Positions 1-64,000 of a stretch of 64,000 nucleotides of DNA are shown here, in pieces. The position numbers and the translations under genes were made by a program. Every line of letters begins with the position of its first letter. Within the stretch, counting starts at the first letter, position 1. The notes beneath the pieces are model-generated. The model saw only the letters and a list, made by a program, of their open reading frames with translations. It ran no database searches and was not told where the DNA came from. This stretch comes from Ignavibacteriales bacterium (GTDB lineage: Bacteria; Bacteroidota; Ignavibacteria; Ignavibacteriales; Melioribacteraceae): NCBI GenBank assembly GCA_021740915.1, contig JAIOYW010000002.1, forward strand, positions 186,001 to 250,000, in the 5' to 3' direction.

Positions 1-1073
1 AAAATCTGCCCCTGGACATTAGGATCAGCCCTTCCGATCCGTATCTGCTGAGGTACTTCAGTTGCAGGCCAGCCCGATATTCTGTACACAGCCTGCCCCG
101 GATATAGATGCCTGTTATGAATCGCCAATGAGTCTGACCACCAGTTAAGAAGATATTCATATGCAGTGCTTCCGCACGAAATTGATGAACCAATTCGCCA
201 GTAGAGCTGCGGGGATATGTAATCTATATCACCTCTCCGAAGCCATGTCATTCCATCTGCGTATAGATCGTCATAAGCATACAGCCCGCAAATTCCAGAA
301 GGATAACCGCTGCGCCACATTCCAACAGGACTTATTCCAAATTTAACATAGGATTTAATCGAATTAATTGAATCGCTCACAGCACTTACAAGCATATTAA
401 CGTTATCTCTCCGCCATTCCTTAATGTTATTAAAACCTCGGGGATATTGTGCAAAAGCAGCATTATCCTGGTTGGTTATACCACTGACATAGAAATAATC
501 GTCAAAGTGGATTCCATCAATATCATATCGTCTGACTATGTCTGAAATCACTGTAAGGATATGTGATCTGACTTCGGGTAAACCCGGATTAAGAATATTG
601 TTTGTCCCAATGTTCAGAATCCATTCAGGATGACTCTGAGTCAAGTGACTTGGGTGAAAAGAATGTGTGCTGTTGGGATGTTTTGCCCGGTATGGATTGA
701 TCCACGCATGAAGTTCCATACCTCTTTTATGAGCTTCGCCGACGGCAAAATCGAGAGGATCATAGAAAGGTTCCGGACGCATACCGGATACACCGGTTAA
801 GAATGCAGACCATGGTTCATAAGGTGATTCATAGAAAGCATCACATTCGGTTCTTATCTGAAACATCACCGCATTTACACCCACGCTCTGAAGCTGATTT
901 AAAAGAGAAATCAGCTCGGCTTTTTGTGCTTCGGTATTATTCTTCGTACCCGGCCAATCAATATTGAGTACGGTAGCAATCCAGGCTCCTCTAAATTCTC
1001 GTTTGGGATTACTTTCTGCATTAATATTTAAATACAGAAATAAAATGCATAAAAGTGCAATTGTTTTTTTCAT
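1..1073 (-). CDS. Secreted glycosyl-hydrolase-like protein, GHL10/DUF187 family (C-terminus off the window)
   Basis: The reverse-strand reading frame is open from ATG at 1073 to the window edge, about 357 codons, so the C-terminus is missing. A signal peptide is clear: MKKT, a hydrophobic core, then a cut near residue 19 (LNINA/ES). The mature start 'REFRGAWIATVLNIDWPG' and the later 'DGIHFDDYFY' and 'YISPQLYW' segments are the hallmark blocks of the GHL10 (DUF187, YddW-like) family, which has a TIM-barrel fold related to glycoside hydrolases. The acidic pair in 'HFDDY' would sit at the expected catalytic end of the barrel. A purine-rich AGAG lies just before the start. It probably acts in the periplasm or at the surface on glycans; the substrate cannot be read from sequence. 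No cysteine lipobox is seen, so it looks secreted rather than lipidated. Confidence 0.85.
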   Translation of the reverse strand, partial: MKKTIALLCILFLYLNINAESNPKREFRGAWIATVLNIDWPGTKNNTEAQKAELISLLNQLQSVGVNAVMFQIRTECDAFYESPYEPWSAFLTGVSGMRPEPFYDPLDFAVGEAHKRGMELHAWINPYRAKHPNSTHSFHPSHLTQSHPEWILNIGTNNILNPGLPEVRSHILTVISDIVRRYDIDGIHFDDYFYVSGITNQDNAAFAQYPRGFNNIKEWRRDNVNMLVSAVSDSINSIKSYVKFGISPVGMWRSGYPSGICGLYAYDDLYADGMTWLRRGDIDYISPQLYWRIGSSISCGSTAYEYLLNWWSDSLAIHNRHLYPGQAVYRISGWPATEVPQQIRIGRADPNVQGQI

Positions 1074-1160
1074 CTCTTTTTTTCGCTTTGTTCAAAATGA
1101 TCTAAAAAGTATAATATAATATTTCCAAAGGATTTTATTCCTTATAAGAAGGAATGATGA

Positions 1161-2057
1161 TTAATGCCCCTGATATTCAATCACTTTTTGTTTTATCTTC
1201 CTTATATGAGCAGGATTTGTTCCACAACAGCCTCCGATTATTTTTACACCGTGATTAATAAATTCCATTAAAATTTCTTCGATGAAATCCGGTGTTTCGG
1301 GATAAAACAATTTCCCGTCCTTTATCAATGGTAAACCTGCATTGGCCTGAATCATTAAAGGAATGTCTTTTGAAAACTCATGAAATACTTCGGCAAAATC
1401 CCGATATTGCCTGAATCCATTTCCACAATTTGCAGCAGCAATCCTAAGCGAATTCGTTCTCATAAAACCAAGCGTATCTTCAATTGAATTGCCCATCATT
1501 GTCTTAAAAGAGCCATCTGGTTTAGAATCGTAGGTAAAAGAACATATTATTTCTGTGTCACAGACCGACTTGATGGCATTGACTGCAATTTGTGCTTCCA
1601 TCATATCATAGAAAGTCTCTAATAAAATAAGATCGACTCCGCCTTGTGCCAATCCGGCTGCTTGTGCGGCGAAGGCATCAAACATTTCGCTCTCCTCAAT
1701 ATCCCCTGTGATCAGGAATTTGCCTGTCGGTCCTACCGATCCAAAAATTAATGTCTCTTTACCCGCATATTCTTTTGATATTTCTGCCGCTCTTTTATTG
1801 ATTTCTATGGTTTTATCCTGAAGTCCATAATGCCTGAGTTTAACTGAGGATCCGCCAAAAGAATTTGTCTCAATAATATCAGCGCCTGCCTCATAATATG
1901 AGCGGGCAATTGTACCAACTTTTTCAGGATACAATAAATTCCAGGACTCGGGGCATTCACCATTTTTGAGTCCTGATGCCTGTAACATTGTACCCCAAGC
2001 ACCATCAGACACAAGAATTTTACCACTGCTAATAATATCAAATACTTTCTCAGACAT
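1161..2057 (-). CDS. Homocysteine S-methyltransferase (stand-alone MetH N-terminal-type domain)
   Basis: A 298-residue protein consisting of a single homocysteine-binding barrel, as in the first domain of cobalamin-dependent methionine synthase MetH (about 1200 residues). The zinc-binding thiols are visible: Cys211 in 'AANCGNG' and Cys277-Cys278 in 'GGCCGTNPAH'. The start 'SDGAWGTMLQ' is the usual first strand. I chose ATG 2057 over an in-frame ATG at 2084 because AGGAGA precedes it and the family homology begins there; the stop of the upstream gene overlaps it by 8 bases, suggesting coupled translation. It would take a methyl group from the corrinoid protein encoded two genes upstream and give it to homocysteine, forming methionine. 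BmtB-like or other thiol acceptors are possible alternatives. No folate-binding domain is fused to it or encoded beside it. Confidence 0.88.
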   Translation of the reverse strand: MSEKVFDIISSGKILVSDGAWGTMLQASGLKNGECPESWNLLYPEKVGTIARSYYEAGADIIETNSFGGSSVKLRHYGLQDKTIEINKRAAEISKEYAGKETLIFGSVGPTGKFLITGDIEESEMFDAFAAQAAGLAQGGVDLILLETFYDMMEAQIAVNAIKSVCDTEIICSFTYDSKPDGSFKTMMGNSIEDTLGFMRTNSLRIAAANCGNGFRQYRDFAEVFHEFSKDIPLMIQANAGLPLIKDGKLFYPETPDFIEEILMEFINHGVKIIGGCCGTNPAHIRKIKQKVIEYQGH

Positions 2058-2739
2058 TTTTTCTCCTGAAACAGTGCTCGGCATCGCAAATGGAACATGC
2101 GTATTCGTGATATTTCACATTCACTCCGGAGCCGATGATGCCGCTGATACTTTTTGCAGGGGACATCAGAGAACTGGGGCTTAGAGAAACTCCACAAAAC
2201 TTTTCTGGGAGGATCGAAAAAAGTTTTGACTGCTCAGCCACGCTCCAGCCGCAGTAACCCGGGCTATATCGATTAGTTATCTTTCGGCCATCTTCTTCAG
2301 CATCGGTTTTGATTTCTTGTTGGAGATAATCTGCGCATTTTTCAACTATTTCAGAGCCGATCATATCCCAAAGGTATCCTCTTAAATAATTGTTTTCATC
2401 AAAATTTTTTTTAACAGCTTTCTCAACACCAAAACCGGCAGAAACAACAATTAAGTAAAGTGAATCTATTCCCCGAAGACCTGCGTTTATTATGATGCCG
2501 GAATTGAAAACCTGGTCTCCGCAATAAATAATCTCCCTTTCGACTCGCACATTCTCATCAGAGAAAAAAAATCCTCCCTGAATTTTAATTCTATCACTCA
2601 TATATGGCAATATATGCTCCAGCTCAGCAGAAATAAGTTCTGAATTCCCATTTGATCCAAAACTCTCAAAATTGATTAATTCTTCAGGTTTTGATAAATA
2701 TATTTCCTCAGGAAATTCTATATTTTTAATCTTTAGCAT
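2050..2739 (-). CDS. MetH reactivation-domain-like protein (AdoMet-binding, split methionine synthase piece)
   Basis: A 229-residue protein whose C-terminal half carries the signature of the MetH activation domain: 'RYSPGYCGWSVAEQ' (the R-x-x-x-G-Y AdoMet-binding motif) followed by 'GVSLSPSSLMSPAKSISGI'. In MetH this domain binds S-adenosylmethionine and, with an electron donor, rescues cobalamin that has become oxidised to Co(II). The last 20 residues are cysteine-rich (CSICDAEHC), a tail absent from classical MetH that might bind metal. The gene begins in a TAATG overlap with the corrinoid protein gene and ends inside the homocysteine methyltransferase gene, so all three are surely co-translated. 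The activation domain as a separate protein is the strongest evidence that the neighbours perform a methionine-synthase-type reaction and not only methylamine or methoxyl transfer. Confidence 0.8.
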   Translation of the reverse strand: MLKIKNIEFPEEIYLSKPEELINFESFGSNGNSELISAELEHILPYMSDRIKIQGGFFFSDENVRVEREIIYCGDQVFNSGIIINAGLRGIDSLYLIVVSAGFGVEKAVKKNFDENNYLRGYLWDMIGSEIVEKCADYLQQEIKTDAEEDGRKITNRYSPGYCGWSVAEQSKLFSILPEKFCGVSLSPSSLMSPAKSISGIIGSGVNVKYHEYACSICDAEHCFRRKNV

Positions 2740-3422
2740 TAAAATTTACCAAATTCAATTTTCTCATTTAGAAACTCTAATGCTTCCTGTGGACTTTCGC
2801 CATAAAAATCAGCACCAATCTCCTGGGCAAACGAATCAGAGAGAGGAGCCCCACCAACCATTATGAGTGCATCCGGGTAAAATTTACGGATCGACTCAGC
2901 TATTGGCCCCATATTCAACATTGTGGTAGTGAGAAGCGCACTCAATCCAACTGCTTTCACATCTCCGGAGCCAAGAGCTGTGAGAAATTTTTCTGCGCCT
3001 GCATCAACTCCGAGGTCAATTATTTCCCAGCCTCCCCCCTCAAGTGTCATTTTTAATAAATTTTTCCCGATATCATGCAGATCCCCGGCAACTGTCCCGA
3101 GTATTACCTTTCCACGGTACTTTACATCCCCGCTGATAAAGTAGGGTTTGATTAGTTCCATTGCTGATTTCATGGCTTTGGCAGCTATGAGAACATCAGG
3201 CACGTAAATTTGACCTGCGCGGAATTTATTACCGACAATTTCCATTCCAGGGATTAGCGCCTCATTAAGAATGATTTTAGCATGAATTCCTGAATTCAAA
3301 GCTTCATCAGTAAGTTCGTACGCTCCCTTTTGCCCTTTCAAATCAGACGGATAAGTAGATTTCTGGTCAACTTTCCCCCGTGAAATACATATTTTAATTT
3401 GACTTAGAATGTCGGTTATCAT
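2739..3422 (-). CDS. Cobalamin-binding methyltransferase corrinoid protein (B12 cap plus B12-binding domain)
   Basis: A 227-residue protein with a helical cap domain (about residues 1-95, including 'LIPGMEIVGNKFRAGQIYVP') and a Rossmann-type B12 domain. The cobalt-ligand motif D-x-H-x-x-G is at residues 114-119 (DLHDIG, His116 as lower axial ligand), followed by the usual 'SALLTTTM' and 'VGGAPLS' loops. This is the architecture of MtbC/MtaC/MetH corrinoid modules. It is the first gene of the three-gene unit and would carry the methyl group on cobalt between a methyl donor enzyme and the homocysteine methyltransferase downstream. The donor enzyme is not in the window, so the source of the methyl group (methyltetrahydrofolate through a separate protein, or a methylated compound) is open. 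Confidence 0.9.
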   Translation of the reverse strand: MITDILSQIKICISRGKVDQKSTYPSDLKGQKGAYELTDEALNSGIHAKIILNEALIPGMEIVGNKFRAGQIYVPDVLIAAKAMKSAMELIKPYFISGDVKYRGKVILGTVAGDLHDIGKNLLKMTLEGGGWEIIDLGVDAGAEKFLTALGSGDVKAVGLSALLTTTMLNMGPIAESIRKFYPDALIMVGGAPLSDSFAQEIGADFYGESPQEALEFLNEKIEFGKF

Positions 3423-3531
3423 AACTCTCAGAACGGATTTAACTTTATAAAATTTCTGTTATTAAAATAAGTAAACAATGATTGTATAAAAAAGGGGGAA
3501 GTTTTTTATTGAAAAAATAGCGGAAAATCCG

Positions 3532-3562
3532 GTTCCGGGGAGTAGATAATCCTCCCCGGAAC
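3532..3562 (-). terminator. Strong hairpin, probable terminator of ugd
   Basis: A perfect 11-bp inverted repeat (GTTCCGGGGAG / CTCCCCGGAAC) with a 9-base loop lies 18 bases beyond the ugd stop. On the minus strand it is followed after a few bases by a T-rich stretch rather than an immediate T-run, so it may be less efficient than the other terminators here. Confidence 0.6.
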
Positions 3563-3580
3563 TTATATTAGAATAAAGTA

Positions 3581-4903
3581 CTAACTCTGTTTACGCCCAA
3601 TTGAAAAATAAGCAAAACCAGTGTCTTTCATTTTATCGACAGCAAATATATTCCTGCCATCAAAGATCACAGGTTCTTTCAATGCTTGTTTTACTTTGTC
3701 AAAATTTGGATTACGGAACTCATTCCATTCTGTAAGCACCAAAAGCGCATCGGCATTTTCCAGAGTCTGATATTCGTCTTCTGCATATTTAATTCTGTCG
3801 CCAAAGAAATATTTTGAAGTTTCCATTGCTGCAGGGTCGTAAGCGGATATATCTGCTCCGAGTTCAATAAGTTTATTGATGATAATTATGGAAGGTGCTT
3901 CCCTCATATCATCAGTATTGGGTTTGAAAGCCAGACCCCAGACGGCAAATCGCTTACCTTTAATGTTTCCCGAGTAATAATCGAGTATTTTCTCGACCAT
4001 TCTCATTTTTTGCTCTTTATTAATCTTATCAACAACGGTAAGTATTTTTAATTCCCTTCCTGAATCCGAAGCTGTTTTTATTAATGCATTCACATCTTTC
4101 GGGAAACATGAGCCGCCATATCCTATACCCGGGAAAAGGAATCTTTTACCGATTCTTGTATCAGAACCCATTCCCCTTCTTACCATATCAATATCGGCAC
4201 CTACATATTCACAAAAATTTGCGAGTTCGTTCATATAGGTAATACGCATTGCGAGGTAGGAATTTGCAGCGTATTTTGTGACTTCAGAGCTTTCATTGTC
4301 CATTGTAATAATTGGATTACCCTGACGCACAAATGGCTCATAGAGTGATTTCATCATCTCTGTAGCTTTCTCATTCCTTGAGCCGACTACTATTCTGTCC
4401 GGCTTCATAAAATCTTCAACTGCAAAGCCTTCCCTCAAAAATTCAGGATTGGAAACTACATCAAAATTTGTTACGCCGTGTGCTTTGATTTTATTTTCAA
4501 CTCTTACAGAAGTGCCGACCGGAACTGTACTCTTATTAATAATAATTTTATAATTATTGTTTCCGGATTCCTTAATTATTTTACCAATTTCATCCGCAAC
4601 ATTAAGAACATATTTGAGGTCAGCAGAGCCATCTTCGCCCTGTGGCGTGGGAAGGCACAGAAAAATCATATCATTTTCGAGAACAGCAGTTTTTAATTCG
4701 TTAGTAAATCTGAGCCGATTCTTGGCGATATTTCTGTAAAATAGAATATCGAGTCCTGGTTCATAAATTGTTAACTCTGCATTCTGAAGTTTTGCCAGTT
4801 TGGACTGATCATTATCAACACAGACAACCTGATTTCCCATTTCAGCAAAACAAGTACCGGAAACCAAGCCTACATAGCCAGTTCCAATGACTGCAATATT
4901 CAT
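3581..4903 (-). CDS. ugd: UDP-glucose 6-dehydrogenase
   Basis: A 440-residue protein, normal for the family, which oxidises UDP-glucose to UDP-glucuronate with two NAD+ for capsule, exopolysaccharide or LPS sugars. The N-terminal NAD-binding glycine motif 'IGTGYVGLVSG' begins at residue 6. The catalytic cysteine is in 'GYGGSCFPKDV' near residue 264, and the C-terminal UDP-binding domain contains 'VWGLAFKPNTDDMREAPS'. It is a single-gene unit: divergent from the complex I operon upstream and separated from the B12 genes downstream by a hairpin. A GDP-mannose dehydrogenase is a less likely alternative because the 'AFKPNTDD' and 'GGSCFPKD' blocks are those of UDP-glucose enzymes. Confidence 0.95.
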   Translation of the reverse strand: MNIAVIGTGYVGLVSGTCFAEMGNQVVCVDNDQSKLAKLQNAELTIYEPGLDILFYRNIAKNRLRFTNELKTAVLENDMIFLCLPTPQGEDGSADLKYVLNVADEIGKIIKESGNNNYKIIINKSTVPVGTSVRVENKIKAHGVTNFDVVSNPEFLREGFAVEDFMKPDRIVVGSRNEKATEMMKSLYEPFVRQGNPIITMDNESSEVTKYAANSYLAMRITYMNELANFCEYVGADIDMVRRGMGSDTRIGKRFLFPGIGYGGSCFPKDVNALIKTASDSGRELKILTVVDKINKEQKMRMVEKILDYYSGNIKGKRFAVWGLAFKPNTDDMREAPSIIIINKLIELGADISAYDPAAMETSKYFFGDRIKYAEDEYQTLENADALLVLTEWNEFRNPNFDKVKQALKEPVIFDGRNIFAVDKMKDTGFAYFSIGRKQS

Positions 4904-5344
4904 TTGTATTCCTTTTTTAATTAAATATAAAGTGTAAATTTACAAAATTTTAGATTTTTTGGAATTTATAACTAATAAGGCAGTTGATAAAATAAATCCA
5001 ATTTTAGGTAACATTTTATTACATTCATATACAGACCGATTTGACAAAATAATAGTTATTAAAAGTAAATTTCTCAGTCAGATATTCGGAATTTTAGCTA
5101 TTCATTAACAATGATTTATGAGTGTATTCCTTACGGAATTAATGTATATATAATTTTAAAGTAGAATCAGAAGCCTTTAATTGGATTTTCTTCGAGAATA
5201 AAGCGTTACTCCCAGTCCTCGATTTTTTTCAGTATTAAATAAAATGTGTTAACTTATTTTATTTTTTATAATTACAGTGTTTTACCTTAGCAAGCAGGTT
5301 GAATTTTCTGTTTATGTTACTAAAAAAAAGGTTGACTATAATTT

Positions 5345-5385
5345 CATATAGCCTTATTTTCAAATGTTATTTTTGAGGCTATATG
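5345..5385 (+). promoter_or_regulatory. Inverted repeat covering the nuoA ribosome site and start codon
   Basis: The 479-base spacer between ugd and nuoA (4904-5382) is AT-rich and holds no gene. At its end a perfect 9-bp inverted repeat, CATATAGCC (5345-5353) and GGCTATATG (5377-5385), encloses a 23-base loop. The right arm contains the last two bases of the GAGG ribosome site and the whole ATG of nuoA. In RNA this would hide the start; in DNA it could be a protein site. A loose TTGACT at 5332 may be a -35 box, but then a transcript starting near 5367 would lack the left arm. Confidence 0.4.
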
Positions 5386-5781
5386 TTAACTGAATTTGGA
5401 AAAATCCTAATCTTTCTCTTAATAGCCGTCATCTTTGTCTTAATTGGCTTTCTGACGGCACGAATTATTCGCCCGAAGAGACCCACGCATGAAAAACTTC
5501 TTACTTATGAATGTGGCGAAGAGATTCAAGGCTCTCCATGGGTCAAATTTAATGCCCGGTTTTATGTTGTTGCTTTGATATTCCTGATTTTTGATGTAGA
5601 GGTTGTTTTGCTTTTTCCATGGGCACTTGTTTACAAAGAATTCGGAATTGCAGGATTCCTTACCGGTTTCCTGTTTCTGGTAATACTTGGTATCGGCATG
5701 ATTTATGAGTGGAGAAAAGGTGACCTTGAGTGGGATAGACCTGTTATACAACCACCTTTAGTTAAAAAAACTGAGAATTAA
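5383..5781 (+). CDS. nuoA: NADH-quinone oxidoreductase subunit A
   Basis: A 132-residue membrane protein with three hydrophobic segments (about 8-30, 60-85, 92-112). The family block 'KLLTYECGEEIQGSPWVKFN' follows the first segment. NuoA sits at the joint between the peripheral and membrane arms of complex I and helps form the quinone channel. It is the first gene of an eleven-gene operon. GAGG lies 6 bases before the ATG, and the start codon is inside the inverted repeat listed just upstream. Confidence 0.95.
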   Translation: MLTEFGKILIFLLIAVIFVLIGFLTARIIRPKRPTHEKLLTYECGEEIQGSPWVKFNARFYVVALIFLIFDVEVVLLFPWALVYKEFGIAGFLTGFLFLVILGIGMIYEWRKGDLEWDRPVIQPPLVKKTEN

Positions 5782-5796
5782 TTTTTCGGAAAATTA

Positions 5797-6288
5797 ATGG
5801 GAATACTTGATAAAGAATTTTCTGACAGCAATATAATAATTACTAACTTTGATAACCTTATGAACTGGGCACGCCTTTCATCATTATGGCAGCTTGGTTT
5901 TGGTTTAGCTTGTTGCGCAATCGAGATGATGGCAACGTCAGCATCACATTACGATTTCGACCGTTTTGGAGTGATTCCCAGAAATACACCAAGACAAGCT
6001 GATATTATTATTATTTCGGGAACTGTCACTTTGAAAATGGCTCTGAGAATCAAAAGGCTTTATGAGCAGATCGCTGACCCGAAATATATCATTTCTATGG
6101 GAAGCTGCTCCAATTGCGGCGGTCCTTATTGGGAGCATGGCTATCACGTGCTCAAAGGAGTTGACCGCGTAATACCTGTTGATGTTTATGTTCCCGGATG
6201 CCCTCCCCGACCTGAAGCCCTTCTTGAAGGCTTATTAAAACTGCAGGAAAAAATTCGTAACGAGTCATCAGTGAAAAAAACAGCATGA
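5797..6288 (+). CDS. nuoB: NADH-quinone oxidoreductase subunit B
   Basis: A 163-residue protein that binds cluster N2, the last Fe-S centre before quinone. Its four ligands are all present: Cys39 and Cys40 in 'GLACCAIEM', Cys104 in '[10 protein letters not shown]' and Cys135 in 'VPGCPPRPE'. Length is typical for Chlorobi-type NuoB. It follows nuoA by 15 bases, and its last codons overlap the nuoC start (ATGA-type overlap of 4 bases). Confidence 0.97.
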
Positions 6289-6818
6289 AAAGTTCAAAAG
6301 AGATTTTCGAAATACTGAAAGACGAATTTGGTGATAAAATTCTTGAATTAAAAGAAGATATCCCTGTCGATCCTTATATAATTGTTACACCGGACTCAAC
6401 CGAAAAAATAGCCCGATTTTTGCATGATAGCAGTGATCTGCAGTTTGACAGTCTGATGGTATTATCCGGCGTTGATGATAATAACCCGGTTAAAACCAAG
6501 AATGAGGACGGAACAGAGTCACTTTCGGGTGGAACTCTTAGCGTTTATTACCATCTTTATTCGATTCCACTCAATCATAAAATAGTGATTCGTGCGGTCA
6601 CTGAAAAAGAAAATCCAATGGTGCAGTCAGTTGAATCAGTATGGAAAACTGCCGACTGGCATGAACGGGAAGCTTTTGATATGGTTGGAATCCGGTTCGA
6701 AAATCATCCTGATCTTACAAGAATCTTACTACCCTACGATTGGGATGAATCAAGTTTCCCCTTAAGAAAAGATTATAAAAACCCTGAGTTTTACCAGGGA
6801 ATGAAAATACCTTATTAA
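6285..6818 (+). CDS. nuoC: NADH-quinone oxidoreductase subunit C
   Basis: A 177-residue hydrophilic subunit of the complex I connecting module, matching the 30-kDa family. The conserved C-terminal blocks '[20 protein letters not shown]' and '[19 protein letters not shown]' are present. NuoC is separate from NuoD here, unlike the fused NuoCD of enteric bacteria. The start overlaps the nuoB stop by 4 bases; nuoD starts one base after its stop. Confidence 0.95.
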
Positions 6819-6819
6819 T

Positions 6820-7935
6820 ATGTCGATAAAAACTGAACATATGGTCCTGAACATGGGTCCGCAGCATCCTTCGACTCATGGAGTTCTCCGTCTGGAACTT
6901 GAACTGAATGGAGAATTAATCGTAAATGTTAAGCCTCATATCGGATACTTGCATCGCTGTTTTGAAAAACACGCTGAGGCGATGACATATCCGCAAATCA
7001 TCCCTTATACAGACAGGATTGATTACCTCGCCTCCATTTCCAATAATTTTGGTTATGCCGTAACCGTCGAAAAACTAATGGGAATTCAGGTCCCCGAAAG
7101 AGTCGAATATATAAGAGTTATCTTTGGCGAATTGCAGAGAATTGCATCTCATTTGGTGGCTATCGGAACTTATGGACTCGATATCGGAGCCTTCACACCA
7201 TTTCTCTATTGTTTCAGGGATCGTGAAAAAATACTGTCACTTTTCGAAATGACCTGCGGCGCAAGGCTTCTCTACAATTATATCTGGGTTGGCGGATTAT
7301 CTCATGACATCCATCCTGAATTTGTAAGACTTACCCGTGAATTTCTAAATTATTTCAGACCTCAGGTTGAAGAAGTTAACCAATTGCTCAGCTACAATAA
7401 AATTTTTATTGAGCGAACAGCTAATATTGGAATTCTCCCCGCCGAAACTGCAATCAATTTTGGAATGACAGGCCCGAATCTTAGAGGCAGCGGGGTTAAA
7501 TTCGATCTGCGCAGAAATGATCCCTATTCAATATATGACAGATTCGATTTTGATATCCCCGTTGGTGATGGAAGAATGGGAACAGTTGGCGACTGCTGGG
7601 ACAGATACTTTGTACGTGTTCTGGAAATAGAACAGAGTATAAGAATTATTGAGCAGGCGCTCGACCAGATACCCGAGGGAGATGTTTCTTCTGCAATTCC
7701 TAAAAGAATAAAACCTCCGGTCGGAAGTGTTTATGGCAGAGTTGAAAATCCAAGGGGCGAACTTGGCTACTTCCTGATAAGCGACGGCGGATTGAATCCA
7801 TTCCGTCTCAAAGTAAGGGGCCCGTCTTTTGTTTCCCTTTCAGTTATGGGTGAATTGTGTAAGGGGCATCTTATCGCAGATGTGATTGCAATTCTCGGAA
7901 GTATTGATATTGTTCTTGGGGAGGTGGACAGATAA
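6820..7935 (+). CDS. nuoD: NADH-quinone oxidoreductase subunit D
   Basis: A 371-residue 49-kDa-type subunit that forms, with NuoB, the quinone-binding pocket. The N-terminal '[18 protein letters not shown]' loop, including the quinone-contacting histidine, is intact, as are '[10 protein letters not shown]' and '[10 protein letters not shown]'. The C-terminus ends in '[12 protein letters not shown]', the classical NuoD end. It is somewhat shorter than NuoD of proteobacteria, like other bacterial forms lacking an N-terminal extension. Its stop overlaps the nuoH start by one base. Confidence 0.96.
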
Positions 7936-9005
7936 TGCTGGAATTGTTTACAGAGCTAACCGGAAATGCCTTGTTGGGAATGATCATTAATTCGCTGATT
8001 CCGCTTGTTTTTGTGATTCCATTAGCGCTCTTTTTCGTCTGGCTGGAAAGAAAAGTATCCGCTCATATGCAGGATCGCCTTGGACCTATGATTACCGGTT
8101 CTCATGGCTGGCTACAGACATTTGCAGATGTACTTAAACTTCTTCAGAAAGAAGACATCATACCTGCTGATGCTGACAGAAAACTTTTTACAATTGCCCC
8201 GATACTTGTTTTTGCAGGCTCCTATGCTGCGTTTGCGGCAATCCCTTTCTCAAGCGCTTACATCGGATCCGAAATCGACATGGGTATTTTCTATGTTGTT
8301 GCGGTTTCAGGACTCGTTGTTGCGGGTATATTAATGGCAGGATGGTCATCGAATAACAAGTATTCTCTGCTGGGAGCGATGAGGTCGGTTGCTCAGATAA
8401 TAAGTTATGAGATACCGACAGTACTCGTTATTCTTTCAATTGTTGTTCTTGCAGGTACGCTTAATCTCTTAAAAATAAGTGAAATGCAGACTGCTTATTT
8501 TTGGAATTGGTTTATTTTTGGCGGGCCTGAACCAGGATTAATCAAATTTTTACTTATTCCCTTTATGTTTGCGGGATTCCTCATACTCTATATCAGTTCA
8601 CTTGCTGAGGTAAACAGAACACCGTTCGATATACCGGAAGCAGAATCGGAACTTGTTGCCGGCTACCACACCGAATACAGCGGAATGAAATTCGCAATGT
8701 TCTTCCTTTCGGAATATGCCAATATGTTCGTTGTTTCGGCAATTGTTAGTGCAGTATTTTTCGGAGGCTATCAGTCACCCTTTGGATATTTAGGTAATTC
8801 TTTAGGAATAAGTTGGCTTGTCCCGATTGAACAGTTTTTTTGGTTCACTGCAAAAGGAATATTTTTCGTTTTTGTTCAAATGTGGCTCAGATGGACTCTG
8901 CCCAGGCTCCGTGTCGATCAGCTAATGGCAGTTTGCTGGAAATACCTGATCCCTTATTCATTCGTTAATCTTATTATCATTGCATTTTTGGAACTTTACA
9001 GATGA
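7935..9005 (+). CDS. nuoH: NADH-quinone oxidoreductase subunit H
   Basis: A 356-residue, about eight-helix membrane subunit that caps the quinone channel and links it to the proton-pumping arm. Diagnostic segments are 'WLERKVSAHMQDRLGPM', 'NRTPFDIPEAESELVAGYH' with its acidic residues, and 'LRWTLPRLRVDQLM' near the C-terminus. The start overlaps the nuoD stop (TAATG) and its own stop overlaps the nuoI start. Confidence 0.96.
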   Translation: MLELFTELTGNALLGMIINSLIPLVFVIPLALFFVWLERKVSAHMQDRLGPMITGSHGWLQTFADVLKLLQKEDIIPADADRKLFTIAPILVFAGSYAAFAAIPFSSAYIGSEIDMGIFYVVAVSGLVVAGILMAGWSSNNKYSLLGAMRSVAQIISYEIPTVLVILSIVVLAGTLNLLKISEMQTAYFWNWFIFGGPEPGLIKFLLIPFMFAGFLILYISSLAEVNRTPFDIPEAESELVAGYHTEYSGMKFAMFFLSEYANMFVVSAIVSAVFFGGYQSPFGYLGNSLGISWLVPIEQFFWFTAKGIFFVFVQMWLRWTLPRLRVDQLMAVCWKYLIPYSFVNLIIIAFLELYR

Positions 9006-9556
9006 TGTCAAGCTACTTTAAAAATACATGGGAAGGGCTTTATACCGTATTTGTCGGTATGAAGATTACCTTGAAGCATCTGTTCACACCTTCCGTTACA
9101 ATTCAGTATCCTAACGTGAAAGTACCCCTTCCGGAACGTGTCAGGAACAGATTATACGTCAATATGGATGACTGCATCGGATGCGATCAGTGCGCAAGGG
9201 CTTGCCCGGTAAGTTGTATCGAGATTGAAACCGTTAAGTCGCTCCCCACTGAAAATCTCGGCACAACATCTAACGGTAAAAAGAAAGCTTTATGGGTTAC
9301 AAAATTTGACATAGATATTGCAAAGTGCTGTTACTGTCAATTGTGCGTCTTCCCCTGTCCGACTGAATGTATATATATGACGGATGTTTATGAATTTTCA
9401 GAATTCAGAAGATCAGACCTTGTCTATAAATTTGCCACGCTGACCGAAGCAGAGGCGGAGGAAAAGAAATTGAACTTTGAAAATTTGCAGAAAGAGAAAG
9501 AATTACAAAAAGCAGCACAAGCTGCAGCTCAAAATAATGCTCAACAACCAAATTAG
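9002..9556 (+). CDS. nuoI: NADH-quinone oxidoreductase subunit I
   Basis: A 184-residue ferredoxin-like subunit with two 4Fe-4S motifs: Cys58/61/64/68 (CIGCDQCARACP) and Cys109/112/115/119 in 'CCYCQLCVFPCP'. These are clusters N6a and N6b, which relay electrons to NuoB. After the second motif comes 'ECIYMTDVYEFSEF', the usual end of the core. The last 30 residues form a charged, Ala/Gln-rich tail that is probably flexible. In a complex without NuoEFG these clusters are the likely entry point for electrons from ferredoxin. Confidence 0.95.
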   Translation: MMSSYFKNTWEGLYTVFVGMKITLKHLFTPSVTIQYPNVKVPLPERVRNRLYVNMDDCIGCDQCARACPVSCIEIETVKSLPTENLGTTSNGKKKALWVTKFDIDIAKCCYCQLCVFPCPTECIYMTDVYEFSEFRRSDLVYKFATLTEAEAEEKKLNFENLQKEKELQKAAQAAAQNNAQQPN

Positions 9557-9562
9557 AATAAT

Positions 9563-10063
9563 ATGAGCACTTACGATTTAATATTTTATCTTTTCGCAGC
9601 GATCACACTCCTTTCAGGGTTTGTGGTGGTTACTTCTAAGAATATAATTTACAGCGCATTTAGTCTCCTCTTCACATTTTTCGGAGTGACAGGCATATAC
9701 GCTTTGCTCGGTGCAGATTTTATTGCAGTCGTGCAGCTAGTGGTTTATGTCGGAGGAATTCTTATCCTGCTAATTTTTGGAGTAATGCTCACTAATAAAG
9801 TCACCAATGTTGATCTGAAAACTGGCGGAGTTAATGTATTGCCGGCAGCTATCGGTACAGGACTTTTTGCAGGAGCGCTTACCGCAATTATGAGCAAAAA
9901 TTACTGGCGCGCAGGAAATATCACTTATGAAGAAACTACAATCTATACTCTGGGCAGTAAATTGCTCCTGGAGTACTCTTTGATTTTCGAACTCCTCGCT
10001 ATTCTTCTTCTGGTGGCTCTTGTTGGTGCCGCTGTTATTGCAAGAAGAGGGAGGGAATCTTAA
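9563..10063 (+). CDS. nuoJ: NADH-quinone oxidoreductase subunit J
   Basis: A 166-residue membrane subunit with five predicted helices. The conserved third-helix block 'QLVVYVGGILILLIFGVML' contains the pi-bulge region important for coupling. The start is 7 bases after the nuoI stop. Confidence 0.93.
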   Translation: MSTYDLIFYLFAAITLLSGFVVVTSKNIIYSAFSLLFTFFGVTGIYALLGADFIAVVQLVVYVGGILILLIFGVMLTNKVTNVDLKTGGVNVLPAAIGTGLFAGALTAIMSKNYWRAGNITYEETTIYTLGSKLLLEYSLIFELLAILLLVALVGAAVIARRGRES

Positions 10064-10065
10064 TA

Positions 10066-10383
10066 ATGGAATCTATGAGCGTAGGTCTTACACATTTTCT
10101 TGTTCTCAGTTCTCTATTATTTTCTCTCGGGATATATGGGATACTCACGAGAAAGAATGCAGTCCTGGTTCTGATGGGAGTGGAATTGGTTCTCAATTCA
10201 GCAAATATCAATTTTATAGCTTTCTCCAGATTCGGGAATTTTGGATACGATGGTCAGTTGATGGCTCTCTTTGTAATTGTACTTGCCGCGGCTGAAGCAG
10301 CTATTGCCTTAGCAATCGTATTGAATATTTATAAATCCTTTCACAACGTAAATGTTGATGAAATAGATAAGCTTAAAGAATAG
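10066..10383 (+). CDS. nuoK: NADH-quinone oxidoreductase subunit K
   Basis: A 105-residue, three-helix membrane subunit. The conserved glutamates are present, in 'LMGVELVLNSANINF' (helix 2) and 'AAAEAAIALAIVLNIY' (helix 3). Length and motif placement are standard. The start follows the nuoJ stop by two bases, and GGAGGGAAT overlapping the end of nuoJ provides the ribosome site. Confidence 0.95.
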   Translation: MESMSVGLTHFLVLSSLLFSLGIYGILTRKNAVLVLMGVELVLNSANINFIAFSRFGNFGYDGQLMALFVIVLAAAEAAIALAIVLNIYKSFHNVNVDEIDKLKE

Positions 10384-10387
10384 TTAT

Positions 10388-12460
10388 ATGAATGATCCGC
10401 TAATACTATATGCTTCTCTGATCACACTATTCCTGCCGGTTGCAGGATTTGCACTGGTCACTTTTTCTCTTGGCAGAATAAAAAAAGTGTTTATCGGTGA
10501 AATTTCGCTGATGGCTGTCAGTTTGCTTTCGTCAGTGTATATCCTTATTGATAAGCTCTTTCTGCATCCAGGAGTTACATCGGTTTTTGAATTTTCCTGG
10601 ATTAGTTTTGCAACAGGAACTGGAAATCAACCGATAAATGTAAAACTCGGAATAAGTGTGGACAGTGTGACCGCAATCTTGATGTTTGCTGTTATGCTGA
10701 TCAGTTTTCTTGTGCACCTGTTCTCCGTTGAGTATATGCACGGTGATAAAAGATTTAACCGATATTTCGGATATCTCGGCTTATTCACCTTCTCGATGTT
10801 AGGGATTGTCCTGACTCATAATTTACTGATGATGTATATTTTCTGGGAGTTAGTCGGACTTTCTTCTTATTTGCTCATCGGATTCTGGTTCGAAAAGGAC
10901 AGTGCTGCAGATGCTGCAAAAAAAGCTTTCCTGGTGAACAGAATCGGAGACATAGGTATGTTCCTTGGTATTCTGATTCTTTTTATCACTTATGGAACTT
11001 TCACTTTCAGCGAGATATTTGCTGGCATAGGTTCAGGTAAACTTCCATTTGATAGTGAAGGATGGCTGACAGCAGCCGGAATTCTTGTGTTTTTGGGAGC
11101 GGTCGGAAAATCCGCACAATTTCCTCTTCATGTGTGGCTGCCCGATGCCATGGAAGGCCCAACACCCGTAAGTGCATTGATTCACGCGGCAACTATGGTT
11201 GCAGCCGGCGTTTATCTTGTCATCAGGATCTTTGTTATGCTTACAGCCGATGCAATGGTTTTTATTGCTGTTATCGGCGCGCTGACGGCATTTATTTCAG
11301 CCACAATAGCTCTTACGCAGAACGATATTAAAAAAGTCCTTGCATATTCCACAATCAGCCAGCTCGGTTATATGGTAATGTCTCTCGGAGTCGGCGCTTA
11401 CGCATTCGCATTTTTTCACCTTATCACACACGCTTTTTTCAAAGCCGGGCTATTCCTCGGTAGCGGCTCAGTCATTCATGCGATGCATCATGAACAGGAT
11501 ATCAGGAATATGGGCGGGTTAAGGAAAAAAATGCCTGTTACATATTTTTCGTTCCTTGCATATACTCTTGCAATTTGCGGAATACCCCTAACTTCTGGTT
11601 TTCTGAGTAAAGATGGTATTCTCGCAGGGACATACTCTTTTGGATTACTTACAGGTCACTGGTTGATCCCGATACTCGGATTCTCGGTTGTCCTGTTAAC
11701 GGCTTTTTACATGTTCCGCCTCCTCTTCAAAACATTTCATGGAAAACCAGCTGATTTACACAAGTATGAACATGCACACGAATCGCCATTCCTGATGGCA
11801 ATGCCTCTTGTTGTGCTGGCGGTTCTTTCTGTGTTTTTTTGGTATGGATTAAATCCTGCAAGTCCGGATTCAGCCTGGTTCGTTTCAAAATGGATAGATG
11901 TTCCTGCAAAAGTTGTTCCGGAATCTTCTAACTTCAGTTTCATGAATACAACTGCAACCGGCGGAGAATCGCTTTACAATGCTGAGTACACTGAAGCGCA
12001 GCATCATGCACATTTTCCAACAATGATAATGAGCCTTCTTTTTGATATTATTGCAATTGGTCTTGCCCTGTTGTTCTATATATATTTCAAACTCAACTCA
12101 AGGAAATTAGCTGCAGCTCTTCCGGCGGTTTATAATTTCTCACTTCGGAAATGGTACTTTGATGAATTTTATAATGGAGTTATTGTCAAAGGAACTCTTT
12201 TGTTTTCATCCGTATTGTATGCATTTGACAAATACATCATTGATGGAATTGTCAATTTTTCAGCATATTTAACAAAATTAATTTCACGGGTCAGTTCTGC
12301 ATTCGATATTATTTTTGTGGACGGACTGGTGAATTTCACGGCATATATCAATGGTTTTGCCGGAAAACATTTAAGACGCATACAGACAGGTAAGGTACAA
12401 ACATACCTTGTACTTGTTCTGTTTGCTTTATTAACGTTAATTATTCTTTTTAAGCCTTAA
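10388..12460 (+). CDS. nuoL: NADH-quinone oxidoreductase subunit L
   Basis: A 690-residue antiporter-like proton-pumping subunit. Key residues are visible in 'WELVGLSSYLLIGFWFEK' (Glu of helix 5), 'AQFPLHVWLPDAMEGPTPVS' and the helix-12 region 'GIPLTSGFLSKDG'. The C-terminal part after about residue 560 includes the long lateral helix that runs along NuoM and NuoN ('AALPAVYNFSLRKWYFDEFY'), so this is a genuine NuoL and not an Mrp-type antiporter subunit. Confidence 0.96.
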   Translation: MNDPLILYASLITLFLPVAGFALVTFSLGRIKKVFIGEISLMAVSLLSSVYILIDKLFLHPGVTSVFEFSWISFATGTGNQPINVKLGISVDSVTAILMFAVMLISFLVHLFSVEYMHGDKRFNRYFGYLGLFTFSMLGIVLTHNLLMMYIFWELVGLSSYLLIGFWFEKDSAADAAKKAFLVNRIGDIGMFLGILILFITYGTFTFSEIFAGIGSGKLPFDSEGWLTAAGILVFLGAVGKSAQFPLHVWLPDAMEGPTPVSALIHAATMVAAGVYLVIRIFVMLTADAMVFIAVIGALTAFISATIALTQNDIKKVLAYSTISQLGYMVMSLGVGAYAFAFFHLITHAFFKAGLFLGSGSVIHAMHHEQDIRNMGGLRKKMPVTYFSFLAYTLAICGIPLTSGFLSKDGILAGTYSFGLLTGHWLIPILGFSVVLLTAFYMFRLLFKTFHGKPADLHKYEHAHESPFLMAMPLVVLAVLSVFFWYGLNPASPDSAWFVSKWIDVPAKVVPESSNFSFMNTTATGGESLYNAEYTEAQHHAHFPTMIMSLLFDIIAIGLALLFYIYFKLNSRKLAAALPAVYNFSLRKWYFDEFYNGVIVKGTLLFSSVLYAFDKYIIDGIVNFSAYLTKLISRVSSAFDIIFVDGLVNFTAYINGFAGKHLRRIQTGKVQTYLVLVLFALLTLIILFKP

Positions 12461-12474
12461 AATAAAATAATTAT

Positions 12475-14076
12475 ATGAGCGGATTGCCAATACTTACTTT
12501 GCTAACTTTCATTCCTGTTCTGGGAATGCTGATAATTCTTGTACTCCCGAAGGAGAACCCCAAAAATATCAAGATCACCGCTTTACTGATGACGGTCATT
12601 CAGGTAGTACTTGCCGGCTTTATGATGTCTGGATTCAATTACAATGCGGGCGGTATTTTTGATCAGGCTTCATTTCAATTCGTTGAAAAATTCAGATGGA
12701 TTGAAATTGAAGGCGGATCCTGGATCGGGAAGATCAAAATAGACTATTTTCTTGGGATTGATGGTATAAGCGCGCCAATGGTACTGCTGACGGCTATCAT
12801 TTCATTGATCGCTGTTATCTCCTCCTGGAAAATAAATACTTCGGTGAAAGGTTTCTTTGCCCTTTTCCTGCTTCTGGATACCGGAATGATGGGAGTCTTT
12901 GTTTCCCTCGATTTCTTCCTTTTCTATGTGTTCTGGGAATTAATGCTCTTACCAATGTATTTCCTCATTGGTATATGGGGAGGTCCAAGAAAAGAATATG
13001 CTGCTATCAAGTTCTTTATTTATACTCTTTTGGGAAGTATTTTTATCCTGCTTGTAATGATTGGATTGTATTTCAGTGCTCAGGAAGTTCTGGCAGACGG
13101 TTCAAAAGTTTATACGTTTAACCTGCTTTCTTTGATGGATAAGAGCAATTACACAGCCGATGGTATTCTCTCCCCATTCAATCCTGCCAACCTCAGGCTT
13201 ATTGCTTATATTGCTATGTTTGCAGGATTTGCAATTAAAATTCCGATGTTCCCGTTCCACACATGGCTCCCCGATGCTCACGTTGAAGCGCCAACACCTA
13301 TTAGCGTTATTTTGGCAGGCGTTCTTCTGAAAATGGGTACTTATGGAATTCTAAGGATCAACTATCCGATATTTCCGGAGATCACCGTTCAGCTAGCCTG
13401 GTATATAGGTTTATTCGGAGTGATTAATATTGTATATGGTGCTCTTGTTGCGATGGCTCAATCCGATTTCAAACGGCTTATTGCGTACTCATCTATCTCC
13501 CATATGGGATACGTTTTGCTCGGTATGTCCTCGCTTTCAGTTGCCGGTATCAATGGCGCTGTCCTTCAGATGTTTAACCACGGAACTATTACGGCGATGC
13601 TCTTCCTTATCGTTGGCGTTATCTACGATCGTGCTCATACACGTGGAATCAACGATTTCGGCGGACTGGCAACTCAATTACCAATGTACACCGGGTTTGT
13701 AACTGTTGCGTTTTTTGCAGCTATTGGACTCCCGGGATTAAGTGGTTTTATTTCCGAAGCATTTGTATTTATTGGCGCTTTCGGATATGAGCCTGTCAGA
13801 ATACTAACTATGATAGCAACCTCCGGTATCCTGCTCGGTGCAGGTTATATGCTTTGGACATTGCAGAGAATTTTCTTTGGTGAGAAAAAAGAAAAATGGG
13901 CATCACTTACTGATCTGGATACGAGAGAATACATTATGTTCATTCCTCTGACCATCATAATTTTCCTCCTTGGTGTTTATCCTTCAATAATGCTGGATAT
14001 CATGAGCACCTCGGTAAATTCACTTGTTGACTTCATCTCAAATAATTCTGCCCTTAGCAGTTTTGGCGGAATATAA
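12475..14076 (+). CDS. nuoM: NADH-quinone oxidoreductase subunit M
   Basis: A 533-residue antiporter-like subunit with about 14 membrane helices. 'YVFWELMLLPMYFLIGIWGG' carries the helix-5 glutamate, and 'FPFHTWLPDAHVEAPTPISV' and 'LPGLSGFISEAFVFIGAF' are the classic NuoM blocks. It is separated from nuoL by 14 bases and from nuoN by 12. Confidence 0.96.
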   Translation: MSGLPILTLLTFIPVLGMLIILVLPKENPKNIKITALLMTVIQVVLAGFMMSGFNYNAGGIFDQASFQFVEKFRWIEIEGGSWIGKIKIDYFLGIDGISAPMVLLTAIISLIAVISSWKINTSVKGFFALFLLLDTGMMGVFVSLDFFLFYVFWELMLLPMYFLIGIWGGPRKEYAAIKFFIYTLLGSIFILLVMIGLYFSAQEVLADGSKVYTFNLLSLMDKSNYTADGILSPFNPANLRLIAYIAMFAGFAIKIPMFPFHTWLPDAHVEAPTPISVILAGVLLKMGTYGILRINYPIFPEITVQLAWYIGLFGVINIVYGALVAMAQSDFKRLIAYSSISHMGYVLLGMSSLSVAGINGAVLQMFNHGTITAMLFLIVGVIYDRAHTRGINDFGGLATQLPMYTGFVTVAFFAAIGLPGLSGFISEAFVFIGAFGYEPVRILTMIATSGILLGAGYMLWTLQRIFFGEKKEKWASLTDLDTREYIMFIPLTIIIFLLGVYPSIMLDIMSTSVNSLVDFISNNSALSSFGGI

Positions 14077-14088
14077 TTATTCTAGCTT

Positions 14089-15594
14089 ATGGGAAATATA
14101 ATAATTAACGATTTATGGTCATTTCTTAAGCCCGAGATTTTTATTGCCGGTGGAATTTTTATTATTCTGCTGGCTGATCTGGTCATCAGGGATAACCGCA
14201 AAGCGATTCATTTTACCGCATTGATCATACTCATTGCTGCATTTGCATCAGCCCTTCTGCAGATGGGAACTGAATCTTTTATCTTTTATCTGGGAAAGGG
14301 AAACAACCACGGATTGCTTGCTGTCGATCCAATGTCAACCTTTATCAAACTGATTACAATTTTCTCAACGATTCTCATTGTGATTTTCACAATTACTTCT
14401 GAGGAATTCAAGGGAAGCAAATTCAAGTCAGGTGAGTTTTATACTTTGCTCTTCGGAATGCTGCTTGGTATGCTGCTTCTTTCGTCGGGAGCCGATCTGA
14501 TAATCATATACGTGTCGCTGGAACTGCTTTCACTCTCTTCATATGTTCTGGCAGGTTTCATCGCCGGATCTAACCGCTCAAGTGAAGCCTCACTAAAATA
14601 TGTGATTTACGGCGCTACTTCCTCCGGAATTATGCTATTTGGTATTTCAATTTTATACGGACTGACCGGAACGACTAATCTGTATGCTATTCATACAATT
14701 CTTGTTTCGCCTCATGTAAATTATCTTACTCTCGGACTCTCGATTTTAATGATATTTATAGGAATCGGGTTTAAAATTTCTGCTGTTCCTTTTCATTTCT
14801 GGACACCCGATGTTTACGAGGGTTCTCCCCTGCCGGTTACAGCTTATCTTTCCGTTGCAAGCAAAGCTGCAGGATTTGCCCTTTTAATTCGTTTCATCAA
14901 AGTCGGGTTTATTTCATCAGTTGGAACAAATGGATTCTGGAATTTCTACGAAAATTTCGACTGGCAGTTATTCCTTATAATTCTTTCCATCGCATCAATG
15001 ACAGTCGGAAATCTTACGGCTCTGTGGCAAAATAATGTAAAAAGAATGCTTGCCTATTCCAGTATTGCTCACGCCGGTTATATGCTTCTCGCAATTGCAG
15101 TACTTTCAGAAAAAGGTATGCTGGCATTTTTGGTGTATATCGCGATTTATATGTTCATGAATCTTGGCGCCTTTTATGCTGTAATGTTAGTTGCAAATAA
15201 AAAGGGTAACGAAGAAATTTCTTCTTTTGCCGGACTCGGATATAAAAATCCCTACTTAGCTTTCGGTCTGAGTATTTTTCTTATTTCTCTGACGGGAATA
15301 CCACCCACCGGAGGTTTTATCGGCAAACTTTATCTTTTCATCGCTTTGCTCGATGGAGATATGTATTGGCCTGCCCTTATCGCTCTGTTAAATACTGTCA
15401 TTTCACTTTATTACTATGTCAGAATAATTAAAGAAATGTACCTGACCAAAGCCCTCGATGATACCACAATAGAAACATCAAAAACAGAACTTACATTTAT
15501 GTTTGCTCTTGTTGCACCAATACTTGTATTTGGTATATATTTTACTCCGCTTGTTAATTTCTGTACAAATTTTGTTCGAATTCTGGGTTTTTAA
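14089..15594 (+). CDS. nuoN: NADH-quinone oxidoreductase subunit N
   Basis: A 501-residue antiporter-like subunit, the third pump of complex I and the last gene of the operon. Blocks supporting this are 'SLELLSLSSYVLAGFIAGSN', 'AVPFHFWTPDVYEGSPLPVT' and 'SLTGIPPTGGFIGKLYLF'. A rho-independent terminator follows 16 bases after the stop, so the operon ends here without nuoE, nuoF or nuoG. Confidence 0.96.
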   Translation: MGNIIINDLWSFLKPEIFIAGGIFIILLADLVIRDNRKAIHFTALIILIAAFASALLQMGTESFIFYLGKGNNHGLLAVDPMSTFIKLITIFSTILIVIFTITSEEFKGSKFKSGEFYTLLFGMLLGMLLLSSGADLIIIYVSLELLSLSSYVLAGFIAGSNRSSEASLKYVIYGATSSGIMLFGISILYGLTGTTNLYAIHTILVSPHVNYLTLGLSILMIFIGIGFKISAVPFHFWTPDVYEGSPLPVTAYLSVASKAAGFALLIRFIKVGFISSVGTNGFWNFYENFDWQLFLIILSIASMTVGNLTALWQNNVKRMLAYSSIAHAGYMLLAIAVLSEKGMLAFLVYIAIYMFMNLGAFYAVMLVANKKGNEEISSFAGLGYKNPYLAFGLSIFLISLTGIPPTGGFIGKLYLFIALLDGDMYWPALIALLNTVISLYYYVRIIKEMYLTKALDDTTIETSKTELTFMFALVAPILVFGIYFTPLVNFCTNFVRILGF

Positions 15595-15610
15595 TATTTT
15601 ATAGATAAGT

Positions 15611-15640
15611 AAAAAGCTGTCCTTTGGGGCAGCTTTTTTT
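15611..15640 (+). terminator. Rho-independent terminator of the nuo operon
   Basis: A 12-bp stem (AAAAAGCTGTCC with GGGCAGCTTTTT, one G-T pair) with a TTTG loop is followed by a run of T. It lies just beyond nuoN. Confidence 0.9.
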
Positions 15641-15663
15641 TGCCTTTAAGTCTTTACTGATAA

Positions 15664-15692
15664 TTGATTTGTTTATTTCAGTGTATTTATAT
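15664..15692 (+). promoter_or_regulatory. Candidate sigma-70-like promoter of the Rrf2/iscA/sod operon
   Basis: TTGATT (15664-15669) and TTATAT (15687-15692) are separated by exactly 17 bases. Transcription would start near 15700, just before the palindromic operator candidate. The spacing is ideal, but the region is AT-rich, so chance matches are common. Confidence 0.4.
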
Positions 15693-15702
15693 ATTTTAAT
15701 AC

Positions 15703-15721
15703 GACTATTTTTGTCGGATAT
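15703..15721 (+). promoter_or_regulatory. IscR-like operator candidate touching the regulator's start codon
   Basis: GACTATTTTTGTCGGATAT contains the core palindrome CGAC-N7-GTCG (counting one base to its left). By my reading it agrees at 17 of 19 positions with the right-hand part of the known IscR type-1 site (GACT-RWWWY-AGTC-RRSTAT). It ends exactly at the ATG of the Rrf2 gene, which has no clear Shine-Dalgarno sequence. This suggests autoregulation by the encoded Rrf2 protein. The left half of the IscR consensus is not matched. Confidence 0.4.
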
Positions 15722-16129
15722 ATGTTTAAAATTGCTAAATCAGTTGAATACTCAATACTTGCTTTAAGGCATATTGCCTTAAATTCAAATGGAAACCTCC
15801 TGACTGCCCGGGAAATTGCAGAGAATGAAAACATTCCGTTTGAACTTCTGGCAAAATTATTGCAAAAACTTGCCAGAGGTAATATTCTGGAATCGGCTCA
15901 GGGTACCAGGGGTGGCTACTTTCTCAGAAGTAGTATTAATGAGGTTCACCTTTCGGATATAATAAACGCAGTTGATGAAAATATTCAAATTACAGATTGT
16001 ATGGTTCTGGAGCCAACATCTTCGAATTGCAGCCGTTTGGAAAATTGTTGTCTTCGGGCGCCAATGCTCAAACTCCAGAACAGGATTGAAAATTTAATGG
16101 GTGAAATAACATTAGAGGAATTAATATAA
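15722..16129 (+). CDS. Rrf2-family (IscR-like) transcriptional regulator
   Basis: A 135-residue winged-helix protein. The N-terminal 'VEYSILALRHIA' and the recognition part 'LLAKLLQKLARGNILESAQGTRGGY' are typical of Rrf2/IscR. Cysteines 93, 103, 109 and 110 sit where IscR has its Fe-S ligands (92, 98, 104), although the first spacing is longer (nine residues between Cys93 and Cys103). It probably senses iron-sulfur status, oxygen or nitric oxide and controls the downstream IscA-type protein and superoxide dismutase. An IscR-like palindrome lies immediately before its start. The next gene begins one base after its stop. Confidence 0.9.
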   Translation: MFKIAKSVEYSILALRHIALNSNGNLLTAREIAENENIPFELLAKLLQKLARGNILESAQGTRGGYFLRSSINEVHLSDIINAVDENIQITDCMVLEPTSSNCSRLENCCLRAPMLKLQNRIENLMGEITLEELI

Positions 16130-16130
16130 A

Positions 16131-16421
16131 ATGAAAGTCAGCAATGAGAAACAATTGAATGAATTACTCAACAATAAGCCAATTTTTTTCAATTATATGC
16201 GGGAAAATTATAAGCTCTTTAATAATTCAAATATTTTTTTCAGGGATATTCAATTTGCGATCCGCAGATATTTTTCAATTAAAAATCAAAAACTATCCTA
16301 TACCGGGGCAGAAACAATTACAAAAAACTTTGTTGTGCACCTTGTTAATGAAAAGTGGCTGCTTCAGGTCGGAAATAATACCTGGAAAGTGAATTTTAAT
16401 AATGATTATACTGTTAATTAA
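16131..16421 (+). CDS. Small protein of unknown function in the Fe-S/SOD operon
   Basis: A 96-residue basic protein, rich in Asn, Lys and Phe, with no cysteine, signal peptide or membrane segment. I do not recognise a family. It is likely real because the start comes one base after the Rrf2 stop (TAAAATG), the stop is followed by AGGAGAG before the next gene, and it fills the gap in a tight same-strand operon. Predicted shape: a helical N-terminal part, then 'NFVVHLVNEKWLLQVGNNTWKV', which reads as two strands. By position it may help Fe-S sensing or repair. Confidence 0.6.
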   Translation: MKVSNEKQLNELLNNKPIFFNYMRENYKLFNNSNIFFRDIQFAIRRYFSIKNQKLSYTGAETITKNFVVHLVNEKWLLQVGNNTWKVNFNNDYTVN

Positions 16422-16436
16422 GGACAGGAGAGAAAT

Positions 16437-16787
16437 ATGAGCAATGAAAACCTCGTTCAGGATTTGAAAATTAGCGAAAAAGCTGCCAAACAAATAAAAA
16501 AGATTATGGAAGAAAACAATATAACCGGGAATTTTGGGCTGCGTATTGGTGTCAAGGGCGGCGGATGTTCCGGTCTCACATATCAGCTTGGTTTTGATTC
16601 GCAGACCAAAGATGGAGATACTATTATTGAAGATAATGGCGTCAGACTTTTTGTTGACGGTAAAAGTCTTTTTTATCTCATGGGAACAGAACTCGATTTT
16701 TCAGATGGATTGAATGGCAAAGGTTTTGTTTTTAATAATCCAAATGCAACAAAAACCTGCGGTTGCGGAGAATCATTTACTGTTTAA
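16437..16787 (+). CDS. Iron-sulfur cluster assembly A-type carrier (IscA/ErpA/HesB family)
   Basis: A 116-residue HesB/IscA-type protein. The three cluster-binding cysteines are present: Cys44 in '[10 protein letters not shown]' and Cys108/Cys110 in the C-terminal 'CGCGESF'. A-type carriers accept a cluster from the scaffold and deliver it to target enzymes. The strong AGGAGAG ribosome site (about 16424-16430) fixes the start. Position after an IscR-like regulator fits Fe-S homeostasis. Whether it is IscA, ErpA or SufA cannot be decided from sequence alone. Confidence 0.9.
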
Positions 16788-16797
16788 GGATAGAAGA

Positions 16798-17520
16798 ATG
16801 AAGAGAAGAATATTTTTTAAATCCCTTGGCATAATGGCGGTTTCAACAGGCATTGCTAAAGCGGAATCAAAAGTCGAAATTATTAACAATAAAATCAGGA
16901 GAAACCTACAAATGGGAAAATTTGAATTACCCGCATTACCGTATTCTTATGAGGCACTTGAGCCTCACGTGGATGCCAAAACAATGGAAATCCATCATAC
17001 AAAACACCATGCTGCATATGTTAATAATCTTAATGCTGCAGTAGCCGGGACAGAGATGGAATCTTTGAGCCTGGAAGATCTTATGAAAAACATCTCCAAA
17101 TATCCCGTTGCAGTCAGAAATAATGGCGGCGGACATTACAACCACAGCCTTTTCTGGTCAATAATGGGAGCTAACAAAGGCGGTGAGCCTACAGGTCCTG
17201 TATCCGACGCAATTAATTCTGCTTTCGGTTCTTATTCCAATTTTAAAGAAAAGTTCACAGATGGCGCTATAAAAAGGTTTGGATCCGGCTGGGCATGGCT
17301 TGTTCTCAGAGATGGGAAACTCGAAATCTCCTCGACTCCGAACCAGGACAATCCGCTTATGGATGTTGCTGATGTAAAAGGATTCCCCGTGATTGGACTT
17401 GATGTGTGGGAACATGCATATTATCTTAAATATCAAAATCGCCGCCCCGAATATATCGGTGCATGGTACAACACAATCAACTGGGATGAAGTAAATAAAA
17501 GATATTCCTCAGGGAAATAA
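16798..17520 (+). CDS. Fe/Mn superoxide dismutase with optional Tat-type signal (two possible starts)
   Basis: The catalytic domain (202 residues, normal family length) starts at '[16 protein letters not shown]' and keeps all four metal ligands: His28 ('IHHTKHH'), His78 ('[11 protein letters not shown]') and the Asp/His pair in '[10 protein letters not shown]'. The GGGH block and the Gln in 'NQDNPLM' favour manganese or cambialistic use. The frame extends 38 codons upstream to ATG 16798, giving '[18 protein letters not shown]', a twin-arginine motif plus hydrophobic segment, as for an exported enzyme. A second start at 16912 has a better ribosome site (AGGAGA, 10 bases upstream) and would give a cytoplasmic form. 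The ATG at 16714 in the same frame lies inside the iscA-like gene and is unlikely. Confidence 0.93.
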
Positions 17521-17541
17521 TATTTTTTCGGTCAGAAATAA

Positions 17542-18171
17542 ATGAAATCAACAATTTCCATATTTCCCTTAAATCTGGTCCTTTTTCCGGAGGCATACTA
17601 TTCTCTTCATATTTTCGAAAACAGATACAAGATTATGATAGCTGAATGTCTCAGCCAGAAAGAGGGTTTCGGTATTGTAAGCGTAATCGATGAGAACGTT
17701 GCAGAAATTGGCTCTTATGTGGAAATTTCTCAGGTGACAAAAATCCATGAGAATAATGATTTTGACATAATTGTTCAGGCAAAAAGCAGATTTCTGACTA
17801 TCAGTTCCGAGACTAATTCTATCGGATTTCTCGAAGCTTTCGTAGCGCCATTTGAGGACAGCATTACAACTGAAGTAATACAGAGTAAAGAAGAGGAAGC
17901 AATTAGTTTATTTACTCAGATCATTGAGAAAAGTAAAATAACAATCGAGGACTCATTCTGGAAAAATCTTCGTTCAGCTCCTCTAAAATCTTTCAAAATA
18001 GCTGAAAAAGCTGGACTCACATTAAAACAGCAGCAGGATTTACTTAGTTCGCGCAATGAAAATGAGAGACTTGATATTCTGTTAAATCATCTTCAAAAGG
18101 TGGAAACCTTTTTAGAAACCGAAGACTATTATAAAGATATTATAGCCGGAGACGGTTATATAAATTTCTAA
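17542..18171 (+). CDS. Stand-alone LON substrate-binding-domain protein
   Basis: A 209-residue protein similar over its full length to the N-terminal substrate-binding domain of the Lon protease, without ATPase or protease parts. 'ISIFPLNLVLFPEAYYSLHIFENRYKIM' is a textbook LON-domain opening (read in pieces: 'FPLNLVLFP' and 'HIFENRY'). Such stand-alone proteins are common and poorly understood; roles as protein-binding adaptors have been proposed. It begins 21 bases after the SOD stop and ends at a bidirectional terminator, so it closes the Rrf2/iscA/sod unit. Confidence 0.85.
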   Translation: MKSTISIFPLNLVLFPEAYYSLHIFENRYKIMIAECLSQKEGFGIVSVIDENVAEIGSYVEISQVTKIHENNDFDIIVQAKSRFLTISSETNSIGFLEAFVAPFEDSITTEVIQSKEEEAISLFTQIIEKSKITIEDSFWKNLRSAPLKSFKIAEKAGLTLKQQQDLLSSRNENERLDILLNHLQKVETFLETEDYYKDIIAGDGYINF

Positions 18172-18204
18172 AAAAAAAGCCCCGATATTCCGGGGCTTTT
18201 TTTT
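18171..18204. terminator. Bidirectional terminator between the LON gene and atpC
   Basis: GCCCCG and CGGGGC arms with a six-base loop are flanked by a run of A on one side and a run of T on the other, giving a T-run after the hairpin on both strands. It ends the converging plus-strand operon and atpDC. Confidence 0.93.
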
Positions 18205-18612
18205 AGTGAAATTTACTGTATATTTTTTGTCGGTTAATTGACCGCTGTAATGACATTTCTGCCCGATGTATATCAATATCACTATTTCTGGTTGTAAGTC
18301 TGCCGCGAGCACGTTCTTCGGCTTTCTTAGCTCTTTCAAAATCAATCTCATCAGGATGCTCAAAACTCTCTGCCATAATAAGGATTTTATTCGCGAGAAC
18401 TTCGATATATCCTCCGCCTGTGCAGTATTCTATTTCATTCTGACCGGGATCGATAATTTTGATCTTCCCGATCTCAAAAGTACTCATTATAGGCGCGTGG
18501 TTAAATAATACCTGAAAAGCGCCCTGAGTACCAGGAACAGAAACAGAAACTACATTACCCTTAAAGGCTGATTTTGAAGGTGTTATGACCTCTAAACTCA
18601 GTTCTTTTATCA

Positions 18613-18613
<1 letters not shown>
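18203..18613 (-). CDS. atpC: F1Fo ATP synthase epsilon subunit
   Basis: A 136-residue epsilon subunit, which couples rotor to catalytic head and restrains ATP hydrolysis. The N-terminal beta-sandwich has 'LEVITPSKSAFKGNVVSVSVPGTQGAFQVL' (family blocks 'VITPSK' and 'VPGTQGAF'), and the C-terminal helical part contains 'DEIDFERAKKAEERARGRL'. It starts in a TAATG overlap with the end of atpD. Confidence 0.95.
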
Positions 18614-20019
<1,406 letters not shown>

Positions 20020-20579
20020 TTATCTCCCGTAAATTTATAAAATTAGAGAATAAAGTTAATCATTCGATCATTAAAATTCAATGAGTTATACAATAATTGT
20101 GAAGCGCTTTCTTTCAAAACTGATGGCGCTGCTAATGGCAATAATCATCCTGCAGGTTTTCCAAAAATAAAACCATGTTTAATCTCCTGACTTGTACCTT
20201 TAAGTGCGGTAAAATTAAATATCTATATTAGTAAGTACTTGATTTTACAATAGTTGTTTTACGGTGATATTCGAATGGTGAAAGTCGGGAAAAATCTAAA
20301 ATAACCTTCGCCACGAACGGGGTAAACGAGGACTGAACTCTGCGAAGAACGAAGCAATCTGTTTTATTACCGGAGATTGCTTCACCCCGGTGGGGAGAGG
20401 GTTCGCAATGACAAAACAAGCGGAATACTGAAATACAATCGTCATCGCACTGCAAACGGGGAAAACAAGCCTTCTATCTTTTCATGAGGTGTGGCGATCT
20501 CCCGCTAATCTTCAGCCTTCCCCTGCCTATCGGAGGGATTACCCTGATTCGATGCTTACACACCATACTATGCCAGAGA
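20020..20579. other. Gene-free stretch with a possible dispersed intergenic repeat
   Basis: This stretch holds no convincing gene. The nearer 200 bases are AT-rich and should contain the atpD promoter. From about 20270 to 20460 the DNA is GC-richer and includes 'TTCACCCCGGTGGGGAG', which translates on the minus strand to a 'CHCEPSPHRGEAIS' string. Similar strings are often seen as false ORFs from intergenic repeats of environmental Bacteroidota, so this may be one copy of such a repeat. Confidence 0.35.
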
Positions 20580-21404
20580 TTAATTACTCAGGCTCCAGGT
20601 GGAAGTTGTGCTGCAGTGACCACTGCCTGTGGTTTGCTGCCAAAATGTTAATCCGGTTTCTTTCTGATAACGATATATAAAAACAAAGCCGCTGCCTGAT
20701 TCATGCTGAATTTCATCCGGATAATCCTTCGTATAAAATCTTGGCAGCAGTATCCCGGGCGTAAAACCCGGATGATTAATCAAAATATTATGATTTTTAT
20801 CTTCGACTATAATAAATTCATCGGAGATATTAACCTGGCTTGTATCCGGGGTGACAGGACCTCTTGCATCAATTTTTATCCCAATTAAATTTCTAAGGCA
20901 CTTATAAATAATTGAGTCATTAGAGGCTTCAACTAAATCAATTATTTCCCAATATTCGGTTCCATCTATATATACGTTGTCACCGCTGCAGATTTCCCTG
21001 AGTTTATATGTATATGTCCAGTGATTACCAATATTTAACGGGAAATAATCATAGAGTATAGGCTGCAAATTGAGAGTGATGGAAGTGCCGGATTTAATAT
21101 CTAAAACTGAATCTATGGGTTTAAATCCTTCACTATTGATAATTAAATGGAATGTGCCCTGTTCTTCGATCAAAAATTCAAAAAAGCCCTGATCATCTGT
21201 TGTATCGTAATAGGTGATTTCTCAGGCAAGCATTATCTCTATAGAATCCGGCAAAGAAGTTAAATCACCGGAAATAATCTGCCCGGTTACTCTTATTCTT
21301 TTATCCGGAGTAATATTCTCCGGTTCATTTGAATTTTCCTTACAGCCAAAGCAAAATAGTAATATAGAAACGAGTAAATTTAAATATGATAATGTACTTT
21401 TCAT
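20580..21404 (-). pseudogene. Lipoprotein with carboxypeptidase-regulatory-like domain, broken by an in-frame TGA
   Basis: The start MKSTLSYLNLLVSILL at 21404 leads to a lipobox cysteine ('FCFGC') and a beta-sandwich regulatory-like domain ('RVTGQIISGDLTSLPDSIEI'). At 21224-21222 a TGA interrupts the frame. Directly after it the same frame continues with 'EITYYDTTDDQGFFEFLIEE', the expected second half of that domain, and then about 190 more residues to the stop at 20580. No insertion or deletion is needed: a single base change (for example GGA to TGA) would explain it. The rest ('YFPLNIGNHWTYTYKL') resembles the 'LxxGNxWxY' secreted proteins of Bacteroidota. It is either a recent nonsense mutation, an assembly error or a programmed event; mutation is the simplest. 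Confidence 0.75.
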
Positions 21405-21563
21405 CTGAAGCGTTAAAGTTTTATTTATCAAATTACTCAAAAACTGCACCAAACCTGAATGAATGCATCCGGCTGATTTGCGGTTGAGACTGTAATTTTG
21501 CAGGTTGTTACTTTTTCGCAAAATTTGATTCAGGAATTTTCCAATTCAATATTAAGCATACCA

Positions 21564-22895
21564 TTATAGACTTAATGGAAAATTATTTAATATTGAATTA
21601 TCCTTTATTGACTGTTCTCTTTGTTCCCTTATGTATTTTGATTCTCTATATTCTCTAGCTTCGACAGTTGTAATAAAATCTGCATCCGGAAATTCGTTAT
21701 TAACCTCTTCTTCAATTTCTTTCAACTCCACATTAAAAAATTCTCTTCTTGTGTTTACTAAGTTTAACCTCCTTTCATTAAATCTCTTGTGTAATGCATT
21801 CTCTAGGGAAGGTGCATCCTTTGAATAAATCATCGCGTGTACATCAAATTTAAATGGAACAGAAGCATCACCAAGTTCATGAACTCTCTCCATTGGGTCA
21901 AGGCGTCGTGTCATACCAATTTTAAAAACTTTATCACCAAAAGAACCAATATTTGAGATAATATATACATGACCTGATTTTGTAAATTCTGCCATAGATT
22001 TTGCTCGTTCATTTTTTTCTTTAGCTTCGTTCAATTCCTGCTCTAAACTTATTATATCATGTCTTAAGCGTTCCAATTTTAATCCGACTGCTTTTTCGGC
22101 TTCCTCCTTTGCCTTGTCAAGTAAATCTTGATACCTTTGTTCCTCTTTTTCTGCGGCTTCAACTTCTTCAAGTAGTTTTGCTTCCTCTCTCATTTGTCTT
22201 CTCAGTTCTGCTTGTTCTTCCTTCTCTAGTTGTTTCTTTTCACGATATTCATGGGTTAATCTTAACTCCTCAAGTTTCAATTTTAAATAATTATCATCAA
22301 TTATTATATTATTTGATTTATTCATTTTATTAATTGCTTCATGAGCTTTAATTAATCTCGCCTCAAACATTAAAATATTATTCCAGCGAACATTTGAAAT
22401 AAGAGCATCGCATTCGTTATTAAATGCCCTTGATGTTAATCGAATATTTCTATTCGTCATCGTTTGGCCTTTGGATTTACTCCCATCAACGGACCAATCT
22501 GTATTACAAAATATGGAAGTTTTATTCAATACCATTTCCTTTTGTCGTTGTTTACAGTCATTAATTGCAGTTTTAAACCTTTCCGAGGTATCATAATCAA
22601 AATGAGGCTTATAAAAACCCAAATCAATTAATTCTTTCTCTTCATCATATAGTGAAACATGTCTAATCAATTCATCAAATATTAGTCTTTTTTCTTTATA
22701 ACTAGATCGGAGTGCTTCAAAATCTTGAATTAATTCGTTTTTAGCATCTGTTAATTTTTGTAATTCATTTTCAATGTCAATTAACGGCATATATCTTTTT
22801 CTTAAAAAGAAATATTTAATTATTAAAACAATGAATAATAAAAGAATTATCAGTATTGTTATAGTTAGGGCAATTATTTCATCCTGATTTTCCAT
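21564..22895 (-). CDS. Membrane-anchored DUF4041 / GIY-YIG nuclease, SNIPE-like anti-phage protein
   Basis: A 443-residue protein with, in order: one strongly hydrophobic helix (about 8-31); a short coiled coil (40-80); a DUF4041 domain (about 92-215, with 'FYKPHFDYDTSERFKTAI', 'CNTDWSVDGSK' and 'RAFNNECDALISNVRWNN'); a long charged coiled coil (215-305); and a T5orf172-type GIY-YIG nuclease domain (about 308-395, 'GHVYIISN', 'FKIGMTRR', 'ENALHKRF'). This order is that of SNIPE, a membrane-bound nuclease reported to cut phage DNA during entry. The gene sits beside integron-like cassettes and an AbiE pair, as expected in a defence region. Its base use is AT-rich like the chromosome. Phage-derived DUF4041 proteins are the alternative. 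Confidence 0.82.
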   Translation of the reverse strand: MENQDEIIALTITILIILLLFIVLIIKYFFLRKRYMPLIDIENELQKLTDAKNELIQDFEALRSSYKEKRLIFDELIRHVSLYDEEKELIDLGFYKPHFDYDTSERFKTAINDCKQRQKEMVLNKTSIFCNTDWSVDGSKSKGQTMTNRNIRLTSRAFNNECDALISNVRWNNILMFEARLIKAHEAINKMNKSNNIIIDDNYLKLKLEELRLTHEYREKKQLEKEEQAELRRQMREEAKLLEEVEAAEKEEQRYQDLLDKAKEEAEKAVGLKLERLRHDIISLEQELNEAKEKNERAKSMAEFTKSGHVYIISNIGSFGDKVFKIGMTRRLDPMERVHELGDASVPFKFDVHAMIYSKDAPSLENALHKRFNERRLNLVNTRREFFNVELKEIEEEVNNEFPDADFITTVEAREYRESKYIREQREQSIKDNSILNNFPLSL

Positions 22896-22983
22896 AAGGC
22901 ACCAATACTCCCACTTTTTTATACTTTCAAAAAGTACTTTTAACGAAACTGCGCGGCGTATGACTGATGATTATTATTTGAAG

Positions 22984-23257
22984 TCAATTATTATCGCTAT
23001 TTTCTCCTGCCATGTCCACGAGTTTTTCAAACCATTTCCATAATTGATCAGCACTTGCCTCTCGTGGCGAGCGCATGTCTTCAATAAATTTCGCAGAAAT
23101 GAATTGAATTAAATCCGCTTCCCAAATGCGTCATGGGTGATTTACATACAAGAATCATCGAAATTAATATCCATGCAATAATGATTAGAATGAAGGAAGT
23201 CCAAGTATTGAGCAGTTCTTGCTCATCTTTTGTGGCAATCATTTCAAACTTTAGCAT
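22984..23257 (-). pseudogene. Small cassette gene, apparently frameshifted (one membrane helix plus a helical tail)
   Basis: The ATG at 23257 is 9 bases after the attC core, as in a gene cassette. It gives 58 residues with one membrane helix (about 21-38, 'SFILIIIAWILISMILV') and ends at 23081. Another frame on the same strand then reads convincingly as protein ('WEADLIQFISAKFIEDM', 'REASADQLWKWFEKLVDMAG') and stops at 22984. Joining the two near 23115-23130 needs one skipped base and gives a protein of about 91 residues. It is probably a frameshifted or miscalled cassette gene; two separate small ORFs are possible. I do not recognise the family. Between 22984 and 22896, a fragment with CGCCGCGCAG next to GTTAAAA could be a decayed attC end. 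Confidence 0.45.
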
Positions 23258-23266
23258 TACAATACC

Positions 23267-23395
23267 GTTTAACGGCTGGCGTTACCTGCGTGTGGGCGGG
23301 CGTGGATTCTGCTTGGGAGCAGGAAAAACTCGAAGCCAGAAAAATGCTTGAAAATGCCGCAGAAGCCCACACGTCAAGTGTACGCTTTGTTAGCC
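23267..23395 (-). repeat. attC-like recombination site (long form) of an integron cassette
   Basis: On the minus strand the site begins with GGCTAAC (23395-23389, inverse core) and ends with GTTAAAC (23273-23267, core, matching GTTRRRY). Near the ends are the complementary arms GTGTGGGC and GCCCACAC, with imperfect continuation outward, and a 129-bp total length like the long attC sites of Vibrio-type arrays. It lies 12 bases after the DUF2971 gene and 9 bases before the next ATG, the exact layout of a cassette array. Confidence 0.75.
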
Positions 23396-23407
23396 CTTCT
23401 TTTGTTG

Positions 23408-24364
23408 TCAAAAGAAAGGTTCTTGAATTAATTCTGACGGACTTACTTTTACCTTTATTCCATACTTTTCATTAACATCATTAACGAGTTGTGTAAACCA
23501 ACTTGGCGCGCTTGGGGAAACAAAAACTTCTTCGATAAGAATTGATAAACCACAAGGAATAATCTTTCCTTTATCTGGATAACGCATGTCTATTAATATT
23601 GCTCTGACTTCCTTCTCATGCTCAAAGGACTTTCTTTTATGCCAAAATGCGTCATTTACACCTGCATAACTCTTTTGGAAATCAATGTACTTTACTCTGC
23701 CAATGTTGATAGATGGATTGCGTCCGAGCGCGTGGTATAGACTGTTATATGAAGTTCTTACTGCGATTGCATTTTCAAGAAAACTTGAATACAGTCTCCA
23801 CATTGCTTCCGACTCGTGTTCATTTTCATGCCAACAACTTATGAAAGTTCTTTTTTTGCCAATCTCGCCGCCGTGTTCTAAATCTCCGAGTAGGCGTTTA
23901 GCCTGTTTTTCTACTTCTTCATCGGAATACTTAAATTCATGATCTTCGCGCAGATTCTTAATCCCTTCCCGAAAGAAATTTAAATAATACTCATCCCACT
24001 TGTCTTTATTTTTCTTTAAGCCTTTTGCTCCTTCAAATGTATCTTGAAAACAATCGGCGCGAGCAAAGTATAAGCCTTTGGTTGAAAGCATACTTACATA
24101 TTTTGTAAAATCTGTGTATCGCCAAAGTTTGCTTTCAGCAGGTGGGATTTCATAGGGTCGTGGCATGAAAACATGCCTTACAGCAGTCTCTTTAAGTTTA
24201 TTTGAGCATTTATCGCAGACGTATAAGGGTTTGTCGTCAATATCGTATCCCAAGTGAGAAGTATCACCTTCTTGAAATTTATAACCACATGAAACACATT
24301 CATCGTGGTGTTCAAACGCCAATAGTCTAAGTTCTTCGGTGAGTCTATTCCTCATTTTTTGCAT
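23408..24364 (-). CDS. DUF2971 family protein with N-terminal zinc ribbon (integron cassette gene)
   Basis: A 318-residue protein. The N-terminus has two CxxC pairs ('CVSCGYKF' and 'CDKCSNKL', residues about 23-55), likely a zinc ribbon. The rest fits DUF2971, a family of unknown function often found in defence islands and on mobile DNA: 'LWRYTDFTKYVSMLSTKGLYF', 'FISCWHENEHESEAMWRLY' and 'HEKEVRAILIDMRYP'. It is bracketed by two attC-like sites, with its ATG 15 bases after one core and its stop 12 bases before the next, so it is one complete cassette read on the minus strand. The function is unknown; a role in stress or phage response is only inferred from context. Confidence 0.8.
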   Translation of the reverse strand: MQKMRNRLTEELRLLAFEHHDECVSCGYKFQEGDTSHLGYDIDDKPLYVCDKCSNKLKETAVRHVFMPRPYEIPPAESKLWRYTDFTKYVSMLSTKGLYFARADCFQDTFEGAKGLKKNKDKWDEYYLNFFREGIKNLREDHEFKYSDEEVEKQAKRLLGDLEHGGEIGKKRTFISCWHENEHESEAMWRLYSSFLENAIAVRTSYNSLYHALGRNPSINIGRVKYIDFQKSYAGVNDAFWHKRKSFEHEKEVRAILIDMRYPDKGKIIPCGLSILIEEVFVSPSAPSWFTQLVNDVNEKYGIKVKVSPSELIQEPFF

Positions 24365-24379
24365 AGTTTATCTTTGAAG

Positions 24380-24454
24380 GGCTAACGCTCCGCATAACCG
24401 GCTGGCAATGGAGCGCAGCGGAATTGCCAGTCCGAGTTGATGCGGTTGTTAGGT
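24380..24454 (-). repeat. attC recombination site of an integron cassette
   Basis: A 75-bp site read on the minus strand. ACCTAAC (24454-24448) is the inverse core, and GTTAGCC (24386-24380) is the core. Between them lie L-type arms CGGACTGGCAAT and ATTGCCAGCCGG, nearly perfect complements around a GC-rich loop, and outer arms containing CCGCAT and ATGCGG. This is a textbook attC hairpin. The stop of the 353-aa gene overlaps its start and the DUF2971 gene starts 15 bases after it. Confidence 0.85.
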
Positions 24455-25515
24455 CATAGGTTTCTATTATATATTCCAATCACCCGCTCCGTTCTATCTT
24501 CATAGGTCCATGTTTTTTTAATGAAAGTGTAACCGGCAAAAGGACAATCCACAGAAATTGATCGCCCGCCGTAGCTGCCAATCAGAAGAAACTCTGGCAA
24601 CTCTGCTCCGTGTGAGATTGCCTCCCAAAGAGGTGCGTCAGGATCATTGAAGTTTGTCCAATTATCTCCGCATGCATGTCCTGGTTGAATTATCGCCAAG
24701 ATCTTCGGGGTCATCTCGTTTCGACTATAAAGACCTTGGAAAGATGATAGGGCTTCTCCACCCAAGAACAAGAAACTGAACAACCGAGGACCGACTCTTT
24801 CATCTCTCTTTTCTCTACGTTGCCATATCGACCAATGACCGAAAGGGAGACAACGACTCTGTGCTTCCATCAGACGTTGCCGACCATCAAAACCGGGGTT
24901 GTCAAACCTCCGTGGAGGCTGTGGAATCCAGTCATCTGGTACGATTTCATGCCTCTCGACATTCCGACTGAGGATCGGTCTGTAGGGGCTAAAGCCAGGG
25001 AAAAGCATGGTTCGGTTGAAGTCATCGCGGCTGGTGCCATAATCGACATATACGAATGAATGAACGCACCCGTTGGCGAGGAGCACCGGAGAGCTGTCCA
25101 GCCCGGAAGAGGGATAAAAGCAACTGTCCGACAAAACATCTTTGAGTGGAATTAAGGGTGGGAGGGTAGTGGCACTGGCTAAACGTACCAACCATTCCGG
25201 AATCGGTATGTGGGGGAAGGTTGTAGCATACGGATGTGGGCGGGGAAGCTTCTCGCATTTCCCCTCCATATGCTTTGCCAACCTGGACGAACAAATAAGA
25301 TTGCCGCAGAGCGGACACAGTTTAAGAGCCCCCTTCTTGACGCGTTCCTCTATGATGGCTCGCTGGCACTCAGCCCGTTTCTTCGCTTCACGTTCGGCTG
25401 CGCACTTACCGCTCCGACAATATCCACCTGTTGCGTCTGCCGTTCGCACCAAAATTGCCGTTCCACAAGCTCGGCAAGTTGTTTTAGACTCCTCAGTCAT
25501 AATGCTCGTCCCCAT
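24454..25515 (-). CDS. Hypothetical protein with two zinc-binding-like N-terminal motifs (integron cassette gene)
   Basis: A 353-residue protein that I do not recognise. The N-terminal 90 residues carry 'CRACGTAI...CRSGKC' and 'CPLCGNLI...HMEGKC', likely two zinc sites, the second resembling a C2HC finger. The remainder is soluble, aromatic-rich and without a known motif; no signal peptide or membrane segment is seen. Base composition is visibly GC-richer than neighbouring genes, which fits recent arrival. The ATG at 25515 directly follows a GTTAGGT core, as cassette genes do; a second in-frame ATG at 25500 is also possible. The stop overlaps the attC site downstream. Confidence 0.65.
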   Translation of the reverse strand: MGTSIMTEESKTTCRACGTAILVRTADATGGYCRSGKCAAEREAKKRAECQRAIIEERVKKGALKLCPLCGNLICSSRLAKHMEGKCEKLPRPHPYATTFPHIPIPEWLVRLASATTLPPLIPLKDVLSDSCFYPSSGLDSSPVLLANGCVHSFVYVDYGTSRDDFNRTMLFPGFSPYRPILSRNVERHEIVPDDWIPQPPRRFDNPGFDGRQRLMEAQSRCLPFGHWSIWQRREKRDERVGPRLFSFLFLGGEALSSFQGLYSRNEMTPKILAIIQPGHACGDNWTNFNDPDAPLWEAISHGAELPEFLLIGSYGGRSISVDCPFAGYTFIKKTWTYEDRTERVIGIYNRNL

Positions 25516-25600
25516 GACCTAACTAATAATTAAGCCGCAACAAACTGCTGCAACCAGGAATATTATCCTACAGACTACCGCAGGATAAAAAGCCGTTCTT
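25516..25600 (-). repeat. Cassette-array boundary: attC or attI core remnant
   Basis: On the minus strand GTTAGGT (25523-25517) sits immediately before the 353-aa cassette gene, as a recombination core should. To its right are GC-richer patches (GCCGCAACAAACTGCTGC and CTACCGCAGG), but I cannot pair them into a full attC, and no inverse core is evident. It could be a decayed attC or the old attI. No integrase gene lies to its right in the window. Confidence 0.4.
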
Positions 25601-26130
25601 ATTTTGTTATTTTTTTATTAACTTATTATAAAACATAATATTACAAACCTTTGAACTTTATTAATAATTTATGTTATCCTTCATTGGATTGCAGCCTAAC
25701 ATTCCTCAACCTCAATCCGGCTAAAGAACTTTTAATCCCTGATCTCAAATTTGTTAAATAAGTGTATATCATTTATTATACAAGTTCAATAATTCCAATC
25801 GCAGGCACGGTATAATTTTGAAATGTTTTGTTTTATTATTATTTATATCTGAAGCACAGAGATCCAATCCCGCACTTTGTCGGAAGGCGCTCAATTCATT
25901 GAGCGATAGTGTGAACTGACCTGATATTACTGAAGAAAAATCCTGCACAGAATGATCCCTCTTTTGTCAGTTTCAAATTAATAATTATCCGCCAAAAAAC
26001 AAAAATGAGACATGATGTACTTTAATATTTTTTAATAATATTATGTTAGTGAAAGTGTAAAATATTGGCGGGGTATTGCAGCTTAGCCGTGTGACTTATC
26101 ACACAAACTCCCGTGCTCTCCAGCCGAACC
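25524..26130. other. Gene-free AT-rich spacer with a short palindrome
   Basis: About 600 bases without a credible gene between the cassette array and the AbiE pair. It contains an 18-bp palindrome at 25888-25905 (CGCTCAAT-TC-ATTGAGCG) and copy A of the direct repeat that flanks the AbiE genes. No integrase or transposase remnant could be read in either strand. Confidence 0.5.
25984..26032 (+). repeat. Direct repeat copy A flanking the AbiE module
   Basis: Copy A of an imperfect direct repeat. It aligns with 28205-28250 at about 41 of 49 columns (five substitutions, three single-base gaps), sharing blocks such as GCCAAAAA, CATGAT and TACTT. The two copies bracket the two AbiE genes. Confidence 0.55.
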
Positions 26131-27213
26131 TTAAAGCGCTGATACTATGAGTTCTATTGTTTTGTACCAGTAGTAAAACGATGATTTATCCGGTTGCCGT
26201 TTTAATCTGTTCAGAAAATTCCAATCCGGGTCTTCAATAATCCAATCCTTAATGTCCTGTCCTTGGAAGTAGGTTATTGGAGTCAGGTCATCTGCCAGTA
26301 TTTTTGCAGCCAAATAGGCAATCCTGGCTGAGGCTGGGATAGCATCATCAATTCTAAAATTGCCTGATATTAAATATCCGGTGCCAAACGCAATAATACC
26401 TTTTTGAATTTGTGCAAACTTTTCTTTCTCCTCAGTGCTTCCTCTTTCTCTTTTTGTGATAACCAAACATGTGTCAATGATATCATGAAGAACACGATCA
26501 GGTGTTAAATCCGGACGTTTTTCTTTACGGTATTTAATTTCGTGTTCTGCAAAAACCCGAAAGCTTTCTGCAACAACTTCAACAGAAGAAATTTGTTCAA
26601 ACAGCTTACTTAAATCGTAAAGTTGTTTACAAATCTCCATTGCGGTGGATTGCCCGCTCTTTTCGTAAGGAATACCTATTGTACTCGGAGCAAAAGCGGT
26701 AAGTTTATCACCGGTAATAGCATCAATAGTTGGGACAGTAACTTTTACTTCTTCATCTGTCTCAATCCAATTTGCCTCTATTATTTTTTCTGTCGTTTCC
26801 GGATATTTAGAATCTTCATTAAGAACATCTAAAAGAACTGTTCCGGAATATGCACCTCTCAGCGAAGATTCATATGAAAATGTATAATGTGCCTTCGGAA
26901 CTCCTGGTTTATAACCTCTGTGTTCCTGCAATTCAAAACCGGTAAATCTTGATGTTTCAATAACTTTTTTCAAAATTGCTTCAAGCTCATCCCTCACAGT
27001 ATTTGATATAATATCAATATCAATTGAGAATCGATTTCCCTCGTCGAGCAGAAGTACCAGACTGGTACCACCTTTGAATGTGTACTTTAATCCGTTTTTC
27101 TGAAGTTGTTCTAATAAATGTAATGCATAAATCATTTTTTCCAGAATATTTATATCTATTCTCTTATGAGCAGGCTGTTTCCTGAATGTTGCAGCCATTC
27201 TTTCGTAAAGCAT
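26131..27213 (-). CDS. AbiEii-like nucleotidyltransferase toxin
   Basis: A 360-residue protein of the AbiEii/MenT nucleotidyltransferase group. The DNA-polymerase-beta-like motif appears as 'TFKGGTSLVLL' followed by 'RFSIDIDII' (G-[GT]-S and D-x-D), with a third motif 'ITGDKLTAFAP'. AbiEii toxins add nucleotides to target RNA (tRNA in characterised MenT relatives) and stop growth, giving abortive phage resistance. It starts 6 bases after the antitoxin stop, the usual order of type IV AbiE systems. All nucleotidyltransferase motifs look intact. The gene is AT-rich like the chromosome, so transfer, if any, was from a similar background or old. Confidence 0.85.
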   Translation of the reverse strand: MLYERMAATFRKQPAHKRIDINILEKMIYALHLLEQLQKNGLKYTFKGGTSLVLLLDEGNRFSIDIDIISNTVRDELEAILKKVIETSRFTGFELQEHRGYKPGVPKAHYTFSYESSLRGAYSGTVLLDVLNEDSKYPETTEKIIEANWIETDEEVKVTVPTIDAITGDKLTAFAPSTIGIPYEKSGQSTAMEICKQLYDLSKLFEQISSVEVVAESFRVFAEHEIKYRKEKRPDLTPDRVLHDIIDTCLVITKRERGSTEEKEKFAQIQKGIIAFGTGYLISGNFRIDDAIPASARIAYLAAKILADDLTPITYFQGQDIKDWIIEDPDWNFLNRLKRQPDKSSFYYWYKTIELIVSAL

Positions 27214-27219
27214 TTCTCC

Positions 27220-27987
27220 TTAAACATCCATAATCTCCTTAACCAGGTATTGCATATTCTTAATCAGAAACACTTTGATATCATTCCCCCTTTCCCGTCT
27301 TTTTGCATAACTGAAAAGTTTTGTATAATTAATATTATACTTCGTTAAGGCATTTATATAAATGTGAACCAGTTCAGACCCTCGGGAGTAATAAAATAGT
27401 TTGTCTTCAGTAAAAATGTCAACCAATATCTTTTCAAGAAAAGGTATTTGGAATTTTAATTTCTTTTCCGTTCGTTGTCTTACCGGGGAGCGGGTTATTA
27501 ACTTTTTAATTACAATAGGCTGTGGGCTTTCTGCCACATAAAATTTTATTGTTTTTTCATCCGGAGTAAGGAAAATATTACCCTTGTAAATTTCTTGAAG
27601 TTCATAGAAAAAGGAATCTAAAAAATCCTTTTCAACCTCGATAATAATTATTTTATTACCTGACTGATGTTGTGAAAACTCATTCAGCCAGATTGTTTCC
27701 CATAGGCAGTATTTCACATCGTTGAATTTATCATTTATTTTTCTGGCAAGTTTTAATAATTCCAGAGAAGGTTCAGGTTTGTATTTTGGCTTATATGAAA
27801 TTGTGTATAAACCCCGCATTAAAGGTTTTATTATATTTTTATTTTTCAAATCATAGATTCTCCAGGCAAAAGTCCCTTCTTTCAGCTCCGGCTCAGAGTA
27901 TTTAAAGAAATCATAAAGCTCATTTCTGGAGAATGATTTTCTGTCTTTAAATTCTTCAATTAATCTGTTTTCTATAATTCCCGGCAT
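27220..27987 (-). CDS. AbiEi-like antitoxin / transcriptional autoregulator (DUF6577-type)
   Basis: A 255-residue protein. The N-terminal 75 residues form a winged helix ('FSRNELYDFFKY', 'FAWRIYDLKNKNIIKPLMRGLYTI'), as in AbiEi, where it binds the operon's own promoter. The C-terminal part ('CLWETIWLNEF' onwards) is the antitoxin-like domain. It is the first gene of the pair and ends 6 bases before the toxin. A bulged inverted repeat lies 55 bases upstream of the start and may be its operator. DUF6577 is my best family assignment and was not checked by search. Confidence 0.7.
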   Translation of the reverse strand: MPGIIENRLIEEFKDRKSFSRNELYDFFKYSEPELKEGTFAWRIYDLKNKNIIKPLMRGLYTISYKPKYKPEPSLELLKLARKINDKFNDVKYCLWETIWLNEFSQHQSGNKIIIIEVEKDFLDSFFYELQEIYKGNIFLTPDEKTIKFYVAESPQPIVIKKLITRSPVRQRTEKKLKFQIPFLEKILVDIFTEDKLFYYSRGSELVHIYINALTKYNINYTKLFSYAKRRERGNDIKVFLIKNMQYLVKEIMDV

Positions 27988-28041
27988 TTAAAAATCCCAT
28001 TTATACCAAAAAAAAATATTGGTCTATTTTAGAAATCAAAA

Positions 28042-28069
28042 TTACGCCAGTATTCTTAAATTCTGGTAA
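28042..28069 (-). promoter_or_regulatory. Candidate AbiEi operator
   Basis: An inverted repeat TTACgCCAG / CTGGTAA (one-base bulge, 12-base spacer) lies 55-82 bases upstream of the antitoxin start. AbiEi proteins are known to bind inverted repeats in their promoters, so this is a plausible autoregulatory site; it was found by eye only. Confidence 0.35.
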
Positions 28070-28204
28070 TTATTTGAAATGTGCCAATAAATGTTTTTTA
28101 TCCTGCTATGAAGAAAACGGATGAATAAAAACTACCCCATACAAAATTATGGGATTTCACCCCGCTTATTTTCAAATACATTTTAGCCGATTTCAAGAAA
28201 TGAG

Positions 28205-28250
28205 ATTATCGCCAAAAACAAAATGATCCATGATATACTTCAATACTTTT
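28205..28250 (+). repeat. Direct repeat copy B flanking the AbiE module
   Basis: Copy B of the repeat described at 25984. It lies upstream of the antitoxin gene. The rest of the 531-base spacer 27988-28518 holds the presumed AbiE promoter and nothing else that I can recognise. Confidence 0.55.
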
Positions 28251-28518
28251 CCGATGAATTTGCTTCTCTCAATTAGACAGAACAGACACTCCATATAATA
28301 TCTCAACAAAATATTCCGTATTTTTAATCTGTCCGGGAAGCAGCCTTTACACGCTGTAATCCGGTATTAACCAGACAATTATGAGATTCATCTTTTCTAT
28401 ATTCTATGTCTAAGACTAAAAATTTTACTGAGTGCTAAAAAATTTACAGCAATGTTTTTATACGATGTGACGATCTAAAGGACAGAATAATAACTACACA
28501 TTAAACACTACCTCCGAA

Positions 28519-29685
28519 ATGACAAAATCCGAAAAAAGAATTGAAATATTAGACGTTCTGCGGGGATTTGCGATTGTCTCTATTTTACTCCTGCATAATA
28601 TTGAACATTTTGATATTTATTATTTCCCCCAAACTCTGCCCGGCTGGATGGTCAGTCTGGATAAAATTATATGGGATTCGCTTTTTTTTCTGTTCGGAGG
28701 TAAATCCTATGAAATCTTTGCATTAATGTTCGGCGTGACATTTGCCATTCAGCTCAGGCGGCAGGCAGAAAAGGGCCACTCCTTCCGGCTCAGATTTCTA
28801 TGGCGTATGTTTCTCCTGCTCGGATTTGGTGTCCTGAATTCAACGCTGTATCAGGGAGATATCCTTTCAATTTATGCTGTTCTCGGATTAATATTAATAC
28901 CCTTCTCCGGCTTAAAGGAAAGAACAATTCTGGTAATTGCTTTTTTACTTTTACTGCAGCCGGTTGAGTGGTGGAATCTTTTTTATGCGGTAAATCATCC
29001 GCTCGAAAAAATTTCCGACCCTGTTTCCTGGACGTATTTTGGTTACACAATGGAATATCTTTCCGGAAACTCATTAATAAAAACAATAGCCGGCAACCTG
29101 ACCACAGGAAAAACAGCAGTACTGCTCTGGAATTGGGAAAACGGAAGATTTTTTACTATCGCAGCATTATTCCTGCTGGGATTTGCTGCCGGAAAAAGGC
29201 AATTCTTCATTCGTTCAGAACAAAAATATATTTTATGGAAGAGAATATTCTATTCAGCCTGGATTGCTTTTATTCCTATATTAGCCCTGCAATATAATCT
29301 TGATATGCTCATAACAAGCGAAATTACCAGGCGTTCGCTTAACGTCATATTGGAAACATTATCTAATTTCTCCTCTATGCTGATTCTCGTCTTCGGTATA
29401 ACAATACTTTTTCAGAAACCGGGGGTCGGCAGCAGGCTTCAATATTTTGCACCCTTCGGGAAAATGAGTTTGTCAAATTATGTATTCCAATCTATGATCG
29501 GAGCATTTATTTACCATGGATGGGGGTTGGGGTTATATAAATACACGGGTGCGACTTACGGATTAATTATTGGAATAATTCTGACTGTAATTATGGGGAT
29601 ATTTTGTAAGTGGTGGATGAATAAGCATAAACACGGACCTTTTGAATACTTGTGGCATAAAGCGACCTGGGTTTATTATAAGTAA
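28519..29685 (+). CDS. DUF418 (YeiB-like) membrane protein
   Basis: A 388-residue polytopic protein with about ten membrane helices. The opening 'RIEILDVLRGFAIVSILLLHNIEHF' blocks ('LDVLRGFAI') and the C-terminal 'FAPFGKMSLSNYVFQSMIG' and 'GPFEYLWHKATW' are characteristic of the DUF418/YeiB family, which is distantly related to membrane acyltransferases. The biochemical role is not established. It has its own promoter region of over 500 bases upstream and no partner gene. Confidence 0.85.
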   Translation: MTKSEKRIEILDVLRGFAIVSILLLHNIEHFDIYYFPQTLPGWMVSLDKIIWDSLFFLFGGKSYEIFALMFGVTFAIQLRRQAEKGHSFRLRFLWRMFLLLGFGVLNSTLYQGDILSIYAVLGLILIPFSGLKERTILVIAFLLLLQPVEWWNLFYAVNHPLEKISDPVSWTYFGYTMEYLSGNSLIKTIAGNLTTGKTAVLLWNWENGRFFTIAALFLLGFAAGKRQFFIRSEQKYILWKRIFYSAWIAFIPILALQYNLDMLITSEITRRSLNVILETLSNFSSMLILVFGITILFQKPGVGSRLQYFAPFGKMSLSNYVFQSMIGAFIYHGWGLGLYKYTGATYGLIIGIILTVIMGIFCKWWMNKHKHGPFEYLWHKATWVYYK

Positions 29686-29819
29686 TCCGCCATAAATAGG
29701 TAATTGTCTCTTTTTTTGCCGTTCTGAATTAATAATAATTAAATATATTCAATACAGATATAAGTTTTAATGCATTCACAAAGTATTTATTCAGCAGATA
29801 AATTAATACACAAAAGCTT

Positions 29820-30299
29820 ATGAACAAGTTTACACCCGATACATTCGTTCCGCCGGTCCGGCTGGAAACCGAATTACTTATACTGAGAATGCTGACAATC
29901 CACGATCTCGTGAAAGATTACGATGCAGTTATGACATGCAGAGAAGAAATACGAGGGGTTTTCGGACCCAATGATACATGGCCGGAAGATGACCTGACCC
30001 TGGAGCAGGATCTGATCGACCTGGGCTGGCATCAGAAAGAATTTCAGAACCGGTCTTCTTTTGCATATACGGTTATGAGCCCTGATGAAACGATATGCCT
30101 TGGCTGTGTTTATATAATGCCTTCATCCAATCCAAATTATGATGCCCGCATAATTCTTTGGAGTCGCAAAAGTCAGGAACATCAAGGACTTGATGAATAT
30201 CTGTTTGATAAAGTCAGGAATTGGATTGAGGATGAATGGCCTTTCAAAAATGCTGCATACCCTGGAAGATCACTAAGCTGGGAAGATTATTATAGTTGA
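29820..30299 (+). CDS. GNAT-like N-acetyltransferase family protein
   Basis: A 159-residue protein that reads like a GNAT-fold acyltransferase: 'LETELLILRMLTIHDLVKDYDAV' at the start and 'FAYTVMSPDETICLGCVYIMP' as the central strands. The C-terminal part is acidic and the acetyl-CoA loop (Q/RxxGxG/A) is not clear, so catalytic competence is uncertain. It converges with the phospholipase-D-like gene, sharing the terminator region. The substrate is unknown. Confidence 0.6.
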   Translation: MNKFTPDTFVPPVRLETELLILRMLTIHDLVKDYDAVMTCREEIRGVFGPNDTWPEDDLTLEQDLIDLGWHQKEFQNRSSFAYTVMSPDETICLGCVYIMPSSNPNYDARIILWSRKSQEHQGLDEYLFDKVRNWIEDEWPFKNAAYPGRSLSWEDYYS

Positions 30300-30336
30300 A
30301 AAAAAAGCCCTTAAACCAAATCCGGTCCAAGGGCTT
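30299..30336 (-). terminator. Rho-independent terminator of the 30-39 kb surface operon
   Basis: AAGCCCTT and AAGGGCTT arms (8 bp, perfect) with a 16-base loop; on the minus strand the hairpin is followed by a run of T. It lies 23 bases beyond the stop of the phospholipase-D-like gene. Confidence 0.8.
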
Positions 30337-30358
30337 ATCAATAAGGAAAATTTTACTA

Positions 30359-32689
30359 CTATTTTATATACATCATCTTACCGCTGAGGTTCACGCCCTT
30401 ATCGGTCGAGAGTCTGTAAATATACATTCCGCTGCTCAGATCATCAGGCGAGAAATCAAAAACACTTTTTCCTGCATTTAATCTTCCTGTATAAATATCT
30501 TCAACTTTTTGCCCGAGCATATCGTAAACCGAAAGATTAACGACAGATACCTCGGGGAGGAAAAAGGATATAGTTGTAACCGGATTAAACGGGTTCGGAT
30601 AATTCTGGTATAACTCAATATTTTCCGGATAAATAATCTCTCTGCCATGCCCTGTAATAACAGGGATAGTAAATGCAGTTGTTCCGCCCATATCATTATA
30701 TAGTTTTTTGAATTCCTGCAAAAACTGATTGGCAATATAAATATCCTCAATAATAAGTGTGTTTTCGTCATTATCCTCATTAGCTGCTCTCGACCAGTTG
30801 TGAGAACCTGTGATAACAAGAGGCTGGCTATAAACTGAGGAAGGATCGACTAAACCGTATTTCGAGTGAAGTTTTCCGCCCAGATTATAAGCAAACATTT
30901 CAATGCCGGAAAGAGCCTGGAGGTTTGGATATTCGGAACCGGTAACGTTTATATCATTAATAATTCCACGGATATCGCGTAAACCTGCAGAATGCCTCAA
31001 TGCTATCCTGTCGTAAATCGGGTCACTCGTAAAAACAAGTAAAGCAAAGTAGATTGAGGTGTCGCTGGTGCCAAGTGCATCGATTATTCTGTTTTCTGTG
31101 AAATCGCTTGGACTGAAATACATATTGATGTTTTTTCCGCCGATCTCAAAATCATGAACTGTATTATCTGTTTTATTTGGTCCGAATTTAGAATTTGCCG
31201 GATTGGGGATATCAGTATCCGACCCCCACATTTCTTCAAATTCTTTTGTGTATGCCGAAGCCAGAGAAGGATCGTTTATCTCGAGAGCGTTATTTCTCCA
31301 GTTCAGTTCTGTTGATGTCCAGTTCCAGGAACCAGTCCATATCCAATCATCATTCAGATCAGAATTTCTTCCGTCAAACACAGCAAACTTATTATGCATA
31401 ATACCACTTGTAAGATTTCTTTTTACTAACTGGATTCCGGCATTTACAAGGTTCTGCATTGAATTCTGTGTATCGCGGTTATCGTAAACAACGCGTATTT
31501 TGACTCCCCTGTTCTTCGCAGCAATCAGAGCATCGGACACGTCATTTAATCCGAAAAAACTGTAAACAGCCATATCTATTGAATATGTTGCAGTAAAAAT
31601 CCGGTTCTTTAGCTTATCTCTGAAATCGACCAGACCAACAGCTTCGTTCCCGGGAATTGATACGGAATGATCGACGCCGTAATTAAAATACACATTGATC
31701 GTGCCTGTAGTCGGATTCGGAGATGTAGTAAATACCGGTATAATGTCGCTCTCACTCGAACCGGCAGCATTAGTTGATCTTGCCTTAAAATAATACCTCG
31801 TCAGGGAATCCAGTCCGGAAATAGTTACGGCATGAACAGTTGTATCGGTATCATCAACAACTGATCCAATTTCAAGATCTTCGGTCAAGCCGTATAAAAC
31901 TTCACTGTTTCCGTTCCTCAGAGTATTAAAATAAACTGTAAATGCTGAAGGAGTAATATTTGAAGCGAAAACCGAACCCAGAATAAACGGCTCATCGGAA
32001 TAAAGGAGATCGCCAATGCTGCGGGGTATAATCTGGTATCCGGAACTGTATGGAGTTGAACTATCGAACTGACCAATTACTCCGACCAGATCAAAGGCTC
32101 CTGTGGGAATGGGTGTACCGATAATCGAACTTACATCGTTATCAACACGCATTTCCAGGGTTCCGGTCGAGTCTGAAATACTGTAATTCGTCCCGCTGGA
32201 AAAATTTCCTGTCCCCGAGACAGTTATTTGATTTATTCGAACTAACAGTCCCTCCAGATCCTCAATATCGTTCCATGCCTGGTTTTTAATATCAGTAAGA
32301 TCAAGAATAGTTGTTTCAATAATATTCCCCGATGAGTGTTTTACATAACTCGAACCAGTAACCCGGAAATCAAGCTGACTTAGACCATTAAAATGTGTAA
32401 GCTGACCGGTAACAGTAACCGAATCACCGATCTGAACCATGTTTGCAAAACTGCTTCCGTAAACAGAAATACCGGCAGTCTCGTCCTGAACATTTGCCGG
32501 TCCGGAAGAACCAAATTGGTTTGCCACTGTTACAATTCCGGAAATAGTAACCATCTGTCCATTCAGCGCAGGCACTCCGGACGCATCATTCTGCCTCAGG
32601 TCAATTATGGGAACAACCGTTTGTGCATACATTACGCTGCTGAAAATCAGTAAAAATATTGAAAATATGAAACGGGATATATTTTGCAT
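30359..32689 (-). CDS. Secreted phospholipase-D-like protein with OB-fold, FnIII and T9SS sorting domain
   Basis: A 776-residue exported protein: signal peptide (cut near residue 22, 'VMYAQ'), OB-fold region (about 35-230), FnIII-like domain (235-325), two phospholipase-D half-sites, and a C-terminal type IX sorting domain starting 'NYPNPFNPVTTISFFLP' and ending 'KMMYIK'. The catalytic HxK pairs are 'MHNKFAVFD' (near residue 431) and 'LHSKYGLVD' (near 608), each followed by 'GSWNW' or 'GSHNW'. Both half-sites look complete, so it should be an active phosphodiesterase or nuclease of the PLD/Nuc group. It is the last gene of the surface operon, starting 2 bases after the NHL lipoprotein stop. 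Confidence 0.88.
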   Translation of the reverse strand: MQNISRFIFSIFLLIFSSVMYAQTVVPIIDLRQNDASGVPALNGQMVTISGIVTVANQFGSSGPANVQDETAGISVYGSSFANMVQIGDSVTVTGQLTHFNGLSQLDFRVTGSSYVKHSSGNIIETTILDLTDIKNQAWNDIEDLEGLLVRINQITVSGTGNFSSGTNYSISDSTGTLEMRVDNDVSSIIGTPIPTGAFDLVGVIGQFDSSTPYSSGYQIIPRSIGDLLYSDEPFILGSVFASNITPSAFTVYFNTLRNGNSEVLYGLTEDLEIGSVVDDTDTTVHAVTISGLDSLTRYYFKARSTNAAGSSESDIIPVFTTSPNPTTGTINVYFNYGVDHSVSIPGNEAVGLVDFRDKLKNRIFTATYSIDMAVYSFFGLNDVSDALIAAKNRGVKIRVVYDNRDTQNSMQNLVNAGIQLVKRNLTSGIMHNKFAVFDGRNSDLNDDWIWTGSWNWTSTELNWRNNALEINDPSLASAYTKEFEEMWGSDTDIPNPANSKFGPNKTDNTVHDFEIGGKNINMYFSPSDFTENRIIDALGTSDTSIYFALLVFTSDPIYDRIALRHSAGLRDIRGIINDINVTGSEYPNLQALSGIEMFAYNLGGKLHSKYGLVDPSSVYSQPLVITGSHNWSRAANEDNDENTLIIEDIYIANQFLQEFKKLYNDMGGTTAFTIPVITGHGREIIYPENIELYQNYPNPFNPVTTISFFLPEVSVVNLSVYDMLGQKVEDIYTGRLNAGKSVFDFSPDDLSSGMYIYRLSTDKGVNLSGKMMYIK

Positions 32690-32691
32690 TT

Positions 32692-33768
32692 TTATTCCAA
32701 TTCTGTAGATAAAATGAATCTGAGGATTTTCCCATTTTTACTATCGAGTACATAGAGTGTTTTATCGAAAAATGCAACTCCCTCAGGATTTTCGAATAAT
32801 TCGATGCCGCCGAAAGATTCGAGTTCGTCACCGAACTGATTGAACTTATAAACGCTGTCTTTTTCAGTATCAGTAACAAATAAATTACCGTTATTATCGA
32901 ATGTCAGATCGCTTGGCTCTTTGAATTTATTGATTTTCATCAACTCAGAATCGAATGCATCAAGTTTACTCACATAACCGCTGAATTCAGAGGTTGAAAT
33001 GAATTGCATCCATTGAACTTTGAAACTGTTATTCCCGGTCAATCCCATAATAAAATCTTTAGTGGAGGATTTCAAAGCGACCAGAGCATTAATACCATTT
33101 GCGGAAAGAAGTCCTGTCCCTAATGGCTCAAAAAGTGGCAGCCTGCGGGAAAGACTGTCATACCTGGTACCATCCGCACGTTTTTTATTTATAAATTCAA
33201 GAATGGAATTATCCGGGTCAATATTATTACTATTTGAGGGACCAGTTCTGGCAATGAAATAGGAATTATCGTAAAATACGCTTATTCCTTTGTATTGGCG
33301 ATCCGGTCTGAGTAAATCAAATGAAGTTGCGGGTAACACTTTTGTAAGCGAAGCTGCATTGATATCGTGAGAAACTGCAACAAGGTCAACTTTATAAACT
33401 GCATCAAACGTGACAGTGCTGCCGGATATCAAAGTATCAAATTCAGCGCAGATAATAAGATTGAGCCTGAAATCCTGATCAATTACAGTCGGATGTTTTA
33501 CGATAAGCGTTCCGAGAATATTCCCGGCTACATCAAGCATTACAATCCGGTTATTGTCGGTATCAGCCACATAAATAAAATTATCTTTCCCAACGAGCAT
33601 ATCTTTTGGATTGCTGAATCCCTTCCACTGAGGGAATTGCTGAATATATAAAGTGTCTCCGATAGTCCCGGTACTCTTAAGTGAGGAGATAAACCCTGTA
33701 TCAAACTTATCAGTACAGGAAAATAGAGAAGCCGCTAAAACTAGTACTACAATAATTTTTTTCATCAT
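32692..33768 (-). CDS. NHL-type beta-propeller lipoprotein
   Basis: A 358-residue lipoprotein: MMKKIIVVLVLAASLFSC with the lipobox cysteine at residue 18. Repeated 'DMLVGKDNFIYVADTDNNRIV' and 'DLTFDNNGNLFVTDTEKDSVYKF' units are NHL/6-bladed propeller blades ('NxIYVADTxNNR' type). NHL propellers usually bind proteins or glycans. Its start overlaps the stop of the PorV-like gene (TAATG), so the two are co-translated. It probably sits in the outer membrane next to that protein. The ligand is unknown. Confidence 0.82.
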   Translation of the reverse strand: MMKKIIVVLVLAASLFSCTDKFDTGFISSLKSTGTIGDTLYIQQFPQWKGFSNPKDMLVGKDNFIYVADTDNNRIVMLDVAGNILGTLIVKHPTVIDQDFRLNLIICAEFDTLISGSTVTFDAVYKVDLVAVSHDINAASLTKVLPATSFDLLRPDRQYKGISVFYDNSYFIARTGPSNSNNIDPDNSILEFINKKRADGTRYDSLSRRLPLFEPLGTGLLSANGINALVALKSSTKDFIMGLTGNNSFKVQWMQFISTSEFSGYVSKLDAFDSELMKINKFKEPSDLTFDNNGNLFVTDTEKDSVYKFNQFGDELESFGGIELFENPEGVAFFDKTLYVLDSKNGKILRFILSTELE

Positions 33769-34745
33769 TAGAACAGATTAAAAATTAAAGAAAATCGATG
33801 AGAAGAACCCAGACTGGAAAAATTTGCAAATGCGTAACTGAAATTTATTGCAGCAAAATCCAGATCCATTTTTACGCCTGCACCCAGAGATAAATCTTGT
33901 CCTTCGACATTTATTTTATATCCGCCACGAAGGAAAAAAGAATCATTCCAGGTATATTCAGCACCGGTGGAAACATTCTCAGAGTTATCATTCGGGTGGT
34001 TTAACTGTATAGAAGTAGTAACCTTATGCTCATCAGTCTGATAAGGTTCGAAGGCAAATCCAATCCTGAACATCGTCGGCGGTGAAAAAGCCTGCCAGGA
34101 TGTTTTGGTCCTTTTACCGATTAGAACAACCTCACCGTCAGGGGCTAATTGGTTTCCGAAATTAGTAATTGCAACCGCAAACCTCGTAGTTCCAAGCCCG
34201 GTCCAGTAGTACGTCCCAAGATCAACAAGGACACCGCGCATTTTCAGTTTATCGAGAGTTTCTTCCATATAACGGATTGTGGCTCCGAAACTGAATTGGG
34301 ATGTCATTTTTCTTGCATAGGAAACACCGATAGCGATATCGCTGAAAGTAAAATATTCACCTGTACCGAGAGGGTTGAATTCAGTTGTAACAGGCATATC
34401 GTCCATATATAATGCAGTAAGGGAAACCCCAACCGCATCATTATCCGAAATATGATACATCGCCCCGATAAAATCATGGCTGATTTCAGCTAACCATTCG
34501 TTATGAGAGATAATAACACCATTATTCGAGTTCTGCACGAGTCCGGCAGGATTCCAGTATAGTGCCGAAGGATCATCGGCAACCGCCACAAAAGCATCAC
34601 CCATTGCCGTTGCTCTGGCACCAATACCGATTTTCAGGAACTGGGCTGTTGAAATTCCCGCTCTTTGACCTCCGAGCGTGGGAAATAACTGGGCGTAATT
34701 ATCAGCCGCAAAAAATAATAATATTAGTAATAAACTTTTTTTCAT
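33768..34745 (-). CDS. PorV/PorQ-family outer-membrane protein
   Basis: A 325-residue beta-barrel protein with signal peptide (cut after 'ADNYA'). The PorV/PorQ signature 'FLKIGIGARATAMGDAFVAVADDPSALYWNPAGL' (blocks 'GARATAMGDAFVA' and 'YWNPAGL') is present and the C-terminus ends with a hydrophobic/aromatic pattern 'HRFSLIFNLF' typical of a last barrel strand. In T9SS bacteria PorV is the shuttle that takes cargo from the translocon to the attachment complex; PorV relatives in accessory operons are likely cargo-specific. It starts 1 base after the TonB receptor stop, and a paralogue lies at 54797-55831. Confidence 0.88.
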   Translation of the reverse strand: MKKSLLLILLFFAADNYAQLFPTLGGQRAGISTAQFLKIGIGARATAMGDAFVAVADDPSALYWNPAGLVQNSNNGVIISHNEWLAEISHDFIGAMYHISDNDAVGVSLTALYMDDMPVTTEFNPLGTGEYFTFSDIAIGVSYARKMTSQFSFGATIRYMEETLDKLKMRGVLVDLGTYYWTGLGTTRFAVAITNFGNQLAPDGEVVLIGKRTKTSWQAFSPPTMFRIGFAFEPYQTDEHKVTTSIQLNHPNDNSENVSTGAEYTWNDSFFLRGGYKINVEGQDLSLGAGVKMDLDFAAINFSYAFANFSSLGSSHRFSLIFNLF

Positions 34746-34746
34746 A

Positions 34747-37554
34747 TTAGAATCTCAGAGTAAGGCCAAATTTGACATTTCTTCTGGTCAGGTACCGAGC
34801 CGGGTTGTACGGATATGGATTAATGGGCGCCTGAAGATCGGGATAAAGCGGATCGTTCCACGATGCGGGAGTCGGGTCACCGTATTCGTATGCCTCGCCG
34901 GTAATCGGATTCAGGATTGCTGAATTTTTGATATCGAAAAGGTTATTCACTTCCATAAATACCGAAAACTTAAGGCTGCTCAGACTAAAATATTTTTCGA
35001 TATTCATATCAACCCAGAACCAGTCCTTGCCCACTTCTGCATTTGTCCGAGTGCGGTCAGTTTCATATTCAGGTCTTCCGTCTGTTGAATAGCTGCCTGT
35101 AAAAACAACCGGAGTATATCGTTTTCCCGATTGAAAAAATGTTCTGAAATAAAGATTGATATCATCAAGAATACCATGCCCGAAATCAAAAAGAGGCTTA
35201 TCTTTCTCAATGTAAAAATTAAGATTAGCCGAAACTGTGAACGGCCGATCCCAGGAAACATAATCTTCTTTGATTGATTCCTGCAGATCACCTCTCAATA
35301 TTAGCACACCTTCATCAGCAGAAGAACTCTTGCCGGTAACTATTGCATAAGCAAAGGTGAAATTACCTGAAAACCAGCGCCCAAGTCTTTTCCTGTATTC
35401 AAGTTCAATACCGCGGGATTTTGCATAATCGAGATTCGAATATGTAATAAAAGACTGATTGGCAAATCGTGGTGAGGAAATACTCGCCGTTCTGGTTCTG
35501 ACATAATCAAATATATCCTTATAATAAGCAGTTACTGTAAGAACATCATCCTGCGAAAATTGTGTTTTAAGACCAAGTTCATAAGCAACGGTAGTTTCGG
35601 GATTCAGATTCGGATTTCCGAATCTCTGAAAACTCGATTTTGCGCTGAGAGGATTAAGTTTTGCATATACAAATTCCGGTCTCGGCCATTTGCTGAAGTG
35701 ACCATACGAGAAAAACAACACCTGGTTTTCAGTAACAGGATGAGAAATACCCAATCTCGGACTCAGACGCGCTTTATATCTTCGTCCTCCGAAAAACGGA
35801 AATGAATCATCTTTGTATCTCTCTCTTATTTCATCAGGGATCGTAACAACTTCAGGATTTTCTACAGCATCATCAATGTACTTGCCCGGGAACCAATAAT
35901 CCATCCGGAGACCGAAGTTCAGGATCATTCCGCTAAAATTTATGTTATCCTGAGCATAAAATGAACCGCGGGCAGGAAATACCTGGTAATAATCATTATT
36001 CAATCCCAGTTCACCAACCCATGGCTTGTAAATATCGAGCACCTGCATTTCCTGAAAAACAAGATTAAATCCTGCTTTGAATTTATTCAGTTCATCAAAA
36101 AAACTGGTGACATCACCTTTAAATGATAATTCTTCAAAATAATGATCTCTCCAGGTTGAAGGATTGCCGACATCCCAGAATCCATCCCCGGGAATTACGC
36201 CGATTGTGTCACTTTCCATATTATAGTATTCAACCGGGATTGTGGTTATATCTTTCGGCTCCTGATATTCGTACCAGTATTTGCCGTTTGCATCGGCACG
36301 AAGGTTTGTAAAGAAATGGTTAATCTTAAATTCATAAAAAGTACTTGAATTTAACGTATGGGTCAGGCTGAGAGTATTATACTTATTATTATGTGTAAAA
36401 GTATTTGCGTTATCAAGAAGATCCTGAAATTCATACTGATAACCGGGGCTCGGTTCAATATATTCAAGGTTTGACTGAAGAGATTGTGAATTCTGATTAA
36501 TATTTACCGACTGGTTGAATGAATAAACAAGTTTGAAGGTACTCGTAACCGCATAGGTCAGTTTAGCAAGTCCAAACCAGCTATTTTCAGCCCTTGGTGC
36601 AAACCTTGTACCGTAAAATATTGATGAATAAAGTTGAGTGCTCGATGAGGGTTTAAAATATCCCTGTGTTATGCCGTCTGAGATTCCGCCATAAAAACTA
36701 CCAAAAAAACTGATTTTACCGGGAATCTGGACTCCAAGCAGGGGCAGAAGCATGGATGTAAAAGGCTCAGGACCACTCAGGTTAGCTTCAAAAATGTCGA
36801 TATTAAATACATTATGCGATGAAGTGTTCCCGAAATTATCCCGTTTATAACTGAGGCTTCCAGAAAATTTATCACCGCCTTCACGGGTACGAACATTAAC
36901 TATTCCTGATGTAGCCTGCCCGAATTCTGCATTGAAACCACCAGTAATAACCTCAACCTCCTCAATCGAGTTTGCACTTAGCTGAAGTCCGAAACCAGTA
37001 CCCGAAAGCGGATCCTGAACAGAGACACCGTCTAAAAGAAAAGCATTCTCGTACGATCTTCCGCCTCTGATATGCACGGCATTATCAGACTTAACAACCC
37101 CAGCCTGCTGGGTCACAAGGTCACTGACATTTTCAACAACAGCAAGTTCTATGTCCTCTTTGGATATGGTCTTTTTACTCTGGGTTTCTTCAACATCCAC
37201 CAATGGTTTGTCTCCGATTACGACAACATCCTGTTCCATCGTGAGAACGGTTTCTTCCATCGGTATGTCAATTTCAAGGGTTTTATTCGCTTCTATCCTG
37301 ATACCGGTGTACTGTCTGGTCTTGTAACCTATCAGAGAAACTTCAACAATGTATGTGCCTTCGTTAATTCCTCTTATTTCGTACTTGCCGTCAAAATCAG
37401 ATGCAGAGCCGTAATAAGTACCCTTAAGCACAATATTAACTCCGGGAAGTCCATCTTTCAAAGCTTTATCGGTAACCGTTCCTCTCAGATTACCTTTACC
37501 CTGTGCGAAGAATATACCGGAAAATATCAGAATTGCAATAATTATCTTTTTCAT
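34747..37554 (-). CDS. TonB-dependent outer-membrane receptor with carboxypeptidase-regulatory-like domain
   Basis: A 935-residue receptor. Signal peptide (MKKIIIAILIFSGIFFAQG), a CarboxypepD_reg-like beta-sandwich (about 22-108, 'LRGTVTDKALKDGLPGVNIV'), a plug domain (about 125-235, 'VHIRGGRSYENAFLLDGVSV' and 'EVEVITGGFNAEFGQATSGI') and a 22-strand barrel ending in 'RRNVKFGLTLRF' with a terminal Phe. This is the SusC/Oar-like architecture. It overlaps the preceding lipoprotein gene by 4 bases. A paralogue is at 59507-62368. The substrate is not evident; it may take up oligomers or export/anchor surface protein. Confidence 0.92.
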   Translation of the reverse strand: MKKIIIAILIFSGIFFAQGKGNLRGTVTDKALKDGLPGVNIVLKGTYYGSASDFDGKYEIRGINEGTYIVEVSLIGYKTRQYTGIRIEANKTLEIDIPMEETVLTMEQDVVVIGDKPLVDVEETQSKKTISKEDIELAVVENVSDLVTQQAGVVKSDNAVHIRGGRSYENAFLLDGVSVQDPLSGTGFGLQLSANSIEEVEVITGGFNAEFGQATSGIVNVRTREGGDKFSGSLSYKRDNFGNTSSHNVFNIDIFEANLSGPEPFTSMLLPLLGVQIPGKISFFGSFYGGISDGITQGYFKPSSSTQLYSSIFYGTRFAPRAENSWFGLAKLTYAVTSTFKLVYSFNQSVNINQNSQSLQSNLEYIEPSPGYQYEFQDLLDNANTFTHNNKYNTLSLTHTLNSSTFYEFKINHFFTNLRADANGKYWYEYQEPKDITTIPVEYYNMESDTIGVIPGDGFWDVGNPSTWRDHYFEELSFKGDVTSFFDELNKFKAGFNLVFQEMQVLDIYKPWVGELGLNNDYYQVFPARGSFYAQDNINFSGMILNFGLRMDYWFPGKYIDDAVENPEVVTIPDEIRERYKDDSFPFFGGRRYKARLSPRLGISHPVTENQVLFFSYGHFSKWPRPEFVYAKLNPLSAKSSFQRFGNPNLNPETTVAYELGLKTQFSQDDVLTVTAYYKDIFDYVRTRTASISSPRFANQSFITYSNLDYAKSRGIELEYRKRLGRWFSGNFTFAYAIVTGKSSSADEGVLILRGDLQESIKEDYVSWDRPFTVSANLNFYIEKDKPLFDFGHGILDDINLYFRTFFQSGKRYTPVVFTGSYSTDGRPEYETDRTRTNAEVGKDWFWVDMNIEKYFSLSSLKFSVFMEVNNLFDIKNSAILNPITGEAYEYGDPTPASWNDPLYPDLQAPINPYPYNPARYLTRRNVKFGLTLRF

Positions 37555-39098
37555 GGCTGATAACCGAATTCATCAAAAAATAAGATATCGAACATCAGTT
37601 CTACTGTGCCTGGATTCGCATTACATTGATTCAGGGGCAATCCGACAAAAAACAGATCTTTGTTATTATCAATAAACGCAATATTTCCATTGATCTGTGA
37701 ACTCGATAAGTCATAAATTTTTGTTGTTGTGATTGAACTGGGGTAAAATGTCCGCACAAACCCAACTGTAGTCGAAGTTTTAAGTGCCGGAAATACTGAA
37801 GATTGATTCGATTTGAGGAGATTTGCACCAGGGAATACAAACCCGACTGGTTTCTTTTGCCCAAGCGAATCGATCGGGAGAAAATTCTGGACTGTTGGGA
37901 AATCAAAGGCATAGTTTGATGTCGAATCCTGGAAAGTCATCGAGAATGCAATTTTACCGCCGCCGTTAATAAACTTTTGTGTGACTATACTCGCAATCTC
38001 GAGTGAAGGGGTGAAATCCGAATACCAGAAAATATAATCCCAAAGTTTGAGAGTATGAAGAAAAGTAAGATTAGGATACGGCAGGTTCGTGGTTTGAATG
38101 TCAAGAACGTCAAATTTGCCGGTGAGTGCCCCTCCCCTTAAATTATTAAAAATATCCGAATAAAATGTGGGAGGAGTAATATTTCCTTCATAGTCATCGA
38201 CAATAACAATTCTCCCTGAAGGCTTTTTCACAAACCAGGTCTGGCTTGTGTCGGGTAAGGGAATGAACGGAGAAGTTGCCCCGGATATATCCTTTGCCTG
38301 TATGTAAAGCCTGTTATTGTCGTTCACTCTTAAAGTTTGCAATTTCTCAGTATTGATATCATTTTCATCCCCGCCAATCAGAATTTCCATCTCAGTATCC
38401 GAGAGATACCTCAAGGTCACGAGTTTTACACTCCCTTTTAGCTGAACGGGATTCAGAGTATCATTCAAGGCTAAATTTATATTAATAATTGTCTCATCAC
38501 CGTCAATATCAGCGGTAGCCCAGCCGACCGTTACAACCGGAAAAGATACTGTCGGCAGAATACTTAGATCATCCCATTCAATTTCAGGGGGTGAATTTTT
38601 AATCGGAAAGTCAAGTGTTGCGGGAGTTTTGTCAATCGCTCCAACATCTATATAGACTTCACCATCATCGTAGATGTTATTATTATTAGCATCAATAAAT
38701 GGCTCTGCCCCGAAATTTATTCCGTTGCGGATGACAGAATTATCATACTTACCATTTCCGCTATTATCAATTGCGGTAACTTTGAAATTATAATTCGTAT
38801 CAACAGTCCCGATAGGCAGTGAAAACTGGATACTGTTTTGAGTCGTAAAACTCCAGTTGTCCTGTATGCCTTCCCATTTATAATAATAACCGATAATCAG
38901 TCCATCGGGATCATCTCCCCACCAATGAACTGTCAGACGGCTTTTTTGCTGAGAAATTCCTGAAGAATCAGGCTGCAGAAACAGATTTGTTTCCGGCTCC
39001 CTGTTTCCCAAAAGATTATCACTCGGAGTTTCCCGGCAGGACTGGGTTAGGTATGCGATAGAAATCGCAAAAATTAATAGAAGTAATTTTTTCTTCAT
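37551..39098 (-). CDS. Surface lipoprotein of unknown function
   Basis: A 515-residue lipoprotein with lipobox 'LTQSC' (Cys21). The middle contains FnIII-like strands ('LTVHWWGDDPDGLIIGYYYKW', 'FKVTAIDNSGNGKYD') and an acidic, calcium-binding-like 'DANNNNIYDDGE' loop near residue 140. The C-terminal part ('IVIVDDYEGNITPPTFYSDI', 'WDYIFWYSDF') looks like a flavodoxin/GATase-like alpha-beta domain often found in secreted proteins of this lineage. No catalytic motif is obvious. It overlaps the TonB receptor gene, so by position it may be its SusD-like partner, but it has no SusD sequence features. Confidence 0.7.
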   Translation of the reverse strand: MKKKLLLLIFAISIAYLTQSCRETPSDNLLGNREPETNLFLQPDSSGISQQKSRLTVHWWGDDPDGLIIGYYYKWEGIQDNWSFTTQNSIQFSLPIGTVDTNYNFKVTAIDNSGNGKYDNSVIRNGINFGAEPFIDANNNNIYDDGEVYIDVGAIDKTPATLDFPIKNSPPEIEWDDLSILPTVSFPVVTVGWATADIDGDETIININLALNDTLNPVQLKGSVKLVTLRYLSDTEMEILIGGDENDINTEKLQTLRVNDNNRLYIQAKDISGATSPFIPLPDTSQTWFVKKPSGRIVIVDDYEGNITPPTFYSDIFNNLRGGALTGKFDVLDIQTTNLPYPNLTFLHTLKLWDYIFWYSDFTPSLEIASIVTQKFINGGGKIAFSMTFQDSTSNYAFDFPTVQNFLPIDSLGQKKPVGFVFPGANLLKSNQSSVFPALKTSTTVGFVRTFYPSSITTTKIYDLSSSQINGNIAFIDNNKDLFFVGLPLNQCNANPGTVELMFDILFFDEFGYQP

Positions 39099-39105
39099 AA
39101 GTTTT

Positions 39106-39131
39106 AAAAGGGCGGCATTGAATCCGCCCTT
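39106..39131 (-). terminator. Intra-operon terminator or attenuator
   Basis: AAGGGCGG and CCGCCCTT arms (8 bp, perfect, 8-base loop) lie between the stop of the 705-aa gene and the start of the lipoprotein gene. On the minus strand the hairpin is followed by only a short TTTT. It may lower read-through from the two large upstream secreted-protein genes into the receptor genes. Confidence 0.5.
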
Positions 39132-39141
39132 AATAGTTAAA

Positions 39142-41259
39142 TTATTTTACAAGAAGCATTTTTTTAACATTATTAAAACCACTGGTTTCAATGCTATAGA
39201 AATAGATTCCTGAAACCAGGTCTGATGCATCAAATGTTACCTTGTGAATTCCCGCCTTAATAATACCATTAACAAGAACAGCAATTTCCTGTCCGAGAAT
39301 ATTATAGATTTTCAAAGTCACAAAATTTTCCGAAGGTACTGAAAATTCAATATTTGTTGTGGGATTGAAAGGGTTTGGATAATTCTGAGACAATGCAAAT
39401 TCATCAGGAGAAAGATTATCGTCCTTAAGGTCAGTTGTAAATCCGACAAAATCTTCATCCCTGCGTGGAACAATTTTATAATTCGAGAATGAGAAATACA
39501 ATATTCCGGTCACAGATTCAAAGCTATCGCCAGTCTGCACTCTGGTCGGCACAGTCTCAAGAGATACATCCCAGAAATTATGATAATTATGCGTACCGTC
39601 CTGCATTTCCATTCTTGTCTGAATGTTTGAAGCATCTGCAACGAACATTTCACCATAATTGTTATTAGTGCCACTAATATTCGGACCTGGATTACCGTCT
39701 GCGTTCTCATCGATAACAGTAATATTCGAATACTTGACAAGAACCCCCTCATAGGATTCTGCCGGCAACGATCCGCTCGATGAATTTGAAATAACAGCGG
39801 TACTTATTTCAACGGGATCAGGAACAGTGCCGGTACCGGATACAACTACCTGTGCAGGTGTATCAAGATTTTCAATACGCGTAACGCCAAATTCTTCATC
39901 AACAATGCCTGTAACTGTAACAGCATCCCCTCTTCTTAAATCATAAACTTCTGTACCAAAAAGCCAGATACCTGTCCATGGACCTGACCCATCCTGAATG
40001 TAAACCTGAGGTCCAATCTGGTTAAAATCGCCTTCAATATCAGTGGTATCTGCACTGACAACTCCACTGACAGTTACAGTATAGCTATCGTATCCAGAGT
40101 AACCGCTGCCGAATGGGCTGTACTGAACATCAGCAATTTTCAGAGCTCTGCCGAGAGTAAGATAAAAATATTTATTGGTTGTGGGATTACTCGGATTTGT
40201 TGAAGAAGCTCCGTCATTATCAATGGCTTTAACATAGTATGCGACCAGACTTGAATCTCCCCTGCCGGGAATTTGAGCTGAATAAACCGTATCTCCGGGT
40301 GCGGGAGTCATTGCAACCGAATCAAGAGTGCCGCCATTGATCTGATACATCAGCCATGCCTGAGCAATAACTCCATCAAGGTCTTTAACTTTCGCTTCTA
40401 CCGTTACAGGTTCATTCAAACCAACAACGCCTTTATCACGAACAACTGTATAAATATTCGGAGGAACAATATCTCCGTATTTGATATCACTTCTGTATGC
40501 GGGATTCAGCACAAACCAGCCGTTGGCAAGGTTATCCCTGTTCTGAATATATCCCCTGATATACTCTAATTTGGTCCCTGCAAGCGGAGGGGTAGCGTTA
40601 TAAAAGTACGTTGACTGATTGCCAATAACAAGACTTGAATTATTGACGTCAAAAACTGTAAACGAACCATTACCAATTGCCCCGGGATCAGCAGTCGTAA
40701 CATTTCTGATCTCCACATATACCCCTTCCCATTTTTCAGCAAGGTAATTGGGACTGCTCGTGCCAACCTGAACGAGCGAATCAAGTGTCAGGAGCACCGG
40801 TTCCGGCCTCTGTTGAAGACCGATAACATCCTGTGGTTCAAATTTTGTCAGGTTAAACTGGGTGGTCACAAAGTACTCCTGAACAACTCCGGTCACTTTT
40901 ACAACAGTTCCTGTATCTAGAATTTTGAAGAGGTCATTCGGTACTTCCATTCTGGCAAGAATACCACCGTATTCAGGATCATTCGGGTCCTGCAGATAAA
41001 CACCTCTTGAACTTCCACCTGTTCTAAGAACTGCAAGACTATCGGGTGAGGCTCCCCTGTTAGGGGCAACAGTAACAATTCCTGTTACAATTACAGTATC
41101 TCCTTCGTACGGTGATTTGAAATCGTGCGGAGGAACAAGCAATGTATCTGGAGACAAATATTGAATGTCTCTGAGTGTAACTTCAGGATATGTTTGAGCC
41201 TGGATCAGACTTAAACCACCAAGTACTAATATCAAAAGAAATGAATAATATCGTTTCAT
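39142..41259 (-). CDS. Secreted multi-domain protein with OB-fold repeats and T9SS sorting domain
   Basis: A 705-residue exported protein. Signal peptide MKRYYSFLLILVLGGLSLIQAQ. Two DUF5689-like OB-fold segments (about 25-240 and 375-610, recognised by repeats such as 'GDTVIVTGIVTVAPNRG' and 'RRGDAVTVTGIVDEEFGVTR') flank a segment with 'YTVVRDKGVVGLNEPVTVEA'. The C-terminal sorting domain begins 'NYPNPFNPTTNIEFSVP' and ends 'VKKMLLVK'. The OB-fold units resemble those in the PLD-like protein at the other end of the locus, suggesting related surface binding roles. No catalytic site is seen. It starts 12 bases after the 690-aa gene stop. Confidence 0.82.
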   Translation of the reverse strand: MKRYYSFLLILVLGGLSLIQAQTYPEVTLRDIQYLSPDTLLVPPHDFKSPYEGDTVIVTGIVTVAPNRGASPDSLAVLRTGGSSRGVYLQDPNDPEYGGILARMEVPNDLFKILDTGTVVKVTGVVQEYFVTTQFNLTKFEPQDVIGLQQRPEPVLLTLDSLVQVGTSSPNYLAEKWEGVYVEIRNVTTADPGAIGNGSFTVFDVNNSSLVIGNQSTYFYNATPPLAGTKLEYIRGYIQNRDNLANGWFVLNPAYRSDIKYGDIVPPNIYTVVRDKGVVGLNEPVTVEAKVKDLDGVIAQAWLMYQINGGTLDSVAMTPAPGDTVYSAQIPGRGDSSLVAYYVKAIDNDGASSTNPSNPTTNKYFYLTLGRALKIADVQYSPFGSGYSGYDSYTVTVSGVVSADTTDIEGDFNQIGPQVYIQDGSGPWTGIWLFGTEVYDLRRGDAVTVTGIVDEEFGVTRIENLDTPAQVVVSGTGTVPDPVEISTAVISNSSSGSLPAESYEGVLVKYSNITVIDENADGNPGPNISGTNNNYGEMFVADASNIQTRMEMQDGTHNYHNFWDVSLETVPTRVQTGDSFESVTGILYFSFSNYKIVPRRDEDFVGFTTDLKDDNLSPDEFALSQNYPNPFNPTTNIEFSVPSENFVTLKIYNILGQEIAVLVNGIIKAGIHKVTFDASDLVSGIYFYSIETSGFNNVKKMLLVK

Positions 41260-41271
41260 TAATTATCCCTA

Positions 41272-43344
41272 TTATTTTATTACTAAAAATTTACCGGTTT
41301 TTATTTCTCCGGTCTGTGAGTCTTTAACGCTGAAAAGATATAGTCCTGTGGCAACAGCCTGATCATTACCAGTGATTAGATCCCATGCATGTTCGCCGCC
41401 TGACATTTTTTGCGTCTGGTCCTTTGAAAATGTCTCAAACCATCTCACATCCGAACCATTAGAATTCTGGTCATGATGTAACCTATCCACAATATCACCC
41501 GCTAAAGTGTAAATTGTGATCTCACACTCTTCGGGGAGATTGAAGAAATATAATTTCCTTAACCTTTCAGAACCCCCATCCCATATTGCTTCACCGTAAT
41601 ATGGATTCGGATAAACCCCTATTTTAACATCGGCTGATGATGTTGGTAATGACCCTGGTATCACTTTAGCTGATGATGCTAGTAAACTTGATTCAAGTGA
41701 AGTGAGTCCGTTCACCGGGTCACCTTCGTCAAACGCGCTTATTGAAAAGATATATTGCCACCCGTTCAATAGATCTGGAACTTCATATTTATAGTAGTAT
41801 TCAGCCGCATCATTTGGGAATGTTTTCGGTTCAATCAACTCTACGTATCCAAATCCTGTGTTAAAACCGACATTATTACCCAGACTGTCAAATTCCGCCA
41901 TTTTAACGAGCGACTTAAGAATATTCTGAGATGAAGTAAGATCATAGCCTGTGTTTGTTCTGTATAATCTGTATCCCTCAAAATCCTTCCTGCCTGAAAT
42001 AGGATCAATAGATTCTTCTGCCCTGCGATCCCAATAAACCGTAACATTTCTATCACCGGGTACAGCTTTGATCCCGGGGGATGAAGGCGGTGCCGGTAGT
42101 ATATATCTTGTTATAATTCCATCCACATCAAGATCTTCACCTGGATCAAGAATTCCATTGCCGTTTCTGTCCTCTCCATTGTATGCTCTTATAGCCCATC
42201 CGGCATTGGTATAGAGATTTTTTCTTTGTTCCTCAGTATCAAGGGCAGGTGATTCAGAACCATATTTTTTAGCGCATACAATAGCAAAAGTCACGTTAAT
42301 AGAGTCACCCGGGGCTATTGACTTATAGTACCCCGAGGAAATCAACATCGATCTGTTGCTTGCAGTTTTTAGACCATTCGGGTCAATACCCGAATTATAA
42401 CGGTTGCTTCCGCCAAAATATCCCATCAGTTTGCGATATCTTTCAGGGTCTGTTTGTGGTGTAAATAAATTTGCATTTGTAGTATTACGATATTGCCACG
42501 AAACAAAATTTACACTATCGGCTTCTTCCGAAGAGCCAAGAAACTGAATGCCGATATAACTATCAGTGAAACCAAGATCACCTGCAGCATCAAATTCATA
42601 AGCCATCTGCAATGAATCACTATAGCCATTGCCACCCTTATTGAAGAAGGAAGTTCCAGTATATGGTGAAGTTTTATTAGTATTCCGAACGACCGTATCT
42701 GTCCAAAGTCCGATATAGACGCTATCAAGATACTTGTTGGATACATTTTTGATCCAATAATTCATAATCACAAAAAAATCCGCGAAGGGGTAATTCCAGG
42801 CATATGATTCCTGCCGGACAGCAATTCCCATCGGGTTGTGTCCGATGATAACTTCGTTGTTTTCTGTATAACGGTTTGTGTCTGCATATTCTGCAATAAA
42901 ATCCTGGTGGGATATAGCGTCAGGTGAAAAGAATGGAGAGTCTATCAGCGAGGATCTCACCTGAACATAACTGCCTTTTCTGTTCGTAAATTCGTATCCG
43001 TTTTCTGTAGCCGTGGGATCAGTTGATGATGTTGTGACATAAGGACCAACCCTGTTCGCCCCTGCTGCGTTGTCACTCCTGAAAGCCCCAACCCAGAGTC
43101 CTCCATTATATAAATGTTCTATACCGCTGCCCAAAGGATATTCACAATTGGATTGTGTCGGCCACTTTCTAAAACTATGGCCATAAACCCCAAAATTTGT
43201 CACTGTTAACCCTAAATTTCCAACATTAGTGTACTTCGTGTTGTCATCGTCAGTAACTTTCTTGAGTCGGTCATCGTCCTGGCCCTGGAAGCCAAAAGCA
43301 AAAATCACCAGGAATATTATTGTAATCTGTTTAGAAACGCGCAT
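41272..43344 (-). CDS. Secreted FnIII/T9SS surface protein, first gene of the surface locus
   Basis: A 690-residue exported protein with a signal peptide (cut near 'AFGFQG'). It has a conserved N-terminal block ('SNCEYPLGSGIEHLYNGGLW') and a 'GIKAVPGDRNVTVYWDRRAE' FnIII-like module followed by 'SGRKDFEGYRLYRT'. It ends in a T9SS-type domain ('EITIYTLAGDIVDRLHH' to 'GKFLVIK'). The FnIII/CTD part is clearly homologous to the 1202-aa protein at 55878-59486, which has 'VSAVPGDGKVTIYWDDRSES'. No enzyme motif is visible; likely a displayed structural or binding protein. A possible promoter (TTGTTC-N17-TATTTT on the minus strand) lies just upstream of the gene. Confidence 0.8.
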   Translation of the reverse strand: MRVSKQITIIFLVIFAFGFQGQDDDRLKKVTDDDNTKYTNVGNLGLTVTNFGVYGHSFRKWPTQSNCEYPLGSGIEHLYNGGLWVGAFRSDNAAGANRVGPYVTTSSTDPTATENGYEFTNRKGSYVQVRSSLIDSPFFSPDAISHQDFIAEYADTNRYTENNEVIIGHNPMGIAVRQESYAWNYPFADFFVIMNYWIKNVSNKYLDSVYIGLWTDTVVRNTNKTSPYTGTSFFNKGGNGYSDSLQMAYEFDAAGDLGFTDSYIGIQFLGSSEEADSVNFVSWQYRNTTNANLFTPQTDPERYRKLMGYFGGSNRYNSGIDPNGLKTASNRSMLISSGYYKSIAPGDSINVTFAIVCAKKYGSESPALDTEEQRKNLYTNAGWAIRAYNGEDRNGNGILDPGEDLDVDGIITRYILPAPPSSPGIKAVPGDRNVTVYWDRRAEESIDPISGRKDFEGYRLYRTNTGYDLTSSQNILKSLVKMAEFDSLGNNVGFNTGFGYVELIEPKTFPNDAAEYYYKYEVPDLLNGWQYIFSISAFDEGDPVNGLTSLESSLLASSAKVIPGSLPTSSADVKIGVYPNPYYGEAIWDGGSERLRKLYFFNLPEECEITIYTLAGDIVDRLHHDQNSNGSDVRWFETFSKDQTQKMSGGEHAWDLITGNDQAVATGLYLFSVKDSQTGEIKTGKFLVIK

Positions 43345-43876
43345 ATTTATTCAATTTAAATTAGACTGCTAAAATACATATTTTGACGTTAGGGAACAAT
43401 TAACACAAAGTGAAACAATCGTTAAGATTTGGTTAAGTCGTAATCAATTAAACCTTTTCCAGTTTCTCATTTCAACAATCAGCGAATAACACCCTACATT
43501 AAGTGAAGTTGAAAACGAAAAAGACCAATTTTGTATAATAAATATTTCAATAATAAAATCAAGGCAGAAATATCCGGACGAAAATGCTGTCAATAGAAAT
43601 GATAAAATTCGGTAAATAAGTGTATTAAGATTTCCGATTTCCCTTAATTATCGCAGGCATCCTAATGGGCATCTGAACAAAGCTACATTTTACTGTTTAT
43701 GGTTTTCGCACAGAACATTGCTGAACTTGCCTGGAATTAAATAATCACAGAAGCAGATAGCAGGAAATGCGGCTGAAGCCTGACTATTAAGTAAAAATTA
43801 TTAGATATTCCAATTTGCTTATGATTGAAAACCCATTTTTCAATTCAATAATATGATTTGCTATTAATATTAATGC
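43345..43876. other. Gene-free spacer upstream of the surface locus
   Basis: About 530 AT-rich bases with no credible gene on either strand. The part next to 43345 should hold the surface-locus promoter. I see no repeat, tRNA or mobile-element trace. Confidence 0.6.
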
Positions 43877-43910
43877 AGAAAAAAACCCGCCCGAAAATAT
43901 TCAGGCGGGT
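43877..43910 (-). terminator. Terminator of the 2-oxoacid:ferredoxin oxidoreductase operon
   Basis: ACCCGCC and GGCGGGT arms close on a short AT-rich loop; on the minus strand a T-run follows. It is 16 bases beyond the gamma-subunit stop. Confidence 0.88.
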
Positions 43911-43926
43911 AAGCTTTTAATACTAA

Positions 43927-44478
43927 TTATTTTACTCCAACCATCTCAGCGAGTTTCATGCCTCTTAAAAGGGCTTCCTCATTAAGGGGAAGCAGATTGT
44001 GATATCGCTCGGGTAAGACTTTTTTTAATCCTTCAATAATATTACCGGTTGTAATTATCGGTTTCTTTGCAAGAAATGCACCAAGCATTATCATATTCAG
44101 AACCTTAGTGTTCTTCATCCTTGCTGCTTCATTACTCCCCTCAATACCAACAATTTCAATATCAGTTCTTGTCGGAGGATTAATAATATTTGTGGTATCA
44201 TAAATCATCATACCCCCGGGTTTTATAGCATTTTCAAATTTATCAACGGATGGCTGATTAAGTGCAATTACCGTATCAAATTTTGAAATAATTGGAGAAC
44301 TGATTTTTTTATCGCTGACAATTGTGATGCAGTTTGCGGTTCCACCACGCATTTCGGGACCATAAGATGGCATCCAGCTGACTTCTTTATTTTCAATTAT
44401 ACCGGCGTAGCAAAGGATCATTCCCATCGAAAGCACACCCTGCCCCCCGAATCCAGCAATAATTATTTCTTCATTCAT
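43927..44478 (-). CDS. 2-oxoacid:ferredoxin oxidoreductase, gamma subunit
   Basis: A 183-residue protein starting 'MNEEIIIAGFGGQGVLSMG', the standard opening of the gamma domain of pyruvate/2-oxoacid:ferredoxin oxidoreductases (KorC/VorC type), followed by 'SWMPSYGPEMRGGTANCIT'. I chose ATG 44478 and not the in-frame ATG at 44565 because AGGAGA precedes it, the family homology begins there, and it lies one base after the beta-subunit stop. It binds the CoA-side part of the catalytic unit. Last gene of the delta-alpha-beta-gamma operon. Confidence 0.92.
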   Translation of the reverse strand: MNEEIIIAGFGGQGVLSMGMILCYAGIIENKEVSWMPSYGPEMRGGTANCITIVSDKKISSPIISKFDTVIALNQPSVDKFENAIKPGGMMIYDTTNIINPPTRTDIEIVGIEGSNEAARMKNTKVLNMIMLGAFLAKKPIITTGNIIEGLKKVLPERYHNLLPLNEEALLRGMKLAEMVGVK

Positions 44479-44479
44479 G

Positions 44480-45304
44480 TTATTTAATCTCCTCTTTCGG
44501 GACCTTAATATCTCCAAGCTGATAGAAAGGCAGCATATTATCTTCAAGCCATTTATTCGATTCAACCGGTGTCATTTTCCAGTTCGAAGGACAATTTGAA
44601 ACTATCTCCACAAAACAGGTTCCCCTGTTAAGTTTCTGATACTGGAATCCGTTAAGGATCGCTTTTTTAGCTTTTCTTACGTTCAGCGGTTTATGAACTG
44701 ACTGCCTGGTCACATAATACGTGCCGGGAAGAGCGGCAATAAGTTCAGTTATTTTCAGAGGATAACCCATTGAATTAGTATCTCTCCCAAATGGTGAAGT
44801 TGTCGATTTCATATTCGGTAGTGTCGTGGGAGCCATCTGACCTCCGGTCATCCCATATATGCCATTATTTATAAAAATAATAAGTATATTTTCACCGCGG
44901 TTGCATGTATGAATAGTCTCGGCAGTGCCTATTGCTGCAAGATCACCATCCCCCTGATATGAGAACACATATTTTTCAGGAAGTACTCTTTTAATGCCGG
45001 TTGCTACTGCTGATGCACGTCCATGTGCTGCTTCGCTCATATCAATATTCAGATAATTGTAAGCAAATACTGAACAGCCGACAGGTGCCACGCCAATTGT
45101 TTCTTCCTGTATATCCATTTCCTCGATTACTTCGGCAATTAATCTGTGGGCAACTCCATGACCACAACCCGGACAATAATGAAATGGGGTATCCGTCAAT
45201 GTATGCGGTTTTTCGTACACAATATTTTCTGTGGTACATACCGATTCTTCGGCGATCATCTGCTCATAATGAGAATCAGGAGCCGTCATCTGTTTTTCGT
45301 TCAT
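44480..45304 (-). CDS. 2-oxoacid:ferredoxin oxidoreductase, beta (thiamine diphosphate) subunit
   Basis: A 274-residue TPP-binding subunit. 'FHYCPGCGHGVAHRLIAEVI' at the N-terminus, 'YQGDGDLAAIGTAETIHT' with the GDG metal-TPP motif, and 'FINNGIYGMTGGQMAPTTLP' are all characteristic of KorB/VorA. No internal 4Fe-4S motif is seen, so electrons pass to the separate ferredoxin-like delta subunit. The start overlaps the alpha-subunit stop by one base. Confidence 0.93.
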   Translation of the reverse strand: MNEKQMTAPDSHYEQMIAEESVCTTENIVYEKPHTLTDTPFHYCPGCGHGVAHRLIAEVIEEMDIQEETIGVAPVGCSVFAYNYLNIDMSEAAHGRASAVATGIKRVLPEKYVFSYQGDGDLAAIGTAETIHTCNRGENILIIFINNGIYGMTGGQMAPTTLPNMKSTTSPFGRDTNSMGYPLKITELIAALPGTYYVTRQSVHKPLNVRKAKKAILNGFQYQKLNRGTCFVEIVSNCPSNWKMTPVESNKWLEDNMLPFYQLGDIKVPKEEIK

Positions 45305-46371
45305 TATTTCCTCCCTAAAACTTTGTTCTCAAATGCTTCCAGAATTTCTTCAGGAGTGGGCACAATTCCGCCCATTCTTCCGTAAAAATCCACGGTAGTT
45401 CTTCCTTCAACTGAAAGACGGACATCTTCAACCATTTGTCCGGCATTCATCTCAACTACCATCATCCCTTTTACTTTTTCGGAATAAGCTCTGATTACGT
45501 CTGTTGGATATGGGAATAACGTAATTGGGCGTAATACCCCAACTTTATATCCTTTTTCTCTGGCAAGTTGAGCAGCTTTCTGACAAATTCTGGCAACAAG
45601 TCCATATCCAAGAATAATAAAATCAGCATCTTCACAATCAACCTCTTCAAATCTCACTTCATTTTTTTCAATTGTGCGGTATTTTTCCTGAAGATGAATG
45701 TTTATTTCTTCCATTTTATCCGGTTGTATATGAAGTGAAGTGATTATACTCCTTTCTCTTTCGTGCTTCTTACCGGTTGTTGCCCAGGGATAAATTTCAT
45801 TTGTTCTGGGCTGCTGTGGGAATAATTCAACTTTTTCCATCATCTGTCCGAGAGCTCCGTCTGTTAATATCATTACGGGATTACGATATTTAAATGCCAG
45901 TTCAAATGACAGTTTTACAAAATCTGACATTTCCTGAACTGTTGAAGGCGCAAGCACAATCAGTTTATAATCGCCATGTCCTCCACCTTTAACTGACTGG
46001 AAATAATCACCTTGTGAAGGCTGGATTGTTCCAAGTCCGGGTCCTCCCCTGTTTACGTTCACGAGGAGACATGGAAGTTCAGCACAGGCGATGTATGATA
46101 TTCCTTCCTGCATCAAACTTACGCCTGGACTGGAGGATGAAGTCATTATTTTTTTCCCGGTTCCTGCTGCACCATAAACCATATTAATAGAAGCGACTTC
46201 ACTTTCCGCCTGAAGAACGACCATACCAGTTCTGGCAGTTGCTTCTCTGCTTAAATATTCAAGAACTTCGGATTGAGGTGTTATTGGATAGCCGAAATAG
46301 CCGTCGCACCCTGCTCGAATTGCTGCTTCAGCAAGCGCCTCATTGCCTTTCATGAGTTTTAATTCTTTCAT
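45304..46371 (-). CDS. 2-oxoacid:ferredoxin oxidoreductase, alpha subunit (VorB/KorA type)
   Basis: A 355-residue subunit. 'LMKGNEALAEAAIRAGCDGYFGYPITPQSE' (blocks 'KGNEALAEAAIRAGC' and 'GYPITPQSE') is the typical start of the 2-oxoglutarate / 3-methyl-2-oxobutanoate oxidoreductase alpha subunit. The central 'SSSSPGVSLMQEGISYIA' loop and 'GGPGLGTIQPSQGDYFQ' follow. The family oxidatively decarboxylates a 2-oxoacid to acyl-CoA, reducing ferredoxin. Four-subunit composition and the N-terminal wording favour a 2-oxoglutarate or branched-chain substrate over pyruvate, but sequence alone does not decide. The start overlaps the delta-subunit stop by 4 bases. Confidence 0.93.
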   Translation of the reverse strand: MKELKLMKGNEALAEAAIRAGCDGYFGYPITPQSEVLEYLSREATARTGMVVLQAESEVASINMVYGAAGTGKKIMTSSSSPGVSLMQEGISYIACAELPCLLVNVNRGGPGLGTIQPSQGDYFQSVKGGGHGDYKLIVLAPSTVQEMSDFVKLSFELAFKYRNPVMILTDGALGQMMEKVELFPQQPRTNEIYPWATTGKKHERERSIITSLHIQPDKMEEINIHLQEKYRTIEKNEVRFEEVDCEDADFIILGYGLVARICQKAAQLAREKGYKVGVLRPITLFPYPTDVIRAYSEKVKGMMVVEMNAGQMVEDVRLSVEGRTTVDFYGRMGGIVPTPEEILEAFENKVLGRK

Positions 46372-46655
46372 TCGTTCACCGTAATTGTCATGTCTTTTGT
46401 AACATTTGTGATCTTTGCGATCTGTTCCTTTCTATTGGCGGTTTTCCTGTAAACTGTGATTGCACCCTCAGGGCAGACTAATGCACAATTAGTACAGCCT
46501 GTGCAGTTATCCTCGATTTTTACAATGTACAGGTATCCTTTGGAGTTGACTTTTTTTGAAGTCGTAAGCGAGTCCTGCGAACAAGCTTCAACGCATAGTT
46601 CACATCCTTTGCATTTTTCGATATCTATGATGATATCTCCTTTTACCTTAGCCAT
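46368..46655 (-). CDS. 2-oxoacid:ferredoxin oxidoreductase, delta (2x4Fe-4S ferredoxin) subunit
   Basis: A 95-residue ferredoxin-like protein with two cluster motifs: 'CKGCELCVEACSQDSL' and 'CTGCTNCALVCPEGAI'. The first lacks the usual proline after the fourth cysteine, which is common in this family. It passes electrons from the TPP subunit to free ferredoxin. First gene of the operon; the next 290 bases upstream (46656-46946) contain its promoter region and the lipA terminator. Confidence 0.92.
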   Translation of the reverse strand: MAKVKGDIIIDIEKCKGCELCVEACSQDSLTTSKKVNSKGYLYIVKIEDNCTGCTNCALVCPEGAITVYRKTANRKEQIAKITNVTKDMTITVNE

Positions 46656-46904
46656 TTCAGCTCCGTTTACTTAAAATTTGCTGTTTTATTTAGACCTATA
46701 TATCTTATATTGACCAAAATATATTTTCATTCATCAAAAACCGTTCCGAATTTTCGTCTGGTTAAGTCAATAAAAATGAACTCTTTAGCCAGCCGATTCA
46801 CAATTGCTTTCCGTGAATGAGAAAATAATGCTCATAAATAAGAATATGCAGTTTATAAATTAAAAAATCGCCGGTTAAAAAAACAGATTTATCTGAGAGA
46901 GGAA

Positions 46905-46931
46905 GAAAAAAAAGCTGCCCGAGGCAGCTTT
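46905..46931 (-). terminator. Terminator of the lpd-E1-E2-lipA operon
   Basis: AAAGCTGCC and GGCAGCTTT arms (9 bp, perfect) around a 3-base loop, with a T-run on the minus strand, just beyond the lipA stop. Confidence 0.92.
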
Positions 46932-46946
46932 TACTAGTTTTTTTTC

Positions 46947-47873
46947 CTAAAGAGCTTTAAGTCTTTCATGATAAAGATCCTCAGCCTGTTTATCTGCATG
47001 ATATGAACTGCGGACGAGTGGACCTGATTCAACAGACATAAAACCTCTCTCAATTCCTTCTATTTTATAAGAAAGGAATTCCTCAGGGGTAACATATCTG
47101 TCAACTGGCAGATGCTTTTTTGTTGGCTGGAGATACTGACCTATTGTCATGATATCACATTTATGTGCTTTCAGATCAGACATAAGGTCAAGAACTTCAT
47201 CGTACGTTTCCCCGATACCAACCATAATTCCGCTCTTGGTGCGCAAACCCGCTTCGCTGAACCAATTTATAAGATTCAGACTCCTCTGGTATTTAGCCTG
47301 GGGTCTCACAGCATGATATAATCTCTTGACAGTTTCCAAATTATGATTCAAAATATCCGGGGGATTTTCCATTATGATGTTGAAAGCCTCTTCTTCTCCT
47401 TTGAAATCCGGGATAAGAATCTCAATCGTGCAGACAGGGGAATTCTGCCTGATAAGTTTGATAGTTTCGGAAAAGATAGATGCACCACCATCTCTGAGTT
47501 CATCTCTGTTCACAGATGTAATTACAACATGTTTGAGTGAAAGTTCAGCTACTGATTCAGCAACCCTTCTTGGCTCATCAGTATCAAGTTTGTTCGGGAG
47601 ACCAATTTTCACGTTACAAAAGCCGCAGCTCCTTGTACATGTATCCCCAAGGATCATAAAAGTTGCAGTCCCATGATTCCAGCACTCAGCCAGATTCGGG
47701 CACTTTGCTTCTTCACAAACGGTATTCAGCCTGGAATTTCTGATAATATTATTTACCTGAGAGAAATTCTTTCCGCCCGGGATTTTAATTTTTAGCCAAT
47801 CCGGCTTCCTGAGAACATCCGACTTATTCTTTTCAGCTTCTTCCTTAAATTTTCTCTGATGATTGTTTATCAA
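46947..47873 (-). CDS. lipA: Lipoyl synthase
   Basis: A 308-residue radical-SAM enzyme that inserts two sulfurs into octanoyl groups to make lipoate. The auxiliary-cluster cysteines are Cys53, Cys58 and Cys64 ('VCEEAKCPNLAEC'), the radical-SAM cysteines are Cys79, Cys83 and Cys86 ('CTRSCGFC'), and the serine ligand is in 'PLVRSSYHAD' near the C-terminus. It is the last gene of the 2-oxoacid dehydrogenase operon, where it would supply the cofactor for the two lipoyl domains of the neighbouring E2. Confidence 0.97.
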   Translation of the reverse strand: MINNHQRKFKEEAEKNKSDVLRKPDWLKIKIPGGKNFSQVNNIIRNSRLNTVCEEAKCPNLAECWNHGTATFMILGDTCTRSCGFCNVKIGLPNKLDTDEPRRVAESVAELSLKHVVITSVNRDELRDGGASIFSETIKLIRQNSPVCTIEILIPDFKGEEEAFNIIMENPPDILNHNLETVKRLYHAVRPQAKYQRSLNLINWFSEAGLRTKSGIMVGIGETYDEVLDLMSDLKAHKCDIMTIGQYLQPTKKHLPVDRYVTPEEFLSYKIEGIERGFMSVESGPLVRSSYHADKQAEDLYHERLKAL

Positions 47874-47886
47874 TTTTACCGCGTCC

Positions 47887-49518
47887 TTAAAATAAATTTA
47901 CGTCGAAATATTCAAGAGTGTTTTTGATGGAATTCAAAAATTTTCCGCCGAGCATACCATCAACCAGCCTGTGGTCATGACTTAATGACAGATACATCAT
48001 CGGTTTTATAGCTATAGAATCCATTCCATCAACCTCAACTACTACCGGTTTTTTAGTAACAGCGCCAAGTCCAAGAATTGCAACTTCAGGTTGATTAATA
48101 ATCGGAGTTCCGAAAAGAGAGCCGAAAACGCCATAGTTAGTAATTGTAAACGTCCCATCCATAATATCTTCCGGAGTTAACCCTTTATTCCTGGATTTGC
48201 TGCTTAATTGTGCAATTGATTTTGCAAGTCCCCTGATAGAAAGATCATCCGCTCTTTTAATATTTGGGACAATAAGTCCATTTGGTTCCACAGCAACAGC
48301 AATACCCAGATTAATGTACTTTTTAAGAATGATTTTATTCTCTTCAATAACGGCATTAACAAGCGGATACTCCTTCAGCGCTTTTATTGTAGCGTAAGTT
48401 ATAAAAGGCATGTATGTGAGTTTTATGCCCTCCTGCTGCTGTAATCTGTCTTTATTTGCAGTAATAAAATTGTAAATTTTTGAGATATCAGCTTCAACAA
48501 CAGCGGTGACATGCACCGACGTATCACGTGAATTAATCATGTGATGCATAATCCTTTTACGGATATTATCCATTGGGATTACTTCAACCTCGCCGCTGTA
48601 AACGCCCGCGGGAGAAGTTTTATCGACTGATTCTCTTTTAACGGCAGACATGCTTTCAGTATTTGCCTGTAATTTCGAGGCCATAGGGATCTTGGCTGTG
48701 TTCCTGATATTTAGATAGTTTAGAATATCATTTTTGGAAACCCGCCCGCCAATACCTGTTCCGGGTATCAGAATCAATTCATCGTATCCGATTCCTTCTT
48801 TTGAGGCTATGCTCATTACTAATGGCGAATAGAACCTGTTTTCAGCCTGTGCAGGTTCCGGGGTTGATATTTTTACGAATTTATCTGCTGATGGCATCTC
48901 ACCGGCTGATTTTTGAAAAACTTTCTCATCAGGTGTTTTTTGAGCAGGTGCTACTTTAGCCGGAATATTTAATCCACCGGTCTTTGAGATTCTGCCGACA
49001 ATTGTACCCACCTCTCCGGTTTCATTCTCATTGAGAAGTATTTCGATAAGTGTACCTTCAGCGGGCGAAGGCACCTCTGTGTCAACTTTATCGGTGCTGA
49101 TCTCAAAAATAATCTCGTCTTTATTAACCTTATCCCCAACCTGCTTGAACCACTTGGTAATTGTGCCTTCCATTACAGATTCGCCCATTTTCGGCATCGG
49201 GATATCCACAACCTCACCGCCAACCTGAGTTGTTGAGGGCGGCTCATCCTTCACCGTCTCTGCGGGAAGAGCGCTTTCACCTTCGGTGCTTATGATAGCA
49301 ACAATTGTCCCAACTTCCACGGTTTCCTGTTCAAAAACTTTTATTTCATTGAGCACACCCTCTGCAGGTGAAGGAATCTCTGTATCAACCTTATCGGTGC
49401 TTATTTCAAAAATTATCTCGTCTTTAACGACTTTATCACCCTTCTTTTTATGCCACTTTATGAGAGTCCCTTCATTAATACTTTCACCCATTTTTGGCAT
49501 TACTACTTCAACGTTCAT
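47887..49518 (-). CDS. 2-oxoacid dehydrogenase E2 (dihydrolipoamide acyltransferase) with two lipoyl domains
   Basis: A 543-residue E2. Two lipoyl domains (about 3-76 and 108-182), each with the modified lysine in 'EISTDKVDTE', are joined by a linker; a peripheral subunit-binding domain (about 230-266, 'SPLVMSIASKEGIGYDEL') follows, and a catalytic acyltransferase domain (about 310-543) ends with 'LSHDHRLVDGMLGGKFL', containing the DHRxxDG motif. This E2 type serves branched-chain 2-oxoacid or 2-oxoglutarate complexes; with a fused branched-chain-type E1 next door the branched-chain reading is favoured, pyruvate not excluded. Confidence 0.93.
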   Translation of the reverse strand: MNVEVVMPKMGESINEGTLIKWHKKKGDKVVKDEIIFEISTDKVDTEIPSPAEGVLNEIKVFEQETVEVGTIVAIISTEGESALPAETVKDEPPSTTQVGGEVVDIPMPKMGESVMEGTITKWFKQVGDKVNKDEIIFEISTDKVDTEVPSPAEGTLIEILLNENETGEVGTIVGRISKTGGLNIPAKVAPAQKTPDEKVFQKSAGEMPSADKFVKISTPEPAQAENRFYSPLVMSIASKEGIGYDELILIPGTGIGGRVSKNDILNYLNIRNTAKIPMASKLQANTESMSAVKRESVDKTSPAGVYSGEVEVIPMDNIRKRIMHHMINSRDTSVHVTAVVEADISKIYNFITANKDRLQQQEGIKLTYMPFITYATIKALKEYPLVNAVIEENKIILKKYINLGIAVAVEPNGLIVPNIKRADDLSIRGLAKSIAQLSSKSRNKGLTPEDIMDGTFTITNYGVFGSLFGTPIINQPEVAILGLGAVTKKPVVVEVDGMDSIAIKPMMYLSLSHDHRLVDGMLGGKFLNSIKNTLEYFDVNLF

Positions 49519-49539
49519 TATTAAATTCTCCGGTTCATG

Positions 49540-51639
49540 TTAAAATGCCAGCAGCTCTGTTGCTGCGGCTTTTATTTTTTCTTTCGTGGGAAGAACAAAA
49601 TTCTCAAGATTAGGATGATACGGTATCGGCGAATCAAAAGCGCCAAGTCTTTTTACAGGACCATCAAGATAAGTGAAACAATTTTCTGCAATCCGTGCAG
49701 CAATTTCACCACCAAATCCTCCTGTGAGGGTATCCTCGTGAACAACAAGGGCTTTTCCTGTTTTCTTTACCGAATGATATATCGTTTCTTCATCAAGGGG
49801 GTTAAGCGTCCTGATATCAATAACTTCGACTGACTGCCCAGCCTCTGTCAATGCCCTGGCTACAACCAATGAATCATTAACCATTGCTCCGTATGTTACA
49901 ATTGTAAGGTCGGTTCCTTCCTTAACAATATTAGCCTTTCCAAAAGGAAGAAGATAATCAGCCGATGGTTCGGGTGAAACTGCAAAACTCTGTCTGTATA
50001 AGCCTTTGTGTTCCAGAAACAGAACCGGATCATTTAATCTCAGTGCTGTTTTCAGAAGTCCTTTTGCATCCGCTGCATTAGAAGGATAGGCAATCAGTAT
50101 GCCGGGAATATGTGCAAAAAAAGCCTCAATGTTTTGGGAGTGATATAGTCCGCCATGAATGTATCCCCCAATTGCGACACGGGTAACAACCGGTGCTTCA
50201 AAAAGATTGTTCGATCGGTAACGGTACATCGAAAGTTCGTCCCGCATCTGCATAAAAGCAGGCCAGATATAATCACCGAACTGAATTTCGACACAGGGCT
50301 TTAATCCGGTAAGGGACATCCCAATCGCTACTCCCATAATACTTGCTTCAGCTAATGGCGAATTAAAAACCCTTTCGTTTCCAAATTGTGTTGAAAGCCC
50401 TTTTGTTGCAGTAAAAACGCCTCCCTTCCCATCAGCAACATCCTCGCCGAACATATAAATTTTATCGTTCCTGTCCATCTCCTCGCGCAGGGCATGGTTA
50501 ATAGCGTCCACAAGAACAATGGGTTTTCCGTCAAGTTTACCTTTTTCATACTCTAATCTGTCCTTTTTACCACTCTCATCCAGAACAAATCTCGCAGCCG
50601 ATTCAGGCGCCGGATCAGCTTGACTTAATGCCCATTCAGCAGCCTCATTAACATGTTTATCTATCTCTTTGGTAAATTCGCTGTAAGCAAGTTCAGTCAG
50701 AATTCCCTTTTCAATCAATTTTTTCACAAACTTTTCAATCGGATCATTTTTCAGGTCTTCATGAAGTGAATCTTGAGGTCTGTATTTTTTCTGATCATCC
50801 GAAGAAGAATGCGACATAAGTCTTACACAGTGGGCCTCAATAAGAGCAGGTCCTTTTCCAGATCTTGCATATTTGAAAGCGGTAAGTGCCGCAGCATTAA
50901 CAGCAAAAAAGTCAGTACCATCAACAGATTGACGATAAAGATTTTCATAGCCCTTTACCATTTCAGCAATTGATGCATTTTTACCGGCACTCTGCCCCTG
51001 AACCGGGACGGAGATTGCCCATTTATTATTTTGAATAACAAAAACGACTGGAATTTTCTCACGGCTTGCCCAGTTAAGCGCTTCGTGAAATTCACCTTCA
51101 CTGGTTGTCCCCTCTCCGCTGCTCACATACACAACTGCATTTATCCCTTTCTTAACGTTTGCCAGGGCTGCCCCGACAGCCTGAAGATATTGTGTGCCGG
51201 TCGGACTTGACTGCGTGGGAACATTCAGTTCCTTCGAACCCCAATGACATGGCATCTGTCTGGCACCACACATCGGATCAGCTTCTTTTGCTAACATATG
51301 AAGAAAAATATCCTCTGGTTTCGACTCAATAGCAAGCATAAATGCCATATCACGGTAATATGGGAATGCCCAGTCAATACCTTTTTTCATTGCCAGACCA
51401 AAAGCAACCTGCGTTGCTTCGTGACCTGCTCCGGCAATATGGAAAAACGACTTGCCCTGTTTAAGCAGGTTCATCACTTTATGATCCATTGAACGTGAAG
51501 TGTACATAACTCTGAGAGCGTTCATTAATTCGTTTTTTGTGAGTCCCCCAAAACTATTGACTTTTCCCGTAGGTTTAAGATCAGGCTCCTTCTTCAAAAC
51601 GGTGGCTCCGTTATCGCCGGGATTGTTTTTTTCAGCCAT
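49540..51639 (-). CDS. 2-oxoacid dehydrogenase E1, fused alpha and beta subunits
   Basis: A 699-residue fusion. Residues about 30-345 are the alpha subunit ('GAGHEATQVAFGLAMKKG', then the TPP motif 'GEGTTSEGEFHEALNWASRE' to 'QNNKWAIS'). Residues about 370-699 are the beta subunit ('ALREEMDRNDKIYMFGEDVA', 'TYGAMVNDSLVVARALTEAG', 'VVHEDTLTGGFGGEIAARI'). Both halves look complete. In most bacteria alpha and beta are separate genes; fused forms occur in Bacteroidota and relatives and are usually annotated as branched-chain or general 2-oxoacid dehydrogenase. It sits between lpd and E2. Confidence 0.93.
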   Translation of the reverse strand: MAEKNNPGDNGATVLKKEPDLKPTGKVNSFGGLTKNELMNALRVMYTSRSMDHKVMNLLKQGKSFFHIAGAGHEATQVAFGLAMKKGIDWAFPYYRDMAFMLAIESKPEDIFLHMLAKEADPMCGARQMPCHWGSKELNVPTQSSPTGTQYLQAVGAALANVKKGINAVVYVSSGEGTTSEGEFHEALNWASREKIPVVFVIQNNKWAISVPVQGQSAGKNASIAEMVKGYENLYRQSVDGTDFFAVNAAALTAFKYARSGKGPALIEAHCVRLMSHSSSDDQKKYRPQDSLHEDLKNDPIEKFVKKLIEKGILTELAYSEFTKEIDKHVNEAAEWALSQADPAPESAARFVLDESGKKDRLEYEKGKLDGKPIVLVDAINHALREEMDRNDKIYMFGEDVADGKGGVFTATKGLSTQFGNERVFNSPLAEASIMGVAIGMSLTGLKPCVEIQFGDYIWPAFMQMRDELSMYRYRSNNLFEAPVVTRVAIGGYIHGGLYHSQNIEAFFAHIPGILIAYPSNAADAKGLLKTALRLNDPVLFLEHKGLYRQSFAVSPEPSADYLLPFGKANIVKEGTDLTIVTYGAMVNDSLVVARALTEAGQSVEVIDIRTLNPLDEETIYHSVKKTGKALVVHEDTLTGGFGGEIAARIAENCFTYLDGPVKRLGAFDSPIPYHPNLENFVLPTKEKIKAAATELLAF

Positions 51640-51653
51640 TTTTCTCCCAAAAC

Positions 51654-53057
51654 TTAAATATGAATTGATTCATTGTACGCATTTGCAGCAGCTTCCATAA
51701 TCATCTCGGAAAGTGTAGGGTGAGCATGAACAGTCTTAACAATAGACTCATAAGTAGCTTCAAGAGTTTTTGCCATGCCCAGTTCTGCTATTAACTCAGT
51801 AGCTTCGCCGCCGATGATATGTGCCCCAAGCAGTTCGCCGTATTTGGCATCAAAAATTATCTTAACAAAACCATCCTTTTCACCAACTGCGGAAGCTTTG
51901 CCGCTTGCCGAATAGGGAAACTTACCTATTTTAATATCATAACCAAGTTCTTTCGCTTTTTGTTCCGTAAAGCCAATACTTGCGACCTGCGGCTGACAAT
52001 AGGTACACCCCGGGATTGAATCATAATTTACAGGATGAGGATTCAGACCCTTAATTGTCTCAACACAGTGAATCCCCTCAGCCGAGGCAACATGTGCCAA
52101 CCATGGGGGGCCAATGACATCACCAATTGCATAAATATTGTCGATATTAGTCCGATATGTAGATTTATCAACCTTAATATGATTTTTAAACAATTCAACG
52201 CCCAATTCTTCTAATCCAAATCCCTCAACATTTCCAGTGACTCCAACAGCGCTGAGAACAATATCAGCGGTAATTGTATCCTTTGTACCATCCTTACTTA
52301 TCGTTACGCTCACACTATCCTTTGCCGGAACAGCGCTTTCCACAACGGTGCCAGTGTGTATTTTTATACCGCGTTTCTGCAGGGATTTTGCAAGCAGTGC
52401 TGAAACCTCTTTATCTTCCACCGGTAAAATAGCGTCAAGCATCTCAATAACCGTTACTTCTGTGCCCAGAACCGAATAAAAATAGGCAAACTCAATACCA
52501 ATAGCCCCTGCACCGATTACAATCATTTTTTTTGGCTGCTCAGGAAGGATCATTGCCTCTGTGCTTGTAATAATCCTTTTTCTGTCAACCGGAATCGAGG
52601 GCAGAATTCTCGGTTTTGCCCCGGTTGCTATAATAATATTTTTGGCGCTGATTCTTTCTGTTTCTTTGCCATCTTTATCATAAACTGCGATTTCATTCTT
52701 CGTTTTAATTTTCCCGAATCCTCTGATTCTGTCGATTTTGTTCTTTTTCACAAGGAATTCAACACCCTTTGTGATTTTCTCGGAAACATTGCGGCTTCTT
52801 TTGATTATTTTGTTAAAATCAAACGAGAGGTCACTGAAAGAAAGTCCAAAATCATCTGCGTGATTTTTCGCCAGATCATAAACTTCTGCATTTTTCAATA
52901 GTGATTTAGTGGGAATACACCCCCAATTTAAGCATATACCACCAAGATTATCTTTTTCGATCAGTGCAGTTTTAAAACCTAACTGCGAAGCCCTGATTGC
53001 TGCGACATATCCACCAGGCCCTCCGCCCAGAACCGCGATGTCAAATTCTTTTAACAT
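51654..53057 (-). CDS. lpdA: Dihydrolipoyl dehydrogenase (E3)
   Basis: A 467-residue flavoprotein. FAD motif 'VLGGGPGGYVAA' (residues 9-20), redox-active disulfide Cys42-Cys47 in 'GGICLNWGCIPTKS', NAD-binding 'VIGAGAIGIEFAYF', and the active-site histidine in 'VHAHPTLSEMIMEAA' near residue 444. It reoxidises the lipoyl groups of E2 and makes NADH. First gene of the lpdA-E1-E2-lipA operon, spaced by 14 bases from E1. Confidence 0.97.
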   Translation of the reverse strand: MLKEFDIAVLGGGPGGYVAAIRASQLGFKTALIEKDNLGGICLNWGCIPTKSLLKNAEVYDLAKNHADDFGLSFSDLSFDFNKIIKRSRNVSEKITKGVEFLVKKNKIDRIRGFGKIKTKNEIAVYDKDGKETERISAKNIIIATGAKPRILPSIPVDRKRIITSTEAMILPEQPKKMIVIGAGAIGIEFAYFYSVLGTEVTVIEMLDAILPVEDKEVSALLAKSLQKRGIKIHTGTVVESAVPAKDSVSVTISKDGTKDTITADIVLSAVGVTGNVEGFGLEELGVELFKNHIKVDKSTYRTNIDNIYAIGDVIGPPWLAHVASAEGIHCVETIKGLNPHPVNYDSIPGCTYCQPQVASIGFTEQKAKELGYDIKIGKFPYSASGKASAVGEKDGFVKIIFDAKYGELLGAHIIGGEATELIAELGMAKTLEATYESIVKTVHAHPTLSEMIMEAAANAYNESIHI

Positions 53058-53128
53058 AATTCATCCCGAATTTTTGATAGCTTGTAAATATAAAAAACTG
53101 AGTACTTAAAAAAAACATGAAATCCGAT

Positions 53129-53986
53129 TTAAGCGAGGAGTATGAAAAGTACTCCTAGAAACATAATTAAAGCGCCAAGAAATCTTTCGCGGATGTTCGG
53201 CTCCTTAAGAAAGAAATGACCAAGCAATACAGCAACAAGCCCAGATAGCCTTTTCAGGGCTACTACGTATGCGACAAGAGTCATCGAAAGTGCGATCATA
53301 TGAAAAACGAATGATCCTGTAGTGAAAAGGCTGACAAAACTCAGATTATTAATTTCTGGTCTGATGGTTTGCCATCTAAGTAATCCACGGCTTCCCACAA
53401 CTATTGTCATAAGAACGAATATCACGACGTTTACAAGTATTATATGCTGGTAAACATTTGAATTATTAATGGATATCTTATCCAGATTAGCTGATATTGA
53501 CCATATTACTGCAACAATAAACATATACCGGGTACCCTTTTCACGGAACAGACCTGTTATCGGGTCCAGGAACGATCTTTTACCGCGCCCGAGATTAAGA
53601 ATATATGAACCAATCACCAGCAGAATTATTCCCAAAAGACCAGTCTTGTTAGGCACTTCTCCTACCATAAGCGGACTTGTTACCAATAGAAACAAAGGTG
53701 TGAAACTGAGGATGGGCATCACTTTTGAGATATTATCATGCTGTATGGCTCTCATGTATAATATAGCTGCAACAACATTTATAACTGCGCTTCCTGTCAC
53801 ACCAATAATAACATTGGTATTTATTTGTAAATCAAGTAAGAATATCCCGGGTGTAAAAAGTATTAAAGGTATAACGTTATTGAACCATGAAATAACCAGA
53901 GAATTGACTCCCCGGGATGCTTTTTTGACAAAAAGACTTCTTGAACCTTCAGAAATCGGATTAAGCAGAGCAAAAATTAACCACAT
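53129..53986 (-). CDS. EamA/DMT-family transporter
   Basis: A 285-residue protein with about ten membrane helices in two homologous halves, the EamA (DMT) layout. 'VINVVAAILYMRAIQHDNIS' and 'TLVAYVVALKRLSGLVAVLL' with 'GHFFLKEPNIRERFLGALIM' are typical repeated blocks. Substrates in the family range from amino acids to metabolites; none is suggested by the context. It lies between lpdA and nth, 71 bases upstream of lpdA. Confidence 0.85.
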   Translation of the reverse strand: MWLIFALLNPISEGSRSLFVKKASRGVNSLVISWFNNVIPLILFTPGIFLLDLQINTNVIIGVTGSAVINVVAAILYMRAIQHDNISKVMPILSFTPLFLLVTSPLMVGEVPNKTGLLGIILLVIGSYILNLGRGKRSFLDPITGLFREKGTRYMFIVAVIWSISANLDKISINNSNVYQHIILVNVVIFVLMTIVVGSRGLLRWQTIRPEINNLSFVSLFTTGSFVFHMIALSMTLVAYVVALKRLSGLVAVLLGHFFLKEPNIRERFLGALIMFLGVLFILLA

Positions 53987-54019
53987 CAGCAGCAGCTCCC
54001 TTGAAGAATAAGTAGAACA

Positions 54020-54730
54020 TCAAACGTGATCTAATAACATAAAATCTCCGCCGCGGGATATTGTTGATTCCGATAAATCTTTTTCGGAATATTTACAAAT
54101 ATCGATTAGCGGGCACTGAGAACAGACTGGTTTTTGCGGTTTGCAAATACTCCGACCCAGCCTGATTATATTTGTATGAAAGGAATGTGCAGTCCCCTTA
54201 TCAAATTTTACTTTACTGAGAACCTCAAATGATTTGTCGGGAGAACTTGTTTTCACAAGACCAATGCGGTTAAGAATTCTATGTACATGAGTATCCACGG
54301 GACATACTTCTCTGCGGAGTGAAAATAAAAGCAGACAAGATGCGGTTTTTAAGCCGATTCCTTTGATTGAGGTAAATTTTTGCAGTATCTCATCATCTTT
54401 TAGACTATTGAGATAATTTCTCGATACTTGTATTTCCTCAGCGGAAACCGCTGAAACTAAGCTGATAATCGCCATAGACTTTTGTTTAGTCAATCCGGCA
54501 ACTCTTATCAGTTCTTCAATTTCCCGTGGATTAGAACCATTAATATCATTCAGGTCAGGAAAAACTTTCCTTAGATTCAGATATGCTTTGTGTGAGTTTT
54601 TATCGTTGGTATTCTGGCTGAGAATCGTCGCAATCAACATCTCAAGAGGTTCAGGCGGTATCTCCTGTTTGTAGGGAATTCCAAATCTTTCCCTCAGCAA
54701 GGAATCAATGATCTGCACATTTTTGATCAT
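54020..54730 (-). CDS. nth: Endonuclease III (DNA glycosylase/AP lyase)
   Basis: A 236-residue Nth-type protein. Helix-hairpin-helix 'TSIKGIGLKTASCLLLF' with the catalytic lysine in 'GIGLKTA', the catalytic aspartate in 'CPVDTHVHRILNRIG', and the 4Fe-4S motif C-x6-C-x2-C-x5-C ('CKPQKPVCSQCPLIDIC') near the C-terminus. It removes oxidised pyrimidines and nicks abasic sites. The only plausible start, ATG 54730, directly follows the T-run of a hairpin and has no ribosome site, so translation may be weak or the start may be a non-ATG codon. Confidence 0.92.
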   Translation of the reverse strand: MIKNVQIIDSLLRERFGIPYKQEIPPEPLEMLIATILSQNTNDKNSHKAYLNLRKVFPDLNDINGSNPREIEELIRVAGLTKQKSMAIISLVSAVSAEEIQVSRNYLNSLKDDEILQKFTSIKGIGLKTASCLLLFSLRREVCPVDTHVHRILNRIGLVKTSSPDKSFEVLSKVKFDKGTAHSFHTNIIRLGRSICKPQKPVCSQCPLIDICKYSEKDLSESTISRGGDFMLLDHV

Positions 54731-54789
54731 AAAAAACAGGAGCCGAAATGAAAGAAGCTTGTTAAGCCCATTTCATTTCAACCCCCTGT
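54731..54789 (-). terminator. Terminator of the second surface locus, abutting nth
   Basis: ACAGG/CCTGT and GAAATGAA/TTCATTTC arms (separated by a small internal loop) form one hairpin; on the minus strand six T follow, ending at the nth start codon. Confidence 0.55.
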
Positions 54790-54796
54790 GAAAAGC

Positions 54797-55831
54797 TTAA
54801 AAGATCAAGCCAATGTCAAAAAACTGTACGTCTTTCAGTCGTCCAAAATCAGCATAACCATAATTAATAACAACTCTTAAATTATCAGTGAAACCGTATT
54901 TGATTCCTGCGCCGAAAGTGAAATCTTCTTCGGAATTCCGCTTGAACAAGGAACGATAACCACCTCTGATAAAGAACATATCATCGTATGCGATTTCGAG
55001 TCCTGAATTTACATATTCAGTATTATCATTAGGATGAGTTGCGTCAACCGCTGCCAGAACCTTGATAAAACGAGTCTGAATAACAGGCATTGAAAGCCCC
55101 ACCCGAAATGTAAGCGGGATATCGAATTCTTCCATTCTGTAATTGGATGGAATATTGTTTGGTCCGGTATCACCATTATCATTCGGATCAGTATTAAAAT
55201 AAATGTCTCTGCCATCGAGCTGCATCTTTGACCCAAAATTGGAGATTGCGGCACCGATCATTAAATCATTAAACGGCGTCCTGTAAAGGGTTCCAAAATC
55301 AACTGCAAACCCCGAGGATGAACTGTTCCATATTGCTTCCCTGATATACTTTACAGTCATACCGATGGAAAATCTGTCGGTCAGCATTTTGGAAAAACCG
55401 ACTGCAAGGGCAATTGAACCCGCATCCCAAACTCTGCCATCTCCTTCGGGACTTTCTTCAGTTCTGACTTTTTCCTCAGGGACCTGAAAATTAGTCAAAC
55501 TCGCAAAAAGTGTACCGAATTCGCCAAGATTAATGGCTCCGGCAGCATAATCATAGGACATATCAGCAAGCCACTCAGCATGATTAAATGTAAGTTGGAA
55601 TTGACTTGAAGAAGTTGCTATACCTGCAGGATTCCAGTAAACCGAATAGATATCATCTGAAACTGCCGTATAAGCTCCGCCTAATGCCGTTGCACGGGCA
55701 CCTGCTCCAATTTTAAGAAACTGTGCCACAGTTGTGCCAACCTTCGATGTTGCTTCAAATAACTGAGCCTCTGATTTTGAACCAAAGCCCAGAATTAGCA
55801 GGAGCACACAAAATATTCTGATTTCTCTCAT
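54797..55831 (-). CDS. PorV/PorQ-family outer-membrane protein (second copy)
   Basis: A 344-residue barrel protein paralogous to the one at 33768: 'FLKIGAGARATALGGAYTAVSD' and 'YWNPAGI' in the same places, and a final barrel strand 'KDVQFFDIGLIF'. I start it at MREIRIFCVLLLILGFGSK because that gives a clean signal peptide (cut near 'SEAQ'). An in-frame ATG at 55867, 10 bases after the upstream stop and preceded by AAGGGGG, is a good alternative. It is the last gene of the second surface locus. Confidence 0.85.
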   Translation of the reverse strand: MREIRIFCVLLLILGFGSKSEAQLFEATSKVGTTVAQFLKIGAGARATALGGAYTAVSDDIYSVYWNPAGIATSSSQFQLTFNHAEWLADMSYDYAAGAINLGEFGTLFASLTNFQVPEEKVRTEESPEGDGRVWDAGSIALAVGFSKMLTDRFSIGMTVKYIREAIWNSSSSGFAVDFGTLYRTPFNDLMIGAAISNFGSKMQLDGRDIYFNTDPNDNGDTGPNNIPSNYRMEEFDIPLTFRVGLSMPVIQTRFIKVLAAVDATHPNDNTEYVNSGLEIAYDDMFFIRGGYRSLFKRNSEEDFTFGAGIKYGFTDNLRVVINYGYADFGRLKDVQFFDIGLIF

Positions 55832-55877
55832 AAGTTTTTCTCTACCGAAAAAAAGATTATCTGTCATTTTCGCCCCC

Positions 55878-58800
55878 TTATTTAATAATTGCGAATCTGC
55901 CGATTTTTTCACCAACACCGGGGATATCGACATGATAGATATAAACACCGTAAGCTATTCTCTGACCTTCATAAGAAAGCAGATTCCACCTCGCAAAACT
56001 CGAAGCATCTTCTTTGTATATTGTATCAACGAGATCACCAGTTATTGTGTAAATCCTTATAGTACACTGGGGAGGAAGATTCCTGAACTGTAATTCTCTG
56101 TCACCGCGTTTGTCGCTTGTCCTTCCCGGTTCTTCAAATAATGAAAAAGCAACATAAGGATTTGGAACGACATAAATATCACTCAGATTATCTAAAGCAT
56201 TCTGCGGTTTAAATTTGACTGATTGAGTCTCGAAAACATAGACATCGCCAGTCTGAAATGGTTTAAGTGTTTTTACGTGATAAATGTCTCCCTGTTTTGG
56301 AAAAACAGGATTATCATTAATCGAATCAGCCGGAATCCTGAAAACTATTTCATATGATGTAACAGCTCCAGGTTCACCCTGCGGCTGAATAACTATTGAT
56401 TCACCCCAATCCCATCTGCCATTCCCTCGCTTCGCCGGAATCGACTCATTAATCCTTAATGTCGCTTCCACTTCAGTTGGATTTACAAGAAAGACTGAAA
56501 AAGGTGTATTTACATTTGCGTTTAAAAGCGATTTGTAAGTTCCGCCAATATTTGCCCAGTCTCCGGTTGCTGTTGTATCCAAATTTTCCCACCGGATTTC
56601 CCAGTCACCACGGTAATTGATCTTCGAAGTACCAACAGAAGGCGGGAAAGTTGCGAATTCCAAAATACTTACATCGGGATTATTGAACTTGGTATTAATA
56701 GTATCGAGTTCAAGTTTATTATTCTGGGCATATACTTTCATGCCGTCAAATGCGGGATTTCCATCGGTATTATCAACAAGTGTGCTTCCGAAAACCGGAT
56801 AATACCTGTAACTGACCATAAATTCTTCATTTTTAGGCCACGAGCCTGATGACGACGCCCTTATCCTACCAGATACGGTATTTACCTGATATTTGGCAGT
56901 ATCGACTATAGCTCCGCTTGCATCTCTTACGGTAACACTTCCGTCGATAATGTTGCCCTTGCTGAGTGCAACGAATACGGTATCATTTGAGATCACTCTA
57001 TCAGTAACTCCCGTGGAGTCCAGGACATTATAAACAGTATTTTGAGTAAACTCAATTTTGTATAGTTTTTTATCTGGAACTAAAAGATCATCAAGAACTT
57101 TGACATAGACGTCTCCAGTGGAATTACCGACAACCTGATTCGGAACTCCCATCAGTCCGGCTTCGGCATTTACAACGCCAAGTCCTAATGGATTGGGAGT
57201 AACTCCAACCGTGTTTGCATCAAAAGTTAATTCTCCTGTTATCGGATCGCGGAGAATAACTGCCTGGGTTTCACTTGGGGGTAATTCTTTACCTTCCTCG
57301 ATAGAACCATTATCAAAAGCAACAACTGCATAATAGTATGTTACACCATTCGTAACGTCAGTATCAACAAATTCATGGACAAGTCCGGTTTCATCAGCCG
57401 GATCCCCAACATAGTACTTTATTGCTCTGCCCTGATATTCAACCGGATGAAATCCGCCCACATAAACAGCCCGGTCGGCAGAAGGAATAACTTTGTGCCA
57501 TTGTCCTCTCTCGCCGGTTTCAGCGTTAACATATGCATTTGTCAGGAAAGGATTTCCCCTTCCATCGGTTATAGTAACCACATCGGAAAAAGTATAATCC
57601 CTGCTTCTTAAAATTTTGTAGCCGAGAAAATCCTGTTTCCCTGTTAAAGGATCAACAGAAGATTCTGATCTGTCGTCCCAATATATTGTCACTTTTCCAT
57701 CACCCGGAACTGCTGAAACAAGAGGTTTTGCCGGGGGCTGTGCGAAACGGTAGTCAGCTTCGAGAATCCTCGTTGAAGTCTCTGCATTTAAGATCATATC
57801 CTGCAGGTCATTTCCAAAAAGAATACACATTGAAAAACGCTGTGTTTCACCGGGTGCTAAAGCAGATGGACCGGTTCCAAAATTAAATATGTTGTCTCCC
57901 TGCTTCAGGAGAAGTTCCTGTCCTGCAGTATCAACTTTTCCTGCCGATAACCATTCCCACATTAGAGGATCGTTCGCCGGAACGTTAGGATAACTCTGCG
58001 TATAAACTGCAGCATGAAAACTTGTAAGACCTATCTGATCGGATTCAGAAATATCTCGCAGTCCGAACTGGGGCTCACTTCCTGCCCATTTGTAATTTGT
58101 TAGACGCTCCTCATCAAATGGTTCACCAAGATCGTATTTATTATTTCCATCAGTATCCAGATACCAGCCTTGTGTCGGCTTTCCATCGCCTTCGCCATAA
58201 TCAGCTCCGGGATAGTTAGGTGAGTCAGGACCAATACCATCGATACCTACATCATCCCTGTCCTTGCTCCAGTCTCCGTCTTCATCACCTGAATAGCGGA
58301 TTTTGGGAGCGCCATAAATTGCTGTATATTTATCGATATCTGTTATACCGGTATTGAGTGGAAGAACCACTCCATCAATTAAGTCACCAGCGGGATTGAA
58401 AGGAGATTCATCTGTAATACCATCGAAGTCATTATCGAAAAGGTCGTTCCCTTCTGAAGGGGATTCAAGGAATTTCCATGCGAAGTAACCTGTCTTTTTT
58501 CCACCTGAACCCGTCTGATCAGTATCCCATGCATAAACCATGTTTCTTGCCCGCTGAGGAAACTGAACAGTTGACTGAAGTGTGAATCCTTCAGAATTAA
58601 CAAAACCTGCGCGGTCATCAGCATAATCCGAAGCTCCCCCGATATGCGGGTCACCGTGCATACCGAAGTAAACTTCAGGCAGAGTTTTGTCAGAAGCATT
58701 TGTTACCTGATAAACGAGAAATATTATATCTTCAGCAAGCGGGTTATTGAACTGGATTATTCTGCATTCCATATCAAGCCCGATTCCCCTTTTGGAAGAA

Positions 58801-59486
58801 TCACCTGAAAACGGGTAATATGGAAATTCTTTATTAGAATAGTCGTCAACAACGAAATAAACTTCTTCATCAGGGGCTGTTGCCTGATCGCCAAGGAATG
58901 CGGGCCAGATATATTTTTCGGCGCCGGCAGAATACCATCTGTCAGGCCAGGAATCTGGTTTTCCATCACCATTCTCATCCGGGGCATTCAGCCTTGCTAT
59001 CTCGTCCTGATCCGGGTCAACGTAGCCCGATTTTGGCAGCCATCCCCATTTCTCAGTTCTGTCAGGAGAATAATCCCCCTGAAGAGGACTGGAGCGGATA
59101 AATGAATCTGAAACAATCTGATATACTTTTCCGGAGTCGTTGACAACCTCGGCGGCAGCAAGAGGTCCGAATTCAAATCCGTATCCAAGTCCGTTCCACA
59201 CAAGATCAGCTACACCGCCAAGACGATTCGGTTCGCATATTGAACCATAGTTGAAAATTAGTGTCGTAACTTTGTTACCATTAATTATTGATTCTTTGAT
59301 AAGTTTTTGCTCACCGTTAATAACAAACATCTTGGGAGCATACATATCACCGTATATTCTTTTAGCATCTTCTTCTGAAAGCCTTTTCAAATCGATATTT
59401 CCGAATTCGTCATAATAAATCTGCGCATTCGAAATTCCTGAAAAGCCAAATATCAGAAGTGCAATTATTTTAAGATAAATTTTCAT
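55878..59486 (-). CDS. Large secreted FnIII/T9SS surface protein
   Basis: A 1202-residue exported protein with signal peptide (MKIYLKIIALLIFGFSGISNA). The N-terminal half is aromatic- and Asp-rich with calcium-binding-like loops ('DPDQDEIARLNAPDENGDGK' and 'DTDGNNKYDLGE'), a repeat-like 'VYFVVDDYSNKEFPYYPF' block and a conserved 'IGLDMECRIIQFN' segment. A FnIII-like module ('VSAVPGDGKVTIYWDDRSES', then 'GKQDFLGYKILRSRDY') matches the 690-aa protein of the first surface locus. It ends in a T9SS-type domain ('RIYTITGDLVDTIY' to 'GRFAIIK'). No catalytic motif is seen; a displayed calcium-stabilised binding protein is the likely role. Confidence 0.82.
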   Translation of the reverse strand: MKIYLKIIALLIFGFSGISNAQIYYDEFGNIDLKRLSEEDAKRIYGDMYAPKMFVINGEQKLIKESIINGNKVTTLIFNYGSICEPNRLGGVADLVWNGLGYGFEFGPLAAAEVVNDSGKVYQIVSDSFIRSSPLQGDYSPDRTEKWGWLPKSGYVDPDQDEIARLNAPDENGDGKPDSWPDRWYSAGAEKYIWPAFLGDQATAPDEEVYFVVDDYSNKEFPYYPFSGDSSKRGIGLDMECRIIQFNNPLAEDIIFLVYQVTNASDKTLPEVYFGMHGDPHIGGASDYADDRAGFVNSEGFTLQSTVQFPQRARNMVYAWDTDQTGSGGKKTGYFAWKFLESPSEGNDLFDNDFDGITDESPFNPAGDLIDGVVLPLNTGITDIDKYTAIYGAPKIRYSGDEDGDWSKDRDDVGIDGIGPDSPNYPGADYGEGDGKPTQGWYLDTDGNNKYDLGEPFDEERLTNYKWAGSEPQFGLRDISESDQIGLTSFHAAVYTQSYPNVPANDPLMWEWLSAGKVDTAGQELLLKQGDNIFNFGTGPSALAPGETQRFSMCILFGNDLQDMILNAETSTRILEADYRFAQPPAKPLVSAVPGDGKVTIYWDDRSESSVDPLTGKQDFLGYKILRSRDYTFSDVVTITDGRGNPFLTNAYVNAETGERGQWHKVIPSADRAVYVGGFHPVEYQGRAIKYYVGDPADETGLVHEFVDTDVTNGVTYYYAVVAFDNGSIEEGKELPPSETQAVILRDPITGELTFDANTVGVTPNPLGLGVVNAEAGLMGVPNQVVGNSTGDVYVKVLDDLLVPDKKLYKIEFTQNTVYNVLDSTGVTDRVISNDTVFVALSKGNIIDGSVTVRDASGAIVDTAKYQVNTVSGRIRASSSGSWPKNEEFMVSYRYYPVFGSTLVDNTDGNPAFDGMKVYAQNNKLELDTINTKFNNPDVSILEFATFPPSVGTSKINYRGDWEIRWENLDTTATGDWANIGGTYKSLLNANVNTPFSVFLVNPTEVEATLRINESIPAKRGNGRWDWGESIVIQPQGEPGAVTSYEIVFRIPADSINDNPVFPKQGDIYHVKTLKPFQTGDVYVFETQSVKFKPQNALDNLSDIYVVPNPYVAFSLFEEPGRTSDKRGDRELQFRNLPPQCTIRIYTITGDLVDTIYKEDASSFARWNLLSYEGQRIAYGVYIYHVDIPGVGEKIGRFAIIK

Positions 59487-59506
59487 TATTGATAGTCCCT
59501 GATTAC

Positions 59507-62368
59507 TTAATTGAACACTACAGAAAAGCCAACTCTAACCTCACGCGGACGTCCGACATTCTGAGGTCTTTGGGAATAATAGTTGTCAACCTGGCTTAAA
59601 GGAATAAGACCGGGGTCACCATTATTGATCCTGCGTCGGAGATCATCAAACTGATAATCGTTCAGTATCTGCTCAACGTTGGTAAGTGCCCTTCCGCTGC
59701 TTGCGTAAACTGAAACTTCTCTTTCAGTATCGAAAATGTTATCAACCTGCAGAAAAACTGAATATTTGATATTATTCCAGGTGAAATATTTTTCAAATTT
59801 CATATCGATATTCCACTGGGTTGGGCGGCTGGCAGAATTCTGAATAAAAGTTATTGGAACCAGCTGTGCCGGAAGACTCGGTGTGTAAGGTGTGCCGGTC
59901 TGATAATAAGCAACAAAACCAAGCGTCCAGTCATTGGGCTCAATCAGGTTGACTGTTGCATTAATAATATGCTGACGGTCAAAATCGAGCGGGACAAGGA
60001 AAACTTCAGTCTGTTTTCCGGATACTTCGGAGAAAAACAGGTCTTCCTGCGGTGCAGTTCTATTTCCTTCAGCTATCTGGAAAGTATAATCGAGACCCGC
60101 CTGAACCATACTTTCAGTGCTTCTCCTTTTGAAGAGAGAAAGTGTAACACCACGCACATTAGTATAGGCAAGGTTTGTCAGAACACTATACTCTTTCCCG
60201 CGGGAAGTAAATACCGATTGTGTGTAGATATAATTCGTTACATCCTTATAATAACCTGTCAACTCAAGTCTGAGATCATTCGTCAGCCCCTGAAGAAGAC
60301 CCATTTCATACTGAACAGATTTCTGTGGCTCAACATCAGGATTTCCGAAAGATGGAGTTGCTCCGAGCCGTGTAAAGAAATTCGGATTCCTGTAAAGTGA
60401 TGATAAAGACCCATTCTGATAGAAATGTCCGTATGAAAAACGGATAATCCCCTGGTCAGTAATGGGATATGAGACACTGAATCTTGGTGAAAGCATATGT
60501 TTTACAGAAGCTTTTTTAAGATTCTGGAACATGCTCCCTTCGAGTTCAGTTTGATATTCTTCTGACAAATTGTCATTATAATAAGCATTGGGGTTAAAAT
60601 ACTCATACCTTAAACCAAGGTTAAGAATCATAGAACTTGAAAGTTCAATTTTATCTCTCAGGTAGGCAGAAAAAGAGGAAGGTTTCCTTTCATAATAAGT
60701 ATATAATGAAGTGTCTGAAGGAATCCTTCTTATTATCTGTGTTGTGGGATCGAACATATCGAAAGTGCTGAGACTCCCGAAATTACCTTCTGCGTTAGGA
60801 TCAAATTTCCCAATTTCCACGGAGTAAGATTCGACATTCATATCAAAAAATCTGCCTTCAAATCCAAACTTAACTTCATGATTACCGAACAACTGCGCTA
60901 CAAGATCGCCTTTAATTCCTTTGGTTGTTGTCTGACGGAAAAACCTAAGATTGTCGGTACCACCGGTAATAAAAATGGTATTCCCGAGAGTTCTCTCATA
61001 AATTGAGGAAGGAAGATACCGTGGATCATCATAATCTTCGTATAAATAATATTTGCCGTAATTGTCTGTATATGATGCCTGTAATGTATAAAACATATAC
61101 TGACTAACCGTATGAGTAAATTCCAAAGCATTATGATAAGACCTGCTGTAGGACTTACCAAGCGCATCCGGATTGTATTTTGATTCATACGTACCGAGCC
61201 CGCCGCCGCCATTGCTCACTCCGTCTTCGAACACGCTTTCAAATTTCAATTTAAGCGTCGGAGTAAATTTATAACTAAGATTTCCCTGAAGATTGATGTT
61301 TCTAGAGGTATTCAAAGGCACAATATCACCGTCGCCAGTTGGTAATCCGGTAGAATCAGTACCATAGGGATTAAAATAATATGGTGAACTTGAAGATGTA
61401 CCTTTTCTTGGATCGCCGGTCGGAAACTCGGTCACCGTCAGATAAGAATCATATGGATTATAGATTCTGTTACCGTATATGTAACCTTTTGAATTCTCGA
61501 AAACACCGGAAATAAAAAACTTTGCCTGCGGGATTTCAGGAATCTGTCCCCCAAAAGTCAATTCGGTTCTTGCACGGTTCAGCGGATCAATATCATCAAT
61601 ATTATTAAAAAGCGACGTACGTCCCGAAACATAATCACCGCCATAAGCCCTTAGACTAAAAGTATATTTATCACTACCTTCTTTAGTCACATAATTCACA
61701 ATTCCGCTAAGAGCATTTCCATATTCAGCGCTGAATGTGCCTGTTGAGACAGAAACCTCCTGAACTGCATTTGTCGCCAGACCTATCGCTGAATTATTTC
61801 CGTATGGGTCATTAAGCGAAACACCATTAAGTGTATATGCTACTTCGTTCCCATAGCCTCCTCTGAAATGGAGCTGTCCGTCATTTCCAACAGCAACACC
61901 AGCCTGGAGACGTAAAATGTCTGAAATCTGATCGACTGGCAGCTCATCGATCGTTTCTGATGTTATTGATACCGTAGGATTTGTGTTATCCTGTCTTATC
62001 AGGGGATTTCTTTCGCCCTGAACAATAACTGCTGGTAAATTAATAGATCCGGAAGAAAGACTAAAAGCTAATTTAGTTGTGAATCCGGAACTTACTCTCA
62101 CGTCAGTTATTGTCTGTTTCTGGTATCCAACTATTGAAGCAGTCACAGAATACACACCCGGTTTAACATTTAGTATAACAAAATTGCCTTCAAGATCGGT
62201 TGCTGCTCCAAGAGTAGAACCCTCGATCATGACATTTGCAAAAGGAAGAGGTTCCCCAGTTTCTTTTTCAATAACTGTACCGGCAATTTTACCTGTGCTT
62301 CCATATAAACATGTAAAAATGCCGAAGAACAGGATAAGTAAGATCATTCTGGTATTAGAATGGATCAT
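59507..62368 (-). CDS. TonB-dependent outer-membrane receptor with carboxypeptidase-regulatory-like domain (second copy)
   Basis: A 953-residue receptor, paralogous to the one at 34747. It has a signal peptide, a regulatory-like domain (about 25-110, 'GTVIEKETGEPLPFANVMI'), a plug (about 125-235, 'LHFRGGYGNEVAYTLNGVSL') and a barrel ending 'PREVRVGFSVVFN'. A conserved TonB box was not identified. It is the first gene of the second surface locus, with the promoter region shared with the divergent glmM gene. Confidence 0.92.
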   Translation of the reverse strand: MIHSNTRMILLILFFGIFTCLYGSTGKIAGTVIEKETGEPLPFANVMIEGSTLGAATDLEGNFVILNVKPGVYSVTASIVGYQKQTITDVRVSSGFTTKLAFSLSSGSINLPAVIVQGERNPLIRQDNTNPTVSITSETIDELPVDQISDILRLQAGVAVGNDGQLHFRGGYGNEVAYTLNGVSLNDPYGNNSAIGLATNAVQEVSVSTGTFSAEYGNALSGIVNYVTKEGSDKYTFSLRAYGGDYVSGRTSLFNNIDDIDPLNRARTELTFGGQIPEIPQAKFFISGVFENSKGYIYGNRIYNPYDSYLTVTEFPTGDPRKGTSSSSPYYFNPYGTDSTGLPTGDGDIVPLNTSRNINLQGNLSYKFTPTLKLKFESVFEDGVSNGGGGLGTYESKYNPDALGKSYSRSYHNALEFTHTVSQYMFYTLQASYTDNYGKYYLYEDYDDPRYLPSSIYERTLGNTIFITGGTDNLRFFRQTTTKGIKGDLVAQLFGNHEVKFGFEGRFFDMNVESYSVEIGKFDPNAEGNFGSLSTFDMFDPTTQIIRRIPSDTSLYTYYERKPSSFSAYLRDKIELSSSMILNLGLRYEYFNPNAYYNDNLSEEYQTELEGSMFQNLKKASVKHMLSPRFSVSYPITDQGIIRFSYGHFYQNGSLSSLYRNPNFFTRLGATPSFGNPDVEPQKSVQYEMGLLQGLTNDLRLELTGYYKDVTNYIYTQSVFTSRGKEYSVLTNLAYTNVRGVTLSLFKRRSTESMVQAGLDYTFQIAEGNRTAPQEDLFFSEVSGKQTEVFLVPLDFDRQHIINATVNLIEPNDWTLGFVAYYQTGTPYTPSLPAQLVPITFIQNSASRPTQWNIDMKFEKYFTWNNIKYSVFLQVDNIFDTEREVSVYASSGRALTNVEQILNDYQFDDLRRRINNGDPGLIPLSQVDNYYSQRPQNVGRPREVRVGFSVVFN

Positions 62369-62570
62369 AGTACCACCTTGATTAGAATTGAAGATGTTGA
62401 TAATTAAAGATAATTCTTTTAAAAATAGGAATGTGCTAAAGTATTTTCAAACTTATTTTTCTAAATATATAATATTTAACATTTTAAAAGTTTTATACCG
62501 GGATTTTTCTATATTAATTTCATTCAATTTTTATTTTTCAGACATTTAGTGACTTTAAGGAGGAATTTAT
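62369..62570. promoter_or_regulatory. Divergent promoter region between the TonB receptor and glmM
   Basis: A 202-base AT-rich spacer. The strong AAGGAGG ribosome site of glmM lies near 62556-62562. No clear -35/-10 pair was assigned on either side. Confidence 0.5.
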
Positions 62571-63926
62571 ATGCCAACATTGATGGTCAGCGTATCCGGA
62601 ATTAGAGGAATCGTTGGAGATGGTCTTGATCCACACACTCTTGTTAAATATACATCGGCGTATGCAGAATTTATTGGGAAAGGGAAAGTTGTTCTTGGTA
62701 GTGATGGTAGAATTACAGGGACAATGGTAAAGAACATTGTTGCCGGCACATTGTTGGCAAAAGGCCTGGATGTTATAGATATAGGTATCTGCCCAACGCC
62801 GACAGTACTCTATAATGTTAACAAGTTAAATTGTCAGGGAGGAATTCAAATTTCCGCCAGCCACAATCCTAATGAGTGGAATGCACTTAAACTTTTGAAT
62901 TCAAAGGGAGAGTTTATGACTCCGGATGAGAATAAACTTATGTTGAATTTAATTGAGAATGCCCAGAGCTACACTAATTGGGAGAACGTTGGTACGTATT
63001 CGGTCTCGAACGAAGGATTGGATAATCACTTTAAGGATGTGTTATCAATGCAGCACATTAATATTGCAGAGATAAGAAAGCGGAAATTCAGAGTTCTTCT
63101 CGACTGTGTAAATGGGGCAGGGTCATATATTATGCCCCGGCTGCTTGAGGAACTTGGATGCACCGTAATACCCATAAACTGTGAAAAGACCGGTGTTTTC
63201 CCTCGTCTTCCCGAGCCATTGCCTGAGAATCTTGTTGACACAATAAAAGCGGTTCGCGAGAATAATGTTGATATAGGCATCGTTGTTGACCCGGATGTTG
63301 ACAGACTAGTTCTTCTTACAGAAACAGGAGAGCCGTTCAGTGAGGAAAACACCATTACACAGGCCGTAAGATTTGTCCTTGGAAAAAATCCCGGAAATAT
63401 CGTTGTTAACCTTTCGACAACACGTGCTGTTGAGGATGTGGCAAAATCTTTCAGGTGCGAAGTTTTCAGATCGCCTGTTGGTGAGGCAAACGTCGTAGTA
63501 AAAATGAAAGAAGTTGATGCAGTAATAGGCGGCGAGGGCAGCGGCGGAGTAATTTATCCTGCACTCCATTATGGCAGGGATGCTCTGGTGGGTACAGTGA
63601 TCACCCTCCAGCATCTACTTGAATTCGGGGGAAAAATGTCGGAATTAAAACAGGCGCTCCCTCAATATTATATTGCAAAAAGTAAAATTAATGTGAGTGG
63701 TATCGATCCTGATGAAGTTCTTGAAAAACTTAAAGCAGTTTATAAATCAGGAATAATTAATACTGATGATGGGCTTAGAATAGATTTTCCTGACCATTGG
63801 GTCCATTTCCGCAAATCGAACACTGAACCAATAATCCGCTGCATCGCTGAAGCTGCAACAATTGAACTTGCTGAGGAATATATTTCAAAATATTTTGCGG
63901 AAGTACAGAAACTCGTGAAGAACTAA
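62571..63926 (+). CDS. glmM: Phosphoglucosamine mutase / phosphomannomutase
   Basis: A 451-residue alpha-D-phosphohexomutase. 'SVSGIRGIVGDGLDP' at the N-terminus, the phosphoserine loop 'GIQISASHNPNEWNALKLL', the metal loop 'DPDVDRLVLLT' and the C-terminal phosphate-binding 'FRKSNTEPIIRCIAEA' are intact. In Bacteroidota/Chlorobi such proteins are usually annotated GlmM, converting glucosamine-6-phosphate to glucosamine-1-phosphate for cell-wall UDP-GlcNAc; phosphomannomutase activity is a possible alternative. AAGGAGG precedes the ATG. A terminator follows. Confidence 0.88.
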   Translation: MPTLMVSVSGIRGIVGDGLDPHTLVKYTSAYAEFIGKGKVVLGSDGRITGTMVKNIVAGTLLAKGLDVIDIGICPTPTVLYNVNKLNCQGGIQISASHNPNEWNALKLLNSKGEFMTPDENKLMLNLIENAQSYTNWENVGTYSVSNEGLDNHFKDVLSMQHINIAEIRKRKFRVLLDCVNGAGSYIMPRLLEELGCTVIPINCEKTGVFPRLPEPLPENLVDTIKAVRENNVDIGIVVDPDVDRLVLLTETGEPFSEENTITQAVRFVLGKNPGNIVVNLSTTRAVEDVAKSFRCEVFRSPVGEANVVVKMKEVDAVIGGEGSGGVIYPALHYGRDALVGTVITLQHLLEFGGKMSELKQALPQYYIAKSKINVSGIDPDEVLEKLKAVYKSGIINTDDGLRIDFPDHWVHFRKSNTEPIIRCIAEAATIELAEEYISKYFAEVQKLVKN

Positions 63927-63940
63927 AACAAAGAATTAAA

Positions 63941-63975
63941 AGAAGCCACTTAATTCAGGTGGCTTCTTTTTTTGA
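63941..63975 (+). terminator. Rho-independent terminator of glmM
   Basis: AAGAAGCCAC and GTGGCTTCTT arms (10 bp, perfect) with a 9-base loop are followed by a run of T, 14 bases beyond the stop. Confidence 0.93.
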
Positions 63976-64000
63976 AAAAATTAAGAATTGCTTTATCAAA

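Follow-up and report, generated by a model that had tools for sequence, protein, structure and literature searches.

The window analysed here, a stretch of 64,000 nucleotides from the draft genome (4.35 Mb; G000 below) of an Ignavibacteriales bacterium, carries on its minus strand two single-gene cassettes and the start of a third, next to the remains of an integron platform. The surroundings are a defence island, with AbiEi/AbiEii genes upstream of the locus and a PD-Lambda-1 gene downstream; that the cassettes themselves serve in defence would be a guess. The features are as follows.

25845..26030, minus strand: upstream part of the platform, a conserved promoter and leader region with a ribosome site and a GTG-started leader ORF (R1 model)
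25713..25775, minus strand: remnant of the intI 3' end (R2 model, match C31:211713-211775, E 7.9e-11, 44.2 bits; nhmmer)
25519..25604, minus strand: attI-like site, core G|TT at 25523/25522, with the end TTAATTAATAGTTA or close to it, as after intact intI
24386..25522, minus strand: gene cassette 1, the ORF 24454-25515 for a 353-aa Cys-rich protein plus attC site A; 10-base end complementarity
24380..24454, minus strand: attC site A (75 bp), of a cosmopolitan type, recognised by its fold, a shared hairpin 25-mer and complementary cores
23273..24385, minus strand: gene cassette 2, the ORF 23408-24364 for a 318-aa DUF2971-type protein (PADLOC candidate PDC-S31) plus attC site B; 11-base end complementarity
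23267..23395, minus strand: attC site B (129 bp), R''/R' boxes and 9-bp arms CGTGTGGGC/GCCCACACG; fold z -2.1/-2.4
22945..23272 (lower border uncertain), minus strand: start of a third cassette, truncated or decayed; R' core at 23273, ORF 23081-23257 (58 aa)

The earlier note had placed two attC-like sites on the minus strand, and both were present, at 24380-24454 (ACCTAAC...GTTAGCC) and 23267-23395 (GGCTAAC...GTTAAAC), each with the R''/R' boxes, AAC/GTT cores and complementary arms of integron cassettes. When folded as single-stranded DNA, the check that the note had proposed for the bottom strand, both did better than dinucleotide shuffles, site A strongly (24375-24460; z -5.2 on the plus strand, the bottom strand when an attC is read in the direction of its genes, and -4.2 on the minus strand) and site B moderately (23262-23400; z -2.1 and -2.4, respectively). 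An Rfam search of 21000-27500 gave nothing relevant, its single match being weak and irrelevant. A simple stem-pairing scan for attC proved unspecific, as shuffled sequence scored comparably, and end complementarity and arm profiles were therefore used instead. Excision as a circle requires that a cassette begin with bases (GTTRRRY...) complementary to its own R'' box, although about 1 kb lies between the two. The ends of cassette 1 (25523 to 24448) paired over 10 bases and those of cassette 2 (24386 to 23389) over 11; among the 6086 GTTR/YAAC pairs that the minus strand of the window holds at distances of 300-2500 bp, only four paired over at least 10 bases, and two of these four were the cassettes. 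This is a stronger test of cassettes than the fold, and it bore out the single-gene cassettes of the note, which carry attC sites and, to judge from their sequence, would be excisable. The further core that had been reported to adjoin the first cassette gene was also real, at 25523. For the third cassette the start was found at 23273, and no R'' partner of more than 6 bases was detected within 3 kb; it is therefore truncated or decayed, and its ORF (58 aa) belonged to no family that we could find. A partner was also sought for a core before the PD-Lambda-1 gene, and none was found. It might still be argued that the attC sites are unrelated inverted repeats, as site B rose only moderately above its shuffles and the stem scan scored comparably in shuffled sequence. 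Against this stand the end complementarity, the exact match of a cosmopolitan hairpin and the repetition of attI and cassettes elsewhere in the genome, and chance resemblance is thus exceedingly improbable.

The 25-base hairpin of site A recurs without a mismatch in at least 117 public prokaryote genome stretches, under record titles from many phyla (for example Deltaproteobacteria, Nitrospirae, Planctomycetia, Cyanobacteria and Chlorobiaceae). Complementary cores framed it in 48 of the 114 contexts with enough flank, compared with 26 of 580 random places, and an IntI match of more than 200 residues lay at 9 of the 117 loci listed; neither cassette protein had a homologue among these 117. Cassette 1 has a G+C content of about 49-53%, against 27-40% around it. 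As to the suspicion that the cassettes had come from different sources, site A is of a widely shared, foreign attC type. The gene of cassette 1, previously described as unrecognised, remained so: no family rose above the Pfam cut-off and none was found in NCBIfam, PADLOC or PHROGs at E<=0.1, plasmids gave no matches, and of 295 further genomes of the phylum three had weak matches. The assignment of gene 2 to DUF2971 held in part, in that plasmid relatives carry this annotation, but neither Pfam (E<=1) nor NCBIfam (E<=0.1) gives the gene a name; its protein matched the PADLOC candidate PDC-S31.

The DNA beside cassette 1 (25518-26045) comprises an upstream region, the tail of intI and attI, and ends at the cassette junction. 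BLAST with 22000-27500 showed that 25518-26037, up to the first cassette, recurs in G000; in other genomes the same query found only short, partial matches, in 7 of the 37 searched, and the arrangement was thus not conserved in the genomes searched. The 5' part of the repeat matches DNA upstream of intact intI in a relative (G035), its middle matches the intI 3' end of relatives (nhmmer) and is readable as GAGIKSPLDG* and similar, and its TTAATTAATAGTTA-like end follows intact intI in relatives and closes the other platform copies. In the window the remnant reads ...SGIKSSLAG, to be compared with GAGVKSPLDG of intact IntI. Only about the last 20 codons are left where a complete integron would have a full intI next to attI; the attI itself has its homologue after intact intI in relatives and its G|TT core at the first cassette. 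Since its parts match the relatives' intI upstream DNA, intI 3' end and attI, the repeat is an intI-deleted platform, made up of upstream region, intI tail and attI.

This result bears on the label CALIN that the locus had been given. As the note had stated, there is no integrase in the window, and none was found in the genome; with two attC sites and no integrase nearby the locus does resemble a CALIN as IntegronFinder uses the term, that is, attC-bounded cassettes lacking a neighbouring integrase. It is not a bare attC cluster, however, since attI and an intI tail adjoin, and the platform recurs nine times or more in the genome. A CALIN proper would require that a foreign integrase had used secondary (attG-type) sites that happened to lie beside a repeated regulatory sequence. 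Insertion at attG sites is documented, according to an extract of PMC12444791, and copies of the repeat's upstream part are also seen where there is no integron; but the junction site is homologous to the relatives' attI after intact intI and is preceded by an intI tail, which makes this explanation very unlikely.

The upstream part contains a box one mismatch away from TTTG-N-TANNTTTG, which we take to be the Bacteroidota form of the promoter consensus; at most one mismatch was seen at 65 of 2000 random places. The consensus was exact in all four G035 copies and in one copy of G000 (contig C16), compared with 7 of 2000 random places. Among the platforms of G000 the box was degraded, five of 11 copies being within one mismatch and nine within two (random, 65 and 291 of 2000), and in the remaining two it was four off or absent. 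In the account favoured below the cassettes would be expressed from the platform promoter; the degraded boxes of G000 speak against that account.

Searches of G000 with the R1 model gave 14 copies of the upstream part at E<=1.1e-13 and three weaker ones at E<=0.1. Some of these precede ordinary genes, and the approximately 700 bases read there showed no intI remnant (for example G000 C16 and C11, and likewise G035 C149), and the upstream part is therefore not specific to integrons. The intI tail was found in nine copies (R2 model, strict filters), none of them near a long IntI, and two more platforms (C1 and one of those on C17) had a tail that by eye was degenerate. The copies on C23, C2, C18 and C35 end in TTAATTAATAGTTA (one base off in C2) and then diverge into different genes; in general, the sequence beyond the attI core differed among the G000 copies read. 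The five longest copies are most alike in the attI end and in an upstream hairpin, at ∼86% identity, and differ most in their middle (61%). The right end is fixed at the attI core and the left extent varies from copy to copy. A clean left end was considered and rejected: C18 and C35 have more upstream DNA in common, and C15b and C17 have other upstream DNA in common.

In a tree of intI tails (28 rows; 5 of 33 had been dropped as no core was found in them) the nine tails fell into two groups found only in G000, requiring 2 changes where shuffles required 7.8 on average and none of 500 was as low; one row (C15b) was long-branched. Two such groups are as expected if the tails had multiplied in this lineage, and a single origin of both is possible. 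Within each group the copies have one joined layout of upstream part, short intI tail and attI, so that the genome holds multiple copies with a common internal deletion. In MITE-like non-autonomous elements, too, the enzyme gene is internally deleted and several copies occur per genome; the platforms differ from these in that no fixed left end was found.

Similar loci were sought in the order, where all counts refer to 58 genomes, G000 included. The long attC gave BLAST matches at E<=0.1 in 44 genomes, and its 3'-arm pattern (at most one mismatch) occurred in 36, with 0 for the reversed control. Matches to IntI of at least 800 nt numbered 26 loci in 23 genomes, with 0-2 long IntI loci per relative. 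Tails of intI away from any long IntI were seen in 28 genomes, which is an upper bound for true deletions as some of the tails lie at contig ends (G027 C42 and C52; G047 C24; G046 C18 and C9). Twelve lone-tail loci were fetched, chosen partly for nearby attC matches, and lineage attC arms lay downstream in the same orientation in ten. In G034 two deleted copies have one and the same junction and keep their frames open, and G006 likewise has a pair with a single junction, of which one copy is open; open frames across the intI deletions were also seen in G049 and G003. The intact platform of G008, which belongs to a different family, is similar to the G034 copies (94% over 251 and 86% over 255 bases).

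These comparisons bear on the possibility of ordinary decay, in which complete integrons were gained or duplicated and filled by their own intI, each intI then being deleted independently with nothing acting in trans. Such a history gains from the frequency of intI pseudogenes in integrons (about a third, in the portion of PMC2426708 available), from the relatives, which hold the 26 long IntI loci at 0-2 each, and from the fact that the G000 tails form two groups, not one. It does not readily account for the single joined layout within each group, or for the pairs of copies with the same junction in G034 and G006, since the same deletion is less likely to have arisen several times in parallel than to have arisen once and been copied. 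Thus, we consider decay unlikely, yet far from negligible.

A profile search of the contigs and a search with the IntI protein of a relative found no IntI in G000. The best match (85 bits) was a XerC/D-like frame of 285 aa; it matched in two parts, with profile positions 191-253, which hold the IntI-specific segment, left unmatched. Five PF00589 matches were examined and set aside as XerC/D-like or other tyrosine recombinases, none being a continuous IntI match. Contig C17 begins inside a platform copy (C17:1-85) and the assembly is a draft; an intact intI may therefore sit in an assembly gap.

Most of the G000 platforms tested are loaded as integrons are. Complementarity of at least 9 bases between the ends of the first cassette was present at six of the eight G000 platforms tested, the exceptions being C35 and C17_3.9, where no end-complementary first cassette was found, and at six of eight intact-intI platforms (8 of the 26 long-IntI loci were tested), but at only two of five deleted platforms of other genomes; GTTA positions picked at random in these loci, true sites among them, reached this in 64 of 858 cases. 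The long attC of the lineage was represented by its arms in the fetched stretches of C1, C2, C6, C15, C17, C18, C23 and C35, and downstream of eight of the nine tail-bearing platforms, the exception being the platform of the window, which has sites A and B. The arm profiles had been built partly from the loci then scanned, and only the contrast with shuffles (at most 5.9 bits) is a test. Paired arms of the lineage attC in G000 span about 180-242 bp; automatic pairing of 5' with 3' arms succeeded for 7 of 38, a low yield probably due to extrahelical bases. Ten proteins from platform loci were scanned and included an Mrr endonuclease, a choloylglycine-hydrolase-type enzyme, a beta-lactamase-fold protein, two secreted proteins with Por tails, two radical-SAM enzymes and one protein of no family.

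A comparable arrangement of recent date was seen in G036, whose genome is a single contig. Its intact integron has an intI tail and attI that recur with 98.8% identity over 256 bp at a second place (137 kb versus 3.15 Mb); the copy, whose left end may carry a cryptic core, stops at the attI core, beyond which lies another first cassette than in the intact integron. This cassette ends (9-base match) in an attC of about 430 bp, beginning at its R'' box, and this attC shares 85-95% identity with four attC sites in the intact array. That both arrays have this kind of attC fits one integrase serving the two, and the second copy may possibly have arisen by duplication through other means.

We place the probability at about 70% that the platforms of G000 are non-autonomous, having lost intI, multiplied and been loaded by an integrase acting in trans. 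On this account a large internal deletion would have removed intI from the platforms of one or two founders, leaving the upstream region, about 20 last codons and a full attI; the deleted platforms would then have multiplied and dispersed through G000, and IntI, supplied by a former or unsequenced intI of the cell or by one on an incoming element, would have inserted cassettes at their attI sites. The attI of the window would in this way have taken up the cassette of the Cys-rich protein, with its cosmopolitan attC, and the DUF2971 cassette. The deletion, the attI sites, the cassettes and the multiple copies are seen directly; the action in trans, the mode by which the platforms spread and the occurrence of the deletion before amplification and cassette insertion are what we infer from them.

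The mode of spread might itself involve integrase. Platforms C15b and C17_3.9 have 260 bp of upstream DNA in common, beginning exactly at an R'' box behind different genes, and the 5' arm of a left attC scored as lineage attC in both (19.5 and 22.6 bits, respectively). This suggests that a platform may occupy the position of a cassette. A whole attC on the left was not borne out, as no 3' arm appeared even at a very permissive limit. By extension, the platform could be a mobile unit moved by IntI in trans like a cassette, with an attC core on its left and its own attI on its right, which would bring along a promoter and a fresh attI and so provide many docking sites to a cell with few resident integrases or none; the in-frame deleted intI frames of relatives would then mean short products, or translation kept for a purpose. 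The missing 3' arm lowers the support for this idea, which we regard as speculative and rather doubtful. Units of attC, gene and delta-attI are reportedly recombined by IntI1, in the excerpt of PMC12901181 available, and such cassettes of mobile integrons likewise lie between an attC and an attI-type site, as C15b and C17_3.9 may do; the unit here would differ in being a platform with promoter and intI tail, and its left attC is supported only in the 5' arm.

Pseudo-integrons and intI pseudogenes, marked by stops, frameshifts, size changes or remnants, are known, and Treponema phagedenis carries an integron remnant (extracts of PMC2426708 for the former, of PMC3607928 for the latter). They are like the present case in having a dead or missing integrase, and within-genome duplication is proposed for some, but those extracts contain no case of a platform deleted internally and present many times over in a single genome with cassettes that differ. 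The accessible part of PMC9024848 mentions chromosomal integrons of Ignavibacteriae; the relatives of G000 have intI transcribed towards attI and long attC sites, the former an orientation also given for Treponema in the extract of PMC3607928, whereas G000 has platforms without the integrase. Multi-copy intI-deleted platforms were not described in the open-licence literature that we searched by titles and the starts of abstracts.

Integrons are usually pictured with one integrase, one attI and one array, of which only the first cassettes are well expressed. The layout of G000 differs, nine or more platforms that keep attI and lack an integrase giving it many first positions, and deleted platforms would account concretely for some of the cassette clusters without integrase that are at present classed as CALIN. 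The latter are said to be mobilisable in trans (extract of PMC12444791), and the natural sites described here make such action testable. Tools that look for attC only would not reveal platforms of this kind, because attI sites other than those of class 1 are little characterised and escape detection (PMC9024848, in the part available). For the window itself, the platform would explain how foreign genes arrived between defence genes.

The cassettes in the window (minus strand, about 22945-25522) are flanked on both sides by defence genes (21564-22895 and 26131-27987), for which PADLOC gave the following assignments:

Downstream of the cassettes, within these flanks: PD-Lambda-1 (2.4e-171)
Upstream of the cassettes: AbiEii and AbiEi (3.6e-122 and 2e-85, respectively)

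The conserved promoter/leader region of the platform, in which the integrase gene is deleted internally, was also found ahead of genes that by eye are lipoprotein- or hydrolase-like, at loci L128 and L129 (contigs C16 and C11 of the source genome) and L123 (contig C149 of genome G035). The leader ORF at these three loci starts with TTG, ATG or GTG, and no intI remnant was seen in the roughly 700 bases inspected at each. The region probably represents a shared regulatory leader. The window itself carries a broken lipoprotein-like gene with an in-frame stop (20580-21521, minus strand), similar by eye to the one that follows the L128 leader.

In several other genomes of the order, at L260 and L261 (G034), L266 (G006), L269 (G049) and L270 (G003), the reading frame remains open across the internal intI deletion, which fuses the N-terminal start of the gene to its C-terminal end. 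The protein closest to IntI in the source genome (G000) is a lone XerC/D-like recombinase of 285 aa (contig C22, 97641-98465; 85 bits).

On the 33.7-kb contig C17 of G000 (L098, L126), four platform copies, all on one strand, alternate with genes and attC arms, and the contig start falls inside the last of them. Genome G036 (L090, L259) has a second kind of attC, of about 430 bp and starting YAACCTCTTTAATAA, with four copies in an intact array and one behind a deleted platform; this kind was missed by the arm profiles of the lineage's long attC sites.

Behind a platform on contig C2 of G000 lies a single cassette of about 3.3 kb (L023, 4790-8075). It encodes two radical-SAM proteins and also carries a 90-aa ORF and a short ORF that by eye is rich in His, Gly and Ser; it looks like an entire peptide-modification cluster that has moved as a cassette.
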